Translations under genes and position numbers: made by a program
Notes under the pieces: generated by a model
What the model saw: the letters and a program-made list of their open reading frames with translations, nothing else
What the model was told of the DNA's origin: nothing
Database searches by the model: none
Origin: Bradyrhizobium sp. AZCC 1693
GTDB lineage: Bacteria > Pseudomonadota > Alphaproteobacteria > Rhizobiales > Xanthobacteraceae
NCBI RefSeq assembly: GCF_036924745.1
Contig: NZ_JAZHSD010000001.1
Location: forward strand, 7,191,001 to 7,255,000
Length of the DNA: 64,000 bases
Reading direction: 5' to 3'
Shown: piece after piece, positions 1 to 64,000 of the stretch
Numbering within the stretch: position 1 is the first letter of the stretch
How the letters are laid out: every line of letters begins with the position of its first letter

Positions 1-1161
1 CTGGCCGATTTCGGCGCCGAAGTGATCAAGATCGAAAACCCTGATGGGGGTGACGATACCCGCCATTATGAACACGCGGAAATCGGCGGCGAGAGCGCAG
101 CCTTTCTCAGCCTCAATCGCAACAAGCGCGGCATCACGCTCGATTTCAACAATCCGGCGGCACTCGAAGTCGCGCGCGAACTGATCGCTAAGGCGGATGT
201 CGTCGTGGAGAATTTCTCCGGCGGCGTGATGAAGAAATTCGGTCTCGACTATGCCTCCGTCGCGCCGACCAATCCGAAGCTGATCTACTGCTCGATCTCG
301 GCCTATGGCCGCAAGGGCGAGTTTGCCTTGCGTCCGGGGTTTGATCCGATCACGCAGGCCGAAAGCGGCTTCATGTCGCTGAACGGGTTTCCGGATGGGG
401 AGCCGGTGCGGACCGGTCCGCCGATCGTCGACATGGCGACGGGCATGTCGGCATGCAATGCGATCCTGCTGGCGCTGATCGCCCGCGACCGGCTCGGCCG
501 CGGCCAGCAAGTCGAGGTGGCGCTGATCGACACCGCGGTGTCGATGACCGGTTTCTATGGCATGGCCTATCTGATCAGCGGGGCGAACCCGGGCCGCTTC
601 GGAAATTCGCCGAACGGCTCGCCCACCGTCGGTGTCTATCAGGCATCCGATGGGCCTCTTTACATGGCCTGCGCCAACGACCGCCTGTATCGCCGGCTGG
701 TGGTGGACGTGCTCGATCGGCCGGACCTCGTCACCGATCCCGAGTTCGCCCACAGGAAAAACCGGACCGCCAACAAGGAAAAGCTGCGCGCCATCATCGC
801 CGGTATCTTTGCCAGCGACAGCCTTGAGCATTGGATGGCGAAGATGAAGAAGGCCAACATACCGGTTGGCTATCTGCGCACCGTCGAGGAAGGCTTCAAC
901 GCGCCGGAAGTGCGCGACCGCCATCGTCTCAGCCGGATTCCGCATCCGACCGCAGGCGCCGTCCCGAATATTGAAACGCCGCTGCACATGAGCTTGACGC
1001 CAACCGTCGATCCCGTGGCGGCGCCGCTGCTCGGCGAGCACACCAGGGAAGTGCTCCGAAAGACCCTCGGCTACGATGAGCGACGTATCGCGGCTCTGGC
1101 CGAGGCCGGGGCTTTCGGGAAGGGCGGGCAATACGGCCTGAACGGCGCTGATCTGGTTTGA
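1..1161 (+). CDS. CaiB/BaiF-family CoA-transferase, 5' end outside window
   Basis: Class III (CaiB/BaiF) CoA-transferase, which moves CoA between carboxylic acids. The reading frame is open from base 1, so the true start lies upstream. The first visible residues, LADFGAEVIKIE, are the conserved N-terminal segment of the family and normally lie about 25-30 residues in, so little is missing. The aspartate in the IVDMATG segment (codon 430-432) matches the catalytic Asp that forms the aspartyl-CoA intermediate. The C-terminus is complete. The substrate cannot be read from the sequence. The hydroxyacid oxidase downstream suggests organic-acid metabolism but shares no clear operon signal with it. 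Confidence 0.88.
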   Translation: MADFGAEVIKIENPDGGDDTRHYEHAEIGGESAAFLSLNRNKRGITLDFNNPAALEVARELIAKADVVVENFSGGVMKKFGLDYASVAPTNPKLIYCSISAYGRKGEFALRPGFDPITQAESGFMSLNGFPDGEPVRTGPPIVDMATGMSACNAILLALIARDRLGRGQQVEVALIDTAVSMTGFYGMAYLISGANPGRFGNSPNGSPTVGVYQASDGPLYMACANDRLYRRLVVDVLDRPDLVTDPEFAHRKNRTANKEKLRAIIAGIFASDSLEHWMAKMKKANIPVGYLRTVEEGFNAPEVRDRHRLSRIPHPTAGAVPNIETPLHMSLTPTVDPVAAPLLGEHTREVLRKTLGYDERRIAALAEAGAFGKGGQYGLNGADLV

Positions 1162-1276
1162 AGTATCTCGCAAACGAATAACATCCCTGCATTTGCACGA
1201 CGCCTAACCCGTTTCAAAGCGGTAGCTTTTTCCGTTTGTCTGCGGCTAATGTGCCGCCAAACGGGAGAGAAACAGC

Positions 1277-2410
1277 ATGAATGAGGGGACCCCCCTTCGG
1301 CCGTCGAGGAATGTCGAACTTGGCGCCAGCGGAGAAGAATTCCAGAACCTCCACGAATTCATCCGAAAAGCCCGCTCCCGGCTCAACCAGAACGCATGGG
1401 ACTATATTGTCGGCGCCTCGGAGACGGAGACCACCATGCGCCGCAACCGCATGGCGCTCGACGAAATTGCATTCCGGCCCCGGGTGCTGCGGAACGTCGC
1501 GCAGGTCGACGCCTCCACCGAGGTATTCGGTCGCCGCTTGCGTTTGCCGGTCACGATTGCGCCGGTCGGCGCGCTCGAGATTTTCGATCCCGATTCAGGC
1601 GCCGCCGTCGCGCGGGGAGCCGGTCAGTTCGGCGCCGCCCACATGCTGAGTTCAGTGTCCGAACCGGGACTTGAGGCCACCGCCAAGGCCGCCCCCGATG
1701 CGCTGCGCATTTACCAACTCTATGTCCGCGGTGACGACGCCTTCGTCGAAGACGTTGTCAGCCGTACGATTGATAACGGCTATGCCGCGTTCTGCCTGAC
1801 GGTCGATACGGCGCATTACAGCCGGCGCGAACGCGATATCGCCAAGCGGTATGTGCGGGAAAGCCGTATCCGGGCCACCGGCGGCGACTTCCAGAAGGGG
1901 CTGGAATGGCGCACCGTGAAGCTGATCAAGGACAAGTATAAAATTCCGCTGGTGATCAAGGGTATCGCGACGGCGGAAGATGCAGCCATCGCGCTCGATC
2001 ATGGCGTGGATTGGATCTATGTGTCGAACCATGGCGGCCGCCAGCTCGACCATGGACGCGGCGCGATGCACGTCTTGCCGGAAATCGTCGGCGCCGTTGC
2101 CGGCCGTGCCAAGATCATGGTCGACGGTTCGTTCTGCCGCGGCACCGACATCGTGAAGGCGATCGCCTCCGGGGCTGATCTGGTTGGCATCGGCCGCCTG
2201 CAATGCTGGGCGCTCGCAGCCGCGGGCGAAGCCGGCATCGGGCGGATGCTGGAGCTGCTGGAAGACGAGGTTATCCGCTGTCTCGGGCTGCTCGGCGTCA
2301 CTAGTCTTGCCGAACTCGACAAATCCTACCTGCATGCGGCGACTGCGGCGAATCCGCCGAGCGTGTTCAGCGCCTTTCCCCTGCTGGATATCGAACCCTA
2401 TCGCTATTGA
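1277..2410 (+). CDS. FMN-dependent alpha-hydroxy-acid oxidase/dehydrogenase
   Basis: Member of the FMN family that includes L-lactate dehydrogenase, glycolate oxidase and mandelate dehydrogenase, which oxidise 2-hydroxy acids to 2-oxo acids. The 377-residue length is normal. The N-terminal NAWDYIVGASETETT segment matches the family NARDYFxGGAxDE pattern. The catalytic HGGRQLD motif places the base His at residue 252 and the substrate-binding Arg at 255, and a YQLYVRGD segment lines the FMN site. An ATG with upstream GGGAGAGAAACAGC gives a good ribosome site. The exact substrate is unknown; lactate, glycolate and mandelate are all possible. Confidence 0.88.
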   Translation: MNEGTPLRPSRNVELGASGEEFQNLHEFIRKARSRLNQNAWDYIVGASETETTMRRNRMALDEIAFRPRVLRNVAQVDASTEVFGRRLRLPVTIAPVGALEIFDPDSGAAVARGAGQFGAAHMLSSVSEPGLEATAKAAPDALRIYQLYVRGDDAFVEDVVSRTIDNGYAAFCLTVDTAHYSRRERDIAKRYVRESRIRATGGDFQKGLEWRTVKLIKDKYKIPLVIKGIATAEDAAIALDHGVDWIYVSNHGGRQLDHGRGAMHVLPEIVGAVAGRAKIMVDGSFCRGTDIVKAIASGADLVGIGRLQCWALAAAGEAGIGRMLELLEDEVIRCLGLLGVTSLAELDKSYLHAATAANPPSVFSAFPLLDIEPYRY

Positions 2411-2571
2411 GAAGGGCGGCGCGCCGGGACTTTCGCCTGAACCAGTCCTGTTATTTCCGGAGTTGTTCGCTTGTCCAGGGAACCTGACGGGCATCTCCGC
2501 ATTATCAGCTGCGCCCAGGGCGGCGCCGCGAAACACGAGTCTGATTTCCATGGCCCAGTAGTCGCAAGCGA

Positions 2572-2778
2572 ATGGCAGAAGATCCTTTCGCTCAATTCAG
2601 CCTTGAGAAGGCAATCGATCTTCGCTGGACGTTGCGGGATATTCAGGCTCGCCGGCTGAAAATGTCACCGGTCAGCGAGGAAGATCTGAGGACATTGACA
2701 GGCCTCGGCCTGGTCGAAGTGCGTGACGAGGGGCTTGTGCTGACGCCGGCTGGAATCGCCGTGCTGAACGGGGCGTGA
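2572..2778 (+). CDS. small hypothetical protein (68 aa)
   Basis: Short soluble protein, not recognised as a named family. The sequence is mostly helical, with an RWTLRDIQARR segment followed by a compact C-terminal part with alternating Glu/Leu (SEEDLRTLTGLGLVEVRDEGL) that resembles the wing region of small winged-helix proteins. Its stop codon directly abuts the stop of the convergent zinc-ribbon gene, a tight packing that supports both being genuine. The ribosome site is weak. Function unknown. Confidence 0.5.
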   Translation: MAEDPFAQFSLEKAIDLRWTLRDIQARRLKMSPVSEEDLRTLTGLGLVEVRDEGLVLTPAGIAVLNGA

Positions 2779-2907
2779 TCAGCGCGCCTTCAGGAAGCTC
2801 TCGCCGGAGTCGCAAGGCGTGCAGCGGTAGGTCAACACGTCGTAATTCTGGTCGCGCGGCTCGATCATCGCCAGCCGCATCTGCGCGCCGCATTTCATGC
2901 AAGGCAT
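2779..2907 (-). CDS. small zinc-ribbon-like protein
   Basis: A 42-residue protein read from the internal ATG at 2905-2907. It starts MPCMKCGAQMRLAMIEP and has a second pair, YRCTPCDSGE, so two CxxC-type knuckles about 25 residues apart could bind zinc. The frame stays open upstream to 2964, but the extension carries no conserved-looking sequence, so the shorter start is preferred. Small proteins of this CxxC/CxxC layout are common in Bradyrhizobium-type genomes; their function is not known. It converges on the upstream hypothetical gene with no gap. Confidence 0.6.
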   Translation of the reverse strand: MPCMKCGAQMRLAMIEPRDQNYDVLTYRCTPCDSGESFLKAR

Positions 2908-3241
2908 TTCTATGCTGGTTTGAAACCGCGTGCAGGTTGGTGTCGGCCGAAATGTTTGTAGCATCTTATCCCCTGTCCCAAGAGAGACTCAAAACCAGAG
3001 ACGCAACGCCACGAACAGTCGATCCCCTAACCCGAATCACTATGCCACACTGTTGCCACCATTGGAATCGGGTGCCGCGCCCGTACGGTTACGGACTGCT
3101 GGCAAGGAAATCATTCCTTGCGATTGTGGCCAGTGGGCACGCCGACCGCCCAAAGTCCGTGCCCCCTGGGGCGACCCAATACAACACAGACGCGGCCGGG
3201 AATTATGCTAACCTGCCAAAGTCGACATTGGAGAAGCGACC
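2908..3241. other. intergenic region without a supported gene
   Basis: About 330 bases between the zinc-ribbon gene and the phasin gene. Short open frames exist on both strands, but none has a recognisable product or a good ribosome site. The last 50 bases must hold the phasin promoter and ribosome site; a TATGCT hexamer at about 3204-3209 could be a -10 element, but I see no convincing -35. Confidence 0.4.
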
Positions 3242-3595
3242 ATGACTGAACCGAAACTCGAAGTCCCGGCTGAATTGCGCGATCTGGCCGAGAAAACCAT
3301 CGATCAGGCGGAAAAGGCGTTCGGCATGTTCTTCGATGCCGCCGGAAAGTCCATGACGTCGATGCCCGGCGCGGGTACGGAAATTTCCAGGCAGGCGCTG
3401 TCGTTTACCGAGCAGAATATGAAGGCTGCGTTCGAGCATGCTCGAAAGCTGGTTCACGCGACCGACCTCCAGGAAGCGATGCGGATCCAGTCCGAATTCC
3501 TGCGCAGCCAGTTCACCAATGCCGGTGAACATATGCGTCAGATCACTGGCGGCGTCATATCGGCCGCGAAAGACTCGACGAAAGGCAAGCTCTAA
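3242..3595 (+). CDS. phasin family protein
   Basis: Phasin: a small amphipathic helical protein that coats polyhydroxyalkanoate storage granules and affects their size and number. The 117 residues show the family pattern: a charged N-terminus (PAELRDLAEKTIDQAEKAF) and a long helix containing the typical FEHARKLVHATDLQEAMRIQ segment, ending in a Lys-rich tail. The ribosome site TTGGAGAAGCGACC precedes the ATG. No PHA synthase is in the window, so the link to PHA is by family. Confidence 0.88.
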   Translation: MTEPKLEVPAELRDLAEKTIDQAEKAFGMFFDAAGKSMTSMPGAGTEISRQALSFTEQNMKAAFEHARKLVHATDLQEAMRIQSEFLRSQFTNAGEHMRQITGGVISAAKDSTKGKL

Positions 3596-3605
3596 GGAAG
3601 CGCCG

Positions 3606-3863
3606 CTAGCGGCGGCGTGCGATCGCGACACCGAACAGAAAGGCGACGAACAGACTGGCCAGCGGCGCCTCGCGGGTAATCGCGCTGATGGTTGCGAGCG
3701 GCATTCCCGGACGCCGTGCCGCCGAGATTGCGTCGCTGAGGCGACCGACAGCGGCCTGCAGCGCGGCGGACACTTCCGTCAGCGTGCGCGATACATCGGT
3801 TGCCGTGTCGATGGCGCGCTCTGCCATGCCGGGTTGCGATGGGTCTGAGGGTTCGATTTTCAC
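3606..3863 (-). CDS. hypothetical small membrane-anchored protein
   Basis: An 85-residue protein with a helical N-terminal two thirds rich in Thr, Ser and Ala (TDVSRTLTEVSAALQAAVGRLSDAISAARR) and one C-terminal membrane segment (LASLFVAFLFGVAIARRR) ending in four positive residues. The layout resembles DUF883/ElaB-like tail-anchored proteins, but I cannot confirm the family. It is convergent with the phasin gene, 10 bases apart. Confidence 0.6.
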   Translation of the reverse strand: MKIEPSDPSQPGMAERAIDTATDVSRTLTEVSAALQAAVGRLSDAISAARRPGMPLATISAITREAPLASLFVAFLFGVAIARRR

Positions 3864-4029
3864 GTTCTGTTACTCACTCAGTCGCTCGGCATTAGCCGGC
3901 CAACGGCTGATGTCCTGACAATACGCAGGCAGGACATTTGTTCCCGAAGTCATCGCTGTTGGATCGATGAGGAACCTTCGTCGTCGTGGGGACTTAATTT
4001 CGTCAGAGGAAATCACTGCGGATTTTCAA

Positions 4030-4314
4030 ATGGCAAGGCATTTAGCGGAAGATCGTTTGAATCGACATGGTGGTGCGCCGTTGAAGGTTGCAATTGCGGT
4101 CGCGGTTCTCGGCGTACTTGGCATGCTGATCGTCGATCATGGGCCTTGGAACAAGCCGAAGGTACAGCCAGCCTTCATGGCGAGTTACAGCTCCACGGGC
4201 GAGGCTGCCCGGGCAGCCGGTGCACAGGTAATGCCGACCGAACAGAAGCTGCAGGTGGAGCCTGAGCCACCCGCGCCAAAGCCCGTTCACCCGGTTAACC
4301 CGACGCCTCCGTAG
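4030..4314 (+). CDS. hypothetical single-pass membrane protein
   Basis: A 94-residue protein with a cytosolic N-terminus (MARHLAEDRLNRHGG), one membrane helix (VAIAVAVLGVLGMLIV) and a periplasmic tail rich in Pro and Glu that ends in repeated PxP (PAPKPVHPVNPTPP). The ATG at 4030 is preferred because the conserved-looking sequence begins there; the frame also allows an ATG at 3967, which would add 21 residues with a Ser/Glu-rich character. Function unknown. The first copy of the 4.3-5.0 kb repeat box begins 10 bases after its stop. Confidence 0.55.
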   Translation: MARHLAEDRLNRHGGAPLKVAIAVAVLGVLGMLIVDHGPWNKPKVQPAFMASYSSTGEAARAAGAQVMPTEQKLQVEPEPPAPKPVHPVNPTPP

Positions 4315-4324
4315 AACGCAGCGT

Positions 4325-4372
4325 TTGACACGTCGGGCAAATCACCGGCATAACGGCATCATCACAGAAATT
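4325..4372 (+). repeat. promoter-like repeat box, copy 1 (no terminator)
   Basis: TTGACA (4325-4330), an 18-base spacer containing CGTCGGGCAAATCACCGG, then CATAAC (4349-4354) and CATCATC. The 48 bases are nearly identical to copy 3 at 4878, with a handful of differences. Copies 2 and 3 continue into terminator hairpins; this one does not, and its downstream DNA is the tail of the minus-strand small membrane gene. It looks like a truncated copy. Confidence 0.6.
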
Positions 4373-4393
4373 CGCGGGCTTCGAACGACCGCG

Positions 4394-4596
4394 TCAGCGC
4401 ACGCTGACGAATGCGCCCCAGCACGCAGCCAACCCGGCAGCGACCAGCACGAGAAAGCGACCAGCACGAGAAACGGACTGTCGCAAAACGGGCTGCCATA
4501 TTGGCACATCGTTACACCCAGCGAGCCGATCTCGTGACGGGCCGCCGCATAGAACAAGCCTGACAGAATCGCGAGCACGGCAGCAACGAAAAACAT
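4394..4596 (-). pseudogene. small membrane protein gene frameshifted by a 17-bp tandem duplication
   Basis: A strong ribosome site (AAGGAGG) precedes an ATG at 4594-4596, followed by a membrane segment (MFFVAAVLAILSGLFYAAARHEIG) and a CQYGSPFCDSPF loop with two Cys. At 4440-4473 the 17 bases gcgaccagcacgagaaa are repeated exactly in tandem. Because 17 is not a multiple of three, the frame changes inside the second membrane segment. Read as it stands, the frame runs on to 4342 with an unrelated tail. Removing one repeat unit restores a hydrophobic continuation, VLVAAGLAACWGAFVSVR, and a stop at 4394. The original product was therefore probably a two-helix membrane protein of about 61 residues. 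Function unknown. Confidence 0.62.
4440..4473. repeat. perfect 17-bp tandem duplication
   Basis: Two adjacent exact copies of gcgaccagcacgagaaa (4440-4456 and 4457-4473). It lies inside the coding part of the small membrane protein gene and is the direct cause of its frame change. The exactness suggests a recent replication-slippage event, or an assembly artefact. Confidence 0.95.
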
Positions 4597-4703
4597 TCGA
4601 CGGCCTCCTTGCGCTCTGTTGGGCCGCGGGTTGCGCCATCGATGGCCCAACGATTTCGTTTCGATGTCGCAGTGCTCAATCTGAATCTGGTTTGCTCCGG
4701 TAC

Positions 4704-4784
4704 TTGACGCGTCGGGCAAATCAGGTGCACATTGACACCATCACCGATATTGTAGAGCCCGCGCCGGAAACGGTGGCGGGCTTT
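4704..4784 (+). ncRNA. candidate small transcript unit, repeat copy 2
   Basis: TTGACG (4704-4709), an 18-base spacer with the conserved CGTCGGGCAAATCA core, a weak -10 (CACATT, 4728-4733), then about 25 bases and a terminator-like hairpin. The hairpin pairs AGCCCGC with GCGGGCT through a GAAA loop (4756-4781) and is followed by TTTT. The layout is a promoter followed within about 50 bases by an intrinsic terminator, as expected for a very short RNA. No open reading frame lies between them. No experimental support. Confidence 0.35.
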
Positions 4785-4877
4785 TCATTTCGCAAGACTG
4801 TCGGCCAGGGCGGTTTCAATTTATCGAAACCGCTTCGTCGAATTTTCCGCAATTTGTTCACCCCACCGGAAAACGAT

Positions 4878-4963
4878 TTGACATGTCGGGCAAATCACCG
4901 GCATAACGCCATCATCGCGAAAATTGCAAAAGCCCGCATGGAGAAATCCGTCGCGGGCTTTTT
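4878..4963 (+). ncRNA. candidate small transcript unit, repeat copy 3
   Basis: A consensus -35 TTGACA (4878-4883), an 18-base spacer and CATAAC (4902-4907) are followed by about 20 bases and a strong intrinsic terminator. The terminator pairs AAAAGCCCGC (4928-4937) with GCGGGCTTTT (4953-4962) and runs into further T. A transcript would be roughly 50 nt. The promoter part repeats copy 1 almost exactly and the terminator part resembles copy 2, so the two modules seem to travel together. This is the best-formed of the three units. Confidence 0.42.
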
Positions 4964-4969
4964 GTTTGA

Positions 4970-5286
4970 AATCCCCCAATCGGACGGCGGCCGCACATCG
5001 ACGCCGCAACTCCCAACGCCCCCCGCCGGGCGTCGCGAGCGTGCCGTCGTCCGAGCCCTTCTTCACACAAATTGGCCGGCATGCGCGAACATGCCGGCCT
5101 GCGGCGTGGATCGTCACGCGCCGCACGCGGCCCCCGACGGGATAAGGTTCGCGCCCCAAATGATCTGCGCCTGCACCGCGATCATGCCGCACGTTTGTTT
5201 TTTTATCGGAGAGAAGCCGATGACCGCCTATCTGAATCGCTCGCGCTCATCGGCCTCGTTGTCATCGCCGTATCGGAGGAGTTCTC
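4970..5286. other. gene-poor stretch with a perfect 10-bp hairpin and ORF debris
   Basis: No supported gene. GGCCGGCATG (5074-5083) and CATGCCGGCC (5090-5099) form a perfect 10-bp hairpin with a 6-base loop; there is no T-run on the plus strand, and the minus strand runs into AATTTGTG. Near the end, a frame ending at 5290 reads DRLSESLALIGLVVIAVSEEFS and stops just inside the next gene's start. It looks like the tail of a small phage-associated gene whose head is lost or shifted. Confidence 0.35.
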
Positions 5287-5448
5287 GTGAGCGCCGAAAT
5301 CATTCAGTTCATCCCGCGCCCCAGACGCGACGACGCACAAACGGATTTTCCGACAATTGCCTTCCGCTCTGCCGTTCATGATCCTGCCGTCGATCCTTTC
5401 GATGTCGCGCCAGACAAGCATGCCGGACCGGCCCAGCGAGAAACCTAG
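5287..5448 (+). CDS. small hypothetical protein of the prophage-like island
   Basis: A 53-residue frame from a GTG with upstream CGGAGGAG as a good ribosome site. It begins (as Met) SAEIIQFIPRPRRDD, a start seen in small proteins of Bradyrhizobium phage-like modules as far as I recall; the rest is Asp/Ala-rich and unstructured. Its stop is followed one base later by the GTG of the next gene, so the two look like a translational pair. No function can be given. Confidence 0.45.
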   Translation: MSAEIIQFIPRPRRDDAQTDFPTIAFRSAVHDPAVDPFDVAPDKHAGPAQRET

Positions 5449-5449
5449 C

Positions 5450-5695
5450 GTGGCCAAGACTCTTGTTGAAATTCGCTCCCTGGCGCGAAGCCATACCAGG
5501 ACCGCAATCCGCGTTCTCGCCGGCATCATGCGATGCAAGGATGCGACCCCCGCCGCCCGCGTCTCCGCCGCCAACGCCATTCTCGATCGCGGCTGGGGCA
5601 AGGCCACGCAACCGCTGGAGAACAGCGGTGACGGTGCGATCGAATTCATCCATCGGATCGAGCGCGTCATTGTTCATCCTAAGGACAGCAGCTAG
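5450..5695 (+). CDS. small phage-associated protein, possible terminase-adjacent DNA-binding protein
   Basis: An 81-residue protein from a GTG one base after the previous stop. The helical core LARSHTRTAIRVLAGIMR...TPAARVSAANAILDRGWGKATQ looks like a compact helical DNA-binding domain, and the C-terminus FIHRIERVIVHP is beta-like. Proteins of this type are, from memory, often encoded just before the large terminase in alphaproteobacterial phages, and a terminase fragment does lie 2 kb downstream. A small-terminase role is inference. A longer start at 5357 is open but would read through the upstream small gene. Confidence 0.55.
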   Translation: MAKTLVEIRSLARSHTRTAIRVLAGIMRCKDATPAARVSAANAILDRGWGKATQPLENSGDGAIEFIHRIERVIVHPKDSS

Positions 5696-5846
5696 TTGGT
5701 GAGATGGAGTAGTCTGTCGCATCTGCACAAAATATCCTGAAATAATCGGCGATGAATCGGAAGAGAATGCGCGAGAAATCCTCGCGCGATCGATAAGGTT
5801 GTTTGTCAACTTCAATAGGTTGTCCGCATCATGACTGGCTTTCAAA

Positions 5847-6248
5847 ATGGCTGATCGCAAGGTGACAAGCTCGCTACTGCGTTCGATCACATTCTCTCTG
5901 GTTGCTTCGTTGCTGCTGATGGTCCAAGCATCGACCGTTCGCGCCGCTTCATGCATGGAAAAAGCAAAGTCCTATTTTGCTGAAATCGATCAGTTGCTGT
6001 CAAAAGAAAAAAACTGGATCATGCCTTTCGTCGAACTCAATGAGCGATATTCTCCTCTTGAGGGTTGCGACACTGATCTCCTTTTGCAGGAAGCCACAAG
6101 ATCACGGTTTTGCCAGCCAATAACCTACAATCCGCATGCGAAGGAATATCTGGTTCGCTTCTGGAGCGAGGACGTCAAGGTTGAGTTCGCGTACAGCGCC
6201 TTGGAGAAAAAGTCCGACACTCACAGCGCTGGATGGGTGAACAAGTAG
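5847..6248 (+). CDS. secreted hypothetical protein with four cysteines
   Basis: A 133-residue protein with a clear N-terminal signal peptide (positive start MADRKVTSSLLRS, hydrophobic SLVASLLLMVQ, cleavage near TVRAA). The mature part has four Cys, suggesting one or two disulfides, and no domain I recognise. Base composition is visibly more AT-rich than the flanking core genes, which fits horizontal acquisition with the phage-like island. It stands alone, with about 150 bases of non-coding DNA upstream. Confidence 0.6.
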   Translation: MADRKVTSSLLRSITFSLVASLLLMVQASTVRAASCMEKAKSYFAEIDQLLSKEKNWIMPFVELNERYSPLEGCDTDLLLQEATRSRFCQPITYNPHAKEYLVRFWSEDVKVEFAYSALEKKSDTHSAGWVNK

Positions 6249-6571
6249 CGACGCAGTCGTCTCGACGTTTCTTGGCCTGCAGGATGCTTGCTGCATCCTG
6301 GGCGCTTGGCTCATTGCAGTGACTCCGTTGATCTCCATGATCATCGCGTCGAGTGGCGCCGTCGAGTGGTTGGCAACTGACGGTAACGCGTTATCGCAGT
6401 AGGCATCGCCAAGGTGACTCCTGATTCAGGATCCGTGGCCGGTCAATAATCGGGATTTAACCTGCACGTCGCCTCCACCCGAGCAATAGGACGCCGGCCC
6501 GTCGATCGTTGCTTCGAGTGTGGAAGACTTGGCGCCGTACAGCATTCATCAAACGGATCGCGAGATATTCA
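6249..6571. other. intergenic region with a short perfect hairpin
   Basis: About 320 bases without a supported gene. CAGGATGC (6280-6287) and GCATCCTG (6293-6300) form an 8-bp hairpin with loop TTGCT, 30 bases after the preceding stop. It lacks a T-run, so a termination role is doubtful. Composition is AT-richer than core DNA. Confidence 0.35.
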
Positions 6572-7672
6572 ATGCGTGAAAGAATTTTTCTCACCTACAC
6601 TAATGCGACCGCGTTACCTTATCACGGGGCGGTCTTCGCGCATCATGTGGTGTTGAACTACATCGACGCCCATGGCAAACACCATACTCTTGAGGGGGTA
6701 CCGGAACGGAAGTTCAATCACAACGTCGAAAAGCTGGTCGCGTTTTCTCTTGAGGAAGGTCGACCAGATGGCGGCATAAATAACACAGATTCGCGGTTTC
6801 GGCGGTTGAGGGCGAAGGAAGGTAAAGGTGTCGGCCCCGACGCGCTGAACAAGCCGCATACGATGATTGCCAGTGGTGATGATCTCAAGTCACAATGGGA
6901 TCAAATGAAAAGATTCGGCGATGGCGTTAACGCCACCGGTTACGAGTATCGTCCAACTTCCCAAAACAGCAATTCTTTTGCAGCCGGAGCCTTGAAGCAG
7001 GCAGGCTTTCTTGGGCCAGGCACTGTGCTTCCTGAAATCTTTGATCGGCTCATCGTGGTTGACCCGGCAAAGAGCAGATCACATGCCGTCCGTGTTCCAG
7101 GTTTTGACCAGCGCCTGACAAATCCACTTAACATGGCCGTGCCTCCTCTTGATGCAGTGCCGTTCGTGCCAACGAATTCGTCTCCAGCCGACGTTCGCCC
7201 AGATTCGTTCGACAAACGGTTCGAGAACCCGGATACCTCACCTCAGGAGAAGCGCTCGAAAAACAACGGTCGTCCTGCTTGGCTACCGCCAGCAGGAACT
7301 CAGGGGGCCGCGGGCGGTAAGCCGGAGAGATATCTAGCTCGCCGCATTGCCGGCCAACCCGAAATATCGGCATTCGACGTGGGCGCTCCAGCGGTGCCTT
7401 TCATTCCGTCCGATGAGAATTCCTCGTCTCCTGATTCTACTGCATTTCCTGACCGCTTCGGAAACTGGACTTCCTCACCTCCGGTCAGTGCGCCGAGAGC
7501 GACATATTCGCTTTCGCCTGCACCGGCCGAAACGCCACCCGGTATCGTCACAGGCAAGCCGAAGCCCGATCTGCCCTTCCCCCTGCCGATCCCGAATTTT
7601 TCGAAGAGTCCATCGGCGCGCAAAGAAACGATGGACGACTTTCTTTTCGGCTTGCTCCGATTCAAAAGATAA
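6572..7672 (+). CDS. hypothetical protein, possible degenerate NlpC/P60- or papain-like domain plus Pro-rich tail
   Basis: A 366-residue protein from the ATG at 6572; the frame is open back to 6509. The N-terminal 170 residues hold a segment GAVFAHHVVLNYIDAHGK and later SQNSNSFAAGALKQAGF. That order (His strand, then Asn-x-Asn-Ser before a helix) recalls papain-like folds with an NCNSF nucleophile, but here Ser occupies the Cys position, so a catalytic role is uncertain. The remaining 200 residues are Pro/Ser-rich and low in complexity, with a partial internal repeat: residues FVPTNSSPADVRPDSFDKRFENPDTSP resemble a later FIPSDENSSSPDSTAFPDRFGNWTSSP. It sits in the AT-richer phage-like island. 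A secreted effector or phage structural protein is possible; neither is shown. Confidence 0.5.
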   Translation: MRERIFLTYTNATALPYHGAVFAHHVVLNYIDAHGKHHTLEGVPERKFNHNVEKLVAFSLEEGRPDGGINNTDSRFRRLRAKEGKGVGPDALNKPHTMIASGDDLKSQWDQMKRFGDGVNATGYEYRPTSQNSNSFAAGALKQAGFLGPGTVLPEIFDRLIVVDPAKSRSHAVRVPGFDQRLTNPLNMAVPPLDAVPFVPTNSSPADVRPDSFDKRFENPDTSPQEKRSKNNGRPAWLPPAGTQGAAGGKPERYLARRIAGQPEISAFDVGAPAVPFIPSDENSSSPDSTAFPDRFGNWTSSPPVSAPRATYSLSPAPAETPPGIVTGKPKPDLPFPLPIPNFSKSPSARKETMDDFLFGLLRFKR

Positions 7673-7752
7673 AGGCGTCTGCGGCAATCCGACACCTCTA
7701 GCATCGAGGAGAGGGTATCGGTGAGCTGAAATCAGAGAGCAGGAATAGATCA

Positions 7753-8130
7753 TTGGCCATTCTAAAAATCCCAACAGCGAAGGTCTTTGAGCCACTCCTT
7801 GCGCCCGCACGCTACAAGGGGGTTTACGGCGGCCGCGGCTCTGGTAAGTCGCATTTCTTCGGCGAGTTGCTGGTCGAGACCTGCCAGGCCGAGCGCGGCA
7901 CGCTGGCGGTCTGCATTCGCGAGGCGCAGCGGACGCTGGCGCAATCGAGCAAGCGGCTGATCGAAAGCAAGATCGCTTCGCTCGGCGTGGGCAGCGGCTT
8001 CAAGCTCTACAGCGACAAGATCGAGACGCCCGGTGACGGCCTGGTCATTTTCCGTGGACTTCAGGTTGACCACGCATATTGCCGCGTTGCCAGTAGATCG
8101 GGAATGAAATACGGACCAAAGAGGGCGTGA
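7753..8130 (+). pseudogene. phage large terminase, N-terminal fragment
   Basis: The ATPase end of a phage large terminase (DNA-packaging motor). From a TTG start, about 104 residues match the family: KGVYGGRGSGKSHFFGE carries the Walker A P-loop (residues 26-33), followed by CIREAQRTLAQSSKRLIESKI and VIFRGLQ. Intact proteins continue with an Asn/His-Thr-Ala-Glu-type segment and a further 300 or more residues including a nuclease domain. Here homology stops at about 8064, and the last 20 or so codons read the antisense of a glycosyltransferase gene. The gene is cut by a rearrangement. Confidence 0.75.
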
Positions 8131-8843
8131 CATATGCCCAACCCAGCAAAAACGGCGCCTGCACTAATGAGCGTGGCACGGAGCGCGTGCGGGCTCCGAT
8201 TGATGTAGAGCCATAAGAGCGACGCGAGCGGAATTGCAACATTGTTGTGCTTCCAAAAGCCGGAAACCACCATGAGCAACAGCGCAGGCGTCGGTGATGC
8301 TTGCCGCTTCCAAAGTTTGATGTAGTAGACGAGAGCCGCACCCATAATAGCTAAGCCGGCCAGCTGCGGATCATTGGTCCCGACGTAGACCGTAGAATTA
8401 CGAGCCATGATCGCAAGATACCAAAATGCTGCTATAGCCGCCCCAATCCGTCCGTCGGATAAGAGCCGGACCAAGGCGAATACCTCGACAGCTATTGCTC
8501 CTAGTGCAATGAACGAGAGCCCGCGGCCGATGAATAGATGATCGACGCCTAACAGCTTCCCGACGATCGCAACAGCGTAGAAGGAAAGCGGCGGATAGTT
8601 GTTACCGATGAGGCTCTCCGGCGGAGGGTAAATCGCTAGGCCCGTTGCCGCTGCGTCCTGCAAATAGGCGTTCCAGGCTTCGGTAAACCAGATCTCAACT
8701 AGGAACTGCGATCGCCAAATCGGCCAAGCGAGAAAGTATGCTGCCGCGAGAGAGAGCAAAACAACGTGAGCAGTAGCACGCGCCTCGATCCGCAACGGCG
8801 GCCGCGCGCCACCGGCAATGCATTTTGACATTCGAATTCCCAT
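8061..8843 (-). pseudogene. integral-membrane glycosyltransferase (GT-C/GT39-like), N-terminal fragment
   Basis: A multi-pass protein resembling GT39/ArnT-like transferases, which use polyprenyl-linked sugars in the inner membrane. Visible are a first helix (VVLLSLAAAYFLAWPIW), an EAWNAYLQDAA loop, a NNYPPLSFYAVAI motif typical of the family and four or five further helices. Only about 260 residues remain where 450 or more are usual. The frame ends at 8061, exactly where the terminase fragment on the other strand stops making sense. The start is taken as the ATG at 8841-8843; one at 8829 is also possible. It is an insertion or deletion relic inside the phage-like module, not a phage gene. Confidence 0.65.
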
Positions 8844-8880
8844 CCATTCGGCCCTTACCACAACCACCCCGAGAACATCA

Positions 8881-9585
8881 ATGACCAACCTTAACGCCCT
8901 CACGACGGCGAATGCACAACGCTGGGCTGGAGCCAAGCTGGCGCGGAATTTTACGTCCGTTGCCCGCCATCTGACCGCCCCAAACGCCAAAGCCAGATAC
9001 CAGGCCGTTTCGGCCAAAACCGGTGTGCCGTGGGCGGTGATTGCCGTTATCCATGAGCGGGAATGCTCGCAGGATTGGACCGGGTCGCTGGCGCAAGGAG
9101 ATCCCTGGAACAGGGTTTCCGTCCATGTGCCTGCCGGCCGGGGGCCGTTCAGGTCCTGGGAAGAGGCCGCGATCGACGCGCTCGTCAACTGTGCCCCATA
9201 CGCCGCGCGCAACAAGGACTGGAGCATTGGCCGGACGCTGGCCGGGCTCGAGCAATATAACGGGCTTGGTTACGCCGCGCGCGGGAGGCCATCGCCTTAC
9301 ATCTGGTCCGGCACCGATCAGTATCGATCCGGAAAGTATGTCCGCGACGGGGTCTACGATCCGAACGTCGTCGACGGCCAGCCTGGTTGCGCCGGCCTGT
9401 TGATGGCGATGATGGCGCTCGACCCCACCATCACATTCACGGGTACGACGATCACACCGCCGATTTCGGTCAAGCCGATTTCGGCCGAAAGGCCGGCCGC
9501 GCCATCCATTGTCAATCCGGCGATGGGTTCCATCGGCGCCTTCATTGCAAACATCTTCAACGCCATTTTCAGGAAGAAATCATGA
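8881..9585 (+). CDS. phage-type lysozyme family protein (COG5526-like endolysin)
   Basis: A predicted peptidoglycan-degrading enzyme of 234 residues. The N-terminal 160 residues have the family order: KARYQAVSAKTGVPWAVIAVIHERECSQDW (the Glu in HERE is the likely catalytic acid), a GDPWN turn, VHVPAGRGPF, the WEEAAIDAL helix and GLEQYNGLGYAARGRPSPYIWSGTDQY. The C-terminal 50 residues are Pro/Thr-rich and end in a short hydrophobic segment (GAFIANIFNAIF). The ATG at 8881 is chosen over 8818 because the frame before it is antisense to the glycosyltransferase fragment. Its stop overlaps the next start, beginning a lysis-type cassette. Confidence 0.75.
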   Translation: MTNLNALTTANAQRWAGAKLARNFTSVARHLTAPNAKARYQAVSAKTGVPWAVIAVIHERECSQDWTGSLAQGDPWNRVSVHVPAGRGPFRSWEEAAIDALVNCAPYAARNKDWSIGRTLAGLEQYNGLGYAARGRPSPYIWSGTDQYRSGKYVRDGVYDPNVVDGQPGCAGLLMAMMALDPTITFTGTTITPPISVKPISAERPAAPSIVNPAMGSIGAFIANIFNAIFRKKS

Positions 9586-9812
9586 TCACCACATGGAACA
9601 AGATCAAGGCGTGGTTCAAGGATTCCGTGACAATCCTTTGGGCGCGTATCCAGTACGTCGTCGGCATCGTCGGAGCTGGGCTCATCGGGGCGTTCTCGGG
9701 ATATGACTTCACGCAGCTATCGAGCATGGACGCCAGGTCGGCGTTCAAGATGCTGGCCTTTGCAGCGCTGGCCGGCGTGATTACCGAAGTCTGCCGCCGC
9801 CGGACGCTCTGA
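9582..9812 (+). CDS. small membrane protein of the lysis-type cassette
   Basis: A 76-residue protein whose ATG overlaps the lysozyme stop (ATGA), indicating translational coupling. It has an amphipathic N-terminus (TTWNKIKAWFKDSVTILWARIQ) and two hydrophobic segments (VVGIVGAGLIGAF and MLAFAALAGVITEV). Position next to an endolysin and small size suggest a holin or accessory lysis protein; that is inference. Confidence 0.6.
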   Translation: MITTWNKIKAWFKDSVTILWARIQYVVGIVGAGLIGAFSGYDFTQLSSMDARSAFKMLAFAALAGVITEVCRRRTL

Positions 9813-9813
9813 C

Positions 9814-9981
9814 ATGAAGATCGCGCTTGCCCTGCTGGCATGGGCGGCCGTTCTGGCCGGCGCATGGGTGATCTGGATGGCGAGCCAGCTCTACCAGGTC
9901 GGCCCCGGCGTGTTCGGCACCGAAGCGCTGGCGGTTGTGTTCGCGGTGTGGATGACGCTGGAGGCCCGCAAATGTGGATGA
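9814..9981 (+). CDS. 55-aa membrane protein of the lysis-type cassette
   Basis: A short frame starting one base after the previous stop. It consists of a hydrophobic N-terminal helix (IALALLAWAAVLAGAWVIWM), a short loop (YQVGPGVFG) and a second hydrophobic stretch (LAVVFAVWMTLEA). Its last ten bases overlap the next gene. It may be a spanin- or holin-like accessory protein. The call rests on tight packing rather than on recognisable homology. Confidence 0.5.
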   Translation: MKIALALLAWAAVLAGAWVIWMASQLYQVGPGVFGTEALAVVFAVWMTLEARKCG

Positions 9982-10355
9982 CCATCATCAGTTTCATCGG
10001 CGGCCCTGTCATCAAGGGCCTGATCGACGGTTACAAGGCCAAGCTGGCGGCCGGCAACACGTCGGAAAAGATTGCGAGCGAAACGGCATCTGCCGAGATC
10101 GCAGCGCAGGTCTCCGAAGCTAACGCCATCATGCAGTATCGCATCGCCGAGATCGGGCACTGGTATGAGCCGGACAAGCTGATGGGATATTTCGTGGCGA
10201 TCTATTTCGGCAAGCTGTTGATCTGGGACAAGGTTCTTGGCCTTGGCACGACCGATCCACTCGCGGGTTTTGCGGCGATCACCTCGAATCTCGTGGTGTC
10301 GTTCTACTTCGCCAAGCGAGGTTTCGAGAACGTTGCAAGGATCATCAAGCGATGA
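9972..10355 (+). CDS. holin-like membrane protein
   Basis: A 127-residue protein whose ATG lies inside the end of the preceding gene. It has a short N-terminal hydrophobic stretch, a charged Ala/Glu-rich helix (KIASETASAEIAAQVSEANAIMQYRIAEI) and two C-terminal membrane segments (MGYFVAIYFGKLLIW; AAITSNLVVSFYFAK). The layout resembles three-helix holins of gene transfer agents and alphaproteobacterial phages, which make the membrane lesion that lets the endolysin out. The family assignment is from memory and not verified. Confidence 0.55.
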   Translation: MWMTIISFIGGPVIKGLIDGYKAKLAAGNTSEKIASETASAEIAAQVSEANAIMQYRIAEIGHWYEPDKLMGYFVAIYFGKLLIWDKVLGLGTTDPLAGFAAITSNLVVSFYFAKRGFENVARIIKR

Positions 10356-10654
10356 CGGAGGTGCAGGCTGCGGATGTCAGGGCGATCGTCGTCGAGACGC
10401 TGGCCGAACAACAGAGGATCCGGCATGACGATATTGATGCAGTTGTTCTCAAAGCCGTCGCGACGACGCTGAACTCGTTCGGAATCGACGAAGAGGATCG
10501 AAAAGAGTTGCGCGCGGACTTTCAGCATCTTCGACGCTGGCGCAGAAGTGTCGAGCAGGTGCAGAGCTATACATTCAAGGCAGTCATAACGGTGATTGTA
10601 ACCGGCTTTGTGGGAGCCGTGTGGCTCGGCATCAAGGCGACGCTCGGCAAATGA
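10352..10654 (+). CDS. small phage-associated membrane protein
   Basis: A 100-residue protein coupled to the previous gene by an ATGA overlap. The N-terminal 65 residues are charged and helical (probable coiled coil, ELRADFQHLRRWRRSVEQVQ) and are followed by one C-terminal membrane helix (AVITVIVTGFVGAVWLGI). Such single-helix proteins with a cytosolic coiled coil are frequent in phage lysis or tail-assembly neighbourhoods. No enzymatic motif is seen. Confidence 0.58.
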   Translation: MTEVQAADVRAIVVETLAEQQRIRHDDIDAVVLKAVATTLNSFGIDEEDRKELRADFQHLRRWRRSVEQVQSYTFKAVITVIVTGFVGAVWLGIKATLGK

Positions 10655-10705
10655 TCTGCGGACGTGTCGAAATACCAACGATGAGCTCGAATTCAGGTGC
10701 GACGG

Positions 10706-11134
10706 ATGTATCGGATTCGCGAGGTTGACGGAAATGACGACGGCATTTCGGACGTGCTTACGGAGCTCCATCAGTTGACATTCCTCGATACCGCTCCCGT
10801 TCCGAAATTTGATCAGGGGCACTGGTGGCTTGCCTTTCGTGGAACCGAGCCGGTCGCCTTCGCCGGTATCATTCCCTCCACCTGCGTCGTCAATGCGGGC
10901 TATTTTTGCCGCGTTGGCGTGCTGGGGAAGCATTGTGGACACCGGCTTCAGTTGCGCCTGATGCGAGCCATGGAGGCGCGTGCGCGTCTGAATGGATGGT
11001 GTTCGGTCATCTCCGACACCACAGATAACATGCACTCGGCCAACAACTTCATTCGCGCGGGCTATCGCCTGTTCAGCCCCAGGAGTCCCTGGGCCTGGCC
11101 GAATACGCTTTATTGGCGCAAGGACGTAAAATAG
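10706..11134 (+). CDS. GNAT-family N-acetyltransferase
   Basis: A 142-residue GCN5-related acetyltransferase; the family moves an acetyl group from acetyl-CoA to an amine. The segment YFCRVGVLGKHCGHRLQLRLMRAMEARAR carries the acetyl-CoA-binding beta4-alpha3 region (a variant of R/QxxGxG/A: KHCGHR), and the C-terminal SANNFIRAGYRLF is the usual final motif. The ATG at 10706 is preferred to a GTG at 10697. It follows the phage-like small genes and ends just before a strong terminator, so it looks like the last gene of the cassette. The substrate is unknown. Confidence 0.75.
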   Translation: MYRIREVDGNDDGISDVLTELHQLTFLDTAPVPKFDQGHWWLAFRGTEPVAFAGIIPSTCVVNAGYFCRVGVLGKHCGHRLQLRLMRAMEARARLNGWCSVISDTTDNMHSANNFIRAGYRLFSPRSPWAWPNTLYWRKDVK

Positions 11135-11170
11135 CGGCTCGTCCGTTGCATACCTCAAATTGCTCCGTTC

Positions 11171-11201
11171 GCCCGGTGGCCTCGTGGCCACCGGGCCTTT
11201 T
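11171..11201 (+). terminator. intrinsic terminator
   Basis: A perfect 11-bp stem, GCCCGGTGGCC (11171-11181) with GGCCACCGGGC (11186-11196), a TCGT loop and a following CTTTTT. It lies about 40 bases after the GNAT stop and closes the phage-like cassette. Confidence 0.9.
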
Positions 11202-11327
11202 TGCGTTTTGGGTCAGCGTCTTGTGGCGGAGTAGCCATGCTTCCCGTGCGCCTTGATCATTGGCGGTCAGCCGCTAGACTGGCAACGCTCGGGCGGCGCA
11301 AAGCAACGGAGCAGGCGAGGAAACAGC

Positions 11328-12554
11328 ATGGCGGGAGGCGGCGGAAAGCCGGATGCAGGTTCGTCCGCGGGACCGGGCGCGGACAGCTATGTCGCCATGG
11401 TTGCGCGTGCCAAGGCCCTGATTCCCGAGTTGCGCGATCGTGCTTCGAAGACGGAAGAGCTTCGGCGCCTGCCCCCAGAAACCGAGCGTGATTTGCATGA
11501 CGCCGGCTTGTTCCGAATCATGCAACCCAAACGCGTTGGAGGCGCCGAGCTTGACTATGTCGCTCTGGTCGATTGCGCCGATGCGCTGGGCCAAGCCGAC
11601 GCTTCCGTAGCGTGGAATTTCGCCAATCTTGCCAGCCATCACTGGATGCTGGGTATGTTTGACCGGCAGGCGCAGGACGCCGTCTGGAGCAGGAATGCCG
11701 ATGCATTGATCGCGTCGTCCTTCATCTTTCCAGCCGGCCGCGCGAGAAAGGCGGATGGAGGATATGTCCTACGTGGTCACTGGCCGTTCTCCTCGGGCGT
11801 CGAATCTTGCGACTGGAACATGCTTGCCGGCGTGGTGTCATCGGACGATGAGGCTGACGGCATCGAGTACCGTATATTTCTGCTTAACAGGAGTGAGTAC
11901 AGGATCAATGACACCTGGAATGCGACGGGACTGTGCGGTACCGGATCGAACGACGTATGGGTCGAAGATAGCTTTGTTGCGGAGAAAATGACCGTCGCGG
12001 TCAGCGATCTGACCGGCGGACCGACGCCGGGAAGCGTGGTCAACCCAAACGCGCTGTATGCGCTGCCGGTATTCTCTCTCTTTCCGTACGTGTTGTCGGG
12101 TGTCGGCCTGGGTAATGCGCAAGCCTGTCTGAATGACTACGTCGAATTCGCGCGGCATCGGGCCTCGACCTACAATCGCGCCAAACTCAGCGACCTGCAG
12201 ACGACCCAAATCAAGATCGCGGAGGCCTCCGCCAAGATCGACGCAGCCCGCCTCGTCATGCGCACGAACTGCATCGATGCGATGGCTGATGCAAGGCGTG
12301 GCCACGTTCCGGATCTTGCGGACAAGACGCGGCTTCGGCGGGATGGCGCTTTTTCGGTCAACCTGTGCACCGAAGCGGTATCGCTATTGTTCGCGGCGAG
12401 CGGGGCGCGCAGCCTGTTCACGTCAGGCGCGCTGCAGCGACAGTTTCGCGACGCTCACGCGGTGAATTCGCACCTCGCATTCAATTTCGATGCGGCAGGA
12501 ACCAATTATGGACGCGTGGCGCTTGGCCTGCCGTCCGAAAATCTGACGCTCTGA
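11328..12554 (+). CDS. flavin-dependent monooxygenase, oxygenase component (acyl-CoA dehydrogenase fold, HsaA/HpaB-like)
   Basis: Class D two-component monooxygenase of 408 residues. It uses reduced flavin supplied by a separate reductase to hydroxylate a substrate, often an aromatic ring. The helical acyl-CoA dehydrogenase fold is visible: the N-terminal LPPETERDLHDAGLFRIMQPKRVGGAE, the active-site helix SVAWNFANLASHHWMLG, the beta-domain GHWPFSSGVESCDWN and TGLCGTGSNDVWVED, and the C-terminal SLLFAASGARSLF...RDAHAVNSHLAFNFDAAG. The ATG at 11328 has GAGG upstream. Its reductase partner follows 9 bases later. The substrate is unknown; the His-rich C-terminal motif fits HsaA/TftD-like enzymes. 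Confidence 0.82.
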   Translation: MAGGGGKPDAGSSAGPGADSYVAMVARAKALIPELRDRASKTEELRRLPPETERDLHDAGLFRIMQPKRVGGAELDYVALVDCADALGQADASVAWNFANLASHHWMLGMFDRQAQDAVWSRNADALIASSFIFPAGRARKADGGYVLRGHWPFSSGVESCDWNMLAGVVSSDDEADGIEYRIFLLNRSEYRINDTWNATGLCGTGSNDVWVEDSFVAEKMTVAVSDLTGGPTPGSVVNPNALYALPVFSLFPYVLSGVGLGNAQACLNDYVEFARHRASTYNRAKLSDLQTTQIKIAEASAKIDAARLVMRTNCIDAMADARRGHVPDLADKTRLRRDGAFSVNLCTEAVSLLFAASGARSLFTSGALQRQFRDAHAVNSHLAFNFDAAGTNYGRVALGLPSENLTL

Positions 12555-12563
12555 GGCCGGCGG

Positions 12564-13118
12564 ATGTCTGACTCACCCAAACATCCGGCCGATCCCGCCA
12601 ACGAGCTCGCCAGCGACAACTCGGGGATTGACCCGCGCGATTTTCGCAATGCGCTTGGCATGTTCGCCACTGGCGTCACCATCGTCACGGCAATGGCCGC
12701 GGACGGGAGGCCGTATGGAGTGACCTGTAACTCCTTTGCCTCGGTATCGCTCAATCCGCCGTTGGTATTGTGGAGTCTCGGGATGTTTTCTCAAGGACTC
12801 ACAATCTTCCAGAATGCCAGCCATTTCACGGTGAATGTTCTCGGAGCTTCCCAGCAAGCGTTGGCGTCGCAGTTTGCAAAATCGTCGGACGACAAGTTCG
12901 CCGGCGTGAGCTGGACGCCGGGGCTTGGCAATGCGCCGGTGTTGACCGACAGCGTCGCCAATTTCCAATGCCGCGCGGCCAATCGGTATTACGGCGGCGA
13001 CCACATCATCTTTCTGGGCGCCGTTGAAGCTTACACCTATAATCGACAGGAACCTTTGCTGTTCGCGCGCGGCGGCTTCGGCCGTTTTATCGCCGGGGAC
13101 GGCAACGCGTCCTCGTGA
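12564..13118 (+). CDS. flavin reductase, partner of the upstream monooxygenase
   Basis: An HpaC/HsaB-like NAD(P)H:flavin oxidoreductase of 184 residues. It would reduce free FMN or FAD for the oxygenase encoded just upstream. Family motifs are FRNALGMFATGVTIVTAM, GVTCNSFASVSLNPPLVLWSL (flavin phosphate and ring contacts) and DHIIFLGAVEAY near the end. An N-terminal extension of about 22 polar residues precedes the conserved domain. The nine-base gap to the oxygenase supports co-transcription. Confidence 0.85.
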   Translation: MSDSPKHPADPANELASDNSGIDPRDFRNALGMFATGVTIVTAMAADGRPYGVTCNSFASVSLNPPLVLWSLGMFSQGLTIFQNASHFTVNVLGASQQALASQFAKSSDDKFAGVSWTPGLGNAPVLTDSVANFQCRAANRYYGGDHIIFLGAVEAYTYNRQEPLLFARGGFGRFIAGDGNASS

Positions 13119-13154
13119 AGGGATCGCCGAAGCTCGCCGGACCTCTCGTGGTCC

Positions 13155-13172
13155 TGCGGCAGAGCCGCAATT
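13155..13172 (+). terminator. possible weak terminator hairpin
   Basis: TGCGGC-AGA-GCCGCA followed by ATTTC, 36 bases after the flavin reductase stop and immediately before the convergent deacetylase gene. The stem is only six pairs and the T-run is interrupted. Confidence 0.3.
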
Positions 13173-14048
13173 TCAATTCTTTGCCATCTCTGCGCGATAC
13201 CAGTCGCCAATCTCGCTGGCCGTCATCAGTGCCACCCCGTCGTGACCGAGGACATAGTCGAGCAGCGCCTCCAGATATTTGATGCGATGCGGCACGCCCG
13301 TAATGTAGGGGTGAATTGAGATCGCCATGATCCGCGCGTTCGACGCGCCTTCGAGATATAGCCGGTCGAACTGATCGGTGCAGCGCTTCAGGAATTGCTC
13401 GGAAGGCAGATGCTGCAGCGCATGGATGACGATGTCGTTGGTTTCGACCGAATAGGGGATCGTGGTGATGGTGCCGTGAGGTGTGACGATGTCCTGCGGC
13501 AAATCGTCGATCACCCAGTCAGCGACATACTCGATGCCGTTGAGGCGAAGCAGATCAAGGGTTTCCTCGGTCTCCGTGAGACCGGGGCTTTCCCATGACC
13601 GTGGCGGCTTCCCTGCAAATTTCGAAATTGTCTCGACCGAGCGCTTGATGGCATCCGCCTGGTTCTCGACCTTGTGCATCGGCCCCTGCACGAAACCGTG
13701 CCCCATGAATTCGAATCCCGCTTCGAGCGCTGCTGACGCGACACGCGGATAGGAATTGCAGACACTGGCATTGATTGCCAGGGTCACCGGCATTTTGCGG
13801 TCGGTCAGTGCCTTGAACTGACGCCAGAAGCCGGCGCGCATGCCGTATTCATGCCAGGACCAGTTCGGCACGTCGGGCAAAAGCGGCTGACCCATCGGCG
13901 GGCTCAGCACGGTGCGAGGCATAGCGTTCTCGATCCGCCATTCCTCGACATTGAGAATGACCCATACCGCGAGTTTCTTTCCGCCGAGAAGCGTCAGCTT
14001 CGGTCGGTCGATCTGTGCTTGATAGGGGATGCGATCGCTCAGCGCCAC
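13173..14048 (-). CDS. polysaccharide deacetylase (NodB-like) family protein
   Basis: A cytosolic member of the carbohydrate-esterase-4/NodB superfamily, 291 residues from a GTG at 14046-14048 that has AGGAAAG six bases upstream. An ATG at 14111 would overlap the upstream gene more deeply. Segments seen include LAVWVILNVEEWRIE, FMGHGFVQGP, PRSWESPGLTETEETLDLLRLNGIEYVADWVIDD and MAISIHPYITGVPHRI. The first metal motif reads N-V-E rather than the usual D-D, as in the PuuE/allantoinase-like branch that acts on C-N bonds rather than acetylated sugar. It is coupled to the luciferase-like monooxygenase. The substrate is unknown. Confidence 0.78.
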   Translation of the reverse strand: MALSDRIPYQAQIDRPKLTLLGGKKLAVWVILNVEEWRIENAMPRTVLSPPMGQPLLPDVPNWSWHEYGMRAGFWRQFKALTDRKMPVTLAINASVCNSYPRVASAALEAGFEFMGHGFVQGPMHKVENQADAIKRSVETISKFAGKPPRSWESPGLTETEETLDLLRLNGIEYVADWVIDDLPQDIVTPHGTITTIPYSVETNDIVIHALQHLPSEQFLKRCTDQFDRLYLEGASNARIMAISIHPYITGVPHRIKYLEALLDYVLGHDGVALMTASEIGDWYRAEMAKN

Positions 14049-14073
14049 GGCAAGCTTTCCTGGTCTGGATGGA

Positions 14074-15180
14074 CTATTCGGCGGCCTTGGATCCGCTGGA
14101 TGCGCTGGCATTGACGCGTGGCATGACCTTTTCGGCCATCAGGATCATTGACCGGCGTCCGAGTTCGCGATCCTTCCAATCCTTGCCGGCATAGAGCAGT
14201 GTGCCAAAAGGCCCGGTCTCCTCCTGAAACGCCAGCAGTTGATCTGCTACGCTCTCCGGCGTGCCATGGATGATCAGCTTGTCGCAGATCGACTCCAGCG
14301 TCACCTCGTCGTCGGGCTGATCGCGGCGCGTCTTGAACAACTCGAGGCGGCCACCGCGCTTCAGCTTGGTGAACAGCGAGCGGTAGTAATAAACATAGGG
14401 CCCGTTTGGATCGGTGGCATAGGCCTTTGCGGTGGCTGCGTCCTTGGCCACAAACACGCTCTTGGCGACGCGCCAATTCGCCGAATCCGCAGAGCGTCCG
14501 GCGCGTTCGCAGCCTTCGACATATTTCGGCCAGTGGCTTTTCACCCAGGCCGGCATCAGGAAGTTTGCCGAGATCGGCTCCCAGCCGCGCGCGGCGGCTT
14601 CCGTCACACCTTTTGAGAACGGCGCCACCGCGGTGACCACGATCGGTGGGTGCGGTCGTTGCAGGGGGCGCGGAATGAAACCCTGGCCGATGTCTTCGAT
14701 CAGGGTCTTCTGAGCCGATATGTTCCAGAATTGGCCCTGAATATTATAGGGCGGCTCGCTGGCCCAGATCTGAAGCACCTGATTGATCGCCTCCAGGAAC
14801 ATGGCATTCCTGTCGGCTTCGAGATTGCCGAACACTTCCGCGTCCGACAGCAGGCCACCGGGGCTGATGCCGAAGATCAGGCGTCCGTCGAGCATATGGT
14901 CGAGCATCGCGATCGAGGCGGCAATCGCAGCCGGATGCGCGTTCGGCATGTTGACGGTGCCGGTGCCAAGCTTGATCTGTCTGGTCGCCGCCGCGAGCCA
15001 CGCGATGAAAGCGATGCAGGAAGTAATATTCTCGGCCCTGTCGGTGACGTGTTCGCCGACATAGGCCTCGGTGAAGCCGAGTTCATCGGCTAGCAGGAAA
15101 GCCTCGCGATCCTCCTTGAGCGAAAGCCGCCAATCCTTGTTGACAGGATGGATCGGCATCGTAAAGAACCCAAGCTTCAT
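14074..15180 (-). CDS. LLM-class flavin-dependent monooxygenase
   Basis: A luciferase-like (bacterial luciferase/alkanesulfonate monooxygenase) TIM-barrel oxidoreductase of 368 residues using FMNH2 or F420. The family start MKLGFFTMPIHP, the segments TEAYVGEHVTDR and KLGTGTVNMPNAHPAAIAASIAMLDHMLDGR, and the FMN-binding region GTPESVADQLLAFQEETGPFGTLL are visible. It reads first in a two-gene unit with the deacetylase-like gene and diverges from the molybdenum hydroxylase genes. It may use the same reductase as the upstream pair. The substrate is unknown. Confidence 0.85.
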   Translation of the reverse strand: MKLGFFTMPIHPVNKDWRLSLKEDREAFLLADELGFTEAYVGEHVTDRAENITSCIAFIAWLAAATRQIKLGTGTVNMPNAHPAAIAASIAMLDHMLDGRLIFGISPGGLLSDAEVFGNLEADRNAMFLEAINQVLQIWASEPPYNIQGQFWNISAQKTLIEDIGQGFIPRPLQRPHPPIVVTAVAPFSKGVTEAAARGWEPISANFLMPAWVKSHWPKYVEGCERAGRSADSANWRVAKSVFVAKDAATAKAYATDPNGPYVYYYRSLFTKLKRGGRLELFKTRRDQPDDEVTLESICDKLIIHGTPESVADQLLAFQEETGPFGTLLYAGKDWKDRELGRRSMILMAEKVMPRVNASASSGSKAAE

Positions 15181-15356
15181 GGTCTGCTCTTCCCCAAGAG
15201 GCAGGCTTTTTAATCGGCACAGAACGTGCGTTGTTCATCGCTCGAAAACAAGCTCAAAGTCGAGATATTCACCCGACAACAAACTTGACCTTTGCGGTTC
15301 CCAGCCGTCTAATCCCGCAAAAATGCCCATAGTTGGCCGGGGAGGTCACGCAAAAA

Positions 15357-16238
15357 ATGAAAGCCTCGGCTTTCACTTACGCCCGCGCAACCAGCGTCGC
15401 AAATGCGCTGGAATTGCTGACCGCGCATGGCGAGAAGGCTAAGGTGTTGTCGGGCGGCCAGAGCCTGCTGCCGGCGATGAATCTGCGCTTGGTCGCGCCC
15501 GAGCTCATTGTCGATATCGGCGAATTGGCCGAGTTGCGCGGGATTGTGGTGAAGGGAGGCATCATCACCATCGGTGCGCTGACACGCCACGCTGATCTCT
15601 TGAAATCTCCGGAAATAGCGGCCCATGCCCCTTTGCTGACGGATGCGGTCGCCCATGTCGGGCATCCTGCGATCCGCAACCGCGGCACCATCGGAGGAAG
15701 CCTTGCGCACGCAGACCCAGCCTCTGAACTGCCGGCCTGTATGCTGACGCTTGGCGCTACCATCATTGCTCGCGGGCCAAGCGGCGAGCGGCGGATTGCG
15801 GCAGGCGAGTTTTTCGTCGGGATCTACGAAACTGCGCTCGAGCCGCAGGAACTGCTGGTCGCCGTTGAGTTGCCGGTGAGTCCAAGAAACTCGACGCATT
15901 TCTTTCAAGAGTTCACCCGTCGACATGGTGACTATGCGATCGTCGGCCTCGCAGCACAGGCCTTCGTCGAGGATAGGCAGTTTGCTGATCTTCGCCTTGG
16001 TTTCTTTGCCGTCGGCGATCGCCCGTTGCTAGCCAGGTCTGCCGGCAAACTGGTCGGTGTCGTCATCACTCCTGCAGCGTTGTACGAGGCGTCTTGTGCA
16101 TTGGATGATGAGCTCGACCCTCTGGAGGACCAGCAGGCGACACCCGCCATGCGTCGGCTTCTGGCGAGGGTTCTGTTGGCGCGCTGCGTATCCTCGCTGC
16201 TTGATCGCCCCGATCTCCGTGCGGGAGCATCGGCGTGA
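15357..16238 (+). CDS. molybdenum hydroxylase, FAD-binding medium subunit (CoxM-like)
   Basis: FAD subunit of a xanthine-oxidase-family hydroxylase, 293 residues. It passes electrons from the iron-sulfur subunit to an acceptor. The two FAD motifs are present, GGQSLLPAMN near residue 40 and TIGGSLAHADPASELPA near residue 115. The ATG at 15357 lies after GGGGAGG; a TTG 24 bases earlier is less likely. The gene overlaps the small subunit by four bases, and the order medium-small-large is that of cox/cut-type operons. Confidence 0.88.
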   Translation: MKASAFTYARATSVANALELLTAHGEKAKVLSGGQSLLPAMNLRLVAPELIVDIGELAELRGIVVKGGIITIGALTRHADLLKSPEIAAHAPLLTDAVAHVGHPAIRNRGTIGGSLAHADPASELPACMLTLGATIIARGPSGERRIAAGEFFVGIYETALEPQELLVAVELPVSPRNSTHFFQEFTRRHGDYAIVGLAAQAFVEDRQFADLRLGFFAVGDRPLLARSAGKLVGVVITPAALYEASCALDDELDPLEDQQATPAMRRLLARVLLARCVSSLLDRPDLRAGASA

Positions 16239-16720
16239 CGACTGCGGTTGCAATTTCGTTTGTTGTCAATGGCGAGCCTGTTGAAGCGAACGTGCTGCCG
16301 CGCCTGAACTTGGCGGATTTTCTTCGCGAGCATCTCAAGCTGACCGGCACGCATGTCGGTTGCGAGCACGGGGTGTGCGGTGCATGCACGGTCCGCGTCA
16401 ATGGCGATATCGTCCGTTCCTGCCTGCTGCTTGCGGTGCAGACGCACAACGCGACGGTTGAAACGATCGAGGGGCTCTCCGACAGCGGCGAGATTACCGA
16501 TTTGCAGTCTGCATTCCGGGAACGTAACGCACTGCAATGCGGCTTCTGTACGCCGGGAATGCTGATGGCGGCGCAGGATCTGCTGAAGCAATCGCCGTCG
16601 CCGGATCGAGAACAGATTCGCGAGCATCTTTCCGGCAACTATTGCCGCTGTACCGGCTACCAGGCCATCGTCGACGCCATCGAGACCACAGCGCGGGCGC
16701 GCGTCGGACGCTTGCCATGA
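16235..16720 (+). CDS. molybdenum hydroxylase, 2Fe-2S small subunit (CoxS-like)
   Basis: A 161-residue iron-sulfur subunit that carries electrons from the Mo site to FAD. The plant-ferredoxin motif CEHGVCGACTVRVNG with a following Cys forms the first [2Fe-2S] site. QCGFCTPGM and YCRCTGY form the second, all-helical site. Overlaps both neighbours by four bases (ATGA), so the three subunits are translationally coupled. Confidence 0.92.
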   Translation: MTTAVAISFVVNGEPVEANVLPRLNLADFLREHLKLTGTHVGCEHGVCGACTVRVNGDIVRSCLLLAVQTHNATVETIEGLSDSGEITDLQSAFRERNALQCGFCTPGMLMAAQDLLKQSPSPDREQIREHLSGNYCRCTGYQAIVDAIETTARARVGRLP

Positions 16721-19128
16721 CGTCAGCGCCGGAAAATCCTGAAACGCTTTCCGCGCTGGACCGTCCGAATTCCTATATCGGCAAGACAGTGCCGCGGCCG
16801 AACCTCGATAGGCTGATGCAGGGGCGCGCACTCTATGTCAGCGACATTGAGCTGCCGCGCATGGCGCATGTCGTGTTCCTGCGCTCGCCGCACGCGCATG
16901 CGAAGATCAATGGCATCGACGCCTCAGTGGCCAAACGGATGCCGGGCGTGATCGCCGTCGTCTCAGGCAACGAACTCTCGACCGTCATAACACCGTGGGT
17001 CGGCGTACTCTCGCATTTGAAGGGCCTTAAATCCGCCCCGCAAAGCGCCATCGCGGTTGATCGCGTGTGCTGGCAGGGCGAAGCGGTCGCGGCCGTGGTG
17101 GCGAGCAGTCGCGCTCAGGCCGAGGACGCCGCGGAGCTTGTCTCGGTCGATTACGAGGAACTCGAGGCCGTAACGGATATGCGCGCCGCGCTCGATCCGG
17201 CGACGCCTGTGATCCACGCCTCGCTCGGCGATAACCTGGCTTTTGAGCGCAATCACGATGCGGGCGCCGTCGATCAGGCTTTTGCCGAATCCGACGAGGT
17301 GGTGGAGGCAGAGTTTGTTTTCGGGCGGCACACCGGCGTGACGCTGGAACCACGCGCGGTGGTGGCAGACTGGAATGCCGCGGAAGCGAGGCTGACAATC
17401 TATCAAGGCACGCAGGCGCCGCATATGGTGCAGAACATTGCGGCGCTCCATCTCGGCTTGAAGGAGTCGCAGGTTCGCGTGGTCTGCAAGGACGTCGGCG
17501 GCTCCTTCGGCATCAAGGTTCACATCTATGCCGACGAGATGGCGACTTACGCGCTGTCCAAGCTGCTGCGGCGTCCGGTCAAATTCGTCGCCGACCGGGT
17601 CGAGAGCTTCAACACCGACATTCATGCCCGCGACCATCGCTGCAAGGGAAAGATCGGCGTCAAGCGCGACGGCACCATCACGGCATTCGAGATCGACGAT
17701 CTTACGGGTATCGGGCCCTATTCAATGTACCCGCGCACCAGCGCAATCGAGGCCAATCAGGTCGTCAATCTCGTCGGCGGTCCCTATGTGACCAGGAACT
17801 ATCGTGCCCGGGCCCGCGTCGTGTTCCAGAACAAGAACGTGATGTGCCAGTACCGCGCCGTTGGCCATCCGATCGCCTGCTCGGTGACGGAAGGCCTGGT
17901 CGATCTCGCGGCCATGAAGATCGGCATGGATCCGATCGAGATCCGCCGCCGCAATCTGATTGCCGACGACGCTTATCCCTGCGCCTCGCCGTCAGGTTTG
18001 CGCTTCGAGCAACTGTCGCACCATGCAGCGCTCGCCAAGCTCGTCAAAATGATGGACTACGAGGCGTTGCGCGCCGAGCAGACCGCCCTGCGGGCGAAGA
18101 ACATCCATCGTGGGATCGGCATCGCCAGCTTCATCGAGGTTACCAACCCCAGTGCGGCGTTTTATGGCGTCGGCGGTGCGAAGATATCCTCGCAGGATGG
18201 CGTCGCGGTGCGGCTCGACGCGCAGGGGTCAGTGATCTGCCAAACAAGTATCACCGAGCAGGGACAGGGATCGGAATCGCTTACCGCACAGATCGTCGGA
18301 AGCGTGCTTGGCGTCTCGATGGATCGCGTCCGCGTAATCCTGGGCGATACCGACAATACGCCGTATGGCGGAGGCACCTGGGCCTCGCGCGGCGCTGGTA
18401 TCGGTGGGGAGGCCGCGCTTCAAGCCACCAAGGTACTGCGCAAGAACATCCTCGACGTAGCGGCCGCCGTCCTACAATCGACGCCAGGGGAACTCGACAT
18501 TGCCAACAATGGCGTTGTGAATGCCGTGGATGGTACGCCGCGGATCGATTTGAGCGAACTCGCACGCATTGTCTATTTTCGTCCCGATACGCTGCCGCCC
18601 GGCATTCAGCCGGAGTTTATGGCTACCAGGCACTTTGTCCCGCGCGAATACCCCTTCGCCTTCACCAATGGCGTTCAGGCCTCTTGGCTGGAGGTCGATG
18701 TCGATACGGGCTTTGTGAAGCTGCTGAAGCATTGGGTGGTCGAGGATTGCGGCACCATCATCAACCCGCAACTGGTCGATGAGCAGATCAGGGGAGGCGT
18801 GGTGCAGGGCCTTGGCGCCGCGCTGTTCGAGAAATGCGTGTATGACGAACGCGGCCAGCTCACCAACGCCAATATGGCCGACTATCTGGTTCCGATGTCC
18901 GGTGAAATGCCTGACATCGATGTCGGGCATGTGGTTTCACCGACCTTGGAATCGGAACTGGGGGCAAAAGGCGCAGGGGAGGCCGGCACAGCGGGTGCGG
19001 CGGCGGCCGTAACCAATGCGGTCAACGACGCGCTGCGACCGTTTGGGACAATCATCACGGAGATTCCGCTGACGCCTCAGGTTATCCTGACTGCCTTGGG
19101 ACGAATCCAGGACGAAGAAGGGCGGTGA
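16717..19128 (+). CDS. molybdenum hydroxylase, molybdopterin-binding large subunit (CoxL-like family)
   Basis: Catalytic subunit of 803 residues that hydroxylates a heterocycle, aldehyde or similar substrate with water as oxygen source. The family core is complete: SYIGKTVPRPN...GRALYVSDIELP at the start, GGSFGIKVHIYADE, the cofactor loop MCQYRAVGHP, TEQGQGSESLTAQI, and GAKGAGEAGTAGAAAAVTNAV, whose Glu is the catalytic base. The AYRCSFR motif of true CO dehydrogenase is absent, so CO is not the substrate. The start at 16717 is set by the ATGA overlap; the frame is open further upstream but runs antisense to nothing useful. Chaperone and cofactor genes are not in the window. Confidence 0.9.
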   Translation: MTSAPENPETLSALDRPNSYIGKTVPRPNLDRLMQGRALYVSDIELPRMAHVVFLRSPHAHAKINGIDASVAKRMPGVIAVVSGNELSTVITPWVGVLSHLKGLKSAPQSAIAVDRVCWQGEAVAAVVASSRAQAEDAAELVSVDYEELEAVTDMRAALDPATPVIHASLGDNLAFERNHDAGAVDQAFAESDEVVEAEFVFGRHTGVTLEPRAVVADWNAAEARLTIYQGTQAPHMVQNIAALHLGLKESQVRVVCKDVGGSFGIKVHIYADEMATYALSKLLRRPVKFVADRVESFNTDIHARDHRCKGKIGVKRDGTITAFEIDDLTGIGPYSMYPRTSAIEANQVVNLVGGPYVTRNYRARARVVFQNKNVMCQYRAVGHPIACSVTEGLVDLAAMKIGMDPIEIRRRNLIADDAYPCASPSGLRFEQLSHHAALAKLVKMMDYEALRAEQTALRAKNIHRGIGIASFIEVTNPSAAFYGVGGAKISSQDGVAVRLDAQGSVICQTSITEQGQGSESLTAQIVGSVLGVSMDRVRVILGDTDNTPYGGGTWASRGAGIGGEAALQATKVLRKNILDVAAAVLQSTPGELDIANNGVVNAVDGTPRIDLSELARIVYFRPDTLPPGIQPEFMATRHFVPREYPFAFTNGVQASWLEVDVDTGFVKLLKHWVVEDCGTIINPQLVDEQIRGGVVQGLGAALFEKCVYDERGQLTNANMADYLVPMSGEMPDIDVGHVVSPTLESELGAKGAGEAGTAGAAAAVTNAVNDALRPFGTIITEIPLTPQVILTALGRIQDEEGR

Positions 19129-19139
19129 CTGCGTTCGCG

Positions 19140-20294
19140 CTATTCGGCTGCCGCGTTCGCGATCGTACCCGTCTGCCGGTTGGTCACAACCACCTTGATC
19201 GCATCGTCGACGCGCTCGCGGGCATAGCGCAGCGCAGTCGGCAAATCGGCCAGCGGAAATGTGTGGGTGTGGATCTTAGTCGCATCGAAACGTTTTTCCG
19301 CCATCAGCGCCATGGCACGGCGGGTGGCGCTGCGGCCTTCGCCACGAATACCGTAGGCATAGATATTGTTCTTCACGAGATGCGCGAGATCCATCGTGAC
19401 TGGATCGTGCGGAAACGCAGCGAGGCAGATTTTCCCGCCGCGATTGGTCATGTGAATGGCTTGATTGATCGTTGCTTCGGTGCCGGCGCACTCGACCACA
19501 TAGTCGGCGCCGATACCGCCGGTGAGTTGTCTGACGACCTCAACCGCGTCCTCGTCGTTGATATTGACGACACGATCGGCGCCGAGCTCCCGGCCGATCG
19601 CCAGCCTTCCGTTGCGTGTTCCCGTAAGGATGACCGGGCTGGCGCCGAGCGCCTTGGCAACAGCCACCGCGAGCAGTCCGATCGGCCCCGGGCCGATCAC
19701 CACGACGCTCTCGCCGGCAACCAACCCTCCCAACTCCGTCAACCCATACATCGAGGTACCCGCGGTGACGACCAGCGTCGCCTCGGCGTCGCTCATGGTG
19801 TCGGGCACACGCGCCAGCGTGTTGATATGATTGACGGCGTATTCGGCAAAGCCGCCGTCTGTCGTGAAGCCGTTCGCGCGATGGCCCTTCTCCGGCTTCC
19901 CGTAGTTCAGACATGACGTATACATGCCCTGGCGGCAGCGCTTGCACTGGCCACAGCCGGCATGGATCTCCACGCTGATCCGCTCTCCGATCTTGAATTC
20001 GTCGACGTCGGGCCCGAGCGCGGCGACCGTGCCCATGTACTCGTGGCCCGGCGTGAAATTCTTGTTGAAGGGCAGACCGCCTTCAATGCTGGCCGGCGAT
20101 CCCGAATGAATGATTTCGAGATCGGTGGCGCAGATCGCAACGGCATCGATCCGGATCAGAACTTCGGCGCGCGAAGGAACGGGCACAGGTTTTTCAAGCA
20201 GCACGAGCTGGTCCGGGTCACCCAGCACCCAAGCCTTCATCCGGTCGGGGATCGGAAGTGCGGGCGATGTCTTCACGCCTGGAGGTTGGTACAT
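19140..20294 (-). CDS. zinc-dependent alcohol dehydrogenase family protein
   Basis: A medium-chain dehydrogenase of 384 residues. Catalytic zinc ligands are Cys in AICATDLE and His-Glu in GHEYMG. The structural zinc lobe is CGQCKRCRQGMYTSC. The NAD(P) site is VVVIGPGPIGLLAV. Similar proteins act on polyols, threonine or sugar-derived alcohols. It is convergent with the molybdenum hydroxylase operon and divergent from the ABC importer, sharing a promoter region that contains a palindrome at 20365-20388. Confidence 0.88.
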   Translation of the reverse strand: MYQPPGVKTSPALPIPDRMKAWVLGDPDQLVLLEKPVPVPSRAEVLIRIDAVAICATDLEIIHSGSPASIEGGLPFNKNFTPGHEYMGTVAALGPDVDEFKIGERISVEIHAGCGQCKRCRQGMYTSCLNYGKPEKGHRANGFTTDGGFAEYAVNHINTLARVPDTMSDAEATLVVTAGTSMYGLTELGGLVAGESVVVIGPGPIGLLAVAVAKALGASPVILTGTRNGRLAIGRELGADRVVNINDEDAVEVVRQLTGGIGADYVVECAGTEATINQAIHMTNRGGKICLAAFPHDPVTMDLAHLVKNNIYAYGIRGEGRSATRRAMALMAEKRFDATKIHTHTFPLADLPTALRYARERVDDAIKVVVTNRQTGTIANAAAE

Positions 20295-20364
20295 GAGTCT
20301 CTCCTCTAGCGCCGGATGCTACCGGAAATCGCCGGCCAGCGAAATTGCCGGATGCCGCTAGCGT

Positions 20365-20388
20365 TGTGCAGGTTTGCTGCACAGCAAA
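20365..20388. promoter_or_regulatory. overlapping palindromes, candidate operator
   Basis: Two exact inverted repeats overlap here: TGTGCAG-5-CTGCACA (20365-20383) and TTTGCTG-CA-CAGCAAA (20373-20388). They lie in the 186-bp space between the divergent dehydrogenase and ABC importer genes, so one bound regulator could control both. No regulator gene is adjacent. Confidence 0.45.
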
Positions 20389-20480
20389 AACGCCTTGTCG
20401 CAAAAACTTCATACGCGGCCTATACTTGCACACCGGTCGGTGATGAGATCGTCAATTGCCGCCCGAAACCGGAGTGACCC

Positions 20481-21488
20481 ATGAAGATCGTCCGTTTTGT
20501 ACCTGCCTTGCTCGCGCTTTCGCTGGTCGCGCCCTGGCAATCCGCCAAAGCGGCCGACGTCATCTGCTACAATTGCCCGCCCGAGTGGGCGGACTGGGCC
20601 TCGATGCTGAAAGCCATCAAAGCCGATCTCAACTACGACATCCCGCACGACAACAAGAATTCCGGCCAGGCGCTCGCTCAGATCCTCGCCGAGAAAAACA
20701 ATCCTGTCGGCGATATCGGTTATTTCGGTGTCACCTTCGGCATGAAGGCCAAGGCGCAGGATGCGCTCGAGCCTTACAAGCCGGCGAAATGGGACCAGGT
20801 CCCCGCCGGCCTGAAGGATGCCGACGGCTACTGGACCACCATTCATTCCGGCACGCTTGGCCTGTTCGTGAACAAGGACGCGCTCGGTGGCAAGCCGGTG
20901 CCGGCCTGCTGGAAGGACCTCCTGAAGCCCGAATACAAGGGTATGGTCGGTTATCTCGATCCGTCGTCGGCCGCGGTCGGGTATGTCGGCGCGGTCGCGA
21001 TCAACCTGGCGCTCGGCGGCTCCGAGGTGAATTTCGATCCCGCGATCAATTTCTTCAAGGACCTGCGGAAGAATGATCCGATCGTTCCCAAGCAGACGTC
21101 CTACGCCCGGGTTGTCTCCGGCGAGATGCCGATCCTGTTCGACTATGATTTCAATGCCTATCGCGCGAAGTATTCGGAAAAGGGCAGTTTTGAATTCGTG
21201 ATCCCCTGCGAGGGATCGGTGGTGTTTCCCTACGTCGTCGGCCTCGTCAAGAACGCGCCCGACAAGGACAAGGCCAAGAATGTGCTGGATTATCTCTTGT
21301 CCGACAAGGGGCAGGCGATCTGGACCAACGCCTATCTCCGCCCGGCGCGGCCGATCGAATTGCCCGAAGCGGTGAAGAAGAAGTTCCTGCCTGACAGCGA
21401 CTATGCGCGCGCGAAGAACGTCGACTGGGGCCGGATGGAAAACATGCAAAAAGGCTTTGTCGACCGCTATCTCGCCGAGGTCCGCTGA
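20481..21488 (+). CDS. ABC transporter periplasmic substrate-binding protein (PotD/AfuA-like)
   Basis: A family-1 solute-binding protein of 335 residues with a Sec signal peptide (MKIVRFVPALLALSLVAPWQSAKA) cut just before ADVICYN. The body shows the usual bilobal pattern (GDIGYFGVTFG, GLFVNKDALGG, VVSGEMPILFDYDFNAYR, DKAKNVLDYLLSDKGQAIW). It starts a five-gene set with two permeases, an ATPase and a phosphodiesterase. Similar sets carry 2-aminoethylphosphonate, iron or organophosphates; the phosphodiesterase favours a phosphorylated ligand here, as inference. Confidence 0.85.
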   Translation: MKIVRFVPALLALSLVAPWQSAKAADVICYNCPPEWADWASMLKAIKADLNYDIPHDNKNSGQALAQILAEKNNPVGDIGYFGVTFGMKAKAQDALEPYKPAKWDQVPAGLKDADGYWTTIHSGTLGLFVNKDALGGKPVPACWKDLLKPEYKGMVGYLDPSSAAVGYVGAVAINLALGGSEVNFDPAINFFKDLRKNDPIVPKQTSYARVVSGEMPILFDYDFNAYRAKYSEKGSFEFVIPCEGSVVFPYVVGLVKNAPDKDKAKNVLDYLLSDKGQAIWTNAYLRPARPIELPEAVKKKFLPDSDYARAKNVDWGRMENMQKGFVDRYLAEVR

Positions 21489-21525
21489 GGCAGTATGGCG
21501 CCTCTCGCCGGGGCGCTATCTTCTG

Positions 21526-22341
21526 ATGTCACATAGGTCCTTTGTCTGGTTCTGCCTGCTGCCGCTTGCGGTGGTGACGGTGGCGTTCTTCCTGCTGCCG
21601 ATGGCGCGGCTGGTCGTGACCGGGGCGGAAGGTCCGCAGGGGCTGGCGGGCTATCTCGCGATCCTGAGTGAGCCGCGCTACCGCGCGACCCTCATCAACA
21701 CGGTCCTGCTCGCCGCCGCGACCACCGTCGTGACTCTTATCGTAGCGACGGTTGCGGGGATGTTCCTGCAGCGGCATCGTTTCCCGGGTCGCGCCGTTCT
21801 GATTGCGATGCTGACCTTTCCGCTGGCGTTTCCTGGCGTGGTGGTCGGCTTCATGATCATTCTTCTTGCCGGGCGCCAGGGCCTGATCGGTGATTTTTCC
21901 AACCGCCTGTTTGGCGAGAAGCTGGTCTTCGCCTATTCGATCTACGGCCTCTTTCTCGGCTATCTCTATTTCTCTATTCCGCGCGTCATTCTCACCATCA
22001 TGGCCGCGGTGCAGAAACTCGATATCGGCCTGGAAGAAGCCGCGCGTTCGCTCGGCGCGGGCCCGTGGGCTGTGCAGCGCGACGTCGTTCTACCGGCGCT
22101 GGCGCCGGCCTTCGTTGCTTCCGGCGCGATTGCCTTTGCGACCGCGATGGGGGCGTTCGGTACGGCGTTTACGCTGGCGACGAACATCGATGTATTGCCG
22201 ATGCTGATCTATACCGAATTCACGCTGGCTGCGAACTTCTCGATCTCGGCCGCGCTGTCGGTCGGGCTTGGCATCATCACCTGGTTCATTCTTGCGCTTG
22301 CCCGCTCGTTCAGCGGAAACGCCGTTGCGGCGGCTGGATGA
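21526..22341 (+). CDS. ABC transporter permease (first)
   Basis: An inner-membrane permease of 271 residues with about six helices, starting MSHRSFVWFCLLPLAVVTVAFFLLP. The EAA loop that contacts the ATPase is EEAARSLGAGPWAVQRDVVLP. The ATG at 21526 is in frame 37 bases after the binding-protein stop, but its ribosome site is poor. It pairs with the second permease to form the channel. Confidence 0.85.
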   Translation: MSHRSFVWFCLLPLAVVTVAFFLLPMARLVVTGAEGPQGLAGYLAILSEPRYRATLINTVLLAAATTVVTLIVATVAGMFLQRHRFPGRAVLIAMLTFPLAFPGVVVGFMIILLAGRQGLIGDFSNRLFGEKLVFAYSIYGLFLGYLYFSIPRVILTIMAAVQKLDIGLEEAARSLGAGPWAVQRDVVLPALAPAFVASGAIAFATAMGAFGTAFTLATNIDVLPMLIYTEFTLAANFSISAALSVGLGIITWFILALARSFSGNAVAAAG

Positions 22342-22345
22342 GACC

Positions 22346-23131
22346 ATGCGTGATCGCCTGATCTTCACCGGTCAACTCATTTTCACACTGCTGGTCGCCG
22401 CGTTCTTGGTTGTGCCGGCGATCCTGTCGATTTCCGCTGGCGTCACGGTGAACTATTTTCGCGGCATCCAGTCCGGCGTGACCCTGCAATGGGTCGTGCA
22501 GGTATGGGAACTCTATGCCGGCACCATCCTGCTGTCATTCGTGGTCGCATTTGCGACGCTTGCGGTAACGCTCGCCGCGGGCGTTCCAGCCGCCTATGCC
22601 TTGCACGTGCGGGGAGGGCGCCTGTCGCGGATCGTCGAGGAGATCATCACCCTGCCATTGGCGATTCCTGGCCTGGCCATCGCGCTGGCACTGCTCTTGA
22701 CCTATGGAGGTTTCGGCGATTTTCGCCGCTCCTGGTTATTCATTCTCGCAGGCCATGTCATCTTCACCATGCCATTCATGGTGCGATCGGTCATGGCCGT
22801 GTTCGCGACCGTCGACATCAAGACGCTGGACGAGGGCGCGGCGTCGCTCGGCGCATCGCCGTGGCGGCGTTTCCGCGACGTGATCGTGCCCAACGCCGTG
22901 CCGGGGATATTGGCGGGCAGCCTGATGGTGGTGACGTTGTCGCTCGGTGAATTCAACCTGACCTGGATGCTCCACACGCCGTTGACCAAGACGCTGCCGA
23001 TCGGGCTCGCCGACAGCTATGCTTCGATGCGGCTGGAAGTGGCGTCGGCCTATACGCTGATCTTCTTCGTGATGATCATCCCGCTGCTGGTCGCCATGCA
23101 ATTGTTTGCCGAGAAGGAACAGAAGAGATGA
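22346..23131 (+). CDS. ABC transporter permease (second)
   Basis: A permease of 261 residues with six predicted helices. The EAA loop is DEGAASLGASPWRRFRDVIVP. The ATG at 22346 lies four bases after the first permease stop, and its own stop overlaps the ATPase start by four bases, so translation is coupled through the cluster. Confidence 0.87.
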   Translation: MRDRLIFTGQLIFTLLVAAFLVVPAILSISAGVTVNYFRGIQSGVTLQWVVQVWELYAGTILLSFVVAFATLAVTLAAGVPAAYALHVRGGRLSRIVEEIITLPLAIPGLAIALALLLTYGGFGDFRRSWLFILAGHVIFTMPFMVRSVMAVFATVDIKTLDEGAASLGASPWRRFRDVIVPNAVPGILAGSLMVVTLSLGEFNLTWMLHTPLTKTLPIGLADSYASMRLEVASAYTLIFFVMIIPLLVAMQLFAEKEQKR

Positions 23132-24189
23132 GTACGCAGGCCGGACACGGCGCCTCGGTGCATATCGAGGCCTGCGGCAAGACGTTTACCGACGGAACGC
23201 GCGCGCTCGAAGCTGCAACGCTTGACATCGCCCGTGGTGAAACTCTGGTGCTGCTCGGCCCCTCCGGCTGCGGCAAAACCACCATGCTGCGCATCATCGC
23301 CGGGCTCGAAGTGCCCGATGCCGGCGGCAGGGTGCTATTCGACGGCAAGGACATGACGGCGGTGCCGATCGAGCGGCGCAACGTCGGCATGGTGTTCCAA
23401 TCCTACGCGCTTTTCCCCAACATGACCGTATCGGACAATATCGGTTATGGTCTGAAGATCCGCGGGATACCGGCCAGGGAGCGGGCGGCACGCGTCGCCG
23501 AACTGGTGGCGCTGACCAATATCTCCGGACTTGAGAATCGCCGAATCGACCAGCTTTCCGGCGGGCAGCGTCAGCGCGTCGCACTAGCGCGCGCGGTCGC
23601 GATCCGGCCGGGCATCCTGTTGCTCGACGAGCCGTTGACGGCGCTCGACGCCGCGTTGCGCGACCGGCTGCGCGGCGAACTAAATCGCCTGCTGCGCGCG
23701 CTGGGTATCACCACGATTTATGTGACCCACGATCAGTCCGAGGCTATGGAACTCGGCGATCGCGTCGTCGTCATGCAGAAGGGAGCGATTGCCCAGATCG
23801 GCACGCCGCGCGAGATCTACTTCACGCCGCGAAGCCGCTTCGTTGCCGAATTCATTGGCGCTGCGAATATTGTCGACGCGGCGATCGAGGGCGGGCATCT
23901 CGTGTTGCCGGGCGGACGGCAGCCGATTCGCTGCGATGGGGACATGCCGGCGGCGGTCGCGATGATCCGCCCCGAAACCATCCGCGTGACATCAGCCGGA
24001 AGCGCGTCGCTTTCGGGTGTCATCGACAGCGTTAGCTTCATTGGCGACAGGCAACGGCTGGTCGTCAGTGGCGCGTCCAACAGGTTGCTCACCGTCGACG
24101 CGCCGAATACGGTTCAAGTCAGGCCCGGCGAACGGATCGGATTGTCGATTTCGCCGGACGCCGTCCGTCTGTTGCCGCCTGAAAACTGA
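23128..24189 (+). CDS. ABC transporter ATP-binding protein
   Basis: An importer ATPase of 353 residues. Walker A GPSGCGKTT, Q-loop FQSYALFPNMTV, signature [14 protein letters not shown], Walker B ILLLDEPLTALD and H-loop YVTHDQSEA are all intact. A C-terminal TOBE region (roughly residues 270-350) with beta segments such as VAMIRPETIRVTSAG places it with the PotA/FbpC/UgpC group. It energises the two upstream permeases. Confidence 0.9.
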   Translation: MSTQAGHGASVHIEACGKTFTDGTRALEAATLDIARGETLVLLGPSGCGKTTMLRIIAGLEVPDAGGRVLFDGKDMTAVPIERRNVGMVFQSYALFPNMTVSDNIGYGLKIRGIPARERAARVAELVALTNISGLENRRIDQLSGGQRQRVALARAVAIRPGILLLDEPLTALDAALRDRLRGELNRLLRALGITTIYVTHDQSEAMELGDRVVVMQKGAIAQIGTPREIYFTPRSRFVAEFIGAANIVDAAIEGGHLVLPGGRQPIRCDGDMPAAVAMIRPETIRVTSAGSASLSGVIDSVSFIGDRQRLVVSGASNRLLTVDAPNTVQVRPGERIGLSISPDAVRLLPPEN

Positions 24190-24197
24190 GAAGGCCG

Positions 24198-25037
24198 ATG
24201 TCGCCGAAACCGGTTCATATTGCGCAGATTTCCGACCTGCATATCAAGCCACCGGGATCGCTGGCCTATGGCCGGGTCGATACTGCCAAGGCGCTCGAAC
24301 GTTGTGTCGCGGCACTGAACGAATTCGATCCGGCGCCCGATTTTGTGGTGATCTCCGGAGATCTGGCGGACACGCCGACGGCGGAGGAGTATCAATATCT
24401 CAAGCGGTTGCTGGCGCCGCTTAAGCGTCCGTTCGCCGGCATTCCCGGCAATCACGACTCGCGCGAGTTGATGCGTGCCGCGTTTCCTTCCGCCAACTAT
24501 GCCTTCGTATCCGGGCCGCTCAACCAGAAGATCGAGGTCGCCGGCCTCGACCTGCTGTTGCTGGATTCAAGCGTGCATCGAAAGCCGCACGGCGAACTCG
24601 ACGGGCCTACGCTGCAATGGCTTGACGGGATGCTGGCTTCGTCCCCCGATCGGCCGGCGCTGCTGTTTCTGCACCATCCGCCGTTCAAGGCGGGCATTTG
24701 GCACATGGATCGCCAGAATCTCCTCAACGCGGCCGATCTCGCACCCATCGTGCGCCATTATCCCCGCGTGCAGTTGATCGCAACCGGGCATGTTCATCGC
24801 GCGACACTGACCATGTTTGCAGGCGTGCCGACCACGATCTGCCCGGCCCCGAACCATGCCGTCGATCTCGATCTGGCCGAACTGCGCGAACCCTCCTTCA
24901 AGGTCGAGCCGCCGGCTTTCCATCTCCATAGCTGGTTTCCGGGGGAGGGATTCGGCACCGTCGTGACCCATCAAGTCCCCATAGGTACCTTCGACGGGCC
25001 GCATCCGTTTTTTGGACCGGACGGCAAGCTCCTTTAG
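24198..25037 (+). CDS. calcineurin-like metallophosphodiesterase
   Basis: A binuclear-metal phosphodiesterase of 279 residues resembling GpdQ and the class III cyclic-nucleotide phosphodiesterases. Metal ligands are DLH (near residue 13), SGDLAD, GNHDS, FLHHPPF and GHVHR. No signal peptide, so it acts in the cytosol. It begins nine bases after the importer ATPase. A likely job is hydrolysis of the imported phosphodiester, for example a glycerophosphodiester, to release phosphate and alcohol; cAMP hydrolysis is the alternative. The family call is firm, the substrate is inference. Confidence 0.85.
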   Translation: MSPKPVHIAQISDLHIKPPGSLAYGRVDTAKALERCVAALNEFDPAPDFVVISGDLADTPTAEEYQYLKRLLAPLKRPFAGIPGNHDSRELMRAAFPSANYAFVSGPLNQKIEVAGLDLLLLDSSVHRKPHGELDGPTLQWLDGMLASSPDRPALLFLHHPPFKAGIWHMDRQNLLNAADLAPIVRHYPRVQLIATGHVHRATLTMFAGVPTTICPAPNHAVDLDLAELREPSFKVEPPAFHLHSWFPGEGFGTVVTHQVPIGTFDGPHPFFGPDGKLL

Positions 25038-25180
25038 TCACCGCTCGCCCGTCGGTCGGCATGTGCTGGCCGGGAGCAGTCCGCTTTCCGGACCGATTGC
25101 AAAGCGGAGAGTTCGAGCGCAATCTTTCCTCAAGAGAGGCGGCTGCGATTGCGCAAGCCTGCCCGATCTGGGGGAAATGA

Positions 25181-26149
25181 ATGCGTCTGGTCCATTTGCT
25201 GATTCCGGTGCTCGCGCTGTTCTCAAGCCACCAAGCGATTGCCCAGGGGAGTTATCCCGACCGGCCGATCAAGATGATCGTGCCGCTGGCTGCGGCAAGC
25301 GCGGTCGATGTCGCCGCGCGGATCGTGACCCAGAAGATGGCTGACAATATGAGGCAGCAAATCGTGATCCTGAACCAGCCGGGCGCGTCAGGGCTGATCG
25401 GGGCGGAGGCCGTCGCCCGCGCCGAACCGGACGGCTACACGATCGGCGGGTTTAACGACAGCATCATGACGATGGTGCCGAACCTCCAGTCGAGGATGCG
25501 CTGGGACATCCTGAAGGATTTCGAGCCGGTGTCGCTGGTTGCGACGGTGGAGTGGGGGCTGATTGCCAACAATCAGGCCAGCTTCAAGAGCGCTGCAGAC
25601 CTGATCGCGGCGGCGAAGGCGGCACCGGGCAAGATCGATTATGGCTCGGGCGGGCCGGGAAGCCCGCAGCATCTGGCGATGGCGATGTTCGCGTCGGCTG
25701 CCGGCATATCGCTGACGCACGTGCCCTACAAGGGCGCCACCCAGGCCGCAACCGACATTGCAGCCGGCCAGATTCCGGTCGGTTTCCAGGGCCTGGGCAC
25801 GGTCGCGACGCTCGTGCGCGGCGGTCAACTCCGGCTGATCGGGGTGACCACCGAGAAGAGATTGTCGCAATTCCCTGACGTGCCGACCGTCTCGGAATCC
25901 GGTCTGCCCGGCTTCTTCTTCAACTCATGGTTCGCGATTCTCGCCCCCGCCGGTACTCCGAAGGACATCATTGCCCGCCTGAACGCCGAGGTGCTGAAGG
26001 CCGTCGGCGATCCCGACGTGCGTCGCAAGCTTGAAGAGCTGGGTTTCGCGGTGCGCGGCAGCTCGGCCGAGGCGTTGCGCGCCATGACGCGCGATCAACT
26101 CGCCAAGTATGAGCGCGTGATCAGGGAAACGGGAATCGGCAAGGAATAG
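25181..26149 (+). CDS. tripartite tricarboxylate transporter binding protein (TctC/Bug family)
   Basis: A periplasmic Bug-family receptor of 322 residues. Signal peptide MRLVHLLIPVLALFSSHQAIAQ is followed by the family start SYPDRPIKMIVPLAAASAVDVAARIV. Further motifs are NQPGASGLIGAEAVARAEPDGYTI, KIDYGSGGPGSPQHLAMAMF, HVPYKGATQAATDIAAGQIPV and SGLPGFFFNSWFAILAPAGTPKDII. No TctA or TctB membrane genes are adjacent, which is common for this expanded family. The ligand is usually a carboxylate; here unknown. Confidence 0.88.
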   Translation: MRLVHLLIPVLALFSSHQAIAQGSYPDRPIKMIVPLAAASAVDVAARIVTQKMADNMRQQIVILNQPGASGLIGAEAVARAEPDGYTIGGFNDSIMTMVPNLQSRMRWDILKDFEPVSLVATVEWGLIANNQASFKSAADLIAAAKAAPGKIDYGSGGPGSPQHLAMAMFASAAGISLTHVPYKGATQAATDIAAGQIPVGFQGLGTVATLVRGGQLRLIGVTTEKRLSQFPDVPTVSESGLPGFFFNSWFAILAPAGTPKDIIARLNAEVLKAVGDPDVRRKLEELGFAVRGSSAEALRAMTRDQLAKYERVIRETGIGKE

Positions 26150-26695
26150 CCGGCGGGCGGATGGCGCCACGGACGCCAGCGGCTGGCAGCCTGTCTCGCA
26201 ATCAATAGCAGGCATAACGGCGGCTGCCGCGGCCGACATAATAGTCAGCGCCCATCGCACAGGGACTAACCCGCCACGCGTAAGCTCCGCGGATCTGAGG
26301 TGGTGCTATGCGGGGCATGGCTAGGCTGTCCGGCATCCCCTAGTTGCATGGCTATCTGTTACGAGAATCGCAGTTGTGTTTGAATCAATTGCCTTCCGAT
26401 CCTTCCCAGCCTGAAATCCGGCGCCCCCGTACCCGACGCGCGTGGCCGCATCGCCGGCGAGCGCACCGTTCTCTGTTCCGACCTGCAGCGTTCGACCGAT
26501 CTGATTTCGGAGCTCGGTCCCGGAAGAAGCGATTTCCCGGCTCGAGCCGGCCTTGATCGCCATGCGCACGGCAGTTCGTCGCAGCCGCGGGCACGTCAGC
26601 AAAGGAAGGCGGCGACGGATTGATTTCAAGCCGATGCCGCCGATCGATGGTGGGCACGGCGCAAGAGCGCCTTTGCCCACCCTGCGGCTCCCAAC
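26150..26695. other. intergenic region with possible small-gene remnant
   Basis: About 550 bases between convergent genes. The only notable frame is on the minus strand at 26202-26318: 38 codons from an ATG, ending ADYYVGRGSRRYACY. Its Tyr/Arg/Cys-rich tail looks like the end of the small secreted proteins common in Bradyrhizobium, so it may be a remnant. It has no signal peptide and no clear ribosome site. Longer frames here are extensions of out-of-frame readings from the permease gene. Confidence 0.3.
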
Positions 26696-28090
26696 CTAAT
26701 GCGTCGCCGATGCCGCGGCCGCAACGGCGTCCGCCTCCGCCGCTGCCTTGCTGCTTACGCCGTTGAAGAACGCATTCAGCGTCACCGCCACCAGCGCGCT
26801 GAGCAGGATGCCGGACTCCATGAGCGGGTGCAGGTCGTGCGGCAAGTTCTTGAAGAAGTTGGGTGAAACCAGCGGGATCATGCCGAAGCCAACTGATATC
26901 GCGACCACGAACAGATTGTAGCGGTTGTTCCTGAAATCGACTGAGGTCAGAATCCGCGCGCCGGTGGCCGCCACCATGCCGAACATCACGAGGCCGGCGC
27001 CGCCGAGCACCACCAGCGGCACGGCTTCGACCAGCGCCGCTATCTTGGGCGCCAGCCCGAGCAACAGCAAGATGCCGCCGCCGGCAACCGTGACCCAGCG
27101 CGAACGCACGCCGGTGACGCCGACAAGGCCGACGTTCTGCGAGAACGACGTGTAGGGAAAGGTATTGAACAGCCCGCCCAGCAAGGTGCCGAGGCCGTCG
27201 GCACGAAGGCCGCGGGTCAGCGCATCGCGGCTGACCGTCTTGCCGGTGATGTCGCCAAGCGCCAGGAACATTCCGAGCGATTCGATCATCACGACGATCA
27301 TGACGATGCACATGGTGATGATCGGCACGAGCTGAAATTTCGGCAGCCCGAAATGCAGTGGCAACACGATCGCGACCCAGGGCGCCGCGGCGACCTTCTC
27401 GAAATGCATGACGCCGAGTACGGCCGCGAGGACCGCGCCGGCGACTATGCCGAGCAGAACCGCGACATTGGCGATGAAGCCTGCGCCCCATTTGATCAGG
27501 CCGAGGATTACCAGCAGCACGAACAGCGCAATGCCAAGGCCCTGCAACTGGCCGTAGCCCGGATTTGGGAAAGCGCCCGGCACGCCATCGACCATTTTGG
27601 TCAGGGTGGGCAGGCCGCCGCCGGCCCAGTTGATGCCGACCCGCATCAGGGAAATGCCGATGACAAGGATGATGGTCCCGGTGACAACGGGTGGAAACAG
27701 CGGCAGCAGCCGGCTGACGAAGGGGGCGACCAGGAGCGCGAAGAGCCCGGCGGCTATCACCGAGCCGTAGATGCCGAGCAGGCCGATGTCCGGTGCTGCA
27801 GCCATCGACAGCATCGGGCCTACGGAAGCAAACGTGACGCCCATCATCACCGGCAGCCGGATACCGACCCCCGGAAAGCCGATACATTGCACCAGCGTGG
27901 CAATACCGCAGGCAAACAGGTCCGCGCTGATCAGAAAGGCGACGTCTTCCGGCGGCAGCTTCAGCGCCCGCCCGATGATCAGCGGGACCGCGACCGCGCC
28001 GGCATACATCACAAGCACATGCTGCAGGCCGAGCGCCAGCAATCGCGGCGTCGGCAGGATCTGGTCGACTGGATGGACTTCGCCGCTCAT
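26696..28090 (-). CDS. NCS2-family nucleobase permease, probably xanthine/urate
   Basis: A nucleobase:cation symporter-2 protein of 464 residues with 12-14 membrane segments. The ATG at 28088-28090 has GGGGAG upstream; longer readings to 28333 are out of character. The hallmark segment FSQNVGLVGVTGVRSR fits the QNxGxxxxTG form found in permeases for oxidised purines such as xanthine or urate, rather than the TR form of uracil carriers. It is divergent from the uricase gene, with a sigma-54-like promoter on each strand between them, so import of urate or xanthine is a reasonable inference. Confidence 0.82.
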   Translation of the reverse strand: MSGEVHPVDQILPTPRLLALGLQHVLVMYAGAVAVPLIIGRALKLPPEDVAFLISADLFACGIATLVQCIGFPGVGIRLPVMMGVTFASVGPMLSMAAAPDIGLLGIYGSVIAAGLFALLVAPFVSRLLPLFPPVVTGTIILVIGISLMRVGINWAGGGLPTLTKMVDGVPGAFPNPGYGQLQGLGIALFVLLVILGLIKWGAGFIANVAVLLGIVAGAVLAAVLGVMHFEKVAAAPWVAIVLPLHFGLPKFQLVPIITMCIVMIVVMIESLGMFLALGDITGKTVSRDALTRGLRADGLGTLLGGLFNTFPYTSFSQNVGLVGVTGVRSRWVTVAGGGILLLLGLAPKIAALVEAVPLVVLGGAGLVMFGMVAATGARILTSVDFRNNRYNLFVVAISVGFGMIPLVSPNFFKNLPHDLHPLMESGILLSALVAVTLNAFFNGVSSKAAAEADAVAAAASATH

Positions 28091-28110
28091 GTTCGGACTC
28101 CCCCTGGATG

Positions 28111-28126
28111 CAGGCCATTGGGCCTG
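28111..28126. promoter_or_regulatory. CAGGCC-4-GGCCTG inverted repeat, possible operator
   Basis: An exact 6-bp inverted repeat in the leader of the permease gene, between its predicted promoter and start codon. Could bind a local repressor. Short enough to be chance in GC-rich DNA. Confidence 0.25.
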
Positions 28127-28136
28127 TTGAAACCAA

Positions 28137-28152
28137 TACAAGGCTCGTGCCA
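28137..28152 (-). promoter_or_regulatory. sigma-54-like promoter for the nucleobase permease (imperfect)
   Basis: Reading the minus strand: TGGCACG, four bases, TTGTA. The -24 half is exact; the -12 half has T where the consensus TTGCA/T has C. Spacing is exact. It lies 47 bases upstream of the permease ATG and back to back with the uricase promoter, 27 bases away. Confidence 0.5.
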
Positions 28153-28179
28153 GAAGCTCGTCCCCGGAGCCTTGCCCTG

Positions 28180-28195
28180 TGGCACGAAGGTTGCT
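28180..28195 (+). promoter_or_regulatory. sigma-54 (RpoN) promoter for uricase
   Basis: TGGCACG-AAGG-TTGCT, an exact match to the -24/-12 consensus TGGCACG-N4-TTGCW with correct spacing. Transcription would start near 28207, about 50 bases before the uricase ATG. Sigma-54 promoters need an enhancer-binding ATPase such as NtrC, which fits nitrogen control of urate breakdown. Confidence 0.8.
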
Positions 28196-28258
28196 CAATA
28201 TTGAACCATAGCGGGCGGTCGTGATCCCCGCAAATTGCAGGTTGAAGGAGGTCTTCGG

Positions 28259-29101
28259 ATGCCGCTGATCAGGAACAGATATGGGAAGGGCCGCGTCCGG
28301 GTCATGCGGATTCACCGGAACGGCGACCAGCACGAAGTCAGCCAGCTCAGCGTCAAGGCGATGATCGAGGGCGACTTTTCACGTGCCTATACGCATGCCG
28401 ACAATTCCACCTCGGTGGCGACGGATACAATCAAGAACATCGTCAATGTCGTCGCCCGCGAGAACACAGGGCTGTGCACCGAGGAATTCTGCCAGGTGCT
28501 GGCGCAGAGATATCTCGACACCTATCCGCAGATCGCCTCGGTTGCGATTACCGCGCACGAGACGAAATGGAGCCGCCTTAGTTTTGGCGGCAAGCCGCAT
28601 CCGCACAGCTTCGTGCTCGACAGCAACGGCAAGCCGTTCGTCGAAGCCGCCGTCACGCGCGGGGGACCAACGGCACTGACGTCCGGCATCGAAGGCTTTG
28701 CCTTCATGAAGTCGACGCAGTCCGGCTGGGAGAATTATCCCAGGGATCGCTATACCACGCTACCGGAGACCGCCGACCGGATGTGCGCCACCAGCATGGT
28801 GGCGTCCTGGAAATGGTCGGCGATGCCCTCGAATTATCCGGCGGCCAATGCGAAGATCCTCGACACCCTGCTCGAAGTATTCGGCACGACCTACAGCAAG
28901 AGCGTGCAGGACAGCCTGTACCGGATGGGCGAGGCGGCGCTGGCGGCCGTGCCCGAGATTTCGGAAATCAGCATGGCCTGCCCGAACATGCACTTCATCC
29001 CGATGAATCTCTCGGCGTTCGGGCTGGATAACAGCAACGATGTCTTTCTGCCGACCGACGAGCCCCACGGCCAGATTGAGTGCACGGTGGGAAGGGGCTA
29101 A
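28259..29101 (+). CDS. urate oxidase (uricase)
   Basis: Cofactor-free uricase of 280 residues, converting urate and oxygen to 5-hydroxyisourate. The catalytic Lys10 (NRYGKGRV) and Thr57 (NSTSVATDTIKN) fall at the same positions as in the well-studied fungal enzyme. The second tunnelling-fold half ends with ISMACPNMHFIPMNLSAFG, carrying the active-site His. The ATG at 28259 has a strong ribosome site, GAAGGAGG. An exact sigma-54 promoter lies about 65 bases upstream. The allantoate-amidohydrolase-like gene follows 55 bases later. HIU hydrolase and OHCU decarboxylase are not in the window. Confidence 0.93.
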   Translation: MPLIRNRYGKGRVRVMRIHRNGDQHEVSQLSVKAMIEGDFSRAYTHADNSTSVATDTIKNIVNVVARENTGLCTEEFCQVLAQRYLDTYPQIASVAITAHETKWSRLSFGGKPHPHSFVLDSNGKPFVEAAVTRGGPTALTSGIEGFAFMKSTQSGWENYPRDRYTTLPETADRMCATSMVASWKWSAMPSNYPAANAKILDTLLEVFGTTYSKSVQDSLYRMGEAALAAVPEISEISMACPNMHFIPMNLSAFGLDNSNDVFLPTDEPHGQIECTVGRG

Positions 29102-29156
29102 AAGGCACGCCAAAACCTTAGGAAGCGCTGGTCGAAGCGCGCTTCACTGGAACAGC

Positions 29157-30434
29157 ATGCGCGACACAGAGGTGGCCACCGGCGGGACGACACGGTCAGG
29201 GCTCGGCGATGAAATCGTAAGCCGGATCAATCAGCTCGGGACGATTTCCGAGACACCGGAGCATCTGGCGCGGATTTTCCTGTCGCCCGAACACCGCATC
29301 GCGGCCGACCTCATCCTGTCCTGGATGAGAGATGCCGGAATGGCCGCGCATCTCGACGCGATCGGCAATGTGTGCGGCCGCTATGAGGGCGAACGTCCGG
29401 GGTTGCCGTGCCTGATGCTGGGCTCGCATTACGACACGGTGCGCGACGCCGGCAAATGGGACGGGCCGCTCGGGATCATCACCGCGATTGCCTGCGTCGC
29501 CGATCTGAACCGGCGCGGCGTGCGGTTGCCCTTTGCGATCGAGATCGTCGGCTTCGCCGACGAGGAGGGCGTGCGGTTTTCCTCCACGCTGCTCGGCAGC
29601 CGGGCGGTCGCCGGCACTTTTGACGAAAGCGTGCTCAATGCGCGAGATGCGAACGGCCTCACCATGCGCGAGGCGATGGTGCAGTTCGGGCTCGATCCCG
29701 ATCACATCGGCGCGGCGGCGCGGACGCGCCGCGAACTGCATGCCTATGTCGAACTCCACATCGAGCAGGGACCGGTGCTGGAGCAACAGAACCTTCCCGT
29801 CGGCGTGGTGACGGCAATATCAGGCGCCACGCGGCTGGCAGCGAACCTCTCCGGCATGGCCGGGCACGCCGGCACGGTACCGATGGCGATGCGGCGCGAC
29901 GCGCTGGCCGGCGCCGCCGAATGCATCGTGGCGGTCGAGCAATTCTGCAAGGCCGATAGTGCCGGACTGGTAGGCACCGTCGGTGCCATCACTGCGCTTC
30001 CGGGTGCGACCAACGTCATTCCGGGACGGGTCTCGTTTACGCTGGATATTCGCGCGCCAACCGACGCCCACCGCAACCTCGCCGTCGCGGAGATTGTGCG
30101 GCGGATCGAGGCGATCGCGAAACGGCGTGAACTCTCGCTTCAGATCGACGTCACCCACGAAAACCGTACCGTGCCCTGCGCACCATGGCTGAAAGCGCAG
30201 GTCTCCGAAGCCGTTGCAGCCGAAAATTATCCCGCGTTCGAACTGCCGAGCGGGGCAGGGCATGACGGCATGGCCATGATCGATGTGGCCGACGTCGCCA
30301 TGCTGTTCGTGCGCTGCCGCGGCGGCATCAGCCATAACCCGGCCGAGCATGTCGAACTCGCCGACGCCGACGCCGGCGCGCGCGTGCTGTTGCGATTCAT
30401 CGAGAATTTTAAGCCACGACTGCCCAGTTCGTGA
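29157..30434 (+). CDS. allantoate amidohydrolase-like Zn-dependent hydrolase (M20 family)
   Basis: A dinuclear-metal amidohydrolase of 425 residues from the AllC/beta-ureidopropionase/N-carbamoyl-amino-acid hydrolase group. Metal-ligand motifs are LGSHYDTV, GKWDGPLG, FADEEGVRF and VELHIEQGPVLE, and a late PSGAGHDGMAM carries the substrate-binding His. The dimerisation domain (SGMAGHAGTVPM...RVSFTLDIRAP) is present. Immediately downstream of uricase, allantoate is the natural substrate, releasing ammonia and ureidoglycine or ureidoglycolate; the family also includes enzymes for other carbamoyl compounds. Confidence 0.85.
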   Translation: MRDTEVATGGTTRSGLGDEIVSRINQLGTISETPEHLARIFLSPEHRIAADLILSWMRDAGMAAHLDAIGNVCGRYEGERPGLPCLMLGSHYDTVRDAGKWDGPLGIITAIACVADLNRRGVRLPFAIEIVGFADEEGVRFSSTLLGSRAVAGTFDESVLNARDANGLTMREAMVQFGLDPDHIGAAARTRRELHAYVELHIEQGPVLEQQNLPVGVVTAISGATRLAANLSGMAGHAGTVPMAMRRDALAGAAECIVAVEQFCKADSAGLVGTVGAITALPGATNVIPGRVSFTLDIRAPTDAHRNLAVAEIVRRIEAIAKRRELSLQIDVTHENRTVPCAPWLKAQVSEAVAAENYPAFELPSGAGHDGMAMIDVADVAMLFVRCRGGISHNPAEHVELADADAGARVLLRFIENFKPRLPSS

Positions 30435-30539
30435 GCAGTTGCACGTCCGGCCAGCGCCTGAGTGAGAGCGGATTAGCGCAACATCAGCAGTCAACGAATT
30501 GAAACAACGATCGATTTCGTTCTCGCCGGCCGCCTGACG

Positions 30540-30555
30540 CCATTGTACACAATGG
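30540..30555. promoter_or_regulatory. CCATTGT-AC-ACAATGG palindrome, candidate GntR-type operator
   Basis: A 16-bp inverted repeat with two 7-bp perfect arms. The TTGTACACAA core resembles operators of GntR/FadR-type regulators. Its last three bases are part of the -24 element of the adjacent sigma-54 promoter, so a bound protein would block that promoter. Confidence 0.5.
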
Positions 30556-30568
30556 CACGACCTTTGCT
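30553..30568 (+). promoter_or_regulatory. sigma-54 (RpoN) promoter for the cysteine hydrolase-permease pair
   Basis: TGGCACG-ACCT-TTGCT, again an exact -24/-12 match and identical to the uricase promoter outside the four spacer bases. It lies 42 bases upstream of the hydrolase ATG; transcription would start near 30580. Confidence 0.8.
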
Positions 30569-30609
30569 TTACTTGCTCCGAGAGTTCTCTCGTTCGGGGC
30601 GCGTACGTC

Positions 30610-31314
30610 ATGGCGAACTCAGCAAAGCTCAGAGCGGAGCCGGAGCCGATCGCGCTCGATTGGCCAGCGACTGCGCTTCTCATCATCGACATGCAGCGCG
30701 ATTTCATGGAGCCGGGCGGTTTTGGCGAGACGCTCGGCAATGACGTCAGCCAGCTCGCGCGGGCGGTGAAGCCGATCGCAGCGATGCTGGCTGTGGCGCG
30801 CGCGGCCGGCATGCTGGTCGTGCACACCCGCGAAGGCCATCTGCCCGATCTCTCCGACGCGCCGCCGGCCAAGGTCGAACGCGGCGCGCCGTCTTTGCGC
30901 ATCGGCGATCCCGGGCCGATGGGGCGTATTCTCATTCGCGGCGAGGCTGGCCACGACATCATTCCCGAATTGTATCCGCTCGACAGCGAGATCGTGATCG
31001 ACAAGCCGGGGAAGGGCGCCTTCTACGCCACCGAGCTCGGCGACGTGCTGCAGCGCTACGGCATCGAGAATTTGCTGGTCTGCGGCGTCACCACCGAGGT
31101 CTGCGTCAACACCACGGTGCGCGAAGCCAATGACCGCGGCTATCGCTGCGTGGTGCTGGCTGATGGCTGCGCATCCTATTTTCCCGAATTTCACGAGATG
31201 GGCCTGAAGATGATCAAGGCCCAGGGCGGCATTTTTGGCTGGGTCTCCGACTCGGCCGCGGTGCTGGAGGCGCTTTCATTGGAGATTCCAAGAACGGCAG
31301 CGGCGGGGGTATAA
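30610..31314 (+). CDS. isochorismatase-like cysteine hydrolase, biuret/triuret hydrolase-like
   Basis: A cytosolic amidase of 234 residues in the isochorismatase-like superfamily. The catalytic triad is visible as Asp27 (LIIDMQRDF), Lys132 ([10 protein letters not shown]) and Cys165 ([18 protein letters not shown]). The segments [27 protein letters not shown] and HDIIPELYP closely follow, from memory, the biuret hydrolase BiuH of Rhizobium and its triuret-hydrolase relatives, and differ from RutB ureidoacrylate hydrolases. Placed after uricase and the amidohydrolase and led by its own sigma-54 promoter, it probably frees ammonia from a ureide. The exact substrate is inference. Confidence 0.8.
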
Positions 31315-31316
31315 CG

Positions 31317-32975
31317 ATGAGCACGAGCACGACGGGGGCATCAGGCACATCCACTTTCAAGCCGGCCTTGTGGACGCCGGGCGACTGGAACGCGCTGTTC
31401 GGCTTCGGCACCAACATCCTCGTCAACATGCTGGTACTGACCGGACTGTTGCGCTTCGTGCTGAAGATGCCTGACTCACTCGTGTTCGGCCGCATCCTGC
31501 CGTCGCTCGGCCTGATGATGTGCCTCTCCACCTTCTACTATGCGTATCTCGCTTACAAATTGGCGCAGAAGACCGGCCGCAGCGACGTCTGCGCGCTGCC
31601 GTCGGGCGTCAGCGTGCCGCACATGTTCATCGTCACCTTCGTGATCATGCTGCCGATCACGCTTAGGACCGGCGACCCCATCAAGGGCTGGTCGGCCGGC
31701 CTCGTCTGGGTATTCTTCCAGAGCTTTATTCTGATGATCGGCGGCTTCATCGCGCCATACATCAGAAAGATCACCCCACGCGCGGCGCTGCTCGGCACGC
31801 TCGCCGGTGTCTCCGTCACCTTCATTTCGATGCGCCCGGCGCTGGAAATGTACATGACGCCCCAGATCGGGCTGGTGTGTTTTGCCATCATCCTGGTGAG
31901 CTGGTTCGGCGGCGTGAAGTATTGGCGGGGCATGCCTGCCGGCCTCGTCGCCATTGCGGCCGGCATGATCATCGCGTGGGGATCGAACCTGTTCGGCCTC
32001 GGGCTGGGCGGCCTGAGCCTGAAGGGCGTCGCCGACGCCTTTGCCAATTTCGGCTTCTCGGTGCCGTTGCCGGCCTTCGGCGACGTTTTCTCCGGCTTTG
32101 AATTCCTCGGCATCATTCTCGTGACCGCGATCCCGTTCGGTATCTACGACCTCGTCGAGGCCATGGACAATGTCGAAAGCGCGGAAGCGGCCGGCGACGA
32201 ATATCCGACCACGCGCGTGCTTACCGCCGACGGCGTCGTCAGCCTGATCGGCTGCCTGATGGGTAATCCCTTCATCAACGCGGTCTATATCGGCCATCCC
32301 GGCTGGAAGGCGATGGGCGGGCGGATCGGTTATTCGGCGGCGACCGGCATCATGGTGGTGCTGCTGTCGTGGTTCGGCATCATCTCGGTGTTGCTGGCGC
32401 TGGTGCCCGTCGTCGCGATCTCGCCGATCCTGCTTTATATCGGCATGCTGATCGGCGCGCAGGCGTTCCAGGCCACGCCAGTCAAGCACGCGCCCGCGAT
32501 CGTGTTGGCTCTGACGCCGCATCTCGCGGCTTGGGCAAAATTGCAGATCGACACCATGCTTGCTTCAACAATGTCGGCCGCCCAGACGGTCGGCGGTCTC
32601 GCCGCCGACAAGGTCGATGCCGTCAAGACCGCAGCCATCGCCGCGCTGCCGCAGCAGGGCGTGCTCTATCACGGGCTCGAAGTAATGGGCGGCGGCTCGA
32701 TCCTCGCCGGCCTTGTGCTGGGCGCGATCGGCGTGTTCGTGATCGAGCGCGACTTTCTCAAGGCCTCGGCCTTCGCGCTGGCCGGTGCCGTCATGACCTA
32801 TTTCGGCTTCATGCACGGCGAAGCCGTCGGCATCGGCGGCGGCCTCGGCGTCACGCCGGGCGTGGCGCTGGCTTACCTGGTGATGGCGGGCGGCCTGTAT
32901 GCCCTGTCGAGGACGAGTCCAAGCGCGAGCTACAGTTCGCATTCGGATATACCGATTGCGGCACCGGCAGAGTAG
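31317..32975 (+). CDS. xanthine/uracil/vitamin C permease-like transporter
   Basis: A membrane protein of 552 residues with about 12-13 helices, related to the AzgA-like branch of the nucleobase permease superfamily. The start is two bases after the hydrolase stop, so the two genes form an operon under the sigma-54 promoter. It has an unusual hydrophilic, Ala-rich insertion at about residues 405-440 (AAWAKLQIDTMLASTMSAAQTVGGLAADKVDAVKTAAIA) between two C-terminal helices. Probable cargo is the hydrolase substrate or a related purine or ureide; not demonstrated. Confidence 0.78.
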   Translation: MSTSTTGASGTSTFKPALWTPGDWNALFGFGTNILVNMLVLTGLLRFVLKMPDSLVFGRILPSLGLMMCLSTFYYAYLAYKLAQKTGRSDVCALPSGVSVPHMFIVTFVIMLPITLRTGDPIKGWSAGLVWVFFQSFILMIGGFIAPYIRKITPRAALLGTLAGVSVTFISMRPALEMYMTPQIGLVCFAIILVSWFGGVKYWRGMPAGLVAIAAGMIIAWGSNLFGLGLGGLSLKGVADAFANFGFSVPLPAFGDVFSGFEFLGIILVTAIPFGIYDLVEAMDNVESAEAAGDEYPTTRVLTADGVVSLIGCLMGNPFINAVYIGHPGWKAMGGRIGYSAATGIMVVLLSWFGIISVLLALVPVVAISPILLYIGMLIGAQAFQATPVKHAPAIVLALTPHLAAWAKLQIDTMLASTMSAAQTVGGLAADKVDAVKTAAIAALPQQGVLYHGLEVMGGGSILAGLVLGAIGVFVIERDFLKASAFALAGAVMTYFGFMHGEAVGIGGGLGVTPGVALAYLVMAGGLYALSRTSPSASYSSHSDIPIAAPAE

Positions 32976-32980
32976 GAGGC

Positions 32981-33805
32981 CTACCCGCCCTTGACCGCAC
33001 CCGCGGTCAACCCGGCAACGATCTGCCGCTGCGCCAGTACCGTCAGCAGCAGAACCGGAAACGTGACGATGAGGGCGGCCGCCGCCAGCGGCCCCCAGCT
33101 CAACTGGTCGAACGAGATCATGTTGTAGACGGCGACGGGAAGCGTACGCGTTTCCCGCCCCGCCAGCACGATGCCAAACACAAAGTTGTTCCAGGAGAAG
33201 ATCACCGCGAGGATAAAGGCGACCGCCAGCCCAGGACGCGCGATCGGCAGCGCCACATGGCGGAACACCTGCCAGCGCGTGGCGCCGTCGATCAGTGCCG
33301 CTTCCTCGAGCTCCAGCGGCGTGGTCTCGAAATAACCGATCATGATCCAGATCACGATCGGCACCGTCACCACGAGATGGATGATGATCTGCGGCCACAG
33401 CGTGCCGAGCAATCCGAGCCACTGGAACAGCAGGAACAGCGGGATGAGATAGGACAGGCCCGGCGTGATGCGTGCGATCAGGATCACGATTGCGGATTTA
33501 TGCGCAGCCATGCGCGCGATGCCGTAGCCGGCAGGCACGCCGACCAGCATCGCCAGAAATGTCGCGGTGCCCGTCACCAGCAGGCTGTTGACGAAGTAGG
33601 TCAGGAAGCGGTTGGACGCGAGTACGTCGGCATAATTCTTCCAGGCAATGCGCTCGGGGAAGAAGACCGGCGGGTAAGCCGCGTTGTCGACCTCGTATTT
33701 GAGCGACAGCGAGGCCATCCAGAGAAAGAACAGGATGGCCGGCGACACGATGATGAACACCGCAAACCACAGCCCGATCTTGCCGACGATCTGACGCATG
33801 CTCAT
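32981..33805 (-). CDS. sugar-type ABC transporter permease (MalG-like)
   Basis: A carbohydrate-uptake-1 family permease of 274 residues. The MSMRQIVGKIG start at 33805 is set by an ATGA overlap with the upstream permease. Six helices are predicted, and the EAA loop is LEEAALIDGATRWQVFRHVALP. It is last in a three-gene operon of binding protein, MalF-like permease and MalG-like permease. No ATPase gene is present, so a shared ATPase encoded elsewhere must drive it. Confidence 0.87.
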   Translation of the reverse strand: MSMRQIVGKIGLWFAVFIIVSPAILFFLWMASLSLKYEVDNAAYPPVFFPERIAWKNYADVLASNRFLTYFVNSLLVTGTATFLAMLVGVPAGYGIARMAAHKSAIVILIARITPGLSYLIPLFLLFQWLGLLGTLWPQIIIHLVVTVPIVIWIMIGYFETTPLELEEAALIDGATRWQVFRHVALPIARPGLAVAFILAVIFSWNNFVFGIVLAGRETRTLPVAVYNMISFDQLSWGPLAAAALIVTFPVLLLTVLAQRQIVAGLTAGAVKGG

Positions 33806-34734
33806 GCGCCGCTCCCGATCTCGGTCCACATCGTGCGCTGGCGCAGATGCAACATGATGGCCGCGAGCGCCACGATGAGCAGGAAGAAGATGACCGCGAT
33901 CGCCGATCCATAGCCGAGGTCGTAGTAGATGAAGGCGACGCTGTAGAGATAGAGATTAATGGTCTCCGACGCCGAACCAGGGCCGCCTTGAGTGATCGCA
34001 AAGATGATGTCAAAACTCTTCACCGCGTCGATCATGCGGATCATCCCGGCTATGAACAGGAATGGCGTGATCAGCGGCAGCGTGATGTAGCGGAACATCT
34101 GCCAGACGCCGGCGCCGTCGATTTGCGCGCTCTCATAGGGCTCGGTCGGGATTGCAGCCAGGCCGCCGAGCACGATCAGCATGACAAGCGGCGTCCATTG
34201 CCAGGTCTCGACCAGCACCAGCGACGGGATCACGGTGCCCGGGTGAAACACCCAGAGCTGCGGTGGCATGCCGACCAGCGACAGCAGGTAATTCAGCACG
34301 CCGAGCTGCGGATGGAACATCATGGTCCACACCAGCGCGATCGCAACAGGAGTTGCCATCATCGGCATGATGAAGACGCCGCGCAGGAAGCCGCGCGCGG
34401 GGAATTTGGCGTGAAACACCACGGCCGCGAACGTGCCGAAGATCAGCGGCAGCAGCACGGAGAGCGCGGTGTAAAGGATGGTATGCCACACGGCCTCGAC
34501 GAAGCGGGGATCGCTCGGCAGCCGCACATAATTGGCGAACCCGACAAAGGTGGTCGGCGAGCCGACCTTCCACTGGTTGAGGCTCATCCAGATCGTGAAT
34601 ACCCAGGGAAACACGATCACGGCCAGCACGACGACCAGCGCCGGCACCACGAATGGCCAGTAGGACGGCGGCCGCCATTCGCGCTCCGGCGCGGCTTCCG
34701 CCGCGGCCGGAGTAGTCTGTGTCACAGCACTCAC
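33802..34734 (-). CDS. sugar-type ABC transporter permease (MalF-like)
   Basis: A permease of 310 residues with a cytosolic N-terminal extension rich in Ala and Glu, then six helices. The EAA loop is YESAQIDGAGVWQMFRYITLP. It overlaps the binding-protein gene by four bases upstream and the second permease by four bases downstream, so all three are coupled. Confidence 0.87.
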   Translation of the reverse strand: MSAVTQTTPAAAEAAPEREWRPPSYWPFVVPALVVVLAVIVFPWVFTIWMSLNQWKVGSPTTFVGFANYVRLPSDPRFVEAVWHTILYTALSVLLPLIFGTFAAVVFHAKFPARGFLRGVFIMPMMATPVAIALVWTMMFHPQLGVLNYLLSLVGMPPQLWVFHPGTVIPSLVLVETWQWTPLVMLIVLGGLAAIPTEPYESAQIDGAGVWQMFRYITLPLITPFLFIAGMIRMIDAVKSFDIIFAITQGGPGSASETINLYLYSVAFIYYDLGYGSAIAVIFFLLIVALAAIMLHLRQRTMWTEIGSGA

Positions 34735-36056
34735 GCTTTTTCGCTGCGCTCCAGGATCGGCCGGAACTGCTCGTGGGCCTTCTTCAATTCAGCGGCCGGG
34801 TCGGCGCCGGCCAGCGTCGAGGTGATGGCTGCGCCAACGAGATCGCGGAATTCGGCGACCGGGATGATGACGGGAAGGCCGAGCTTGGAGATCTTGGCGG
34901 AATCGATCACCGACTTCAGCCACTCCGGCGGCATCTTCACGCCCTTCTGAATCTCGGGATCGTTGAGGATCGAGTTGCGGAACGGCACGCCGCCGCCGGC
35001 CTGCAACAGCCGCGCGCCTTGCGTCTTCGAGACCGCCCACTGGCACAGCAGATAGGCGGCTTCCTTGTTCTTGCTGGCCGCCGCGATGCCGAGGCCGTCG
35101 CCATAGGTCGCCGAATATTGTCCCTTCGGCCCCGCGGGTACGACGGTGTAGCCGACCTTGCCGACGATGCGCGAGGCGGCCGGGTCTTCCAGCGGCGGCG
35201 CCCAGCCGACGCCGTCGATCCACATCGCCGATCGACCTTGCGTGAACGACGCCATCGACTCCATCCAGTTGAAGCCGGCGACGCCGGGAGGCGCAACCTT
35301 GGTCAGCAGTGTCTGATAGAGCTTGGTTGCCTCGATCGCCTCGGGGCCATCGGTCAGGATGCCGCCCTTGCCGTCCAAAAATTCGCCGCCGTAATTGAGG
35401 AAGAAGTTGGTCCACAGCGTCATGTTGGCGTTGCGCAAGCCGCGACCGACGAAACCGAACGTACCTTCCTTGGCGTCGGTGAGTTTTTCGGCCGCCGCGA
35501 CCATCTCGTCAAAGGTTTTGGGAACGGCGACGCCCTTCTTCTGGAACAGTTCCTTGTTGTAGTAGAGGATGAAGTAGTCGACCGACCACGGCAGCGACAG
35601 CATCTGCCCTTTGTCGTTCTTGGCGTATTGCAGGCCCGCGGCCGAGAAGTCGCTCTCGACGAGGTCGGGCGCGGTGAGGTTCGGGTCCTTCATGTAACCG
35701 GACATGTCGGCGAGCCAGCCGCCCTTTTCGAACTGCCGCTTCTGCACGTGATAGCTCAGATGAATGACGTCGAAGCTCGGCTTGCCCGAAGCGAGTTCGA
35801 TGACTGCCTTCTGGCGCTGTTGCTGCTCGGGGATCTGCTCGGATTCGACCTGGATGCCCGTGAGTTCGGTGAATCCCTTGATGTACTTCTGCAGATTGTC
35901 ACCACGCGGACCCTTGGCGAGGATCACCTCGAGCTTGGTGCCGGCATATTTCTTCCATTGTACCTCGGCCCGCGCCGGAAAGCCGGTGAGGCTGAGCGCG
36001 CCGGCCGCCGCCGTGCCGGCCAGAAGTGCGCGGCGCGAGATCGAACGGTTCTTCAT
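34731..36056 (-). CDS. sugar-type ABC transporter substrate-binding protein
   Basis: A family-1 extracellular solute-binding protein of 441 residues. The N-terminus MKNRSISRRALLAGTAAAGALSLTGFPARAE has twin arginines before a hydrophobic core and an ARA cleavage site, so Tat export is likely. The ATG at 36054-36056 is preferred over one at 36155, which would hide the signal peptide. Typical motifs include KPSFDVIHLSYHVQ, GQMLSLPWSVDYFILYYNKELF and GRSAMWIDGVGWAPP. The ligand is likely a sugar or polyol. Confidence 0.87.
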   Translation of the reverse strand: MKNRSISRRALLAGTAAAGALSLTGFPARAEVQWKKYAGTKLEVILAKGPRGDNLQKYIKGFTELTGIQVESEQIPEQQQRQKAVIELASGKPSFDVIHLSYHVQKRQFEKGGWLADMSGYMKDPNLTAPDLVESDFSAAGLQYAKNDKGQMLSLPWSVDYFILYYNKELFQKKGVAVPKTFDEMVAAAEKLTDAKEGTFGFVGRGLRNANMTLWTNFFLNYGGEFLDGKGGILTDGPEAIEATKLYQTLLTKVAPPGVAGFNWMESMASFTQGRSAMWIDGVGWAPPLEDPAASRIVGKVGYTVVPAGPKGQYSATYGDGLGIAAASKNKEAAYLLCQWAVSKTQGARLLQAGGGVPFRNSILNDPEIQKGVKMPPEWLKSVIDSAKISKLGLPVIIPVAEFRDLVGAAITSTLAGADPAAELKKAHEQFRPILERSEKA

Positions 36057-36129
36057 TGTTGTTACACTCCCTGGAGGTCGGTTTTTTGTTGAGAGAATAC
36101 TATCGCGTGGGCGGAGGCTGCATAGCCCT

Positions 36130-36135
36130 ATTATA
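36130..36135 (-). promoter_or_regulatory. -10 element of a likely promoter for the sugar importer
   Basis: On the minus strand a perfect TATAAT lies 74 bases before the binding-protein ATG. The region 17 bases upstream (around TCAGTG) matches the -35 consensus poorly, so activation by a regulator is possible. Confidence 0.4.
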
Positions 36136-36205
36136 CGGTATTTTGGCGAGAGCACTGACGTGAATGACCCGATGCGGAGATGGGATTGACAGTTTACGAA
36201 CCAGC

Positions 36206-36219
36206 CTAAACGGGTTTAG
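36206..36219. promoter_or_regulatory. CTAAAC-GG-GTTTAG palindrome, candidate operator
   Basis: An exact 6-bp inverted repeat in the region between the divergent sugar importer and the LVIVD-like gene. It could be a regulator site for either side. Short, so chance cannot be excluded. Confidence 0.3.
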
Positions 36220-36296
36220 CGTCGCCCAACTTTCTAAGGCCTGCATCACCGACTGCGGCTGGGAAAGACAGGCAGCTTACCAGGGGAGCAACGACC

Positions 36297-37619
36297 ATGA
36301 CCGAACTCTCGCGCCGCCAGCACCTCAGACAGCTCGGTGCGCTGGTTGGGACCGCCATGTCCGGTCTGTCTGCGCCCGCATTCTCTGCCGAAGCCGAAAT
36401 TCCTCCGCAAGGAATCGGGAAGGGCATCAAGCACATTTCCTACAGCGACATCGGCGGCCGGCCCGATAGCGTACAAGTGATGGTCAACAAAAAACACGTT
36501 TACGTCGGGCACATGTTCAGCGACGGCGTCACCATTCTGGACGCGTCGGACCCGCGCAACCTGAAGCCCACAGGCTTCTTCACCGCCGGCCAGTACACGC
36601 GCACCCATCACTTGCAGGTTTCGGACGACCTGATGCTGCTCGCCAACGGCGCCAACATCGTGGCGATGCAATCCTACGACAGCATGCGGGGCTACTTCGA
36701 GAACAACCTGGCCGACAGCATCACCAACCGCAAGAAATTCCGGTCCGGCCTGTCCATCCACGATATCTCCAAGCCCAACGAAATGCGCGAAATAGCTTTC
36801 CTTGAAATGCCCGGCTTCGGGATCAACCGTCTGTGGTGGCCGGGAGGACGCTACGCCTATGTCTCGGCGCATTTCGACGGCTTCACCGACCACATCCTGT
36901 GCATTGTCGACCTGCAGAACGTAGCCAAGCCGGAGATCGTCTCCAAATGGTGGCTGCCCGGCATGAATCGCGCCGCAGGCGAGCCCGATTTGCCGAAAGG
37001 CAAGCGCGTCGCCCTGCATCACATGATCACGGCGGGCAACCGCGGTTATGCGGCGTGGCGTGACGGCGGATTCACCATCCATGATATCAGCGATCCCGCA
37101 AAGCCCACACTGATTTCGCGCATCAACTGGTCGCCGCCATTCCCGGGTGGAACGCATACACCTCTGCCCCTGCCCAAGCGGGGATTGGCGGTAGTGGCCG
37201 ACGAGGCGAATGCCGAAAAATGTGCCAAGGGCCTGTTCCACACGTTCATTGTCGACGTTCGCGCTCCTGAAAATCCGGTGCCGATATCGACGCTACCGAC
37301 ACCTCGCGAACGCGATTTCTGCGCCATCGGCACGTTCGGGCCGCACAATTTGCACGAAAATCGGCCCGGTTCGTTCCAAAGCGAAGAGACGGTGTTCGCT
37401 ACCTACAATACGGCAGGGGTGCGGGTGTTCGACATTAAGGATGCCTTCATGCCGAAGGAGGTTGCCTATTGGGTGCCGCCCACGCCCAAGAAGCTGGTAG
37501 ATCCGAGGCCCAATATTTCGCTGGCCGCAAAGACCTGCGACGCTTACGTCACCCCGGAGGGACTGATGTATGTCAGCGACTGGAATGCCGGCATGCATGT
37601 GCTGGAATACGAAGGCTAG
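36297..37619 (+). CDS. secreted LVIVD-repeat-like beta-propeller protein
   Basis: A 440-residue exported protein. The N-terminus MTELSRRQHLRQLGALVGTAMSGLSAPAFSA has twin arginines and an AxA site, which points to Tat. The mature part has repeated blades such as VYVGHMFSDGVTILDASDPRNLKPTG, FRSGLSIHDISKPNEMRE, GYAAWRDGGFTIHDISDPAKPTLIS and VFATYNTAGVRVFDIKDA, the LVIVD-type pattern of surface or periplasmic beta-propellers. Many conserved His occur (THHLQVS, ALHHMIT), which could bind metal. The catalytic role is unknown. Confidence 0.75.
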   Translation: MTELSRRQHLRQLGALVGTAMSGLSAPAFSAEAEIPPQGIGKGIKHISYSDIGGRPDSVQVMVNKKHVYVGHMFSDGVTILDASDPRNLKPTGFFTAGQYTRTHHLQVSDDLMLLANGANIVAMQSYDSMRGYFENNLADSITNRKKFRSGLSIHDISKPNEMREIAFLEMPGFGINRLWWPGGRYAYVSAHFDGFTDHILCIVDLQNVAKPEIVSKWWLPGMNRAAGEPDLPKGKRVALHHMITAGNRGYAAWRDGGFTIHDISDPAKPTLISRINWSPPFPGGTHTPLPLPKRGLAVVADEANAEKCAKGLFHTFIVDVRAPENPVPISTLPTPRERDFCAIGTFGPHNLHENRPGSFQSEETVFATYNTAGVRVFDIKDAFMPKEVAYWVPPTPKKLVDPRPNISLAAKTCDAYVTPEGLMYVSDWNAGMHVLEYEG

Positions 37620-37646
37620 GCCAATTCCGCTCTCCGCATCGCCTGC

Positions 37647-38501
37647 CTACGCCTTGACGAACGCCAGCATCGTGCCGTTGCCTTCAGCCGGCGGCACCAC
37701 AACGCCGCCTGCGCTGCGAACGCCGACCGCACCCAGCGCCTTCTCCGCCGCCGCGACATCGGCCGCGATGACCAGCCCCGCGCCGCCGCGTTCGGGCAAT
37801 CCCGCCAGCGATACGCCGGGATAGCGCTTGCCAAGCTGATCTTTCGTGAGAAACACGAAATCCGCACGGTCGCCACCCGAGGGTACCGCGATCGCGCCAT
37901 CGGGCTCGTTGCGAGTATCACGATCGATCAGCTTGGACATGTGCGCGGCCTCGTTGGCCGGCTCCGGCGCGACGATCAGCACCTGCTTCAAGCGCTTCGC
38001 GCCGTTGGCATGCCTCATCAGTTCGGGAATCCAGACCGTCTCGCGCGTCTTGTGCTGGCAGGCAAAGATACGCACGCCGCCCGGCGCTTCCACCGTCGGC
38101 CATTGAAAGGTCCGGAACCTGGCTTCGGATTCCGTACCATCAGGCAGCGTCACCGGCCGCTCGAAATCCGTCGGGCCAACGGGGATATAACCACGCGCGA
38201 GAATTTCTTCCGCGCCCCGCGCCGAATCCACGGCGGTGAAGGCGATACGCTCGATACCTTCACCGCTCTTTTCAAGGAACGCCCGCGCCGGCTCATTATG
38301 TTCCGTCGGCCTGAGCACGCCGAGCAATTCCATATAGTCAGGGTCGAACATGATGGTGTAATTGCCCGATCCCATATGGGCGCTGTGGGTGCCGCGCGGC
38401 GATACGGTGAAGCCCAGCCGCTTGTAGTTTTCGGCCGCCTTATCGAGATCCTTCACCATGACCACGGCGTGATCGATTCCGATGACGTTTTTGAGTGCCA
38501 C
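37647..38501 (-). CDS. VOC-family protein (glyoxalase/dioxygenase fold)
   Basis: A 284-residue protein of the vicinal-oxygen-chelate superfamily. The N-terminal module starts VIGIDHAVVMVKDLDKAAENYKRLGFTVSPRG, whose His is a metal ligand in the family, and includes YTIMFDPDYMELLGVL. A second, less conserved module fills the C-terminal half. A GTG start is used. Family members open rings, isomerise or conjugate; the substrate here is unknown. It diverges from the amine-oxidase-like gene. Confidence 0.8.
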   Translation of the reverse strand: MALKNVIGIDHAVVMVKDLDKAAENYKRLGFTVSPRGTHSAHMGSGNYTIMFDPDYMELLGVLRPTEHNEPARAFLEKSGEGIERIAFTAVDSARGAEEILARGYIPVGPTDFERPVTLPDGTESEARFRTFQWPTVEAPGGVRIFACQHKTRETVWIPELMRHANGAKRLKQVLIVAPEPANEAAHMSKLIDRDTRNEPDGAIAVPSGGDRADFVFLTKDQLGKRYPGVSLAGLPERGGAGLVIAADVAAAEKALGAVGVRSAGGVVVPPAEGNGTMLAFVKA

Positions 38502-38575
38502 TCTGTTATTTCCTCAGGGCTTGTCAGGGAGCTAAACTAAGCAGAACGACAAGGCGCCTGCAAGAAAGGATCACG

Positions 38576-39880
38576 ATGAATACGAGCAACGTCCGCTGGC
38601 CCGATTCCCTATGGGCCGCGATGACGCCGTCGGGGCCTGAACTGCCCGAACTGACCGGCACACAGCAGGCGGATGTGATCGTAATCGGCGGCGGCTTTAC
38701 CGGCCTCTCCACCGCGCTGCATCTGCGCGAGGCCGGCGTCGATGTGGCGATCGTCGAAGCCGCAGAGCCGGGCTGGGGTGCGTCGGGACGCAACAACGGC
38801 CAGGTGATCCCGACGCTGTCGCGGCCCGATCCGGAGGATATTGTCGCAAAACACGGCGAAGTGGGAGAACGTTTTGTCGGCATGCTGCGCGACAGTGCTT
38901 CCTGTCTGTTTGACGTGACAAGGCGCTACAACATCGACGCCGAGGGAGAACAGGCCGGCTGGGTGCAACCCGTGCATTCGCCTGGCCGCATCAAGATTGC
39001 CGAACGTCGCGTGCGGCAATGGTCAAAATTCGGCGCGCCCGTTGAATTGCTGTCGCGCGACCAGACGCGGGACATGCTTGGCTCCGACGCCTGGTTCGGC
39101 GGTTTCTGGAACAGGACCGGCGGCCACATCAATCCGCTCGCGCTCGCCCGTGGTCTCGCGCGCACCGTGCTCGGTCTCGGCGCCCGCATCTACGCGCGCT
39201 CGCCGGCCGAAAGTTTTGAGCGCCGCAACGACCGCTGGGTGGTCAAGACGGCGAAGGGCGAAATCTCCGGCCGCGCGCTTGTCATGGCGACCAACGCATA
39301 TAGCGGTGAGTTCTCCAAATCGCTGGTGCCGCAGATTGCGCACGAGGTGATGCCGGTGCTGTCCTGGCAGATGGCGACGCAGCCTTTATCCGACAATGTC
39401 CGCAAGACCATCATTCCCGGCCGGCAGGCGATGTCGGACACCCATGGCGAACTCTATTTCGCGCGCTATGACGCGCGGAATCGTCTGGTCACCGGCGGCG
39501 CGGTGATCGGTCCCGGCAACAAGGTGGAGCGGATCAAGGCGCGCGTCACCGAGCGGCTGCAGCGGCTGTGGCCGCAGATCGGCGAGGTCTCGTTCGATTA
39601 CGTCTGGAACGGCTATGTCGGCATGACCACCGATTTCCTGCCGCGCATCCACAAGCTTGGCCCCGATGCCTATGGCTGGACCGGCTGTAACGGCCGTGCG
39701 GTGGCATTGACGATTCCGCTCGGCAATGAACTCGCAAAGGCCGTCCGCGGCGTGCCCGAAAACGAGCTCGCGCTGCCGTTCACCGAGCCGGTGCCGATCG
39801 TCGCCCACGGCATCCTGCGCAAGCTGGCCCCGCTGATGCTGCTGGTCTATCGCCGCAGAGATGCGCGGGAGATGGCGTAG
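38576..39880 (+). CDS. FAD-dependent amine/amino-acid oxidase (DAO family, PuuB-like)
   Basis: A 434-residue flavoprotein with the dinucleotide site VIVIGGGFTGLSTALHLREAG and the following GWGASGRNNGQVIP motif of gamma-glutamylputrescine oxidase-like enzymes. C-terminal WNGYVGMTTDFLPRIHKLGPDAYGWTGCNGRAVALTIPLGNELAK closes the FAD domain. The ATG at 38576 has AAGAAAGGA upstream. The neighbouring peptide/opine importer suggests it may deaminate an imported amine or secondary amino acid; inference. Confidence 0.85.
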   Translation: MNTSNVRWPDSLWAAMTPSGPELPELTGTQQADVIVIGGGFTGLSTALHLREAGVDVAIVEAAEPGWGASGRNNGQVIPTLSRPDPEDIVAKHGEVGERFVGMLRDSASCLFDVTRRYNIDAEGEQAGWVQPVHSPGRIKIAERRVRQWSKFGAPVELLSRDQTRDMLGSDAWFGGFWNRTGGHINPLALARGLARTVLGLGARIYARSPAESFERRNDRWVVKTAKGEISGRALVMATNAYSGEFSKSLVPQIAHEVMPVLSWQMATQPLSDNVRKTIIPGRQAMSDTHGELYFARYDARNRLVTGGAVIGPGNKVERIKARVTERLQRLWPQIGEVSFDYVWNGYVGMTTDFLPRIHKLGPDAYGWTGCNGRAVALTIPLGNELAKAVRGVPENELALPFTEPVPIVAHGILRKLAPLMLLVYRRRDAREMA

Positions 39881-39883
39881 GGT

Positions 39884-40018
39884 TCTCCCTCTCCCCGTCC
39901 TTCACGGGGAGAGGGTCGGGGTGAGGGGCTCTCTCCGCGAGTTCAAAATCGAGTCGTGTGCGCGGAAGCAGCCCCTCTCCCCAACGCTCTCCCCTGCAAG
40001 AGGCGGGGAGAGGGAGCT
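39884..40018. repeat. palindromic intergenic repeat, copy 1
   Basis: The arm CTCTCCCCGTCCTTCACGGGGAGAG is itself a hairpin, followed by GGGTGAGGGGC. The far end carries the mirror parts GCCCCTCTCCCC and GCGGGGAGAGGGAG, so the whole unit can fold into a long imperfect cruciform. It fills the gap between two convergent genes. Related copies lie at 45837 and 54361. Repeats of this type are frequent in Bradyrhizobium-like genomes and may act as bidirectional terminators. Confidence 0.8.
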
Positions 40019-40020
40019 TA

Positions 40021-41652
40021 CTACACCGCCGCCGTATCGTGCTCGCGCGCAAATTCCCCGCCGGGAATCGAGTCGAGCAGCGCCCGCGTGTAAGCGTGCC
40101 GCGGGTTACCGAACACTTCGCCCGCGAGTCCATGCTCCACCACCGCACCATCCTTCATCACAGCAACGAGGTCGCAGATCTGTGCGGCGACGCGCAAATC
40201 ATGCGTGATGAACACGATGGAAAGCCCCAGCCGCTGCCGCAGTTCCGCGAGCAGTTTCAGCACCTGCGCCTGCACGGAGACATCGAGCGCCGACACCGGC
40301 TCGTCCGCGACCAGCACGTCCGGCTTCAGCGCCAGTGCGCGGGCGAGGCCAATGCGTTGGCGCTGGCCGCCGGAGAATTCGTGCGGATAACGGTCGGCGG
40401 AGGAAGGGTCGAGCCCGACCAGCGAAAACAGTTCCTTCGCATCCGCAATCGCCTGTGCGCGCGGTGTGCCGTGAACGATGGGCCCTTGAGCCACCAGTTC
40501 GGCCGCCTTGCGGCGCGGATTGAGGGAGGCGAACGGGTCCTGAAACACCATCTGGATATGGCGCGTCTCGCGGCGGACTTTTTCGCTCGGCATCCTCGCC
40601 CAGTCGCTGCCATCGAGCACGATCGCGCCGGTGTCCGGATCGATCAGCCGCACGATGCAGCGCGCCAGTGTCGATTTGCCGGAGCCGGATTCGCCGACGA
40701 TGCCGAGCGTCGCGCCACGCGGCAGCTTGAGCGAGACGTTCTTCACGGCCGGGGTTACGCGCGCGCCGCGGCCGAGAAAGCCGCCGGTTCGATAGGTTTT
40801 GGAGACATCCGAAATCGTGAGGATGGTGTCGGCCGCGAGCGCGCGGGGCGGCGGCGCCTTCAGCGGCGGCACGGCGGCGATGAGCTGTTTGGTGTAGGCG
40901 TGCTGCGGATGGTTGAGCACATCAGCGGCCATGCCGTGTTCGACGATGACGCCATGCTGCATCACCACCACGCGATCCGCGATCTCGGCGACGACGCCGA
41001 AATCATGGGTGATGAACATGACCGCCGTCCTGCGGCGCTGCTGCAGGTCGCGGATCAGTTTTAGAATTTGCGCTTGGGTCGTGACATCGAGGGCAGTAGT
41101 AGGCTCGTCGGCGATCAGCAGTTTTGGATCGAGCGCCAGTGCCATCGCGATCATGGCGCGCTGGCGCTGCCCGCCGGAGAGTTCGTGCGGATAGGCCTTC
41201 GCCGCAACCTTGGGATCGGGAATGCGGACGTCCGCGAGCAGGGCCAGTACCTTCGCGCCGATCTCGGCCTTCGACAATTCGGTATGGATCGAAAACATCT
41301 CGGCGATCTGGTCGCCGATGGTGCGGAGCGGGTTGAGCGCCGTCATCGGCTCCTGGAAGATCATGGCAATGCCGGCGCCGCGCACCTCGCGCATCTCGGC
41401 AAGAGATGCCGCGCAGAGATCGCGGCCTTCGAACAGTGCCCGACCGCCGTCGATCGTCACTTCATTGGGCAACAGTCGCATGACGGCATTCGCCATCATC
41501 GACTTGCCGGAGCCGGATTCGCCGACCACGCAGAGGATCTCGTTCGAAGCGATCTCCAGCGACACATCCCTGAGCGCATGCGTCCGGTCCGCGCCGCGGG
41601 GCAGGCGGACGCTCAGGCGATCGAGCGTAAGGATGGTTTCGGTCTCGCTCAT
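40021..41652 (-). CDS. dipeptide/opine-type ABC transporter ATPase, two fused nucleotide-binding domains
   Basis: A 543-residue protein equivalent to DppD and DppF joined in one chain. Domain 1 has [25 protein letters not shown] and [12 protein letters not shown]. Domain 2, from about residue 280, has [26 protein letters not shown] and [12 protein letters not shown]. The ATG at 41652 is set by an ATGA overlap with the upstream permease; longer readings run antisense or out of frame. It drives the importer encoded upstream at 41.6-45.1 kb. Confidence 0.92.
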
Positions 41653-42479
41653 CGGCCCTTGAGCCTCGGATTGAGCGCGTCGTTGAGGCCCTGGCCGACC
41701 AGCGACACCGCCAGCACGGTGACGAGGATGGCAACGCCGGGGATCGCCGAGACGTACCATTGCACCCGCAGCACGTCGCGGCCGAGGCCGATCAAATTGC
41801 CCCATGACGCGACATTGGGATCGGATAGCCGCAGGAAGGCCAGCGCGCTTTCCAGCAGGATCGAGACCGCCATGACGACGCTGGCGTAGACGATGACCGG
41901 CGGCAGCGCGTTGGGCAGAATCTCGCCAAAGATGAGCTGGATGTTCTTCATCCCGAGCGTCCGCCCGGCCTGGACGAATTCGCGGTTACGCAATGACAGG
42001 AATTCGGCGCGGGTCAGCCGCGCCGGCGCTGGCCATGACACCACGCCGACCGCGATGGTGACGGTGGTGAGCGTCGAGCCGAACACGGCGACCAGCACCA
42101 GCAGCAGCACGAAATTCGGCAGCGTCTGGAACGCCTCGGTAACCCGCATCAAGACATTGTCGACCCAGCCGCCGTAATAGCCGGCGAAGGCGCCGACGAG
42201 GATGCCGATCAGGATCGCGATTGCGGTCGCGACGCCGCCGATCAGCAGCGATATCCGCGCGCCGTAGAAAATCTGGGCTGCGATATCGCGCCCGGAATTG
42301 TCGGTGCCGAGCAGGAAGCGTGGATTGGAGAACGGCCAGATCAGGGGGCGGCCGGCGAGCGCCAGCGGATCGCGCGGATAGAACCAGCCGGCCGAGATCG
42401 CCATGGCGATCACGACCAGCAGCAGGATCAGGCCAGCGACCGCCGCGGGGCTTCTGAAATAGCGCTTGACCGCATCCAT
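41649..42479 (-). CDS. dipeptide-type ABC transporter permease (DppC-like)
   Basis: A permease of 276 residues with the DppC/OppC N-terminal helix ([24 protein letters not shown]), the [21 protein letters not shown] motif and a C-terminal half with the EAA region [22 protein letters not shown]. The ATG at 42479 lies five bases after the DppB-like stop. It overlaps the ATPase gene by four bases. Confidence 0.9.
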
Positions 42480-42483
42480 CGCT

Positions 42484-43458
42484 TCAACCCGCCGTGATGC
42501 GCGGATCGAGCCGCGCATAGATGAGATCGACGACGAAGTTAACGGTGATGACGAGCAGCGCAGAGACGAATACGATGCCGAGCAGCGTATTGAGGTCGCG
42601 CTGCACCACCGATTCATAGGCGAGGCGCCCGAGGCCCGGCAGCGAGAACACGCTTTCGACCACGACCGATCCGCCCAGCATGGTGCCGGCTTGCAGCCCG
42701 ATCAGCGTCACCATTGGCAGCAGCGCGTTGCGCAAAACATGCCGCGTTACCACGCGCGTCTCGTCGAGGCCTTTGGCGCGCGCGGTCCGGACATAATCGA
42801 GATTGAGCACTTCCAGCATCGAGGCGCGCATGATGCGCAGGTAAATCGCCAGAAAGATCAGCCCCAGCGTCAGCGTCGGCAGCACCAGATGGCCGGCGAT
42901 GTCCAACACGCGCCAGATGCCGGTTCGCACCGTGCCGATGTCCTCGAAGCCGCCGGGCGGCAGCCATTGCAGATAGACCGAGAACACGACAATGGCCATC
43001 AATCCGAACCAGAACGAGGGCGTCGCATAGAAGATCAGGCCCAGGGTGGAGATCAGCGTATCCGGCCAGCGGTTGACACCGCGGGCGGCGATCACGCCGA
43101 ACACGAGCCCAAAGAAGAATGCAAAGGACAGCGACGCGGTCATCAGCAGGATGGTCGGCGGCAGCCGTTCCAGGATGACCGACGCCACCGGCTTGCCGTA
43201 GATCGAGGAAAAACCGAGATCGAGCCGCACCAGCCGCCAGAGGTAGTTGCCGAGTTGCGCGGGAATCGAGAGGTCGAGCCCGTAGAATTTGCGCAGCTCC
43301 CTGGCGGTCGCGGCATCGCCGCCGCCCATCTGCGCCATCATGGCGTCGACGGTATCGCCCGGCGCGAACTGCAGCAGCAGGAACACGCCGATCAGGATCA
43401 GGATAAGGGTCGGGATCGAAGCGGCAAGCCGCCGCCCCGCAAGGCCAAGGATGCGCAT
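42484..43458 (-). CDS. dipeptide-type ABC transporter permease (DppB-like)
   Basis: A permease of 324 residues. The N-terminal helix LAASIPTLILILIGVFLLLQFAPGD, the segment LGFSSIYGKPVASVILERLPPTILL and the EAA loop VRTARAKGLDETRVVTRHVLRNALLP are typical of DppB/OppB. It pairs with the DppC-like permease. The spacer to the binding-protein gene upstream is 24 bases. Confidence 0.9.
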   Translation of the reverse strand: MRILGLAGRRLAASIPTLILILIGVFLLLQFAPGDTVDAMMAQMGGGDAATARELRKFYGLDLSIPAQLGNYLWRLVRLDLGFSSIYGKPVASVILERLPPTILLMTASLSFAFFFGLVFGVIAARGVNRWPDTLISTLGLIFYATPSFWFGLMAIVVFSVYLQWLPPGGFEDIGTVRTGIWRVLDIAGHLVLPTLTLGLIFLAIYLRIMRASMLEVLNLDYVRTARAKGLDETRVVTRHVLRNALLPMVTLIGLQAGTMLGGSVVVESVFSLPGLGRLAYESVVQRDLNTLLGIVFVSALLVITVNFVVDLIYARLDPRITAG

Positions 43459-43482
43459 AGACCTATCTTGGCGGATATCGGT

Positions 43483-45099
43483 TTAAGCCGAAAGCCAAAG
43501 ATCGTGCCAGCTCGTCGAGCCCCAGCGCGGGGTGTTGGAGTGGTTGCGCGCTTTCGCCGTGATCGTGGTGACGAAAATCTGCTCGATCGGCATCCAGACC
43601 GGCAGCTCCGTATTCACCTCCTTGACGAACTGGGCGTAGAGCGCCTTGCGCTTGGCCGGGTCGACCTCGGTGGCGGCATCATCGATGGTCTTGTCGACGT
43701 TCTTGTCCTCCCAGCCCCACTGGTTGGTCCAGGGCGCGCCCTTGGGCTGGCCCGAGCGATACCAGACCGTGGTCGAGACGGCGGGATCGTTGCGGTACTG
43801 GTGCCAGCCGGTGGCGAGATCGAAGGCGTGGTCGTCATAGACCTGCTTGAGGAAGCCGCCGCCGTCGTTGCGCACGATATCGACGGGGATGCCGATTTCG
43901 CCCAGTGACTGCTGGATGAAGGTCGACCACAGCGAGATGTCCTCGCCCCACGGCGCGGGCAGCAGTTTCAGTGAGAAGCGCGTGCCGCCACGGGCTGCCT
44001 TGAAGCCGGCCTCGTCGAGCAGCGCTGCGGCCTTGGCCTTGTCGTAAGGGTATTGCGGCGTGTTCGGTCCGGGATAGAAATCCGTCGAGGTCGACGGGAT
44101 CGGGCCGGTGCCGAGCTTGGCGAAATCGCCGAGGAAATTGTCGATGAAGAACGGCACATTGATCGCATGCGCGATCGCGCGGCGAACCCTGATGTCGGAC
44201 AATTCCTTGCGGCGGAAGTTGAACTCGAGCGTGTTGGTGCGGGCATTGCCTTCGTTGCCCTTGGTCGAAACGATGAAGCGCTTGTCCTTGCCGAGCCGCG
44301 CCAGGTCCGAGATCGTCAGCCCGGAGAACGGCGAGTAATGCAGCTCGCCGGCCTCCATCTGTGCCGCAGCTGCAGCGCGGTCGGTGATCACGCGCCAGAC
44401 GATGCGATCGAGATAGGGCGCGTTGGGGCGCCAATAGTCCGGGTTACGGTCGGCGATGACATATTGTCCGCGCTCATATTTGACAAACTTGAACGGGCCG
44501 GTGCCGACGGGGGCGAGGTTGGTCGGGTTCTGCCGGATATCGCCGCTCTCATAAAGGTGCTTGGCCGAGACATAGCCGAGGTCGGGCAGGGCGCGGAGCA
44601 ACAGGTTCAGCGGCATCGGGCGCTCGTACTTGAAGATCGCGGTCTCGGCGTCCGGCGTCTCGACCGCGGTGAGGAAGAGCTGCAGCGTCGATCCGTAGTT
44701 GAGGATCTTCTTCCACATGTTCATGGCGGTGAATTCGACGTCGGCCGAGGTGAACGGCTTGCCGTCGTGCCAGCTGATACCCTTGCGCAGCTTGAATGTT
44801 ACGGTCTTGCCGTCGGGCGAGGCTTCCCAGCTTTCGGCGAGCACGCCGACCGGCTGGCCGTTGGCGTCGAGATCGACGAGATTTTCCTGGATCTTGCCGC
44901 CGATGATGTAGACTCCGGTGGAGGCCTGAATGCTCGGATTGAGCTGGCGCTGCTCGGCGCCGTAATGGACGTTGAACACGCCGCCCTTGCGCGGCGTCTC
45001 CTGCGCAAAGGCCCGCATCGGATTGATCACGTTGGCCGCAATCGCCGCTGACGTCAGCAGCGCGGTGCGGCGATTGATCTCAAGGCGCGTCAAATCCAT
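43483..45099 (-). CDS. dipeptide/opine-type ABC transporter substrate-binding protein
   Basis: A family-5 solute-binding protein of 538 residues. The exported N-terminus includes LEINRRTALLTSAAIAANVINPMRAFAQE, a possible Tat or Sec signal. Family motifs are GKIQENLVDLDANGQPVGVLAESWEASPDGKTVTFKLRKGISWHDGKPFTSADVEF and VRRAIAHAINVPFFID, shown here only as landmarks. It is the first gene of a four-gene importer operon. The ligand may be a peptide, opine or other amino compound. Confidence 0.9.
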   Translation of the reverse strand: MDLTRLEINRRTALLTSAAIAANVINPMRAFAQETPRKGGVFNVHYGAEQRQLNPSIQASTGVYIIGGKIQENLVDLDANGQPVGVLAESWEASPDGKTVTFKLRKGISWHDGKPFTSADVEFTAMNMWKKILNYGSTLQLFLTAVETPDAETAIFKYERPMPLNLLLRALPDLGYVSAKHLYESGDIRQNPTNLAPVGTGPFKFVKYERGQYVIADRNPDYWRPNAPYLDRIVWRVITDRAAAAAQMEAGELHYSPFSGLTISDLARLGKDKRFIVSTKGNEGNARTNTLEFNFRRKELSDIRVRRAIAHAINVPFFIDNFLGDFAKLGTGPIPSTSTDFYPGPNTPQYPYDKAKAAALLDEAGFKAARGGTRFSLKLLPAPWGEDISLWSTFIQQSLGEIGIPVDIVRNDGGGFLKQVYDDHAFDLATGWHQYRNDPAVSTTVWYRSGQPKGAPWTNQWGWEDKNVDKTIDDAATEVDPAKRKALYAQFVKEVNTELPVWMPIEQIFVTTITAKARNHSNTPRWGSTSWHDLWLSA

Positions 45100-45526
45100 G
45101 CGAAGTCTCCGGAGCTGATATTGATGGCGAACCGTTCAGGCGCCCGCCTTGAGGATGGGTTTTACGATGGAACGGGAACGCGAGTCATTTTCTAATCGTC
45201 GCGGGAGTCGGAAAATCCTTCCTGAAAACAACGTGCTCAGCGCGTCATCGGCCTGCTTGTTTTTTCGCTGGGGAGCGAAATCAAGGCTCGCGTGAATAGA
45301 GGCACGGGCCGCCCCGCAGTCTGAGATTGCCCGGGAAGAGGCCCTCCGGAGCGGCGGATTCCCCCTAAAAATAGGCTCCGCACAGCTTCGGAGGCCTAAA
45401 AACCAGCCAAAATTGGACGAATCAGTTCAACTCGACTAGCGAGATAGTTGTGCAGAATGTCGGAAACCCTGTTTTTTAGGCGGTTTCCGCCATATCGTCG
45501 CCTGTGCCAGAATCAATGGAGCAACC
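45100..45526. other. intergenic region between divergent importer operon and HU gene
   Basis: About 430 bases holding promoters for both sides. No -35/-10 pair is convincing. CGGAAAC (45460s) and GTTTCCG about 15 bases later form an inverted repeat just upstream of the HU ribosome site, with a T-run between. No coding frame is supported. Confidence 0.35.
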
Positions 45527-45826
45527 ATGGCCACCCAAATGTCTAAGTCGCAGTTGATCGAAAAGATCGCGACCACCACCGAAGTCTCGAAGAAGGAAGT
45601 CAAGAACGTGATGGACACGCTCGTTGACGTTGGCCACAAGGAGCTGAAGAAGAACGGGGTGTTCCTCGTCCCCGGCTTCGCGAAGTTCGTCGTGGTCAAG
45701 AAGCCCGCGACCAAGGCTCGTAAGGGCACCAACCCCTTCACGGGCGAGGAAATGATGTTCAAGGCCAAGCCGGCCCGCAAGATCGTCCGGGCCCGCCCGG
45801 TCAAGGCTGCCAAGGACGCGGTCTAA
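45527..45826 (+). CDS. HU-family DNA-binding protein
   Basis: A histone-like protein of 99 residues that bends and compacts DNA. The N-terminal helical half SKSQLIEKIATTTEVSKKEVKNVMDTL and the arm region ending RKGTNPFTGEEMMFKAKPARKIVRARP match the HU/IHF fold, where the TNPxTGE tip carries the intercalating Pro. An extra C-terminal tail, VKAAKDAV, is present. The ribosome site GGAGCAACC precedes the ATG. Confidence 0.93.
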   Translation: MATQMSKSQLIEKIATTTEVSKKEVKNVMDTLVDVGHKELKKNGVFLVPGFAKFVVVKKPATKARKGTNPFTGEEMMFKAKPARKIVRARPVKAAKDAV

Positions 45827-45836
45827 GAATCTCTCT

Positions 45837-45981
45837 CTCTCCCCGTTCTTCACGGGGAGAGGGTTGGGGTGAGGGGCTGCCTCCGCAACCTCGCTAAGAG
45901 AGGTACTCGCGGAGAGTCCCCCCTCACCCGAAATTCGCTAGCGCGAATTTCGACCTCTCCCCGCAGGCGGGGCGAGGTGAT
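45837..45981. repeat. palindromic intergenic repeat, copy 2
   Basis: Same family as the repeats at 39884 and 54361: CCCCGTTCTTCACGGGG hairpin, GGTTGGGGTGAGGGGC, then GTCCCCCCTCACCCGAAATTC and a GAATTTCGACCTCTCCCCGCAGGCGGGGCGAGG end. AAATTCGCTAGCGCGAATTT forms an internal palindrome. It lies directly after the HU gene and could terminate it. Confidence 0.8.
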
Positions 45982-46015
45982 CTGAACACGCCGCGCCTTC
46001 AGCGCCAATGCCTCC

Positions 46016-46795
46016 TTACACCACCGGCGAACGGCCGCCATCGACATTGATGGCCGTGCCGGTGATGAACGATCCCTGCTCGGAGGCGAGGAAGCAGGCC
46101 AGATTGGCGAATTCCTCCGCCGTGCCGATGCGCCCCAGGGGCGTGCCCTTGGCGAGGTTTTTCGCAAACATTTCGAAATCCATGTCCGGCGCCTGCGCGG
46201 CGTGCCGCTTCACCCATTGATCGCTCATGATCAGGCCGACCAGCATGGCATTGACCAGGATGTTGTGCTCGCCGCCTTCGCTCGCCATCACCTTGGTCAG
46301 CGCCATGCCGGCCGCCCGCGATACCGAAGTGGGGGCCGAGGATGCCGCCGGCGCCTTGGCGTAGGTGTTGAGCACGTTGATGATGCGGCCCCATTTGCGC
46401 GCCTTCATGCCCGGCCAGACCAGCCGGGAGAAGCGGATCGCGGCAAACAGTTTGAGGTCGAGGTCTTCCTGCCAGGCTTCATCACTGATGTTCTCGAACG
46501 CCATCGTCCGCGCCGTGCCGGCATTGTTGACGAGGATGTCGACCGGGCCGAGATCGGCTGTGATCTTGTCGTGCGCCTTGGCAATGTCCGATGCCTTCGA
46601 GACGTCGCAGACATAGTCGCGAATCTCGAGGCCGTCCTTGGCCAGCAGCTCCCGCGCGGCCTTGAGGTCGGCCGCGCTGCGCGCGAGGATCGCGACCTTG
46701 GCGCCGGAGGCTGCGAACTGCCTTGCAACGGCGAGCCCAATCCCCTTGCTGCCGCCAGTGACGGCGGCGACGCGATCTTTCATTGTGACTTGCAT
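46016..46795 (-). CDS. short-chain dehydrogenase/reductase fold protein lacking the catalytic triad
   Basis: A 259-residue SDR-fold protein. The NAD(P) site TGGSKGIGLAVA and the NNAGTA motif are intact. In the active-site stretch, RIINVLNTYAKAPAASSAP then TSVSRAAG, the positions that normally hold Ser, Tyr and Lys are Asn143, Thr156 and Arg160, counted from the first Met. So the classic S-Y-K triad is missing while cofactor binding seems kept. An ATG four residues later is also possible. The C-terminus GTAINVDGGRSPVV is normal for the family. It may be a divergent enzyme or a non-catalytic NAD(P)-binding protein. Confidence 0.8.
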   Translation of the reverse strand: MQVTMKDRVAAVTGGSKGIGLAVARQFAASGAKVAILARSAADLKAARELLAKDGLEIRDYVCDVSKASDIAKAHDKITADLGPVDILVNNAGTARTMAFENISDEAWQEDLDLKLFAAIRFSRLVWPGMKARKWGRIINVLNTYAKAPAASSAPTSVSRAAGMALTKVMASEGGEHNILVNAMLVGLIMSDQWVKRHAAQAPDMDFEMFAKNLAKGTPLGRIGTAEEFANLACFLASEQGSFITGTAINVDGGRSPVV

Positions 46796-47110
46796 GGTGT
46801 TCTCCCGGTCGCGGTCTTCCGTGCCGCTGGATGGGCCGACGCCTATGATCGGCCGATTATGCCATCATGGTTCCGCGGGCCGGCATGATCAAGCCGCCTG
46901 CAGATGAGGGCAGGTAACGCGCCGCTCGCGGGCGATGACGAGCCCGTGAATGCTGGAAATGCCGTGCGGTTCGGCAGGCGTCCCGGAAAAGGATTTTTCC
47001 CGTTTGCCGCCGCCGGGAATGGCATCGTTGCTATTTTCACCACGGGCTTGTGGCGATCGGTGGCCGGACCAAGATCAAACAGAACAAACAATGGAGTCCA
47101 GGAGACCACC
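46796..47110. other. intergenic region between divergent SDR and CmcJ-like genes
   Basis: About 315 bases without a supported gene. A 10-bp palindrome, ATCGGCCGAT, sits about 55 bases upstream of the SDR start. A TGGCATCGTTGCT sequence at 47020 looks like a sigma-54 site but has the wrong spacing. The ribosome site AGGAG of the CmcJ-like gene is at the right edge. Confidence 0.35.
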
Positions 47111-47956
47111 ATGGGCCTGCAGCAAGCAAAACTCGAATCGCTCCCCTTCGTCACCGCCGAGCTGAACTATCTCGCGCCGACTCCGGGAAAGCCCCGCACC
47201 TACGCCTTCGATCCGCCGCCGGGTGAACCCAAATCCACCGCGCTGCCTGAACCGCACAACGTTCCGATCTTCGACGCGCGCCTGATCGCCGGCAACCTCT
47301 CTCTGGACCGCGAGGGTTTTGCGCTGGTCCGCCATCCCACCATCGTCAAGGATTTCTACGACGACAAGGAAGTGAAAGGCGTCTACTACCCCGCCGTGGA
47401 GGCCTTCCTCAAGGCAACGTTGAAAGCCGACCGCGTCTTCATCTTCGACCACACCGTGCGCAAGCGCGTCGACGGCGCCGCAGATATCCGGGGCGCCGGC
47501 CCGCGCCAGCCGGCCACGCGCGTCCATGTCGACCAGACCGACATCTCCGGGGCCAATCGCGTGCACGAGCATCTTCCGGATCAAGCCGATGAACTCCTGA
47601 AGGGACGCGTGCAGGTGATCAATGTGTGGCGGCCGATCCGCGGACCCTTGCGCGATGCGCCGCTTGCAATGTGCGACGGCCAGACCGTCGAGGCGAGCGA
47701 TCTCGTGGCCTCCGACCTGATCTATCCGAACCGCAGCGGCGAAACCTATTCCGTCAAATACAACCCGAACCATCGCTGGTACTACATCCCGGAAATGCGG
47801 ACCGACGAGGCGTTGCTCCTGAAGTGCTACGATTCCGCAACCGACGGCCGCACGCGGTTCGGGCCGCATACCGCCTTCATCGATCCGACCACGCCGGCCG
47901 ACGCAGCCCCGCGCGAGAGCATCGAACTGCGGACACTGGTGTTCCAGCGGAACTGA
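47111..47956 (+). CDS. CmcJ/NvfI-family oxidoreductase-like protein
   Basis: A 281-residue protein resembling the CmcJ/NvfI/AsaB family, which includes proteins from cephamycin biosynthesis (CmcJ) and fungal metabolite pathways, some of them iron- and 2-oxoglutarate-dependent. Landmarks are RVFIFDHTVRKR, RQPATRVHVDQTDISG (an HxD metal pair), VINVWRPIRGPLRDAPLAMCD, HRWYYIPEMRTDEALLLKCYDS and GPHTAFIDPTTP...RESIELRTLVF (distal His and Arg). The ATG has AGGAG upstream. A solitary bacterial copy outside an antibiotic cluster; its substrate is unknown. Confidence 0.75.
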   Translation: MGLQQAKLESLPFVTAELNYLAPTPGKPRTYAFDPPPGEPKSTALPEPHNVPIFDARLIAGNLSLDREGFALVRHPTIVKDFYDDKEVKGVYYPAVEAFLKATLKADRVFIFDHTVRKRVDGAADIRGAGPRQPATRVHVDQTDISGANRVHEHLPDQADELLKGRVQVINVWRPIRGPLRDAPLAMCDGQTVEASDLVASDLIYPNRSGETYSVKYNPNHRWYYIPEMRTDEALLLKCYDSATDGRTRFGPHTAFIDPTTPADAAPRESIELRTLVFQRN

Positions 47957-48001
47957 TCGTCGCTATCAGCCGGATTCGCGTTCCCACCTTATTGGTGATA
48001 C

Positions 48002-48027
48002 CTCGCCCCAAACAGTTTTGGGGCGAG
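48002..48027. promoter_or_regulatory. perfect 11-bp hairpin just upstream of the MFS start codon
   Basis: CTCGCCCCAAA (48002-48012), loop CAGT, TTTGGGGCGAG (48017-48027). It ends seven bases before the MFS ATG, where a ribosome site should be. It may block or expose translation, or end the upstream gene's transcript, though no T-run follows. Confidence 0.45.
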
Positions 48028-48034
48028 ACGGCTC

Positions 48035-49267
48035 ATGGACGGCAAGGCCGATGGCGCGGATACCAACATCCGCGCACTGATTTTTGCGCTTCTGGCGCTG
48101 GCCTGCGGCCACATGCTGTCGACGCTGCTGCGGACCATTCCGGCGATTAGCCTCGACGTGATGGCGGCCGACTTCCGCACCGCCCCGCAGACGCTGGCGA
48201 GCCTGACCTCGGTCTATCATTTCGCCTTCGCCGCCTCGCAAATTCCGGTCGGCGCCGCGATGGATCGCTTCGGCGTGCGCCCGGTTTCGCTGAGCCTGCT
48301 CGCGGGAACGATTGTCGGCGCGCTGGCGTCGGGCCTAGCCACCGGGCCGGAAGGGTTTCTGTTCGGGCAATTCCTGCTCGGCGTCGCCACGTCGGGCATG
48401 CTGATGTGCCCGATGACGCTGGCCGCCAAGCAGATGTCGGCGGCGCGGTTCGGCCTGTGGTCCGGGATCATCCTGTCGATCGGCAATATCGGCATGCTGC
48501 TGTCGGCGAGCCCGCTCGCCTTTGTCGTCGAACACTGGGGATGGCGCGCGGGATTCTGGATCTCCGCTGGATTCGGCGCCGTGGTGGCGGCTGCGGTGTT
48601 CGCGCTGGTTCCGAAACAGCCGGCTGCGCATGCCGATGATTCCTCGCCGTTGTCGCAAATGGCCGATGTGCTTCGCATCGGGCTGTCACGACCGCTTCGC
48701 GGCTTGATCGCGCTGTCGCTGGTCTCGCTGGCGGCCTCGCTGGTGTTGCGCGGATTGTGGGGCGGGCCCTGGCTGATGGAGATCAAGGGGCTCAGCCGCA
48801 TCGAAGCCGGCAACGAGCTCGGCCTGTTCACGCTCGCCTTGATCGTTGGTCCCCTGTTGATCGGGATCCTCGACCGCAACATCGGCCATCGCCGCGAGGT
48901 GCTGGCATCAGCCCATTCCTTCGCGGCCCTGCTGCTCGCGCTGATGGCAGCGGGCGCGCCGCATTATCCGTTGTCGGAACTGTTCGGGGCTACGGTGATG
49001 CCGCCGCGATTTGACGGCGTGATGCTGGTGCTGATCGGCATCGTCATATCGGCGCAGCCCTTGCTTTACGGCATGACGCGGCAACTGGTGGACGCGCAAA
49101 ACGCCGGCAAGGCGCTGTCGGCGATCAACCTCGCGTTTTTCCTGGGTGCGGCGTTGATGCAATCGTCAACCGGTGTGGTTGCGGCGGTCTTGGGATTGCC
49201 AGCGGTGCTCCTGTTCATGGCGGCGGCCTTGATCGTGGGGACGATCGTGTTTTTGATGTATACGTAA
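48035..49267 (+). CDS. MFS transporter
   Basis: A major-facilitator permease of 410 residues with 12 predicted helices. The loop 2-3 motif is present as GAAMDRFGVRPVSL, and the central loop between helices 6 and 7 holds LVPKQPAAHADDSSPLSQMADVLR. The direction of transport and cargo cannot be read. It stands between the CmcJ-like gene and the hydantoinase genes, in the same direction as both, and is preceded by a hairpin. Confidence 0.85.
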   Translation: MDGKADGADTNIRALIFALLALACGHMLSTLLRTIPAISLDVMAADFRTAPQTLASLTSVYHFAFAASQIPVGAAMDRFGVRPVSLSLLAGTIVGALASGLATGPEGFLFGQFLLGVATSGMLMCPMTLAAKQMSAARFGLWSGIILSIGNIGMLLSASPLAFVVEHWGWRAGFWISAGFGAVVAAAVFALVPKQPAAHADDSSPLSQMADVLRIGLSRPLRGLIALSLVSLAASLVLRGLWGGPWLMEIKGLSRIEAGNELGLFTLALIVGPLLIGILDRNIGHRREVLASAHSFAALLLALMAAGAPHYPLSELFGATVMPPRFDGVMLVLIGIVISAQPLLYGMTRQLVDAQNAGKALSAINLAFFLGAALMQSSTGVVAAVLGLPAVLLFMAAALIVGTIVFLMYT

Positions 49268-49312
49268 ACCCTCGGCCTCGCTCCGATAGCGCCAAAACAA
49301 GAACGGGTAACA

Positions 49313-50980
49313 ATGTCCGCCAAGATCGACCCTATCACGCGATCCGTCGTCCAGCACCGCCTCAGTTCGATCGTGAAGGAGATGGGCGAGGCAATGCTTC
49401 GCACCTCCTATTCGCAGATCCTCAATTCCAGCCGCGATTTTTCGCTGGCGATCTGCGACACCAGCGCCCGCCTGATCGCGCAGGCCGATCACCTTCCGGT
49501 TCATGTCGGCGCGCTGCCCTGGGCGACGCTCGCGGTCGAGGAGCGGTTCAAGGACGTGCAGCAAGGCGACGTCATCCTGCTCAACGATCCCTATCATGGC
49601 GGCAGCCATCTGCCCGACTTGACCGCCTTCGTCCCGGTCTTCGCCGGCGACAAGCGCCTGCTCTGGACCATCGTGCGCGCACATCAGAGCGATATCGGCG
49701 GCGCCACCCATGGCGCCTATAATCCCGCCGCCACCGAGATCTATCAGGAAGGCCTGCGCGTCCCGCCGATCAAGCTCTATGAGGCCGGCAAGCTGCGCGA
49801 CGATCTGCTCGATCTGTTGGCGCTGAACATCCGCAACCCCCGAGAATTCCGCGGCGACCTCGCAGCCATGCTCGGCGCGGCCCATCTCGGCGAGCGGCGG
49901 CTGTCGCGGCTGTTTGCCGAATTCGGCGCACCGGTGGTGGAAGCCGCCATGGAAGCCATCCTCGATGCGACGGAGCAGCAGACCCGCGCCGTGGTTTCGA
50001 CCTGGAAGGACGGCGTGTTTTACGGCGAGGCGTTTCTCGACGATGACGGCCACGGCCGCACCGACATCCGCATCGCCGCGAAGGTGACCAAGAAGGGCAG
50101 CGACGTCGAGATCGACCTCTCGAAGTCCGACCCGCAATCGACCAGCTTTGTGAATTCCTCGCACGCCAACATGCAGGCGGCGGTGGCGATGGCGTTTGCC
50201 TACCTGATCGACGCGGAAATCCCGAAGAACACGGGCGCGCTGCGCCCGCTGAAGGTCGTTGCAAAACAAGGCACAGTGGTGTGGGCCGATCCGGGCCGGC
50301 CGGTGACGCTGTGCACCAGTCATCCCTCGAATGAAATCGTGGAAGCCATCGTGAAGGCGCTGTCGGCGTCTTGTCCGGAGCGCGCGATGGCGGGCTGGAG
50401 CCGCCGGTTCCGGATCGCGATCCAGGGCGAAGACCCGCGTACGGGAAAGAATTTCATCTGGCATCTGTTCCAGGCGCGCCCGGGCGGCGGTGCATCGTCC
50501 CGCGGCGACGGCTGGTCTTCGATCGGCGAATGGCACTCGGTCGGTGGGCTGAAATTCGGCAGCCTCGAAGTCGCCGAGGTGCGCTTTCCCCTGCATTTCC
50601 GCACGCATGAATTCCGCCCCGGCTCCGGCGGCGACGGCCAGCATCGCGGCGGCCTTGGCGTGTCGCTCGATCTGGTGCTGGAGACGGAGAAGGTCGCAAA
50701 AGGCAACACCGCGGGCGACGGCGCGCGCCACGGTCCCTGCGGCATGCTCGGCGGCGAGGACGGCAAGCCGCATCATTATCGCTTGCTGTCCGAGGGCCGC
50801 GAGCCGCGGGTGCTCCGCACCAAGGAAGTCGGCATCGAACTGCGCCCCGGCGATTGCCTCGAAATCCGTTCCTCCGGCGGTGGCGGCTGGGGGCCGCCTG
50901 AAAAGCGATCGGCGGAGGCGCGCCGGCACGATCGCGAGCAGGGCCTGACGGACGTCGCGGCAGAGCAGGCGTCCTCATGA
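49313..50980 (+). CDS. N-methylhydantoinase/oxoprolinase subunit B (HyuB)
   Basis: Subunit B of the ATP-dependent hydantoinase/5-oxoprolinase/acetone-carboxylase superfamily, 555 residues. Family start DPITRSVVQHRLSSIVKEMGEAMLRTSYSQILNSSRDFS, the AQADHLPVHVGALPWA and LNDPYHGGSHLPDLTAFVPVF motifs, RAHQSDIGGATHGAYNP and a C-terminal SSGGGGWGPPEKR are visible. It overlaps subunit A by four bases. In this superfamily the two subunits open a cyclic amide using ATP. The order B then A is the reverse of the more usual A then B. Confidence 0.9.
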   Translation: MSAKIDPITRSVVQHRLSSIVKEMGEAMLRTSYSQILNSSRDFSLAICDTSARLIAQADHLPVHVGALPWATLAVEERFKDVQQGDVILLNDPYHGGSHLPDLTAFVPVFAGDKRLLWTIVRAHQSDIGGATHGAYNPAATEIYQEGLRVPPIKLYEAGKLRDDLLDLLALNIRNPREFRGDLAAMLGAAHLGERRLSRLFAEFGAPVVEAAMEAILDATEQQTRAVVSTWKDGVFYGEAFLDDDGHGRTDIRIAAKVTKKGSDVEIDLSKSDPQSTSFVNSSHANMQAAVAMAFAYLIDAEIPKNTGALRPLKVVAKQGTVVWADPGRPVTLCTSHPSNEIVEAIVKALSASCPERAMAGWSRRFRIAIQGEDPRTGKNFIWHLFQARPGGGASSRGDGWSSIGEWHSVGGLKFGSLEVAEVRFPLHFRTHEFRPGSGGDGQHRGGLGVSLDLVLETEKVAKGNTAGDGARHGPCGMLGGEDGKPHHYRLLSEGREPRVLRTKEVGIELRPGDCLEIRSSGGGGWGPPEKRSAEARRHDREQGLTDVAAEQASS

Positions 50981-53022
50981 TGTTCAGGATTGGCGTTGAC
51001 GTCGGCGGGACCTACACCGATCTCGTGGCCACCGACGAGAGCGGGCGCACCGTCTTTGCGAAATCGCCCTCCACGCCGGCGGATCAGTCGCTCGGTGTGA
51101 TGGCGGGGCTGGAAGAATTGGCGCGTCGTCTCAACGTGACGCGCGCGGAAATGCTCACCGCGACCGACCGGCTGGTTCACGGCACCACGGTTGCGACCAA
51201 TGCGCTGCTGGAGCGCAAGGGCGCAAAAGTCGCACTGCTCACCACGGAAGGCCACCGCGACGTCATCGAGATGCGCGAGGGCCTCAAGCCTGATCGTTAC
51301 GACCTGCGCTCGCCACCGCCGGAACCGCTGGTGCCGCGCGAACGGCGTTTTGGTGTCAGAGAGCGGCTCAAGGCGAACGGCGACGTGCTGATTCCGCTCG
51401 ATGCAAAATCGCTCGACGACGCCATTTCCGGCATCGGGCAATCAGGCGCGACTTCGGTCGCCGTGTGCTTCCTGCATTCCTATCTCAATCCCCTCCACGA
51501 ACTTGCCGCCGTCGAACGGTTGAAGCAGGCGCTGCCCGGCGTCAGCATCTCGCGCTCGAGCGACGTGCTGCCGCAGATCAAGGAATATGAGCGCGTCTCG
51601 ACCACGATCGTGAACGCCTATGTCGAGCCGGTCGTGCGGCGCTATCTGACCAATCTCGAAACGCGGCTTGCCGAGGCGGGCTTCAAAGGCAGTCTCTTCG
51701 TCGTGCTGTCGCATGGCGGCATGGCGCCCGTCGAAGAGGCCTCAAGGCTTGCGGCCGGTACCGTGCTCTCGGGACCTGCGGGTGGCATGTCCGGCGGGCG
51801 GCGCTGTTCTGATCTGGTCGGCATTCCCGATCTGGTGCCGTTCGACATGGGCGGCACCTCGACCGACATCTCGCTGATCTCAGGCGGGCAGGCGTCGCTG
51901 TCCGCTGACGGCATGCTCGCGGGCCAGCGCATCGCGCTGCGCAGCCTCGATATCGCGAGCATTGCGGCGGGCGGCGGCTCGATCGCCAGCGTCGACGCCA
52001 GCCGCACGCTGCGGGTGGGGCCGGAAAGCGCAGGCTCGGTGCCGGGCCCGGCCTGCTACGGCAATGGCGGGCAGGCCGCGACCGTCACCGACGCCAATGT
52101 TGTGCTCGGCTATCTCGATGCGGCCGCCTTCATGGGCGGAAAACGCCCGCTTGATCGCGCCGCCTCGGAAGCCGCCGTCGACCGCATCGCCAAGGCGATG
52201 GAGCTACAGCGCGTCGAGGCCGCCGCCGGCATCTACCGCATGATCAACCTGAACATGGCCGACGGCATTCGCCTGATGACGCTGCGCCGCGGCGTCGATC
52301 CGCGAAAATTCGCGCTCTTGAGTTTCGGCGGCGCGGCGGGCCTGCACGCGGCGGAAGTGGCCCGCGAACTCGAGATCAAGCGCATCATCGTGCCGACAGT
52401 GGCCTCGGTGCTGTCGGCCTGGGGCATGCTGACCAGCGATCTCCGCTACGAGGTCAGCCGCACCCATTACGGCGCCGGCACGCGCATCACCGCCGACGAA
52501 GTGCGCGAGCTCTTTGCCGGGCTGGAGCAGCAGGCCGCCGGCCGGCTGCTTTCCTGGTTCAACGGGAAGATTGCAATCGAGCGCTCCGCCGAGATGCGCT
52601 ATGGCGAGCAGATCTTCGAGATCGACGTATCGCTCGACGGCCTCGACTGGAACGCCGCCGACCTCGTCGAGCGGATCGAAGACCGCTTTCACGTCAGGCA
52701 CGAGGAATTGTATACCTACGCCTCGCGCGGCCAGGAAGTGGTGTTCGTCAACGCCCGCGTCGCCGCGGTCGGCGAGGTGGCGCGGCTTGATTCAGATGCA
52801 AAGCCCGCGTCGTCGTCGGGCGGCTGCACGCCGCGCAGCCAGCGGCAAGCCTTCCTCGGAGGTTGGCGCGCCGTACCGGTCTACGCGCTCGACGAACTCC
52901 GGCCGGGTCACACCCTTGCTGGTCCTGCCATCATCGAGGCCGAGACCACGACAGTGCTGGTAGATACCGGCGATCGCGTGACGGTCAATGCGTTGGGTTG
53001 GCTGGATATTTCGCTGCGATGA
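50977..53022 (+). CDS. N-methylhydantoinase/oxoprolinase subunit A (HyuA)
   Basis: The ATP-binding partner of subunit B, 681 residues, with the actin-like fold start MFRIGVDVGGTYTDLVATDE, the TDRLVHGTTVATNALLERKGAKVALLTTEGHRDVIEMREG stretch, VLSGPAGGMSGG, FDMGGTSTDISLI (phosphate-binding) and LSFGGAAGLHAAEVARELEIKRIIVP. Substrates of this family are 5-oxoproline, hydantoins, caprolactam or ketones; none is decided here. A periplasmic binding protein follows 107 bases later and may supply the substrate. Confidence 0.92.
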   Translation: MMFRIGVDVGGTYTDLVATDESGRTVFAKSPSTPADQSLGVMAGLEELARRLNVTRAEMLTATDRLVHGTTVATNALLERKGAKVALLTTEGHRDVIEMREGLKPDRYDLRSPPPEPLVPRERRFGVRERLKANGDVLIPLDAKSLDDAISGIGQSGATSVAVCFLHSYLNPLHELAAVERLKQALPGVSISRSSDVLPQIKEYERVSTTIVNAYVEPVVRRYLTNLETRLAEAGFKGSLFVVLSHGGMAPVEEASRLAAGTVLSGPAGGMSGGRRCSDLVGIPDLVPFDMGGTSTDISLISGGQASLSADGMLAGQRIALRSLDIASIAAGGGSIASVDASRTLRVGPESAGSVPGPACYGNGGQAATVTDANVVLGYLDAAAFMGGKRPLDRAASEAAVDRIAKAMELQRVEAAAGIYRMINLNMADGIRLMTLRRGVDPRKFALLSFGGAAGLHAAEVARELEIKRIIVPTVASVLSAWGMLTSDLRYEVSRTHYGAGTRITADEVRELFAGLEQQAAGRLLSWFNGKIAIERSAEMRYGEQIFEIDVSLDGLDWNAADLVERIEDRFHVRHEELYTYASRGQEVVFVNARVAAVGEVARLDSDAKPASSSGGCTPRSQRQAFLGGWRAVPVYALDELRPGHTLAGPAIIEAETTTVLVDTGDRVTVNALGWLDISLR

Positions 53023-53129
53023 TCGCGGGTGCCAACATTTGATTTCAACAGCCCGTTTTCGGCGCTATTATCGCGATCGCTGGGTAGGCGTCACAAGCTC
53101 CCGCGAGCTTGGCGTTCGAGGCCGCGTCG

Positions 53130-54350
53130 ATGAAAACAATAATAAGTTCGCTGCTACCAGCTCTCTTCGCCGCATTATTGTTGGCCACCCTGCAGCCGAT
53201 CCAGGCCGCCGGCGTGACCGACACCGAAATCCGCATCGGCAACATCATGCCCTATACCGGGCCGCTGGCCGCGTTTGCTTCGATCGGAAGGGCGGAGGCC
53301 GCCTATTTCGACATGATCAACGAGCGCGGCGGCATCAATGGGCGCCAGATCAAATTCATCTCGCGCGACGACAGCTCAAATCCACGAACAGCGGTCGAGC
53401 ACACAAGTGAATTGGTCGAGCAGGAGCGCGTGCATCTGATGTTCGGATCGTTCGGCACGCCGAGCAATCTGGCGACGCGGGCCTATCTCAACGAGAGGAA
53501 TATCCCCCAGCTCTTTGTCGCTTCCGGCGACGAGGAGTGGGCGCATCCGAAGCGATATCCGTGGACGATGGGCTGGCAGCCGACATTTCACGCCGAGGGC
53601 CGCATCTACGCTAATTACATCCAGGCCGCCTATCCCAGCCGGAAGATCGCGGTGCTCTGGCAGAACGATCAGTTCGGCCGCGATCTGTTCCGGGGATTGC
53701 AGGAGGGGCTCGGCCTCACCGCCAGCATGATCGTGGCCGACATCGCTATCGAGGCTGATATGTCGATCGATACCCAGGTCGAAATCCTGAAGAACTCCGG
53801 CGCCGAGGTGCTCGTGCTCAATTGCACGCCGCCGATCTCGGCGCGCGCCATCCGCAGAGCGGCCGAACTGGGCTGGCATCCACAATTGTTGCTGGTCAAC
53901 GCGGCGGCTTCGATCGCGAACGCGCTGAGGCCGGCGGGGCTTCAGAACGCCGTCGGTGTGATCTCCACCTCGTTCCTGAAGGACGCCAGCGACACCGCGT
54001 GGAAGGAAGATCCTGCCATCAAGGAATGGCTCGCGTTCATGGACAGGTATTATCCCGATGGCGACAAGGAAGATGGCAACGCCATCTTCGGCTACGCGGC
54101 GGCGGCAACGCTGGTTCAGGTCTTGACCCAGTGCGGCGACGACCTGTCGCGCGAGAATATCATGCGGCAGGCGGCGTCGCTCAGGAATTACCAGAGCCCC
54201 ATCGCGCTGCCAGGAATTGCAATCAACACCGGCCCGGCCGACTTCCATCCGATCAAGCAGATGCGGCTGGTGCAGTTCGACGGCAGCTCCTGGCAGCCGA
54301 TCGGCGACGTGATCGAAAGCGCGTTCGCGGGAGCGCCGAATGATAATTGA
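53130..54350 (+). CDS. branched-chain-amino-acid-type ABC substrate-binding protein (LivK-like)
   Basis: A family-6 periplasmic binding protein of 406 residues with a Sec signal (MKTIISSLLPALFAALLLATLQPIQA). The body begins VTDTEIRIGNIMPYTGPLAAFASIGRAEAAYFDMINERGGINGRQI and holds FGSFGTPSNLATRAYLNE and KIAVLWQNDQFGRDLFRGL. The ATG at 53130 starts the signal peptide cleanly; one at 53109 adds seven unneeded residues. No LivHMGF genes are near. Position after the hydantoinase genes suggests an amide or amino-acid-like ligand. Confidence 0.87.
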   Translation: MKTIISSLLPALFAALLLATLQPIQAAGVTDTEIRIGNIMPYTGPLAAFASIGRAEAAYFDMINERGGINGRQIKFISRDDSSNPRTAVEHTSELVEQERVHLMFGSFGTPSNLATRAYLNERNIPQLFVASGDEEWAHPKRYPWTMGWQPTFHAEGRIYANYIQAAYPSRKIAVLWQNDQFGRDLFRGLQEGLGLTASMIVADIAIEADMSIDTQVEILKNSGAEVLVLNCTPPISARAIRRAAELGWHPQLLLVNAAASIANALRPAGLQNAVGVISTSFLKDASDTAWKEDPAIKEWLAFMDRYYPDGDKEDGNAIFGYAAAATLVQVLTQCGDDLSRENIMRQAASLRNYQSPIALPGIAINTGPADFHPIKQMRLVQFDGSSWQPIGDVIESAFAGAPNDN

Positions 54351-54360
54351 ACTCGGCACT

Positions 54361-54500
54361 TCTCCCTCGCCCCGCTCTTGCGGGGAGAGGGCAGGGGTGA
54401 GGGGCTGTCTCCTCAAACACGGTGGCAGTTGAGTTCGTGGAGAGTCCCCCCTCACCCGGAATTCAAGCTGCGCTTGAATTCCGACCTCTCCCCGCGCGCG
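54361..54500. repeat. palindromic intergenic repeat, copy 3, left part (split by IS)
   Basis: Same family as the repeats at 39884 and 45837: CCCCGCTCTTGCGGGG hairpin, GGGTGAGGGGC, then GTCCCCCCTCACCCGGAATTC and GAATTCCGACCTCTCCCCGCGCGCG. The last expected bases are missing here and reappear at 55788-55806, beyond the IS element. Confidence 0.85.
54492..54500. repeat. left copy of 9-bp target-site duplication
   Basis: CCGCGCGCG directly left of the IS end. The same nine bases lie directly right of the IS at 55788-55796. They were part of the GC palindrome in the intergenic repeat. Confidence 0.88.
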
Positions 54501-55787
54501 CAGCGCTGTCCGGGGAATGATTCACTATGCCGCAGCGCATGCCCGGCAAATCCAGCGTGAGCCGGATACTTTCTGGTTGTCGAGACTCAGAAAGGGGCCG
54601 GGCATGCGCTGCGTAAATAGCATCTTTGGGGAGCTTCTCAAACCGATCGATCGGCGGCAATTTCGCGGGATTGTGGAGAAGCATGACGGCGACGCCTACG
54701 ACAAGTCATTCAAAAGCTGGGATCATTTGGTGACGCTCGTCGGAGCCCAGCTAGGCCAGGTGATGAGTCTGCGCGCGGTCGAAGGCGCTTTCAATGCCAA
54801 CAGCCATCAGCATTATCATCTTGGTGTGGGCCGGGTTGCTCGTTCGACGCTTTCGGATGCGAATGCGCGGCGCCCGGTTGGCGTTTTTGCGGAGACCTTC
54901 GCCATGCTGGCGGAGAAGGCTGATCGACATACGCGGGTGGAGGGAGCCGAGATGGTTCGGCTGATCGACTCGAGCCCGGTTCCGTTGGGCAAGGTGTGCA
55001 AATGGGCTGAATGGAATGGTCGCATCCGCGGCATGAAGATGCATACGGTCTACGAACCGGACGGCAAGTGCCCCCGCTGCGTCGAGATTACGCCGGCGAC
55101 CGTCAACGACGTCGAGATCGGCCGCCAAACCGAACTCGAAGCCGGCGTGACTTACGTGTTCGACAAAGGCTATTACCACTTCGGCTGGTGGAAGAAGATC
55201 AATGATACCGGGGCTTTCTTCGTCACACGCACCAAGGTGAGCACGCGCTTGCGCAAGTCGAAGTCCCGGTATGTCCGCAAGACCATCGGCGACGGTTTCA
55301 AAATCATCAACGATGCCGATGTCGCGCTTGCGAGCAAAGGCGATTCCAGTCTTCCGATTCCGTTGCGCCGCATCAAAGTCAGGCGCGACAAAGGTGGAGT
55401 GATCACGCTCATCACCAACGATCTCGAACGCACAGCCGTCGAGATTGCGGCACTCTATAAGAGCCGTTGGCAGATCGAGCTTTTGTTCCGTTGGATCAAG
55501 CAGCATCTCAATCTTCGCAAGTTCATGGCCAAAAACGACAACGCAATCCGTCTGCAGATCCTCGCCGCGATGATCGCATATCTGCTTCTGCGCCTCGCCC
55601 GGCGATTGAATTCCTTGAAAATGCTGGACTTGCGCTTCGCCGAGTTGGTCTGCCAACGCCTGTTCATGCGAAGTCACATCGCAAAAATTGACAAACCTCC
55701 GCCGGTCAACCCGAGCAAGCCGAAGCCCAGGTTTTCTGCCGATCAACTGGGATTCTGCTATGAGTGATTTTTCCCCGGACAGCCCTG
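54501..55787 (+). mobile_element. complete IS4-family insertion sequence (1287 bp)
   Basis: Ends match as inverted repeats: left CAGCGCTGTCCGGGGAA and right (reverse complement) CAGGGCTGTCCGGGGAA, 16 of 17 identical, with further similarity (ATTCACT/ATCACT) inside. It is flanked by the 9-bp duplication CCGCGCGCG, a size within the IS4-family range. It carries one intact transposase gene. It interrupts the third copy of the palindromic intergenic repeat, and removing it with one duplication rejoins that repeat. All parts look intact, so it is probably recent and may be active. Confidence 0.92.
54604..55767 (+). CDS. IS4-family transposase
   Basis: A DDE transposase of 387 residues from the ATG at 54604, preceded by AAAGGGG; the frame is open back to 54517, inside the terminal repeat. 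The catalytic Asp residues are in EMVRLIDSSPVPLG and TYVFDKGYYHFGW. The C-terminal signature YKSRWQIELLFRWIK fits the IS4 pattern Y-2-R-3-E-6-K and supplies the Glu. No frameshift or stop is seen, so the enzyme should be functional. Confidence 0.93.
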   Translation: MRCVNSIFGELLKPIDRRQFRGIVEKHDGDAYDKSFKSWDHLVTLVGAQLGQVMSLRAVEGAFNANSHQHYHLGVGRVARSTLSDANARRPVGVFAETFAMLAEKADRHTRVEGAEMVRLIDSSPVPLGKVCKWAEWNGRIRGMKMHTVYEPDGKCPRCVEITPATVNDVEIGRQTELEAGVTYVFDKGYYHFGWWKKINDTGAFFVTRTKVSTRLRKSKSRYVRKTIGDGFKIINDADVALASKGDSSLPIPLRRIKVRRDKGGVITLITNDLERTAVEIAALYKSRWQIELLFRWIKQHLNLRKFMAKNDNAIRLQILAAMIAYLLLRLARRLNSLKMLDLRFAELVCQRLFMRSHIAKIDKPPPVNPSKPKPRFSADQLGFCYE

Positions 55788-55806
55788 CCGCGCGCGGGGC
55801 GAGGTA
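55788..55806. repeat. right target duplication and tail of palindromic repeat copy 3
   Basis: CCGCGCGCG (55788-55796) duplicates 54492-54500, then GGGCGAGGTAA completes the repeat end seen as GGGGCGAGGTGA in copy 2. Confidence 0.85.
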
Positions 55807-55809
55807 ACC

Positions 55810-57027
55810 TCACGACTTCTTCTGCCCGTAATTCAACAGCCCGCCCTTGCTCTTCGGCGGATGGGCGCGCAGGCCTTCCTCGTTGGGCTCGGTGCCCCAG
55901 CCGGGGCGATCCGGCATCACCAGGTGGCCGTCGACGATCTCGGGCACGTGGGTGAACAGTTCATGGTCCCACGCCAGCCGGTCGACATCCGTTTCCATGA
56001 TCCGCAAATTCGGCACGGCCGCCGAGAAATGTGCATTCATCATGGTGCAGAGGTGGCCGTAGAAATTATGCGGGGCGACGTTGACCTCGAAATGCTCGGC
56101 GGCGGCGGCGATCTTCATGGATTGCCAGACACCGTTCCAGGGCGTGTCGACGATCGCAACATCCATTGCCTGTTCGTTGAAATAGGGCAGGAATTCGCGC
56201 AGGCCCAGCAGCGTCTCACAGGAGGAGACCGGGTGCGGGCTCTGGCGGCGGATATAGCCCAGCGCCTGCGGATTAAAAGTGTCGATCTCCACCCAGAACA
56301 AATCCATATCCTTGATGGCGCGCAGGATCTTCAGATACCCTTCCGTCTTGGCGTTGAAGTTGAGGTCGAGCAGCAAATCGACATCGGGGCCGGCGCCGTC
56401 GCGGATCGCTTCCAGATGCATGCAGAGGTTTCGCAGCACCTTGCGGTCGACGTTGATCTCCGGCTCGAACGGCGAGCCGAAGCCGGGCCGCCAGCCCTGC
56501 GGCTTGCCATCGGTGTAGACGAAGATGTTGGTCTTCATCGCCGTAAAGCCTTTTTCGCGCACCTCGCGGCCGATTGCTTTCACGCCGTCGAGGTCGGTAA
56601 TCGCCGGCTTGAACCAGTCGGGATGGTTGATGCGCCAGGTCGCGCAGTGCGACCAGTAGACCCGGATGCGGTCGCGGATTTTGCCGCCGAGCAGTTCGTA
56701 ACAGGGCACGCCCAGCGCCTTGGCCTTGACGTCGAGCAGCGCGTTCTCGATGGCGCCGAGCGCCAGCGCCACCACGCCGCCCGCGGCCGGCCGCGTCGCG
56801 GCAAACAGTTCGGCGTAGATCCGCTCATGCTGGAAGGCGTTCTTGCCGACCACGCGCGCCCCAAGCCGCTCGATCGCCGTGGTGACGCCCGGCGCGCCAA
56901 AACCCTCGTCGTACTCGCTCCAGCCGACGATGCCGTCCTCGGTCATGATCTTGACGAAGTGGTAGTTCCGCCAGCCGGCGTCGCAGGCGAGCGTTTCGAC
57001 GCTTCTTATGGTTGTGGCCTTTTTCAT
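55810..57027 (-). CDS. mandelate racemase/muconate lactonizing enzyme family (sugar-acid dehydratase-like)
   Basis: An enolase-superfamily enzyme of 405 residues, which abstracts a proton next to a carboxylate using Mg2+. The capping domain includes WSEYDEGFG, and the barrel has GFTAMKTNIF (base Lys), LLLDLNFN, LFWVEIDT and SSCETLLG (three metal ligands Asp, Glu, Glu) and VAPHNFYGHL (second-face His). The ATG at 57027 has AGGAAA upstream. Likely a dehydratase of a sugar acid (galactonate- or similar); the exact substrate is open. Divergent from the carboxylase gene. Confidence 0.85.
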   Translation of the reverse strand: MKKATTIRSVETLACDAGWRNYHFVKIMTEDGIVGWSEYDEGFGAPGVTTAIERLGARVVGKNAFQHERIYAELFAATRPAAGGVVALALGAIENALLDVKAKALGVPCYELLGGKIRDRIRVYWSHCATWRINHPDWFKPAITDLDGVKAIGREVREKGFTAMKTNIFVYTDGKPQGWRPGFGSPFEPEINVDRKVLRNLCMHLEAIRDGAGPDVDLLLDLNFNAKTEGYLKILRAIKDMDLFWVEIDTFNPQALGYIRRQSPHPVSSCETLLGLREFLPYFNEQAMDVAIVDTPWNGVWQSMKIAAAAEHFEVNVAPHNFYGHLCTMMNAHFSAAVPNLRIMETDVDRLAWDHELFTHVPEIVDGHLVMPDRPGWGTEPNEEGLRAHPPKSKGGLLNYGQKKS

Positions 57028-57245
57028 GATTTCCTGCCCGGTCTTGTTGTTGTCGTTGGCCGATAACAACAACGGTTTGGCTGAAGCGTCAATGACGGGG
57101 AATCGCCTGTGATTTCCGTTGCGCGGAACAAAATTCCGCTTGCATCGGAATTCCCGCAAGGCTTCATGTTCGGCAACAAGAATCTGAATCGACAGCGATT
57201 TTGCTGGAAAAGTCAGGCGCGAACGCGGGGGTCAACGGAACGTCC

Positions 57246-60200
57246 ATGTCCTTCCATAAATTGCTGATCGCCAACCGCGGCGAGATCGCCATCCGCATCG
57301 CGCGCGCCGCGGGTGACGCCGGCCTTGCCACCGTCGCGATCCATTCCGCCGACGATGCGCAATCGCTGCATGTCCGCGCCGCCGACGCAGCTTGCGAAAT
57401 CCCGGGCCGCGGCGCGCGGGCCTATCTCGATATCGAGGCCGTGATAGCGGCCGCCAAGGCGACCGGATGCGAGGCGGTGCACCCGGGCTATGGCTTCCTC
57501 AGCGAGAACGCCACGCTCGCCCGGCGCTGCATCGAGGAAAGCATCGTCTTTGTCGGACCGTCGCCGGAAGCGCTCGACCTGTTCGGCGACAAGGCGCGAG
57601 CCAAGGCGCTGGCAAAACAATGCGGCGTGCCCATCATCGAGGGCACCAGCGGGCCGACCAGCCTGGAAGAGGCAAGGGCCTTCCTTGAGTCCCTGGACGC
57701 CGGCGGCGCCATCATGATCAAGGCGATCGCCGGCGGCGGCGGCCGCGGCATGCGCATCGTCGACGACGCGGGCAGACTGGAGGAGGCCTATGCGCGCTGC
57801 CAGTCCGAGGCGATGGCGGCCTTCGGCGGCGACGGCGTCTATGTCGAGCGCCTGATCCGCAACGCCCGCCACATCGAGGTGCAGATCATCTGCGACCACT
57901 ATGGCGCGATCAGCCATTTGTGGGAGCGCGAATGCACCATCCAGCGCCGTAACCAAAAACTCATCGAGGTCGCGCCGAGCCCGTCGCTGAACGACGCCTT
58001 GCGCGGGCGCATCATCGACGCCGCCAAGGAACTCGCCGCCGCCGCCAACTACGATAACCTCGGCACCTTCGAATTCCTTGTCGATAGCGACGCCAAAACC
58101 AGCGACCAGGCGTTTGCCTTCATCGAGGCCAATCCGCGGCTCCAGGTCGAGCATACCGTCACCGAGCAGGTGCTCGGCCTCGATCTGGTGCAGTCGCAGC
58201 TCGCGGTCGCGGCCGGCGCCACGCTGGGTTCGCTCGGTCTGGCGCAGGCCTATATCCCAAAGCCGCGCGGCTTTGCGATGCAGCTCCGCGTCAACATGGA
58301 GGTGATGGACGAGGCCGGCGGAACAAAGCCGACCGGCGGGACGCTGGCGATGTTCGACCTGCCGTCCGGCCCCGGCGTTCGCGTCGATACGTTTGGCTAT
58401 TCCGGGTACCGGACCAGCACCGCCTTCGACTCGCTGCTCGCCAAGGTCATCGTGCATTCGCCGGGCGGCAACTGGACCGACGTCGTGCATAAGGCGACGC
58501 GGACGCTGCGCGAGTTCCGGATCGGCGGCGTCGCCACCAACATCCCCTTCCTGGCGGCGATTTTGGCGCATCCGGATTTTGTCGAGAACCGCGTCAGCAC
58601 CGGCTTCATCGAGGCTCATGTCGCTGATCTCGTCGGTGACGCCAAAGCGACCGCCGAGACGGCGCTGATCGAATCCGGCGTCGCGGCCGATGACGGCGCA
58701 GCCATGACGGAAGCCGCGGTTAGCGGACCGGGGCCAGCAGGCTCGGAGCCCGTTCCCGCGCCGCTGCAGGGCACGATCGTGGCTATCGACGTCAGGGAAG
58801 GGGACCTCGTCCGTCCCGGCCAGCAGATCGCCGTGCTCGAATCCATGAAGATGGAGCATCTGGTGACCGCACCGCATGGCGGCAGGGTGACGAAGGTCGC
58901 GGCCGAGGCCGGCGTGACGCTGATGCAGGACGAGGCGATCCTCTATCTGGAGCCTGCCGAGATCGACGCCCATGATGTGACTGCAGAGGAGGACGTCGAT
59001 CTCGATCACATCCGTCCCGATCTCGCCGAACTGATCGAGCGCCACGCCATTACGTTGGATGAAAACCGCCCGGCGTCGGTCGAGCGGCGGCGCAAGACCA
59101 ACCAGCGCACGGCGCGCGAGAACATTGCGCAACTCGTCGATGAAGGTTCGTTCGTCGAATACGGCTCGCTCGCCATCGCCGCGCAGCGCCGGCGGCGCGC
59201 GGTCGACGACCTCATCCGCAACACGCCGGCCGACGGGCTGATCTCCGGCGTCGCCACCGTGAACGCGGAAAAATTCGGCGCGGATGCCGCCCGCTGCATG
59301 GTGATTGCCTACGACTACACCGTGCTGGCCGGCACCCAGGGCCATATGAACCACAAGAAGATCGACCGCATGCTGGGCCTTGCCGAGCAATGGCGGATGC
59401 CGCTGGTGTTTTACGCCGAAGGCGGCGGCGGCCGGCCCGGCGATACCGACCGGCTCGGCATGACCGGCCTCGACGGGCCGTCTTTCGTGCAATTCGCAAA
59501 GCTCTCAGGATTGGTGCCCGTCATCGGCGTGGTGTCCGGCTATTGCTTCGCCGGCAACGCCGCGATGCTCGGCTGTTGCGATGTCATCATCGCGACGATG
59601 AACGCGTCGATCGGCATGGGCGGCCCCGCGATGATCGAAGGCGGCGGCCTCGGTGTCTATCATCCGGCCGAAGTGGGGCCGGTGTCGTTCCAGTCGCCGA
59701 ACGGCGTCATCGACATCCTGGTCGAGGACGAGGCCGAAGCGACGGCGGCTGCGCAAAAATATCTGTCGTACTTCCAGGGCGCCGTTGCCGACTGGAAGGC
59801 GCCGGACCAGCGCCTGTTGCGGCGGGCGATCCCGGAAAACCGCCTGCGGGTCTATGATATCAGGACCGTCATCGATCTTCTCGCCGACGAAGGTTCGGTG
59901 CTGGAAATCCGCAGGGATTTCGGCGTCGGCATGATCACCGCCTTCATCCGCATCGAGGGAAAACCGTTCGGCCTGATCGCCAACAATCCAAAGCATCTCG
60001 GCGGCGCGATCGATGCGCCGGCCGGCGACAAGGCCGCGCGCTTCATGCAACTCTGCGACGCCTTCGATATTCCGCTGCTGTCGCTGTGCGACACGCCGGG
60101 CTTCATGGTCGGTCCCGAAGCGGAGAAGACCGCGATCGTGCGCCACGTCGCGCGGATGTTCGTCACCGGCGCGAGCCTCACCGTGCCGCTGTTCGGCATC

Positions 60201-60566
60201 GTCTTGCGCAAGGGCTACGGCCTGGGGGCGCAATCCATGATCGGCGGCGGCTTCCACGCCTCCTTCTTCACGGTGGCCTGGCCGACCGGCGAATTCGGCG
60301 GCATGGGGCTGGAAGGTTATGTCCGGCTCGGCTTCCGCAAGGAGATGGAAGCAATCGAAGATCCGGACGAGCGCGAGGACTACTACCAGGCCAAGGTCGC
60401 CGAGCTCTACGCCAACGGCAAGGCGGTCTCGATCGCCTCCGTGCTGGAGATCGACGAAGTGATCGATCCCGCCGACACGCGGCAGTGGATCATGTCAGGG
60501 CTGCGCTCGGTGCCGAAGCCCGAGCCGCGTACGACAAGAAAGCGGCCGTGTATTGATGCGTGGTGA
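57246..60566 (+). CDS. single-chain acyl-CoA carboxylase (biotin carboxylase, biotin carrier and carboxyltransferase fused)
   Basis: A 1106-residue biotin enzyme holding all activities in one chain. Biotin carboxylase fills about residues 1-450 (LLIANRGEIAIRIARAAG, the ATP-grasp loop GGGGRGMRI, FIEANPRLQVEH). The carrier domain has ESMKMEH with biotinyl Lys535. The carboxyltransferase fills about 590-1090 (QRTARENIAQLVDEGSF, GGGGRPGDTD, SGYCFAGNAAMLGCCDVII, CDTPGFMVGPEAEK, SMIGGGFHASFF). This order and length match the single-chain long-chain acyl-CoA carboxylases described from mycobacteria and Rhodopseudomonas. The acyl-CoA used is not shown. The ATG at 57246 begins the conserved N-terminus; its ribosome site is weak. 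Confidence 0.9.
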   Translation: MSFHKLLIANRGEIAIRIARAAGDAGLATVAIHSADDAQSLHVRAADAACEIPGRGARAYLDIEAVIAAAKATGCEAVHPGYGFLSENATLARRCIEESIVFVGPSPEALDLFGDKARAKALAKQCGVPIIEGTSGPTSLEEARAFLESLDAGGAIMIKAIAGGGGRGMRIVDDAGRLEEAYARCQSEAMAAFGGDGVYVERLIRNARHIEVQIICDHYGAISHLWERECTIQRRNQKLIEVAPSPSLNDALRGRIIDAAKELAAAANYDNLGTFEFLVDSDAKTSDQAFAFIEANPRLQVEHTVTEQVLGLDLVQSQLAVAAGATLGSLGLAQAYIPKPRGFAMQLRVNMEVMDEAGGTKPTGGTLAMFDLPSGPGVRVDTFGYSGYRTSTAFDSLLAKVIVHSPGGNWTDVVHKATRTLREFRIGGVATNIPFLAAILAHPDFVENRVSTGFIEAHVADLVGDAKATAETALIESGVAADDGAAMTEAAVSGPGPAGSEPVPAPLQGTIVAIDVREGDLVRPGQQIAVLESMKMEHLVTAPHGGRVTKVAAEAGVTLMQDEAILYLEPAEIDAHDVTAEEDVDLDHIRPDLAELIERHAITLDENRPASVERRRKTNQRTARENIAQLVDEGSFVEYGSLAIAAQRRRRAVDDLIRNTPADGLISGVATVNAEKFGADAARCMVIAYDYTVLAGTQGHMNHKKIDRMLGLAEQWRMPLVFYAEGGGGRPGDTDRLGMTGLDGPSFVQFAKLSGLVPVIGVVSGYCFAGNAAMLGCCDVIIATMNASIGMGGPAMIEGGGLGVYHPAEVGPVSFQSPNGVIDILVEDEAEATAAAQKYLSYFQGAVADWKAPDQRLLRRAIPENRLRVYDIRTVIDLLADEGSVLEIRRDFGVGMITAFIRIEGKPFGLIANNPKHLGGAIDAPAGDKAARFMQLCDAFDIPLLSLCDTPGFMVGPEAEKTAIVRHVARMFVTGASLTVPLFGIVLRKGYGLGAQSMIGGGFHASFFTVAWPTGEFGGMGLEGYVRLGFRKEMEAIEDPDEREDYYQAKVAELYANGKAVSIASVLEIDEVIDPADTRQWIMSGLRSVPKPEPRTTRKRPCIDAW

Positions 60567-60589
60567 GGACTTTTTCGTTCGGGTTACGG

Positions 60590-61130
60590 GCTCTGTGATC
60601 TCGTATGTGACTGCCCGACGGGCAAATCACTAAAACCCGTCCAGCCCTCGGCGCAAAAATATTCCGCTTCCGTTCTCACCCAAATCAGTTGCATAACTCC
60701 GCCCGTCTCACGGCAGATGAGGGGCGTTGGCCATCGTCACGAACGCGCTGTGAGATGCGATGGACGCAGATGGCGCGATAGACGTTGCGCGCCTGACGCG
60801 TACGGCGAAGTCGTGTGGTTCGGGCGCCGCGGTGCTGGCGTTAAGTCCAAGAGAAGCGAAGCTTCTCGGGGGCGACGGAGGCAAAAAAGCCGTTCTCCGG
60901 GAAGAGCACGAAGTAAACCGTAAAGCCATTGCGCAGGGAAGGCCGGAATGCTCCCGCTGCCCTGTATGCTCGTGTGCAGTTTTGTTTGCGCAAATCGCAC
61001 GCGAGACCGCGGGTGCAGCAAGCACCCGGTCTTCCCTGCGCCCTCTGATTTCGAGGAGGGCAAACGAAGATGCAAACCTCGGGCGATCAGCGCCGCGAGA
61101 AGGCAAAGGTGCGTCAGCTCTTTGAAGATT
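60590..61130. repeat. dispersed intergenic repeat region, non-coding
   Basis: Several short frames are open here on both strands, but their translations (for example a minus-strand frame reading CANKTAHEHTG and SIPAFPAQWLYG) are ones I recall appearing many times as spurious hypothetical proteins in Bradyrhizobium genomes. That pattern indicates a multi-copy intergenic element rather than a gene. The GACGGGCAAATCAC core near 60616 also resembles the box of the 4.3-5.0 kb repeats. No gene is supported. Confidence 0.55.
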
Positions 61131-61150
61131 GAATCCGAAAGCTCTTCCGT

Positions 61151-61270
61151 CGTCCCTGCGAACGCAGGGACCCATAACCACCGGCCGCAATTGCCTTGTG
61201 AGGTCGTCGTTATCTTGTCTTTTTCAATAACAAAAGCCGCGGAGTATGGGTCCCTGCGTTCGCAGGGACG
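61151..61270. repeat. 120-bp element with perfect 26-bp terminal inverted repeats
   Basis: The left arm at 61151-61176 starts CGTCCCTGCGAACGCAGGGA and ends CCCATA; the right arm at 61245-61270 is its exact reverse complement. Each arm is also a small palindrome itself (TCCCTGCG/CGCAGGGA). The 68 bases between hold an AT-rich stretch. There is no coding frame. It resembles a miniature inverted-repeat element or extended REP and ends 9 bases before the monooxygenase stop. Clear target duplications are not seen. Confidence 0.85.
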
Positions 61271-61279
61271 TCGATGACA

Positions 61280-62896
61280 CTACCCCAGCTTCAACTCATC
61301 ATAACCCTTCGCCGCCACCTCGTCGCACCTGGCGCGATACGCCGGCGCGCTGCCGCTGTAGCGGGCGACGATGCGCCTCTGCTTGCCCTCGACGTTGGAG
61401 TTGATGCCGGTCATCCAGGAATTGACCTCGTTGGACAGCAGCCCCTCGCCGAGCGCCTTGACGTGATCGGTCCAGGATTTCACGCCCTCGGGCGTCGCCT
61501 CCAGCCGTGTCAGCTTGTTGGCCATGGCAAACCCAAGAAGCCCGGTCACCCAGTCGACGCTGTATTCGATGCTGCGCGGGATGTTGCCGAGCGCGGTGTG
61601 CGGCCCCATCAGCATCAGCATGTTGGGAAACCCGTGAACCATGATGCCGAGATAGGTCTCCGGGCCTTGTCGCCACTTCTCCTTCAGCCGCGCGCCGCCG
61701 GCGCCGCGAAAATCGATCTTGTCGAAACTACCGGTGATGGCGTCGAAGCCGGTCGCATAGATGATGATGTCGAACTCGTATTCCCTCTCGCTGGTCTTGA
61801 TGCCCGCGAGTGTAATGCGCTCGATCGGCGTTTCCGTGATGTCGACCAGCTCGACATTGTCCTGATTATAGACCTCGTAATAGAAGGTCTCGAGCGGCAG
61901 CCGCCGTGTGCCAAAGCCGTGATTTTTCGGGATCAGCTTCTCCGCCACGGCCTGATTCTTCACCCGCTGCCGGATCTTGCGCGCCACGAAATCGGAGATC
62001 GTGGCATTGGCCTTGCGGTCGATCAGGATGTCGCGGAAATTGCCCTGCCAGATGCCGAAGCCGCGCTCGCCATAGAGCTTTTCATAAAACGCCTCGCGCT
62101 CCTCGTCCGACACCTCGAACGTGCCACGCGGGTCCGGCGTATGCAGGAAACAGGCGAAGGTCTCCTGGCAGCGGGCGAACATCTCGGGGTATCCCGCCTT
62201 GATCTTCACTTGCGTCTCGGCGTCGATCTTGCCGTTGTGCAGCGGTGCGCACCAGTTCGGCGTGCGCTGGAATACGGTGAGACGGCCGACCTGGCTCGCG
62301 ATGGTCTGGATGGTCTGCACGCCGGTGGCGCCGGTGCCGATCACGGCGACGCGCTTGCCGGCGAAATCGACGGGCTCCTTCGGCCATCGCGCGGTATGGA
62401 AGGAGGCGCCCCTGAAATCATCGCGTCCCTCGATCCGCGGCAATGTAGGCGTCGACAGCGGACCTATCGCCGTGATCACGAACCGCGTGTCGAAGCGGTT
62501 GCCGTCCTCGAGGGTGATGCTCCAGCTTCGCGAGCCCTCATCGTAAACCGCCCCCGTCACGCGGCTGCGAAACTGGATATCGCGGCGGAGGTCGAACTTG
62601 TCGGCGACGTAGTTGAGATAGCGCAGCGTCTCCGGCTGGCCGGCGAAATGCTCCGACCATTCCCATTCCTGCAGCAACTCCCTGGAGAACGAATAGCCGT
62701 AGGAATAGCTCTCCGAATCGAAGCGCGCGCCGGGATAGCGGTTCCAGTACCAGGTGCCGCCGATATTGGTCCCGGCCTCGAACGCGCGCACGCGAAAACC
62801 CTGTTCGCGCAGCCGGTAGAGCTGGTACGGGCCCGACATGCCCGCGCCGATGATGATGGCGTCGTAGTCCGGAATCGGTGTCGCTCCCGTGCTCAT
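61280..62896 (-). CDS. Baeyer-Villiger-type flavin monooxygenase
   Basis: A class B flavoprotein monooxygenase of 538 residues, using NADPH, FAD and oxygen to insert oxygen next to a ketone or oxidise S/N groups. FAD site IIIGAGMSGPYQLYRLREQG, the segment GGTWYWNRYPGARFDSESYSY, the fingerprint FRGASFHTARWP, the NADPH site VAVIGTGATGVQTIQ and the late IIYATGFDAITGSFDKI are all present. This is the cyclohexanone/phenylacetone monooxygenase pattern. The ATG at 62896 is preferred over 62947. It is divergent from the GMC gene. Confidence 0.9.
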   Translation of the reverse strand: MSTGATPIPDYDAIIIGAGMSGPYQLYRLREQGFRVRAFEAGTNIGGTWYWNRYPGARFDSESYSYGYSFSRELLQEWEWSEHFAGQPETLRYLNYVADKFDLRRDIQFRSRVTGAVYDEGSRSWSITLEDGNRFDTRFVITAIGPLSTPTLPRIEGRDDFRGASFHTARWPKEPVDFAGKRVAVIGTGATGVQTIQTIASQVGRLTVFQRTPNWCAPLHNGKIDAETQVKIKAGYPEMFARCQETFACFLHTPDPRGTFEVSDEEREAFYEKLYGERGFGIWQGNFRDILIDRKANATISDFVARKIRQRVKNQAVAEKLIPKNHGFGTRRLPLETFYYEVYNQDNVELVDITETPIERITLAGIKTSEREYEFDIIIYATGFDAITGSFDKIDFRGAGGARLKEKWRQGPETYLGIMVHGFPNMLMLMGPHTALGNIPRSIEYSVDWVTGLLGFAMANKLTRLEATPEGVKSWTDHVKALGEGLLSNEVNSWMTGINSNVEGKQRRIVARYSGSAPAYRARCDEVAAKGYDELKLG

Positions 62897-63078
62897 GGTT
62901 TGCTGCAAAGCTATCCCGGCTTGCGGCAGTGGACAAACCGGTATCAAGGCGTGGCAGGGTTGCAGCTTTGCACCGCCATGCCGGCTTCACTCGGCTTTAC
63001 GGCAGGCTGCATCTGCCCTTATCGTCGGAGTTCAGATCGCCGCAAGGCGACGATAATTCGGGGAGCGAAGCGACCGCA

Positions 63079-64000
63079 GTGAACGATCCCGTTGACGTCC
63101 TGATCATCGGCGCCGGCGCATCCGGCGCGGCAGTGGCGTGGAGCCTGGCCGATACCAAAATGCACATTCTCTGCCTCGACCAGGGCGGCTGGATGAACCC
63201 GTCGGAATATCCGAGCACGGGGCGCGATTGGGAAGCAAAATTCTACGGCGACTGGTCGAGCAGCCCGAACATCCGCGGCCGGCCCGAGGACTATCCTGTT
63301 AACGACGACAATTCGCCGATAAAGGTCGTCAACTTCAACGGCGTCGGGGGCTCGACGGTGATGTACACCGCGCATTGGCCGCGGCTGCACCCCTCCGATT
63401 TCAAGGTGAAGACGCTCGACGGCGTCGCCGATGACTGGCCGATCGATTACGACGCGCTCACGCCGTTCTTCGAGGAGAACGACCGGATGATGGGCGTCTC
63501 GGGCCTGTCGGGCGATCCGCTTTCACCGCTGACGCACCCGCCGATGCCGCCGCAGCCGCTCGGGCTTTCCGGCCCCTTGATCGGCAAGGCCATGAACAAG
63601 CTCGGCTGGCACTGGTGGCCGTCGGACACCACGGTCGCTACGATGGATTACGAGGGCCGGGCGCGCTGCATCAATCTTGGCCATTGCACGCCGGCCTGCG
63701 CGCAGGGCGCCAAAGCCTCGACCGACATCACCTATTGGCCGCACGCGATCCGCGCCGGCGTCGAGCTCAAGACCCATTGCCGCGTGCGCGAGATCCTGAC
63801 CAACGAGCACGGCATGGCCTCGGGCGTCGTCTACTACGACAAGGATGGCGTCGAGCAGTTCCAGCCGGCCGAAGTCGTCATCATCGCCTGCAACGGCGTC
63901 GGCACGCCGCGGCTGCTCTTGAACTCGGTCTCCGGCCGTTTCCCGAATGGGCTCGCCAATTCATCCGGCCTGGTCGGCAAGAACCTGATGTTCCATCCCT
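63079..64000 (+). CDS. GMC-family oxidoreductase, 3' end outside window
   Basis: A flavin oxidoreductase of the glucose-methanol-choline family, cut by the window end after 307 codons with the frame still open. The GTG at 63079 starts the FAD-binding segment VLIIGAGASGAAVAWSLADT. NGVGGSTVMYTAHWPRLHPSDF is the flavin-contacting stretch. A Cys-containing RCINLGHCTPACAQGAKAS segment follows, and EVVIIACNGVGTPRLLLNS is the second conserved GMC motif. Members oxidise alcohols, sugars or sugar acids, often passing electrons to a cytochrome c. The catalytic His region lies beyond the window. Confidence 0.85.
   Translation, partial: MNDPVDVLIIGAGASGAAVAWSLADTKMHILCLDQGGWMNPSEYPSTGRDWEAKFYGDWSSSPNIRGRPEDYPVNDDNSPIKVVNFNGVGGSTVMYTAHWPRLHPSDFKVKTLDGVADDWPIDYDALTPFFEENDRMMGVSGLSGDPLSPLTHPPMPPQPLGLSGPLIGKAMNKLGWHWWPSDTTVATMDYEGRARCINLGHCTPACAQGAKASTDITYWPHAIRAGVELKTHCRVREILTNEHGMASGVVYYDKDGVEQFQPAEVVIIACNGVGTPRLLLNSVSGRFPNGLANSSGLVGKNLMFHP

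Follow-up and report, generated by a model that had tools for sequence, protein, structure and literature searches.

A repressor-type palindrome fused to the −24 box of sigma-54-type promoters before trtA and atzF in Bradyrhizobium points to a small nitrogen circuit

The closest described regulatory system is that of hutU in Pseudomonas, a nitrogen-yielding catabolic operon. In the portion of the HutC paper available here, the footprint of HutC (GntR family) overlaps the sigma-54 site of hutU, and NtrC also activates the operon under nitrogen starvation (PMC12977541). The same portion gives TGTA-N2-TACA as the site of this HutC-subfamily regulator and urocanate as its effector. On the enzyme side, TrtA is the triuret hydrolase of Herbaspirillum BH-1, and its carboxybiuret product feeds AtzF; the available part of that report describes no regulation of trtA, and its authors suggest that plant triuret stems from urate oxidation (PMC7948467). 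In the RpoNc regulon of Bradyrhizobium sp. DOA9, as far as the available text goes, an 'isochorismatase' gene (BRADOA9_v1_41390) with the site TGGCACGGCGCTTGC at −37 was down in an rpoN mutant and was read as an infection-like function, and a peptide-type ABC binding protein showed TGGCACGAACCTTGC at −43 (PMC13207237). The available main text of the DOA9 paper contains neither 'allophanate' nor 'uricase' (PMC13207237), and our literature search found no paper naming both 'triuret' and 'Bradyrhizobium'.

The window, the whole stretch of DNA analysed here, comprises 64,000 nucleotides of Bradyrhizobium sp. AZCC 1693 (NZ_JAZHSD010000001.1, positions 7,191,001 to 7,255,000), a bacterium of the soil and root-nodule type. 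Its three sigma-54-type sites were judged by TGGCAYR-N4-TTGCW with GG and GC 10 bp apart. The promoter of uricase, TGGCACGAAGGTTGCT (28180..28195, + strand, start expected near 28205), and that of trtA and its permease, TGGCACGACCTTTGCT (30553..30568, + strand), were exact TGGCACG-N4-TTGCT sequences, placed exactly where the original prediction had put them. Before the divergent xanthine permease, the promoter TGGCACGAGCCTTGTA (28137..28152, − strand) had one mismatch, GT for GC in its TTGTA −12 box; the single change earlier ascribed to this box holds when counted from TTGCA, but there are two when counted from TTGCT.

The sites had also been called rare and a strong pattern. With a first-order Markov model built on the window, 0.011 TGGCACG-N4-TTGCT sites would be expected per window and 2.9 TGGCACG-N4-TTGCW sites per genome, and 6 of the latter were found in the 7.61-Mb genome (reversed control 0). 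Two of the six were 2.4 kb apart, both in the window; two others fell within reading frames, one preceded a glutaminase gene, and the last was flanked by an enhancer-binding-protein gene on one side and an unknown reading frame on the other. The genome-wide total is thus only about twice chance, and the claim is carried by position and conservation. The genome encodes a single copy of RpoN and nine strong enhancer-binding-protein matches, including NtrC and NtrX. Three more PF00158 matches, of about 26 bits each and outside the nine, exceeded the Pfam cut-off.

The xanthine permease (PbuX type, NCS2; 26696..28090, − strand) matched TIGR03173 at 526 bits (cut-off 414), the uricase (factor-independent urate hydroxylase; 28259..29101, + strand) TIGR03383 at 304 bits (cut-off 168), and an allantoate amidohydrolase-like M20 hydrolase (29157..30434, + strand) NF006775 at 575 bits (cut-off 479). 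[TC]GGCA[CT][GA]-N4-TTGCT preceded uricase in 40 of 43 orthologous loci, the exceptions being two Ancylobacter and one Beijerinckia, and the stricter TGGCACG-N4-TTGCW in 30 of 43. The permease site, TGGCACG-N4-TTGTA, was kept in 24 of the 26 loci having the divergent permease, and the gap between the two −24 boxes ranged from 12 to 55 bp. Because this unusual TTGTA box is kept and its spacers vary, the permease site is not a decayed copy; a −12 box lacking GC (TGGCACGGCATTTGAT) likewise precedes the PII/ammonium-transporter genes. Together with conservation in all eight aligned trtA loci (below), these counts bear out the prediction of sigma-54 promoters. The view that all three sites are real is well supported by conservation, from which we infer sigma-54 dependence in AZCC 1693 itself, and the uricase gene appears to be controlled through such a promoter.

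The promoter at 30553 carries a palindrome, GCCATTGTACACAATGGC (30539..30556), a candidate GntR operator with the TGGC of the −24 box within its right arm. Its 16-bp core CCATTGTACACAATGG was present in 8/8 aligned trtA loci, as were TGGCA[CT]G and TTGCTT, always equally far apart. Since the left arm falls beyond the promoter boxes, the palindrome cannot be explained by the promoter alone. The composite TTGTNNACAATGGCAN6TTGC occurred in 176 of 195 genomes of the genus, and reversed controls gave 0. Among the 30 composite loci listed, 26 stood before trtA and 4 before atzF. In a larger set, with the window and own-genome copies dropped (L004, L005, L069, L071, L115, L124) and identical stretches counted once, there were 72 distinct copies, of which 47 preceded trtA, 24 preceded atzF, and 1, from another family, was unclassified; all 71 distinct family copies thus precede one gene or the other. 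The search pattern fixed most letters and left the spacer free, and that spacer was AC in 71/71. The same promoter type recurs at atzF elsewhere in the AZCC 1693 genome. Among 20 stretches, 18 could be read upstream of atzF: TGTACACAATGGCA was present in 13, degenerate in 1 and missing from 4, and in these four the composite stands before trtA. A site of repressor type is built into both the trtA and the atzF promoters, and it suggests a small regulatory circuit that had gone unrecognised. The original prediction had missed this fusion, the most prominent trait of the promoter at 30553.

The enhancer motif TGCNCN7GNGCA was read from the PII/ammonium-transporter promoter. An exact copy, the candidate NtrC enhancer TGCCCAGTTCGTGAGCA (30421..30437), was found 132 bp upstream of TGGCA, overlapping the end of the upstream gene, and a weaker enhancer-like sequence, TGCACGTCCGGCCAGCG (30440..30456), was found at −113 with two mismatches. 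Within one mismatch, the motif was observed in 26/47 trtA promoters (50 shuffles: mean 6.8, maximum 14) and 18/24 atzF promoters (50 shuffles: mean 3.3, maximum 8) and was missing from 21 and 6, respectively; the loci are related, so these counts are not independent. Its commonest position across the genus was −132 at both genes. In the atzF promoter of AZCC 1693, it came no closer than three mismatches. This motif was adopted after a first result with an E. coli-like NtrC consensus had been seen. That consensus scored in 0.53 of trtA promoters, an excess over the 0.24 averaged across shuffles, and in 0.18 of atzF promoters against 0.20, no excess. These motifs support a predicted action of NtrC at trtA and, genus-wide, suggest one at atzF.

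No enhancer motif within one mismatch was detected in the 560 bp upstream of the window uricase and permease. Forty-one uricase promoters, the window's among them, were scanned over 560 bp on the upstream side and 660 bp on the downstream side, or to the end of the locus where that came first. Upstream matches within one mismatch were scattered over 9 of them, any one position being common to at most two, and the single exact match was in L032 at −87. Inside the uricase gene, a match within one mismatch lay at +310 in the window and matches at +303 to +328 in 9/41 loci. Synonymous-site constraint, a possible hint of a hidden enhancer, placed the most constrained stretches of permease and uricase away from the promoters. 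Over the stretches scanned, an NtrC enhancer at uricase was rejected, as upstream matches were few and their positions not common. Induction via NtrC, one of the options originally predicted for the block, is supported for trtA (exact motif at −132), may hold for atzF across the genus, and is not supported for uricase and the permease, which would have divergent sigma-54 promoters.

Triuret is a rare oxidation product of urate. The gene at 30610..31314 (+ strand), earlier described as a cysteine hydrolase, looks like the triuret hydrolase TrtA by sequence, and activity on triuret is predicted. Its best PDB match was triuret hydrolase 6xix (286 bits, against 234 bits for BiuH 6azo), and all 13 TrtA residues examined were present. 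The triad D24/K129/C162 and the TrtA-specific F35, N41, E160 and I205 occurred in the window and in 43/43 orthologues, matching the Herbaspirillum enzyme in the available description, from which the diagnostic residues were taken (PMC7948467). The compact purine/ureide block that had been proposed accordingly keeps the permease, uricase and allantoate amidohydrolase-like gene and loses the hydrolase-permease pair. The partner (31317..32975, + strand, 552 aa) is a candidate triuret-pathway permease of no recognised family. Pfam, NCBIfam and PDB searches gave no match for it up to E = 10, and comparing its profile with that of the xanthine permease yielded a probability of 2.7%; its predicted structure (mean pLDDT 32.5) was set aside. 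In Herbaspirillum, trtA clusters with biuH (PMC7948467, available part), whereas here it pairs with this permease and sometimes with atzF. The order trtA-permease-atzF was contiguous behind one composite in three genomes and trtA-atzF in a fourth, so that trtA and atzF apparently share one operon in four genomes and would be co-transcribed.

A gene with GntR and FCD domains adjoined atzF in 20/20 GntR loci fetched, and its orthologue was present in 36 genomes; the palindrome is tied to this candidate by linkage only. In AZCC 1693 it lies next to atzF, 2.76 Mb from trtA. The 4 of 40 genomes without a GntR orthologue were also without TrtA. GntR was present without TrtA in G006 and G152, and fragmented G175 showed a BiuH-like match only.

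From this evidence, we consider it probable that trtA and atzF form a triuret regulon with AND logic, combining NtrC/sigma-54 activation with GntR repression and resembling HutC at hutU. The trtA-permease promoter would be a fused operator and promoter. The GntR-FCD repressor would bind TTGTACACAA over the −24 box, shutting out sigma-54 RNA polymerase, and NtrC bound at −132 would activate in nitrogen shortage; transcription would therefore require an inducer from the pathway as well as limiting nitrogen. Expression of atzF would be driven by a second copy of the composite. The likeness to the partly available HutC account (PMC12977541) lies in a GntR-family repressor over a sigma-54 site with NtrC co-activation, binding being predicted here. 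The differences are an FCD-type GntR, a palindrome TTGT-AC-ACAA that does not match TGTA-N2-TACA and overlaps the −24 box by shared bases in an invariant arrangement, and a triuret pathway, so the circuit would work like HutC/Phut and not be a member of it.

The composite could be real and its palindrome read by the MarR regulator upstream of atzF or by another GntR paralogue. A MarR gene adjoins atzF in AZCC 1693 and many other genomes, and the own genome has 26 GntR-type matches; we find this rather improbable, as seven composite or one-base-variant loci showed no MarR in the stretch (L149, L151, L155, L157, L170, L172, L173) while GntR adjoined atzF at every GntR locus fetched. It is improbable, too, that all three sites are ordinary NtrC/sigma-54 nitrogen-limitation promoters with an incidental or minor modulating palindrome. 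Conserved −24/−12 boxes, the encoded NtrC and RpoN, and the enhancer motif before trtA, and before atzF in other genomes, fit that account, but the invariant core in 8/8 trtA promoters recurring before atzF, the left arm outside the boxes and a window uricase without an upstream enhancer motif do not.

Much less credible is a hydrolase that is BiuH, in a regulon serving fertiliser or triazine biuret. The NCBIfam BiuH model does match the hydrolase at 260 bits, and allophanate hydrolase is common to both pathways. That score is below the cut-off of 370, the TrtA structure scores above BiuH, the four positions described as separating the two enzymes are TrtA-type in 43/43 orthologues, and the genome holds a separate, 54% identical homologue with BiuH-type residues; on residues, score and this gene, BiuH identity was rejected. 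Cyanuric acid hydrolase (PF09663) gave no match in the genome, nor in control genomes. The sigma-54-like sites themselves can hardly be chance matches: about 2.9 were expected against 6 found, and two lie within reading frames, but Bradyrhizobium and Tardiphaga conserve the boxes, with variable spacers, before the same genes, and an rpoN effect is reported for the presumed trtA orthologue in the available DOA9 text (PMC13207237).

That gene, BRADOA9_v1_41390, is presumed to be the trtA orthologue by family name, 15-mer and distance. Twelve trtA loci here had the DOA9 15-mer, 3 exactly at −37 and 9 at other distances; it also precedes another DOA9 gene. If the circuit with AND logic is correct, a published RpoN target receives an alternative reading, isochorismatase-annotated genes and an unnamed permease become a testable triuret-salvage regulon found throughout a major group of plant symbionts, and the promoter cleanly exemplifies the fusion of a repressor-type operator with a sigma-54 −24 box. 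A broader reading, which we put forward only tentatively, is a dedicated regulon in which TrtA, a permease of a new family, enzymes of the AtzE/AtzF type and a GntR sensor, with the AND gate fused into the −24 box, recover nitrogen because urate oxidised in and around plants yields triuret. The regulon would stand side by side with uricase in some lineages. A nitrogen-controlled trt regulon beside uricase in some genomes would make the urate-oxidation origin of plant triuret directly testable.

A third compact sigma-54 gene set encodes an ABC importer, an AtzE-family amidohydrolase, an HpxZ-family protein and a GntR regulator. It may supply the middle steps from triuret through carboxybiuret and allophanate to ammonia. 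The AtzE- and HpxZ-family genes could fit oxalurate breakdown as well as carboxybiuret breakdown; Klebsiella HpxS is a possible parallel. No copy of TTGTNNACAA was found at this gene set or before gntR. A one-mismatch sigma-54 site was present in 11/11 loci, with the enhancer motif 133–134 bp upstream of it in 5/11. This site resembles that of the DOA9 ABC binding protein in the available text (PMC13207237). The atzE, HpxZ-family and gntR genes abut.

The sigma-54-type sites of the original prediction, exact TGGCACG-N4-TTGCT at 28180–28195 and 30553–30568 and an imperfect one at 28137–28152 on the minus strand, were found in the window sequence as claimed. They were the sole TGGCAYR-N4-TTGCW matches (at most one mismatch, GG kept) across the 64-kb window. 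The 7.61-Mb genome contained six exact TGGCACG-N4-TTGCW sites, against none for the reversed pattern. Because a first-order Markov model gives a chance expectation of about 2.9 per genome (0.024 per window), the genome site count alone is weak evidence. Two of the four remaining genome sites lay within reading frames. Another, TGGCACGGGGATTGCT (L065:3999–4014, minus; genome position 1302998), was just 5' of a gene whose product is a glutaminase that also carries STAS and cyclic-nucleotide-binding domains, and no good NtrC-type enhancer was seen in the 330 bp upstream. The last (L063:4292–4307; genome position 2012791) followed a response-regulator enhancer-binding-protein gene, and the 242-aa reading frame downstream gave no match in a Pfam search.

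The uricase promoter was compared in 43 loci from named genomes. [TC]GGCA[CT][GA]-N4-TTGCT was observed about 70 to 97 bases 5' of uricase (28259–29101, plus) in 40 of them, 30 having exact TGGCACG-N4-TTGCW; the three loci without a match to the pattern came from Ancylobacter (two) and Beijerinckia (one). Before the divergent xanthine permease gene (26696–28090, minus), TGGCACG-N4-TTGTA was kept in 24 of 26 permease-bearing loci, so this TTGTA form is maintained; one of the two misses had a spacer of three bases. Judged by conservation, the predicted sigma-54 promoters are convincing, and those of uricase and the permease appear real. In the window region 28171–28203, CTTGCC stood just 5' of the uricase −24 box; it was present in many Bradyrhizobium loci and absent from the aligned Tardiphaga ones. 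In some members of the genus, CAATATTG was seen 3' of the −12 box.

At 30553 the promoter carries a further element in addition to its sigma-54 site. This is a palindrome with a 16-bp core, CCATTGTACACAATGG, which overlaps the −24 box and was invariant in the window site and the seven orthologues aligned (8/8). A genome search showed one single further copy of ATTGTACACAAT, directly 5' of the allophanate hydrolase gene atzF (TIGR02713, 809 bits vs. a cut-off of 511), where it likewise overlaps a sigma-54 site, TGGCACATCGCTTGCT. The composite of this candidate GntR operator and the sigma-54 site, TTGTNNACAATGGCAN6TTGC, was present in 176 of 195 genus genomes, and the reversed control gave no match. 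A scan of 397 genomes across the order gave 15 with the composite; 14 of these belong to the same family, and the copy in the remaining one, from outside it (locus L105), has neither trtA nor atzF downstream. Among the 30 genus matches listed, 26 were before trtA and 4 before atzF. Letter invariance among the matches is by construction, because the search pattern fixes most letters; the free spacer was AC in 71/71. Many atzF promoters had one outer base changed, as TGTACACAATGGCA in 13 of 18 usable upstream regions taken from genomes without an exact atzF composite match. trtA, its partner permease gene and atzF were contiguous behind one composite in three genomes, and trtA and atzF in a fourth. 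With the genes split elsewhere, the same element therefore follows the pathway, whether they are together or apart.

The best solved structure for the product of 30610–31314 (plus) was the triuret hydrolase TrtA (286 bits), with BiuH at 234 bits (PMC7948467, PMC5806882). All 13 checked positions were TrtA-type in the window protein, including four described as differing from BiuH (PMC7948467), and all were invariant across 43/43 orthologues. A separate TrtA homologue, 54% identical (2.05 Mb; L189:1504–2115, genome position 2053304), had BiuH-type residues, and the surrounding sequence examined showed no sigma-54 site at ≤1 mismatch. The partner permease gene (31317–32975, plus) encodes a 552-aa membrane-type protein that gave no match in Pfam, NCBIfam, and PDB searches and is a likely candidate for the pathway transporter.

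The enhancer motif TGCNCN7GNGCA was derived from the PII/ammonium-transporter promoter (L128:3535–3671), in which the palindrome TGCCCACGATTTGGGCA lies 121 bp 5' of TGGCACGGCATTTGAT. The −12 box of this promoter, TTGAT, precedes the PII-type gene and the second ammonium transporter and lacks GC, as does the TTGTA form at the xanthine permease; the 112-aa PII-type product was identified from reading its start, with no family scan. At ≤1 mismatch, the motif was found in 26 of 47 trtA promoters (shuffle mean 6.8) and 18 of 24 atzF promoters (shuffle mean 3.3), most commonly at −132 for both. The window trtA promoter had an exact motif at −132, and the best match in the atzF promoter of the same genome had three mismatches. 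Because the orthologues are related, these counts are support, not proof, for the proposed nitrogen control of trtA and atzF via a candidate NtrC-type enhancer. No such motif was found upstream of uricase or the xanthine permease in the window, nor at a shared upstream position in their orthologues, and the predicted NtrC control of these two genes is unsupported here.

A GntR-FCD regulator gene is convergent to atzF and adjoined it in 20/20 loci examined; FCD-type GntR proteins can bind palindromes of such a kind. An orthologue above 400 bits was found in 36 of 40 genomes searched, and TrtA was missing too from the four genomes without it. The converse of this co-absence fails, as two genomes (G006 and G152) had GntR without TrtA. 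By contrast, the MarR gene, which borders atzF in many genomes and encodes a rival candidate regulator, was absent from the sequence examined at seven loci bearing the composite or its variant. The nearest known parallel to the proposed trtA/atzF control is HutC at hutU (PMC12977541).

On the same strand 5' of gntR, a gene of the HpxZ family and one for an AtzE-family amidohydrolase abut, with ABC transporter genes farther out. This third gene set had a sigma-54 site in 11/11 loci, conserved as TGGCACAAACCTTGCG with G in the final position (L169:5984–5999, minus) before ABC importer genes running towards atzE, the HpxZ-family gene, and gntR. TGCNCN7GNGCA was observed 133–134 bp 5' of this site in 5 of 11 loci, and a GntR operator was looked for at the set and not found. 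The AtzE-family and HpxZ-family members of the set could act in carboxybiuret or oxalurate breakdown. The HpxZ-family gene (L072:7937–8335, minus; family match of 204 bits against a cut-off of 135), which sits between those for the AtzE-family protein and GntR, points to one of these roles, and an oxalurate role, if true, would be a further ureide link.

In the Bradyrhizobium DOA9 RpoN study (PMC13207237), the isochorismatase gene BRADOA9_v1_41390 was down in the rpoN mutant and carried TGGCACGGCGCTTGC at −37. This 15-mer was present at twelve trtA loci here, three of them at exactly −37, which makes BRADOA9_v1_41390 probably trtA. Table 1 of that study also gives a peptide-type ABC binding-protein gene with TGGCACGAACCTTGC at −43, which resembles the third gene set.

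An open-access literature search found two papers on triuret together with TrtA and no paper on triuret together with Bradyrhizobium. The TrtA authors suggested that triuret arises from urate oxidation in plants (PMC7948467). In the window, trtA starts about 1.5 kb past the uricase end. Among 43 uricase loci, some of them truncated, trtA was found within the sequence examined around uricase in at least 7, all from the closest relatives (uricase 90–92% identical), and this neighbourhood is suggestive, not general.
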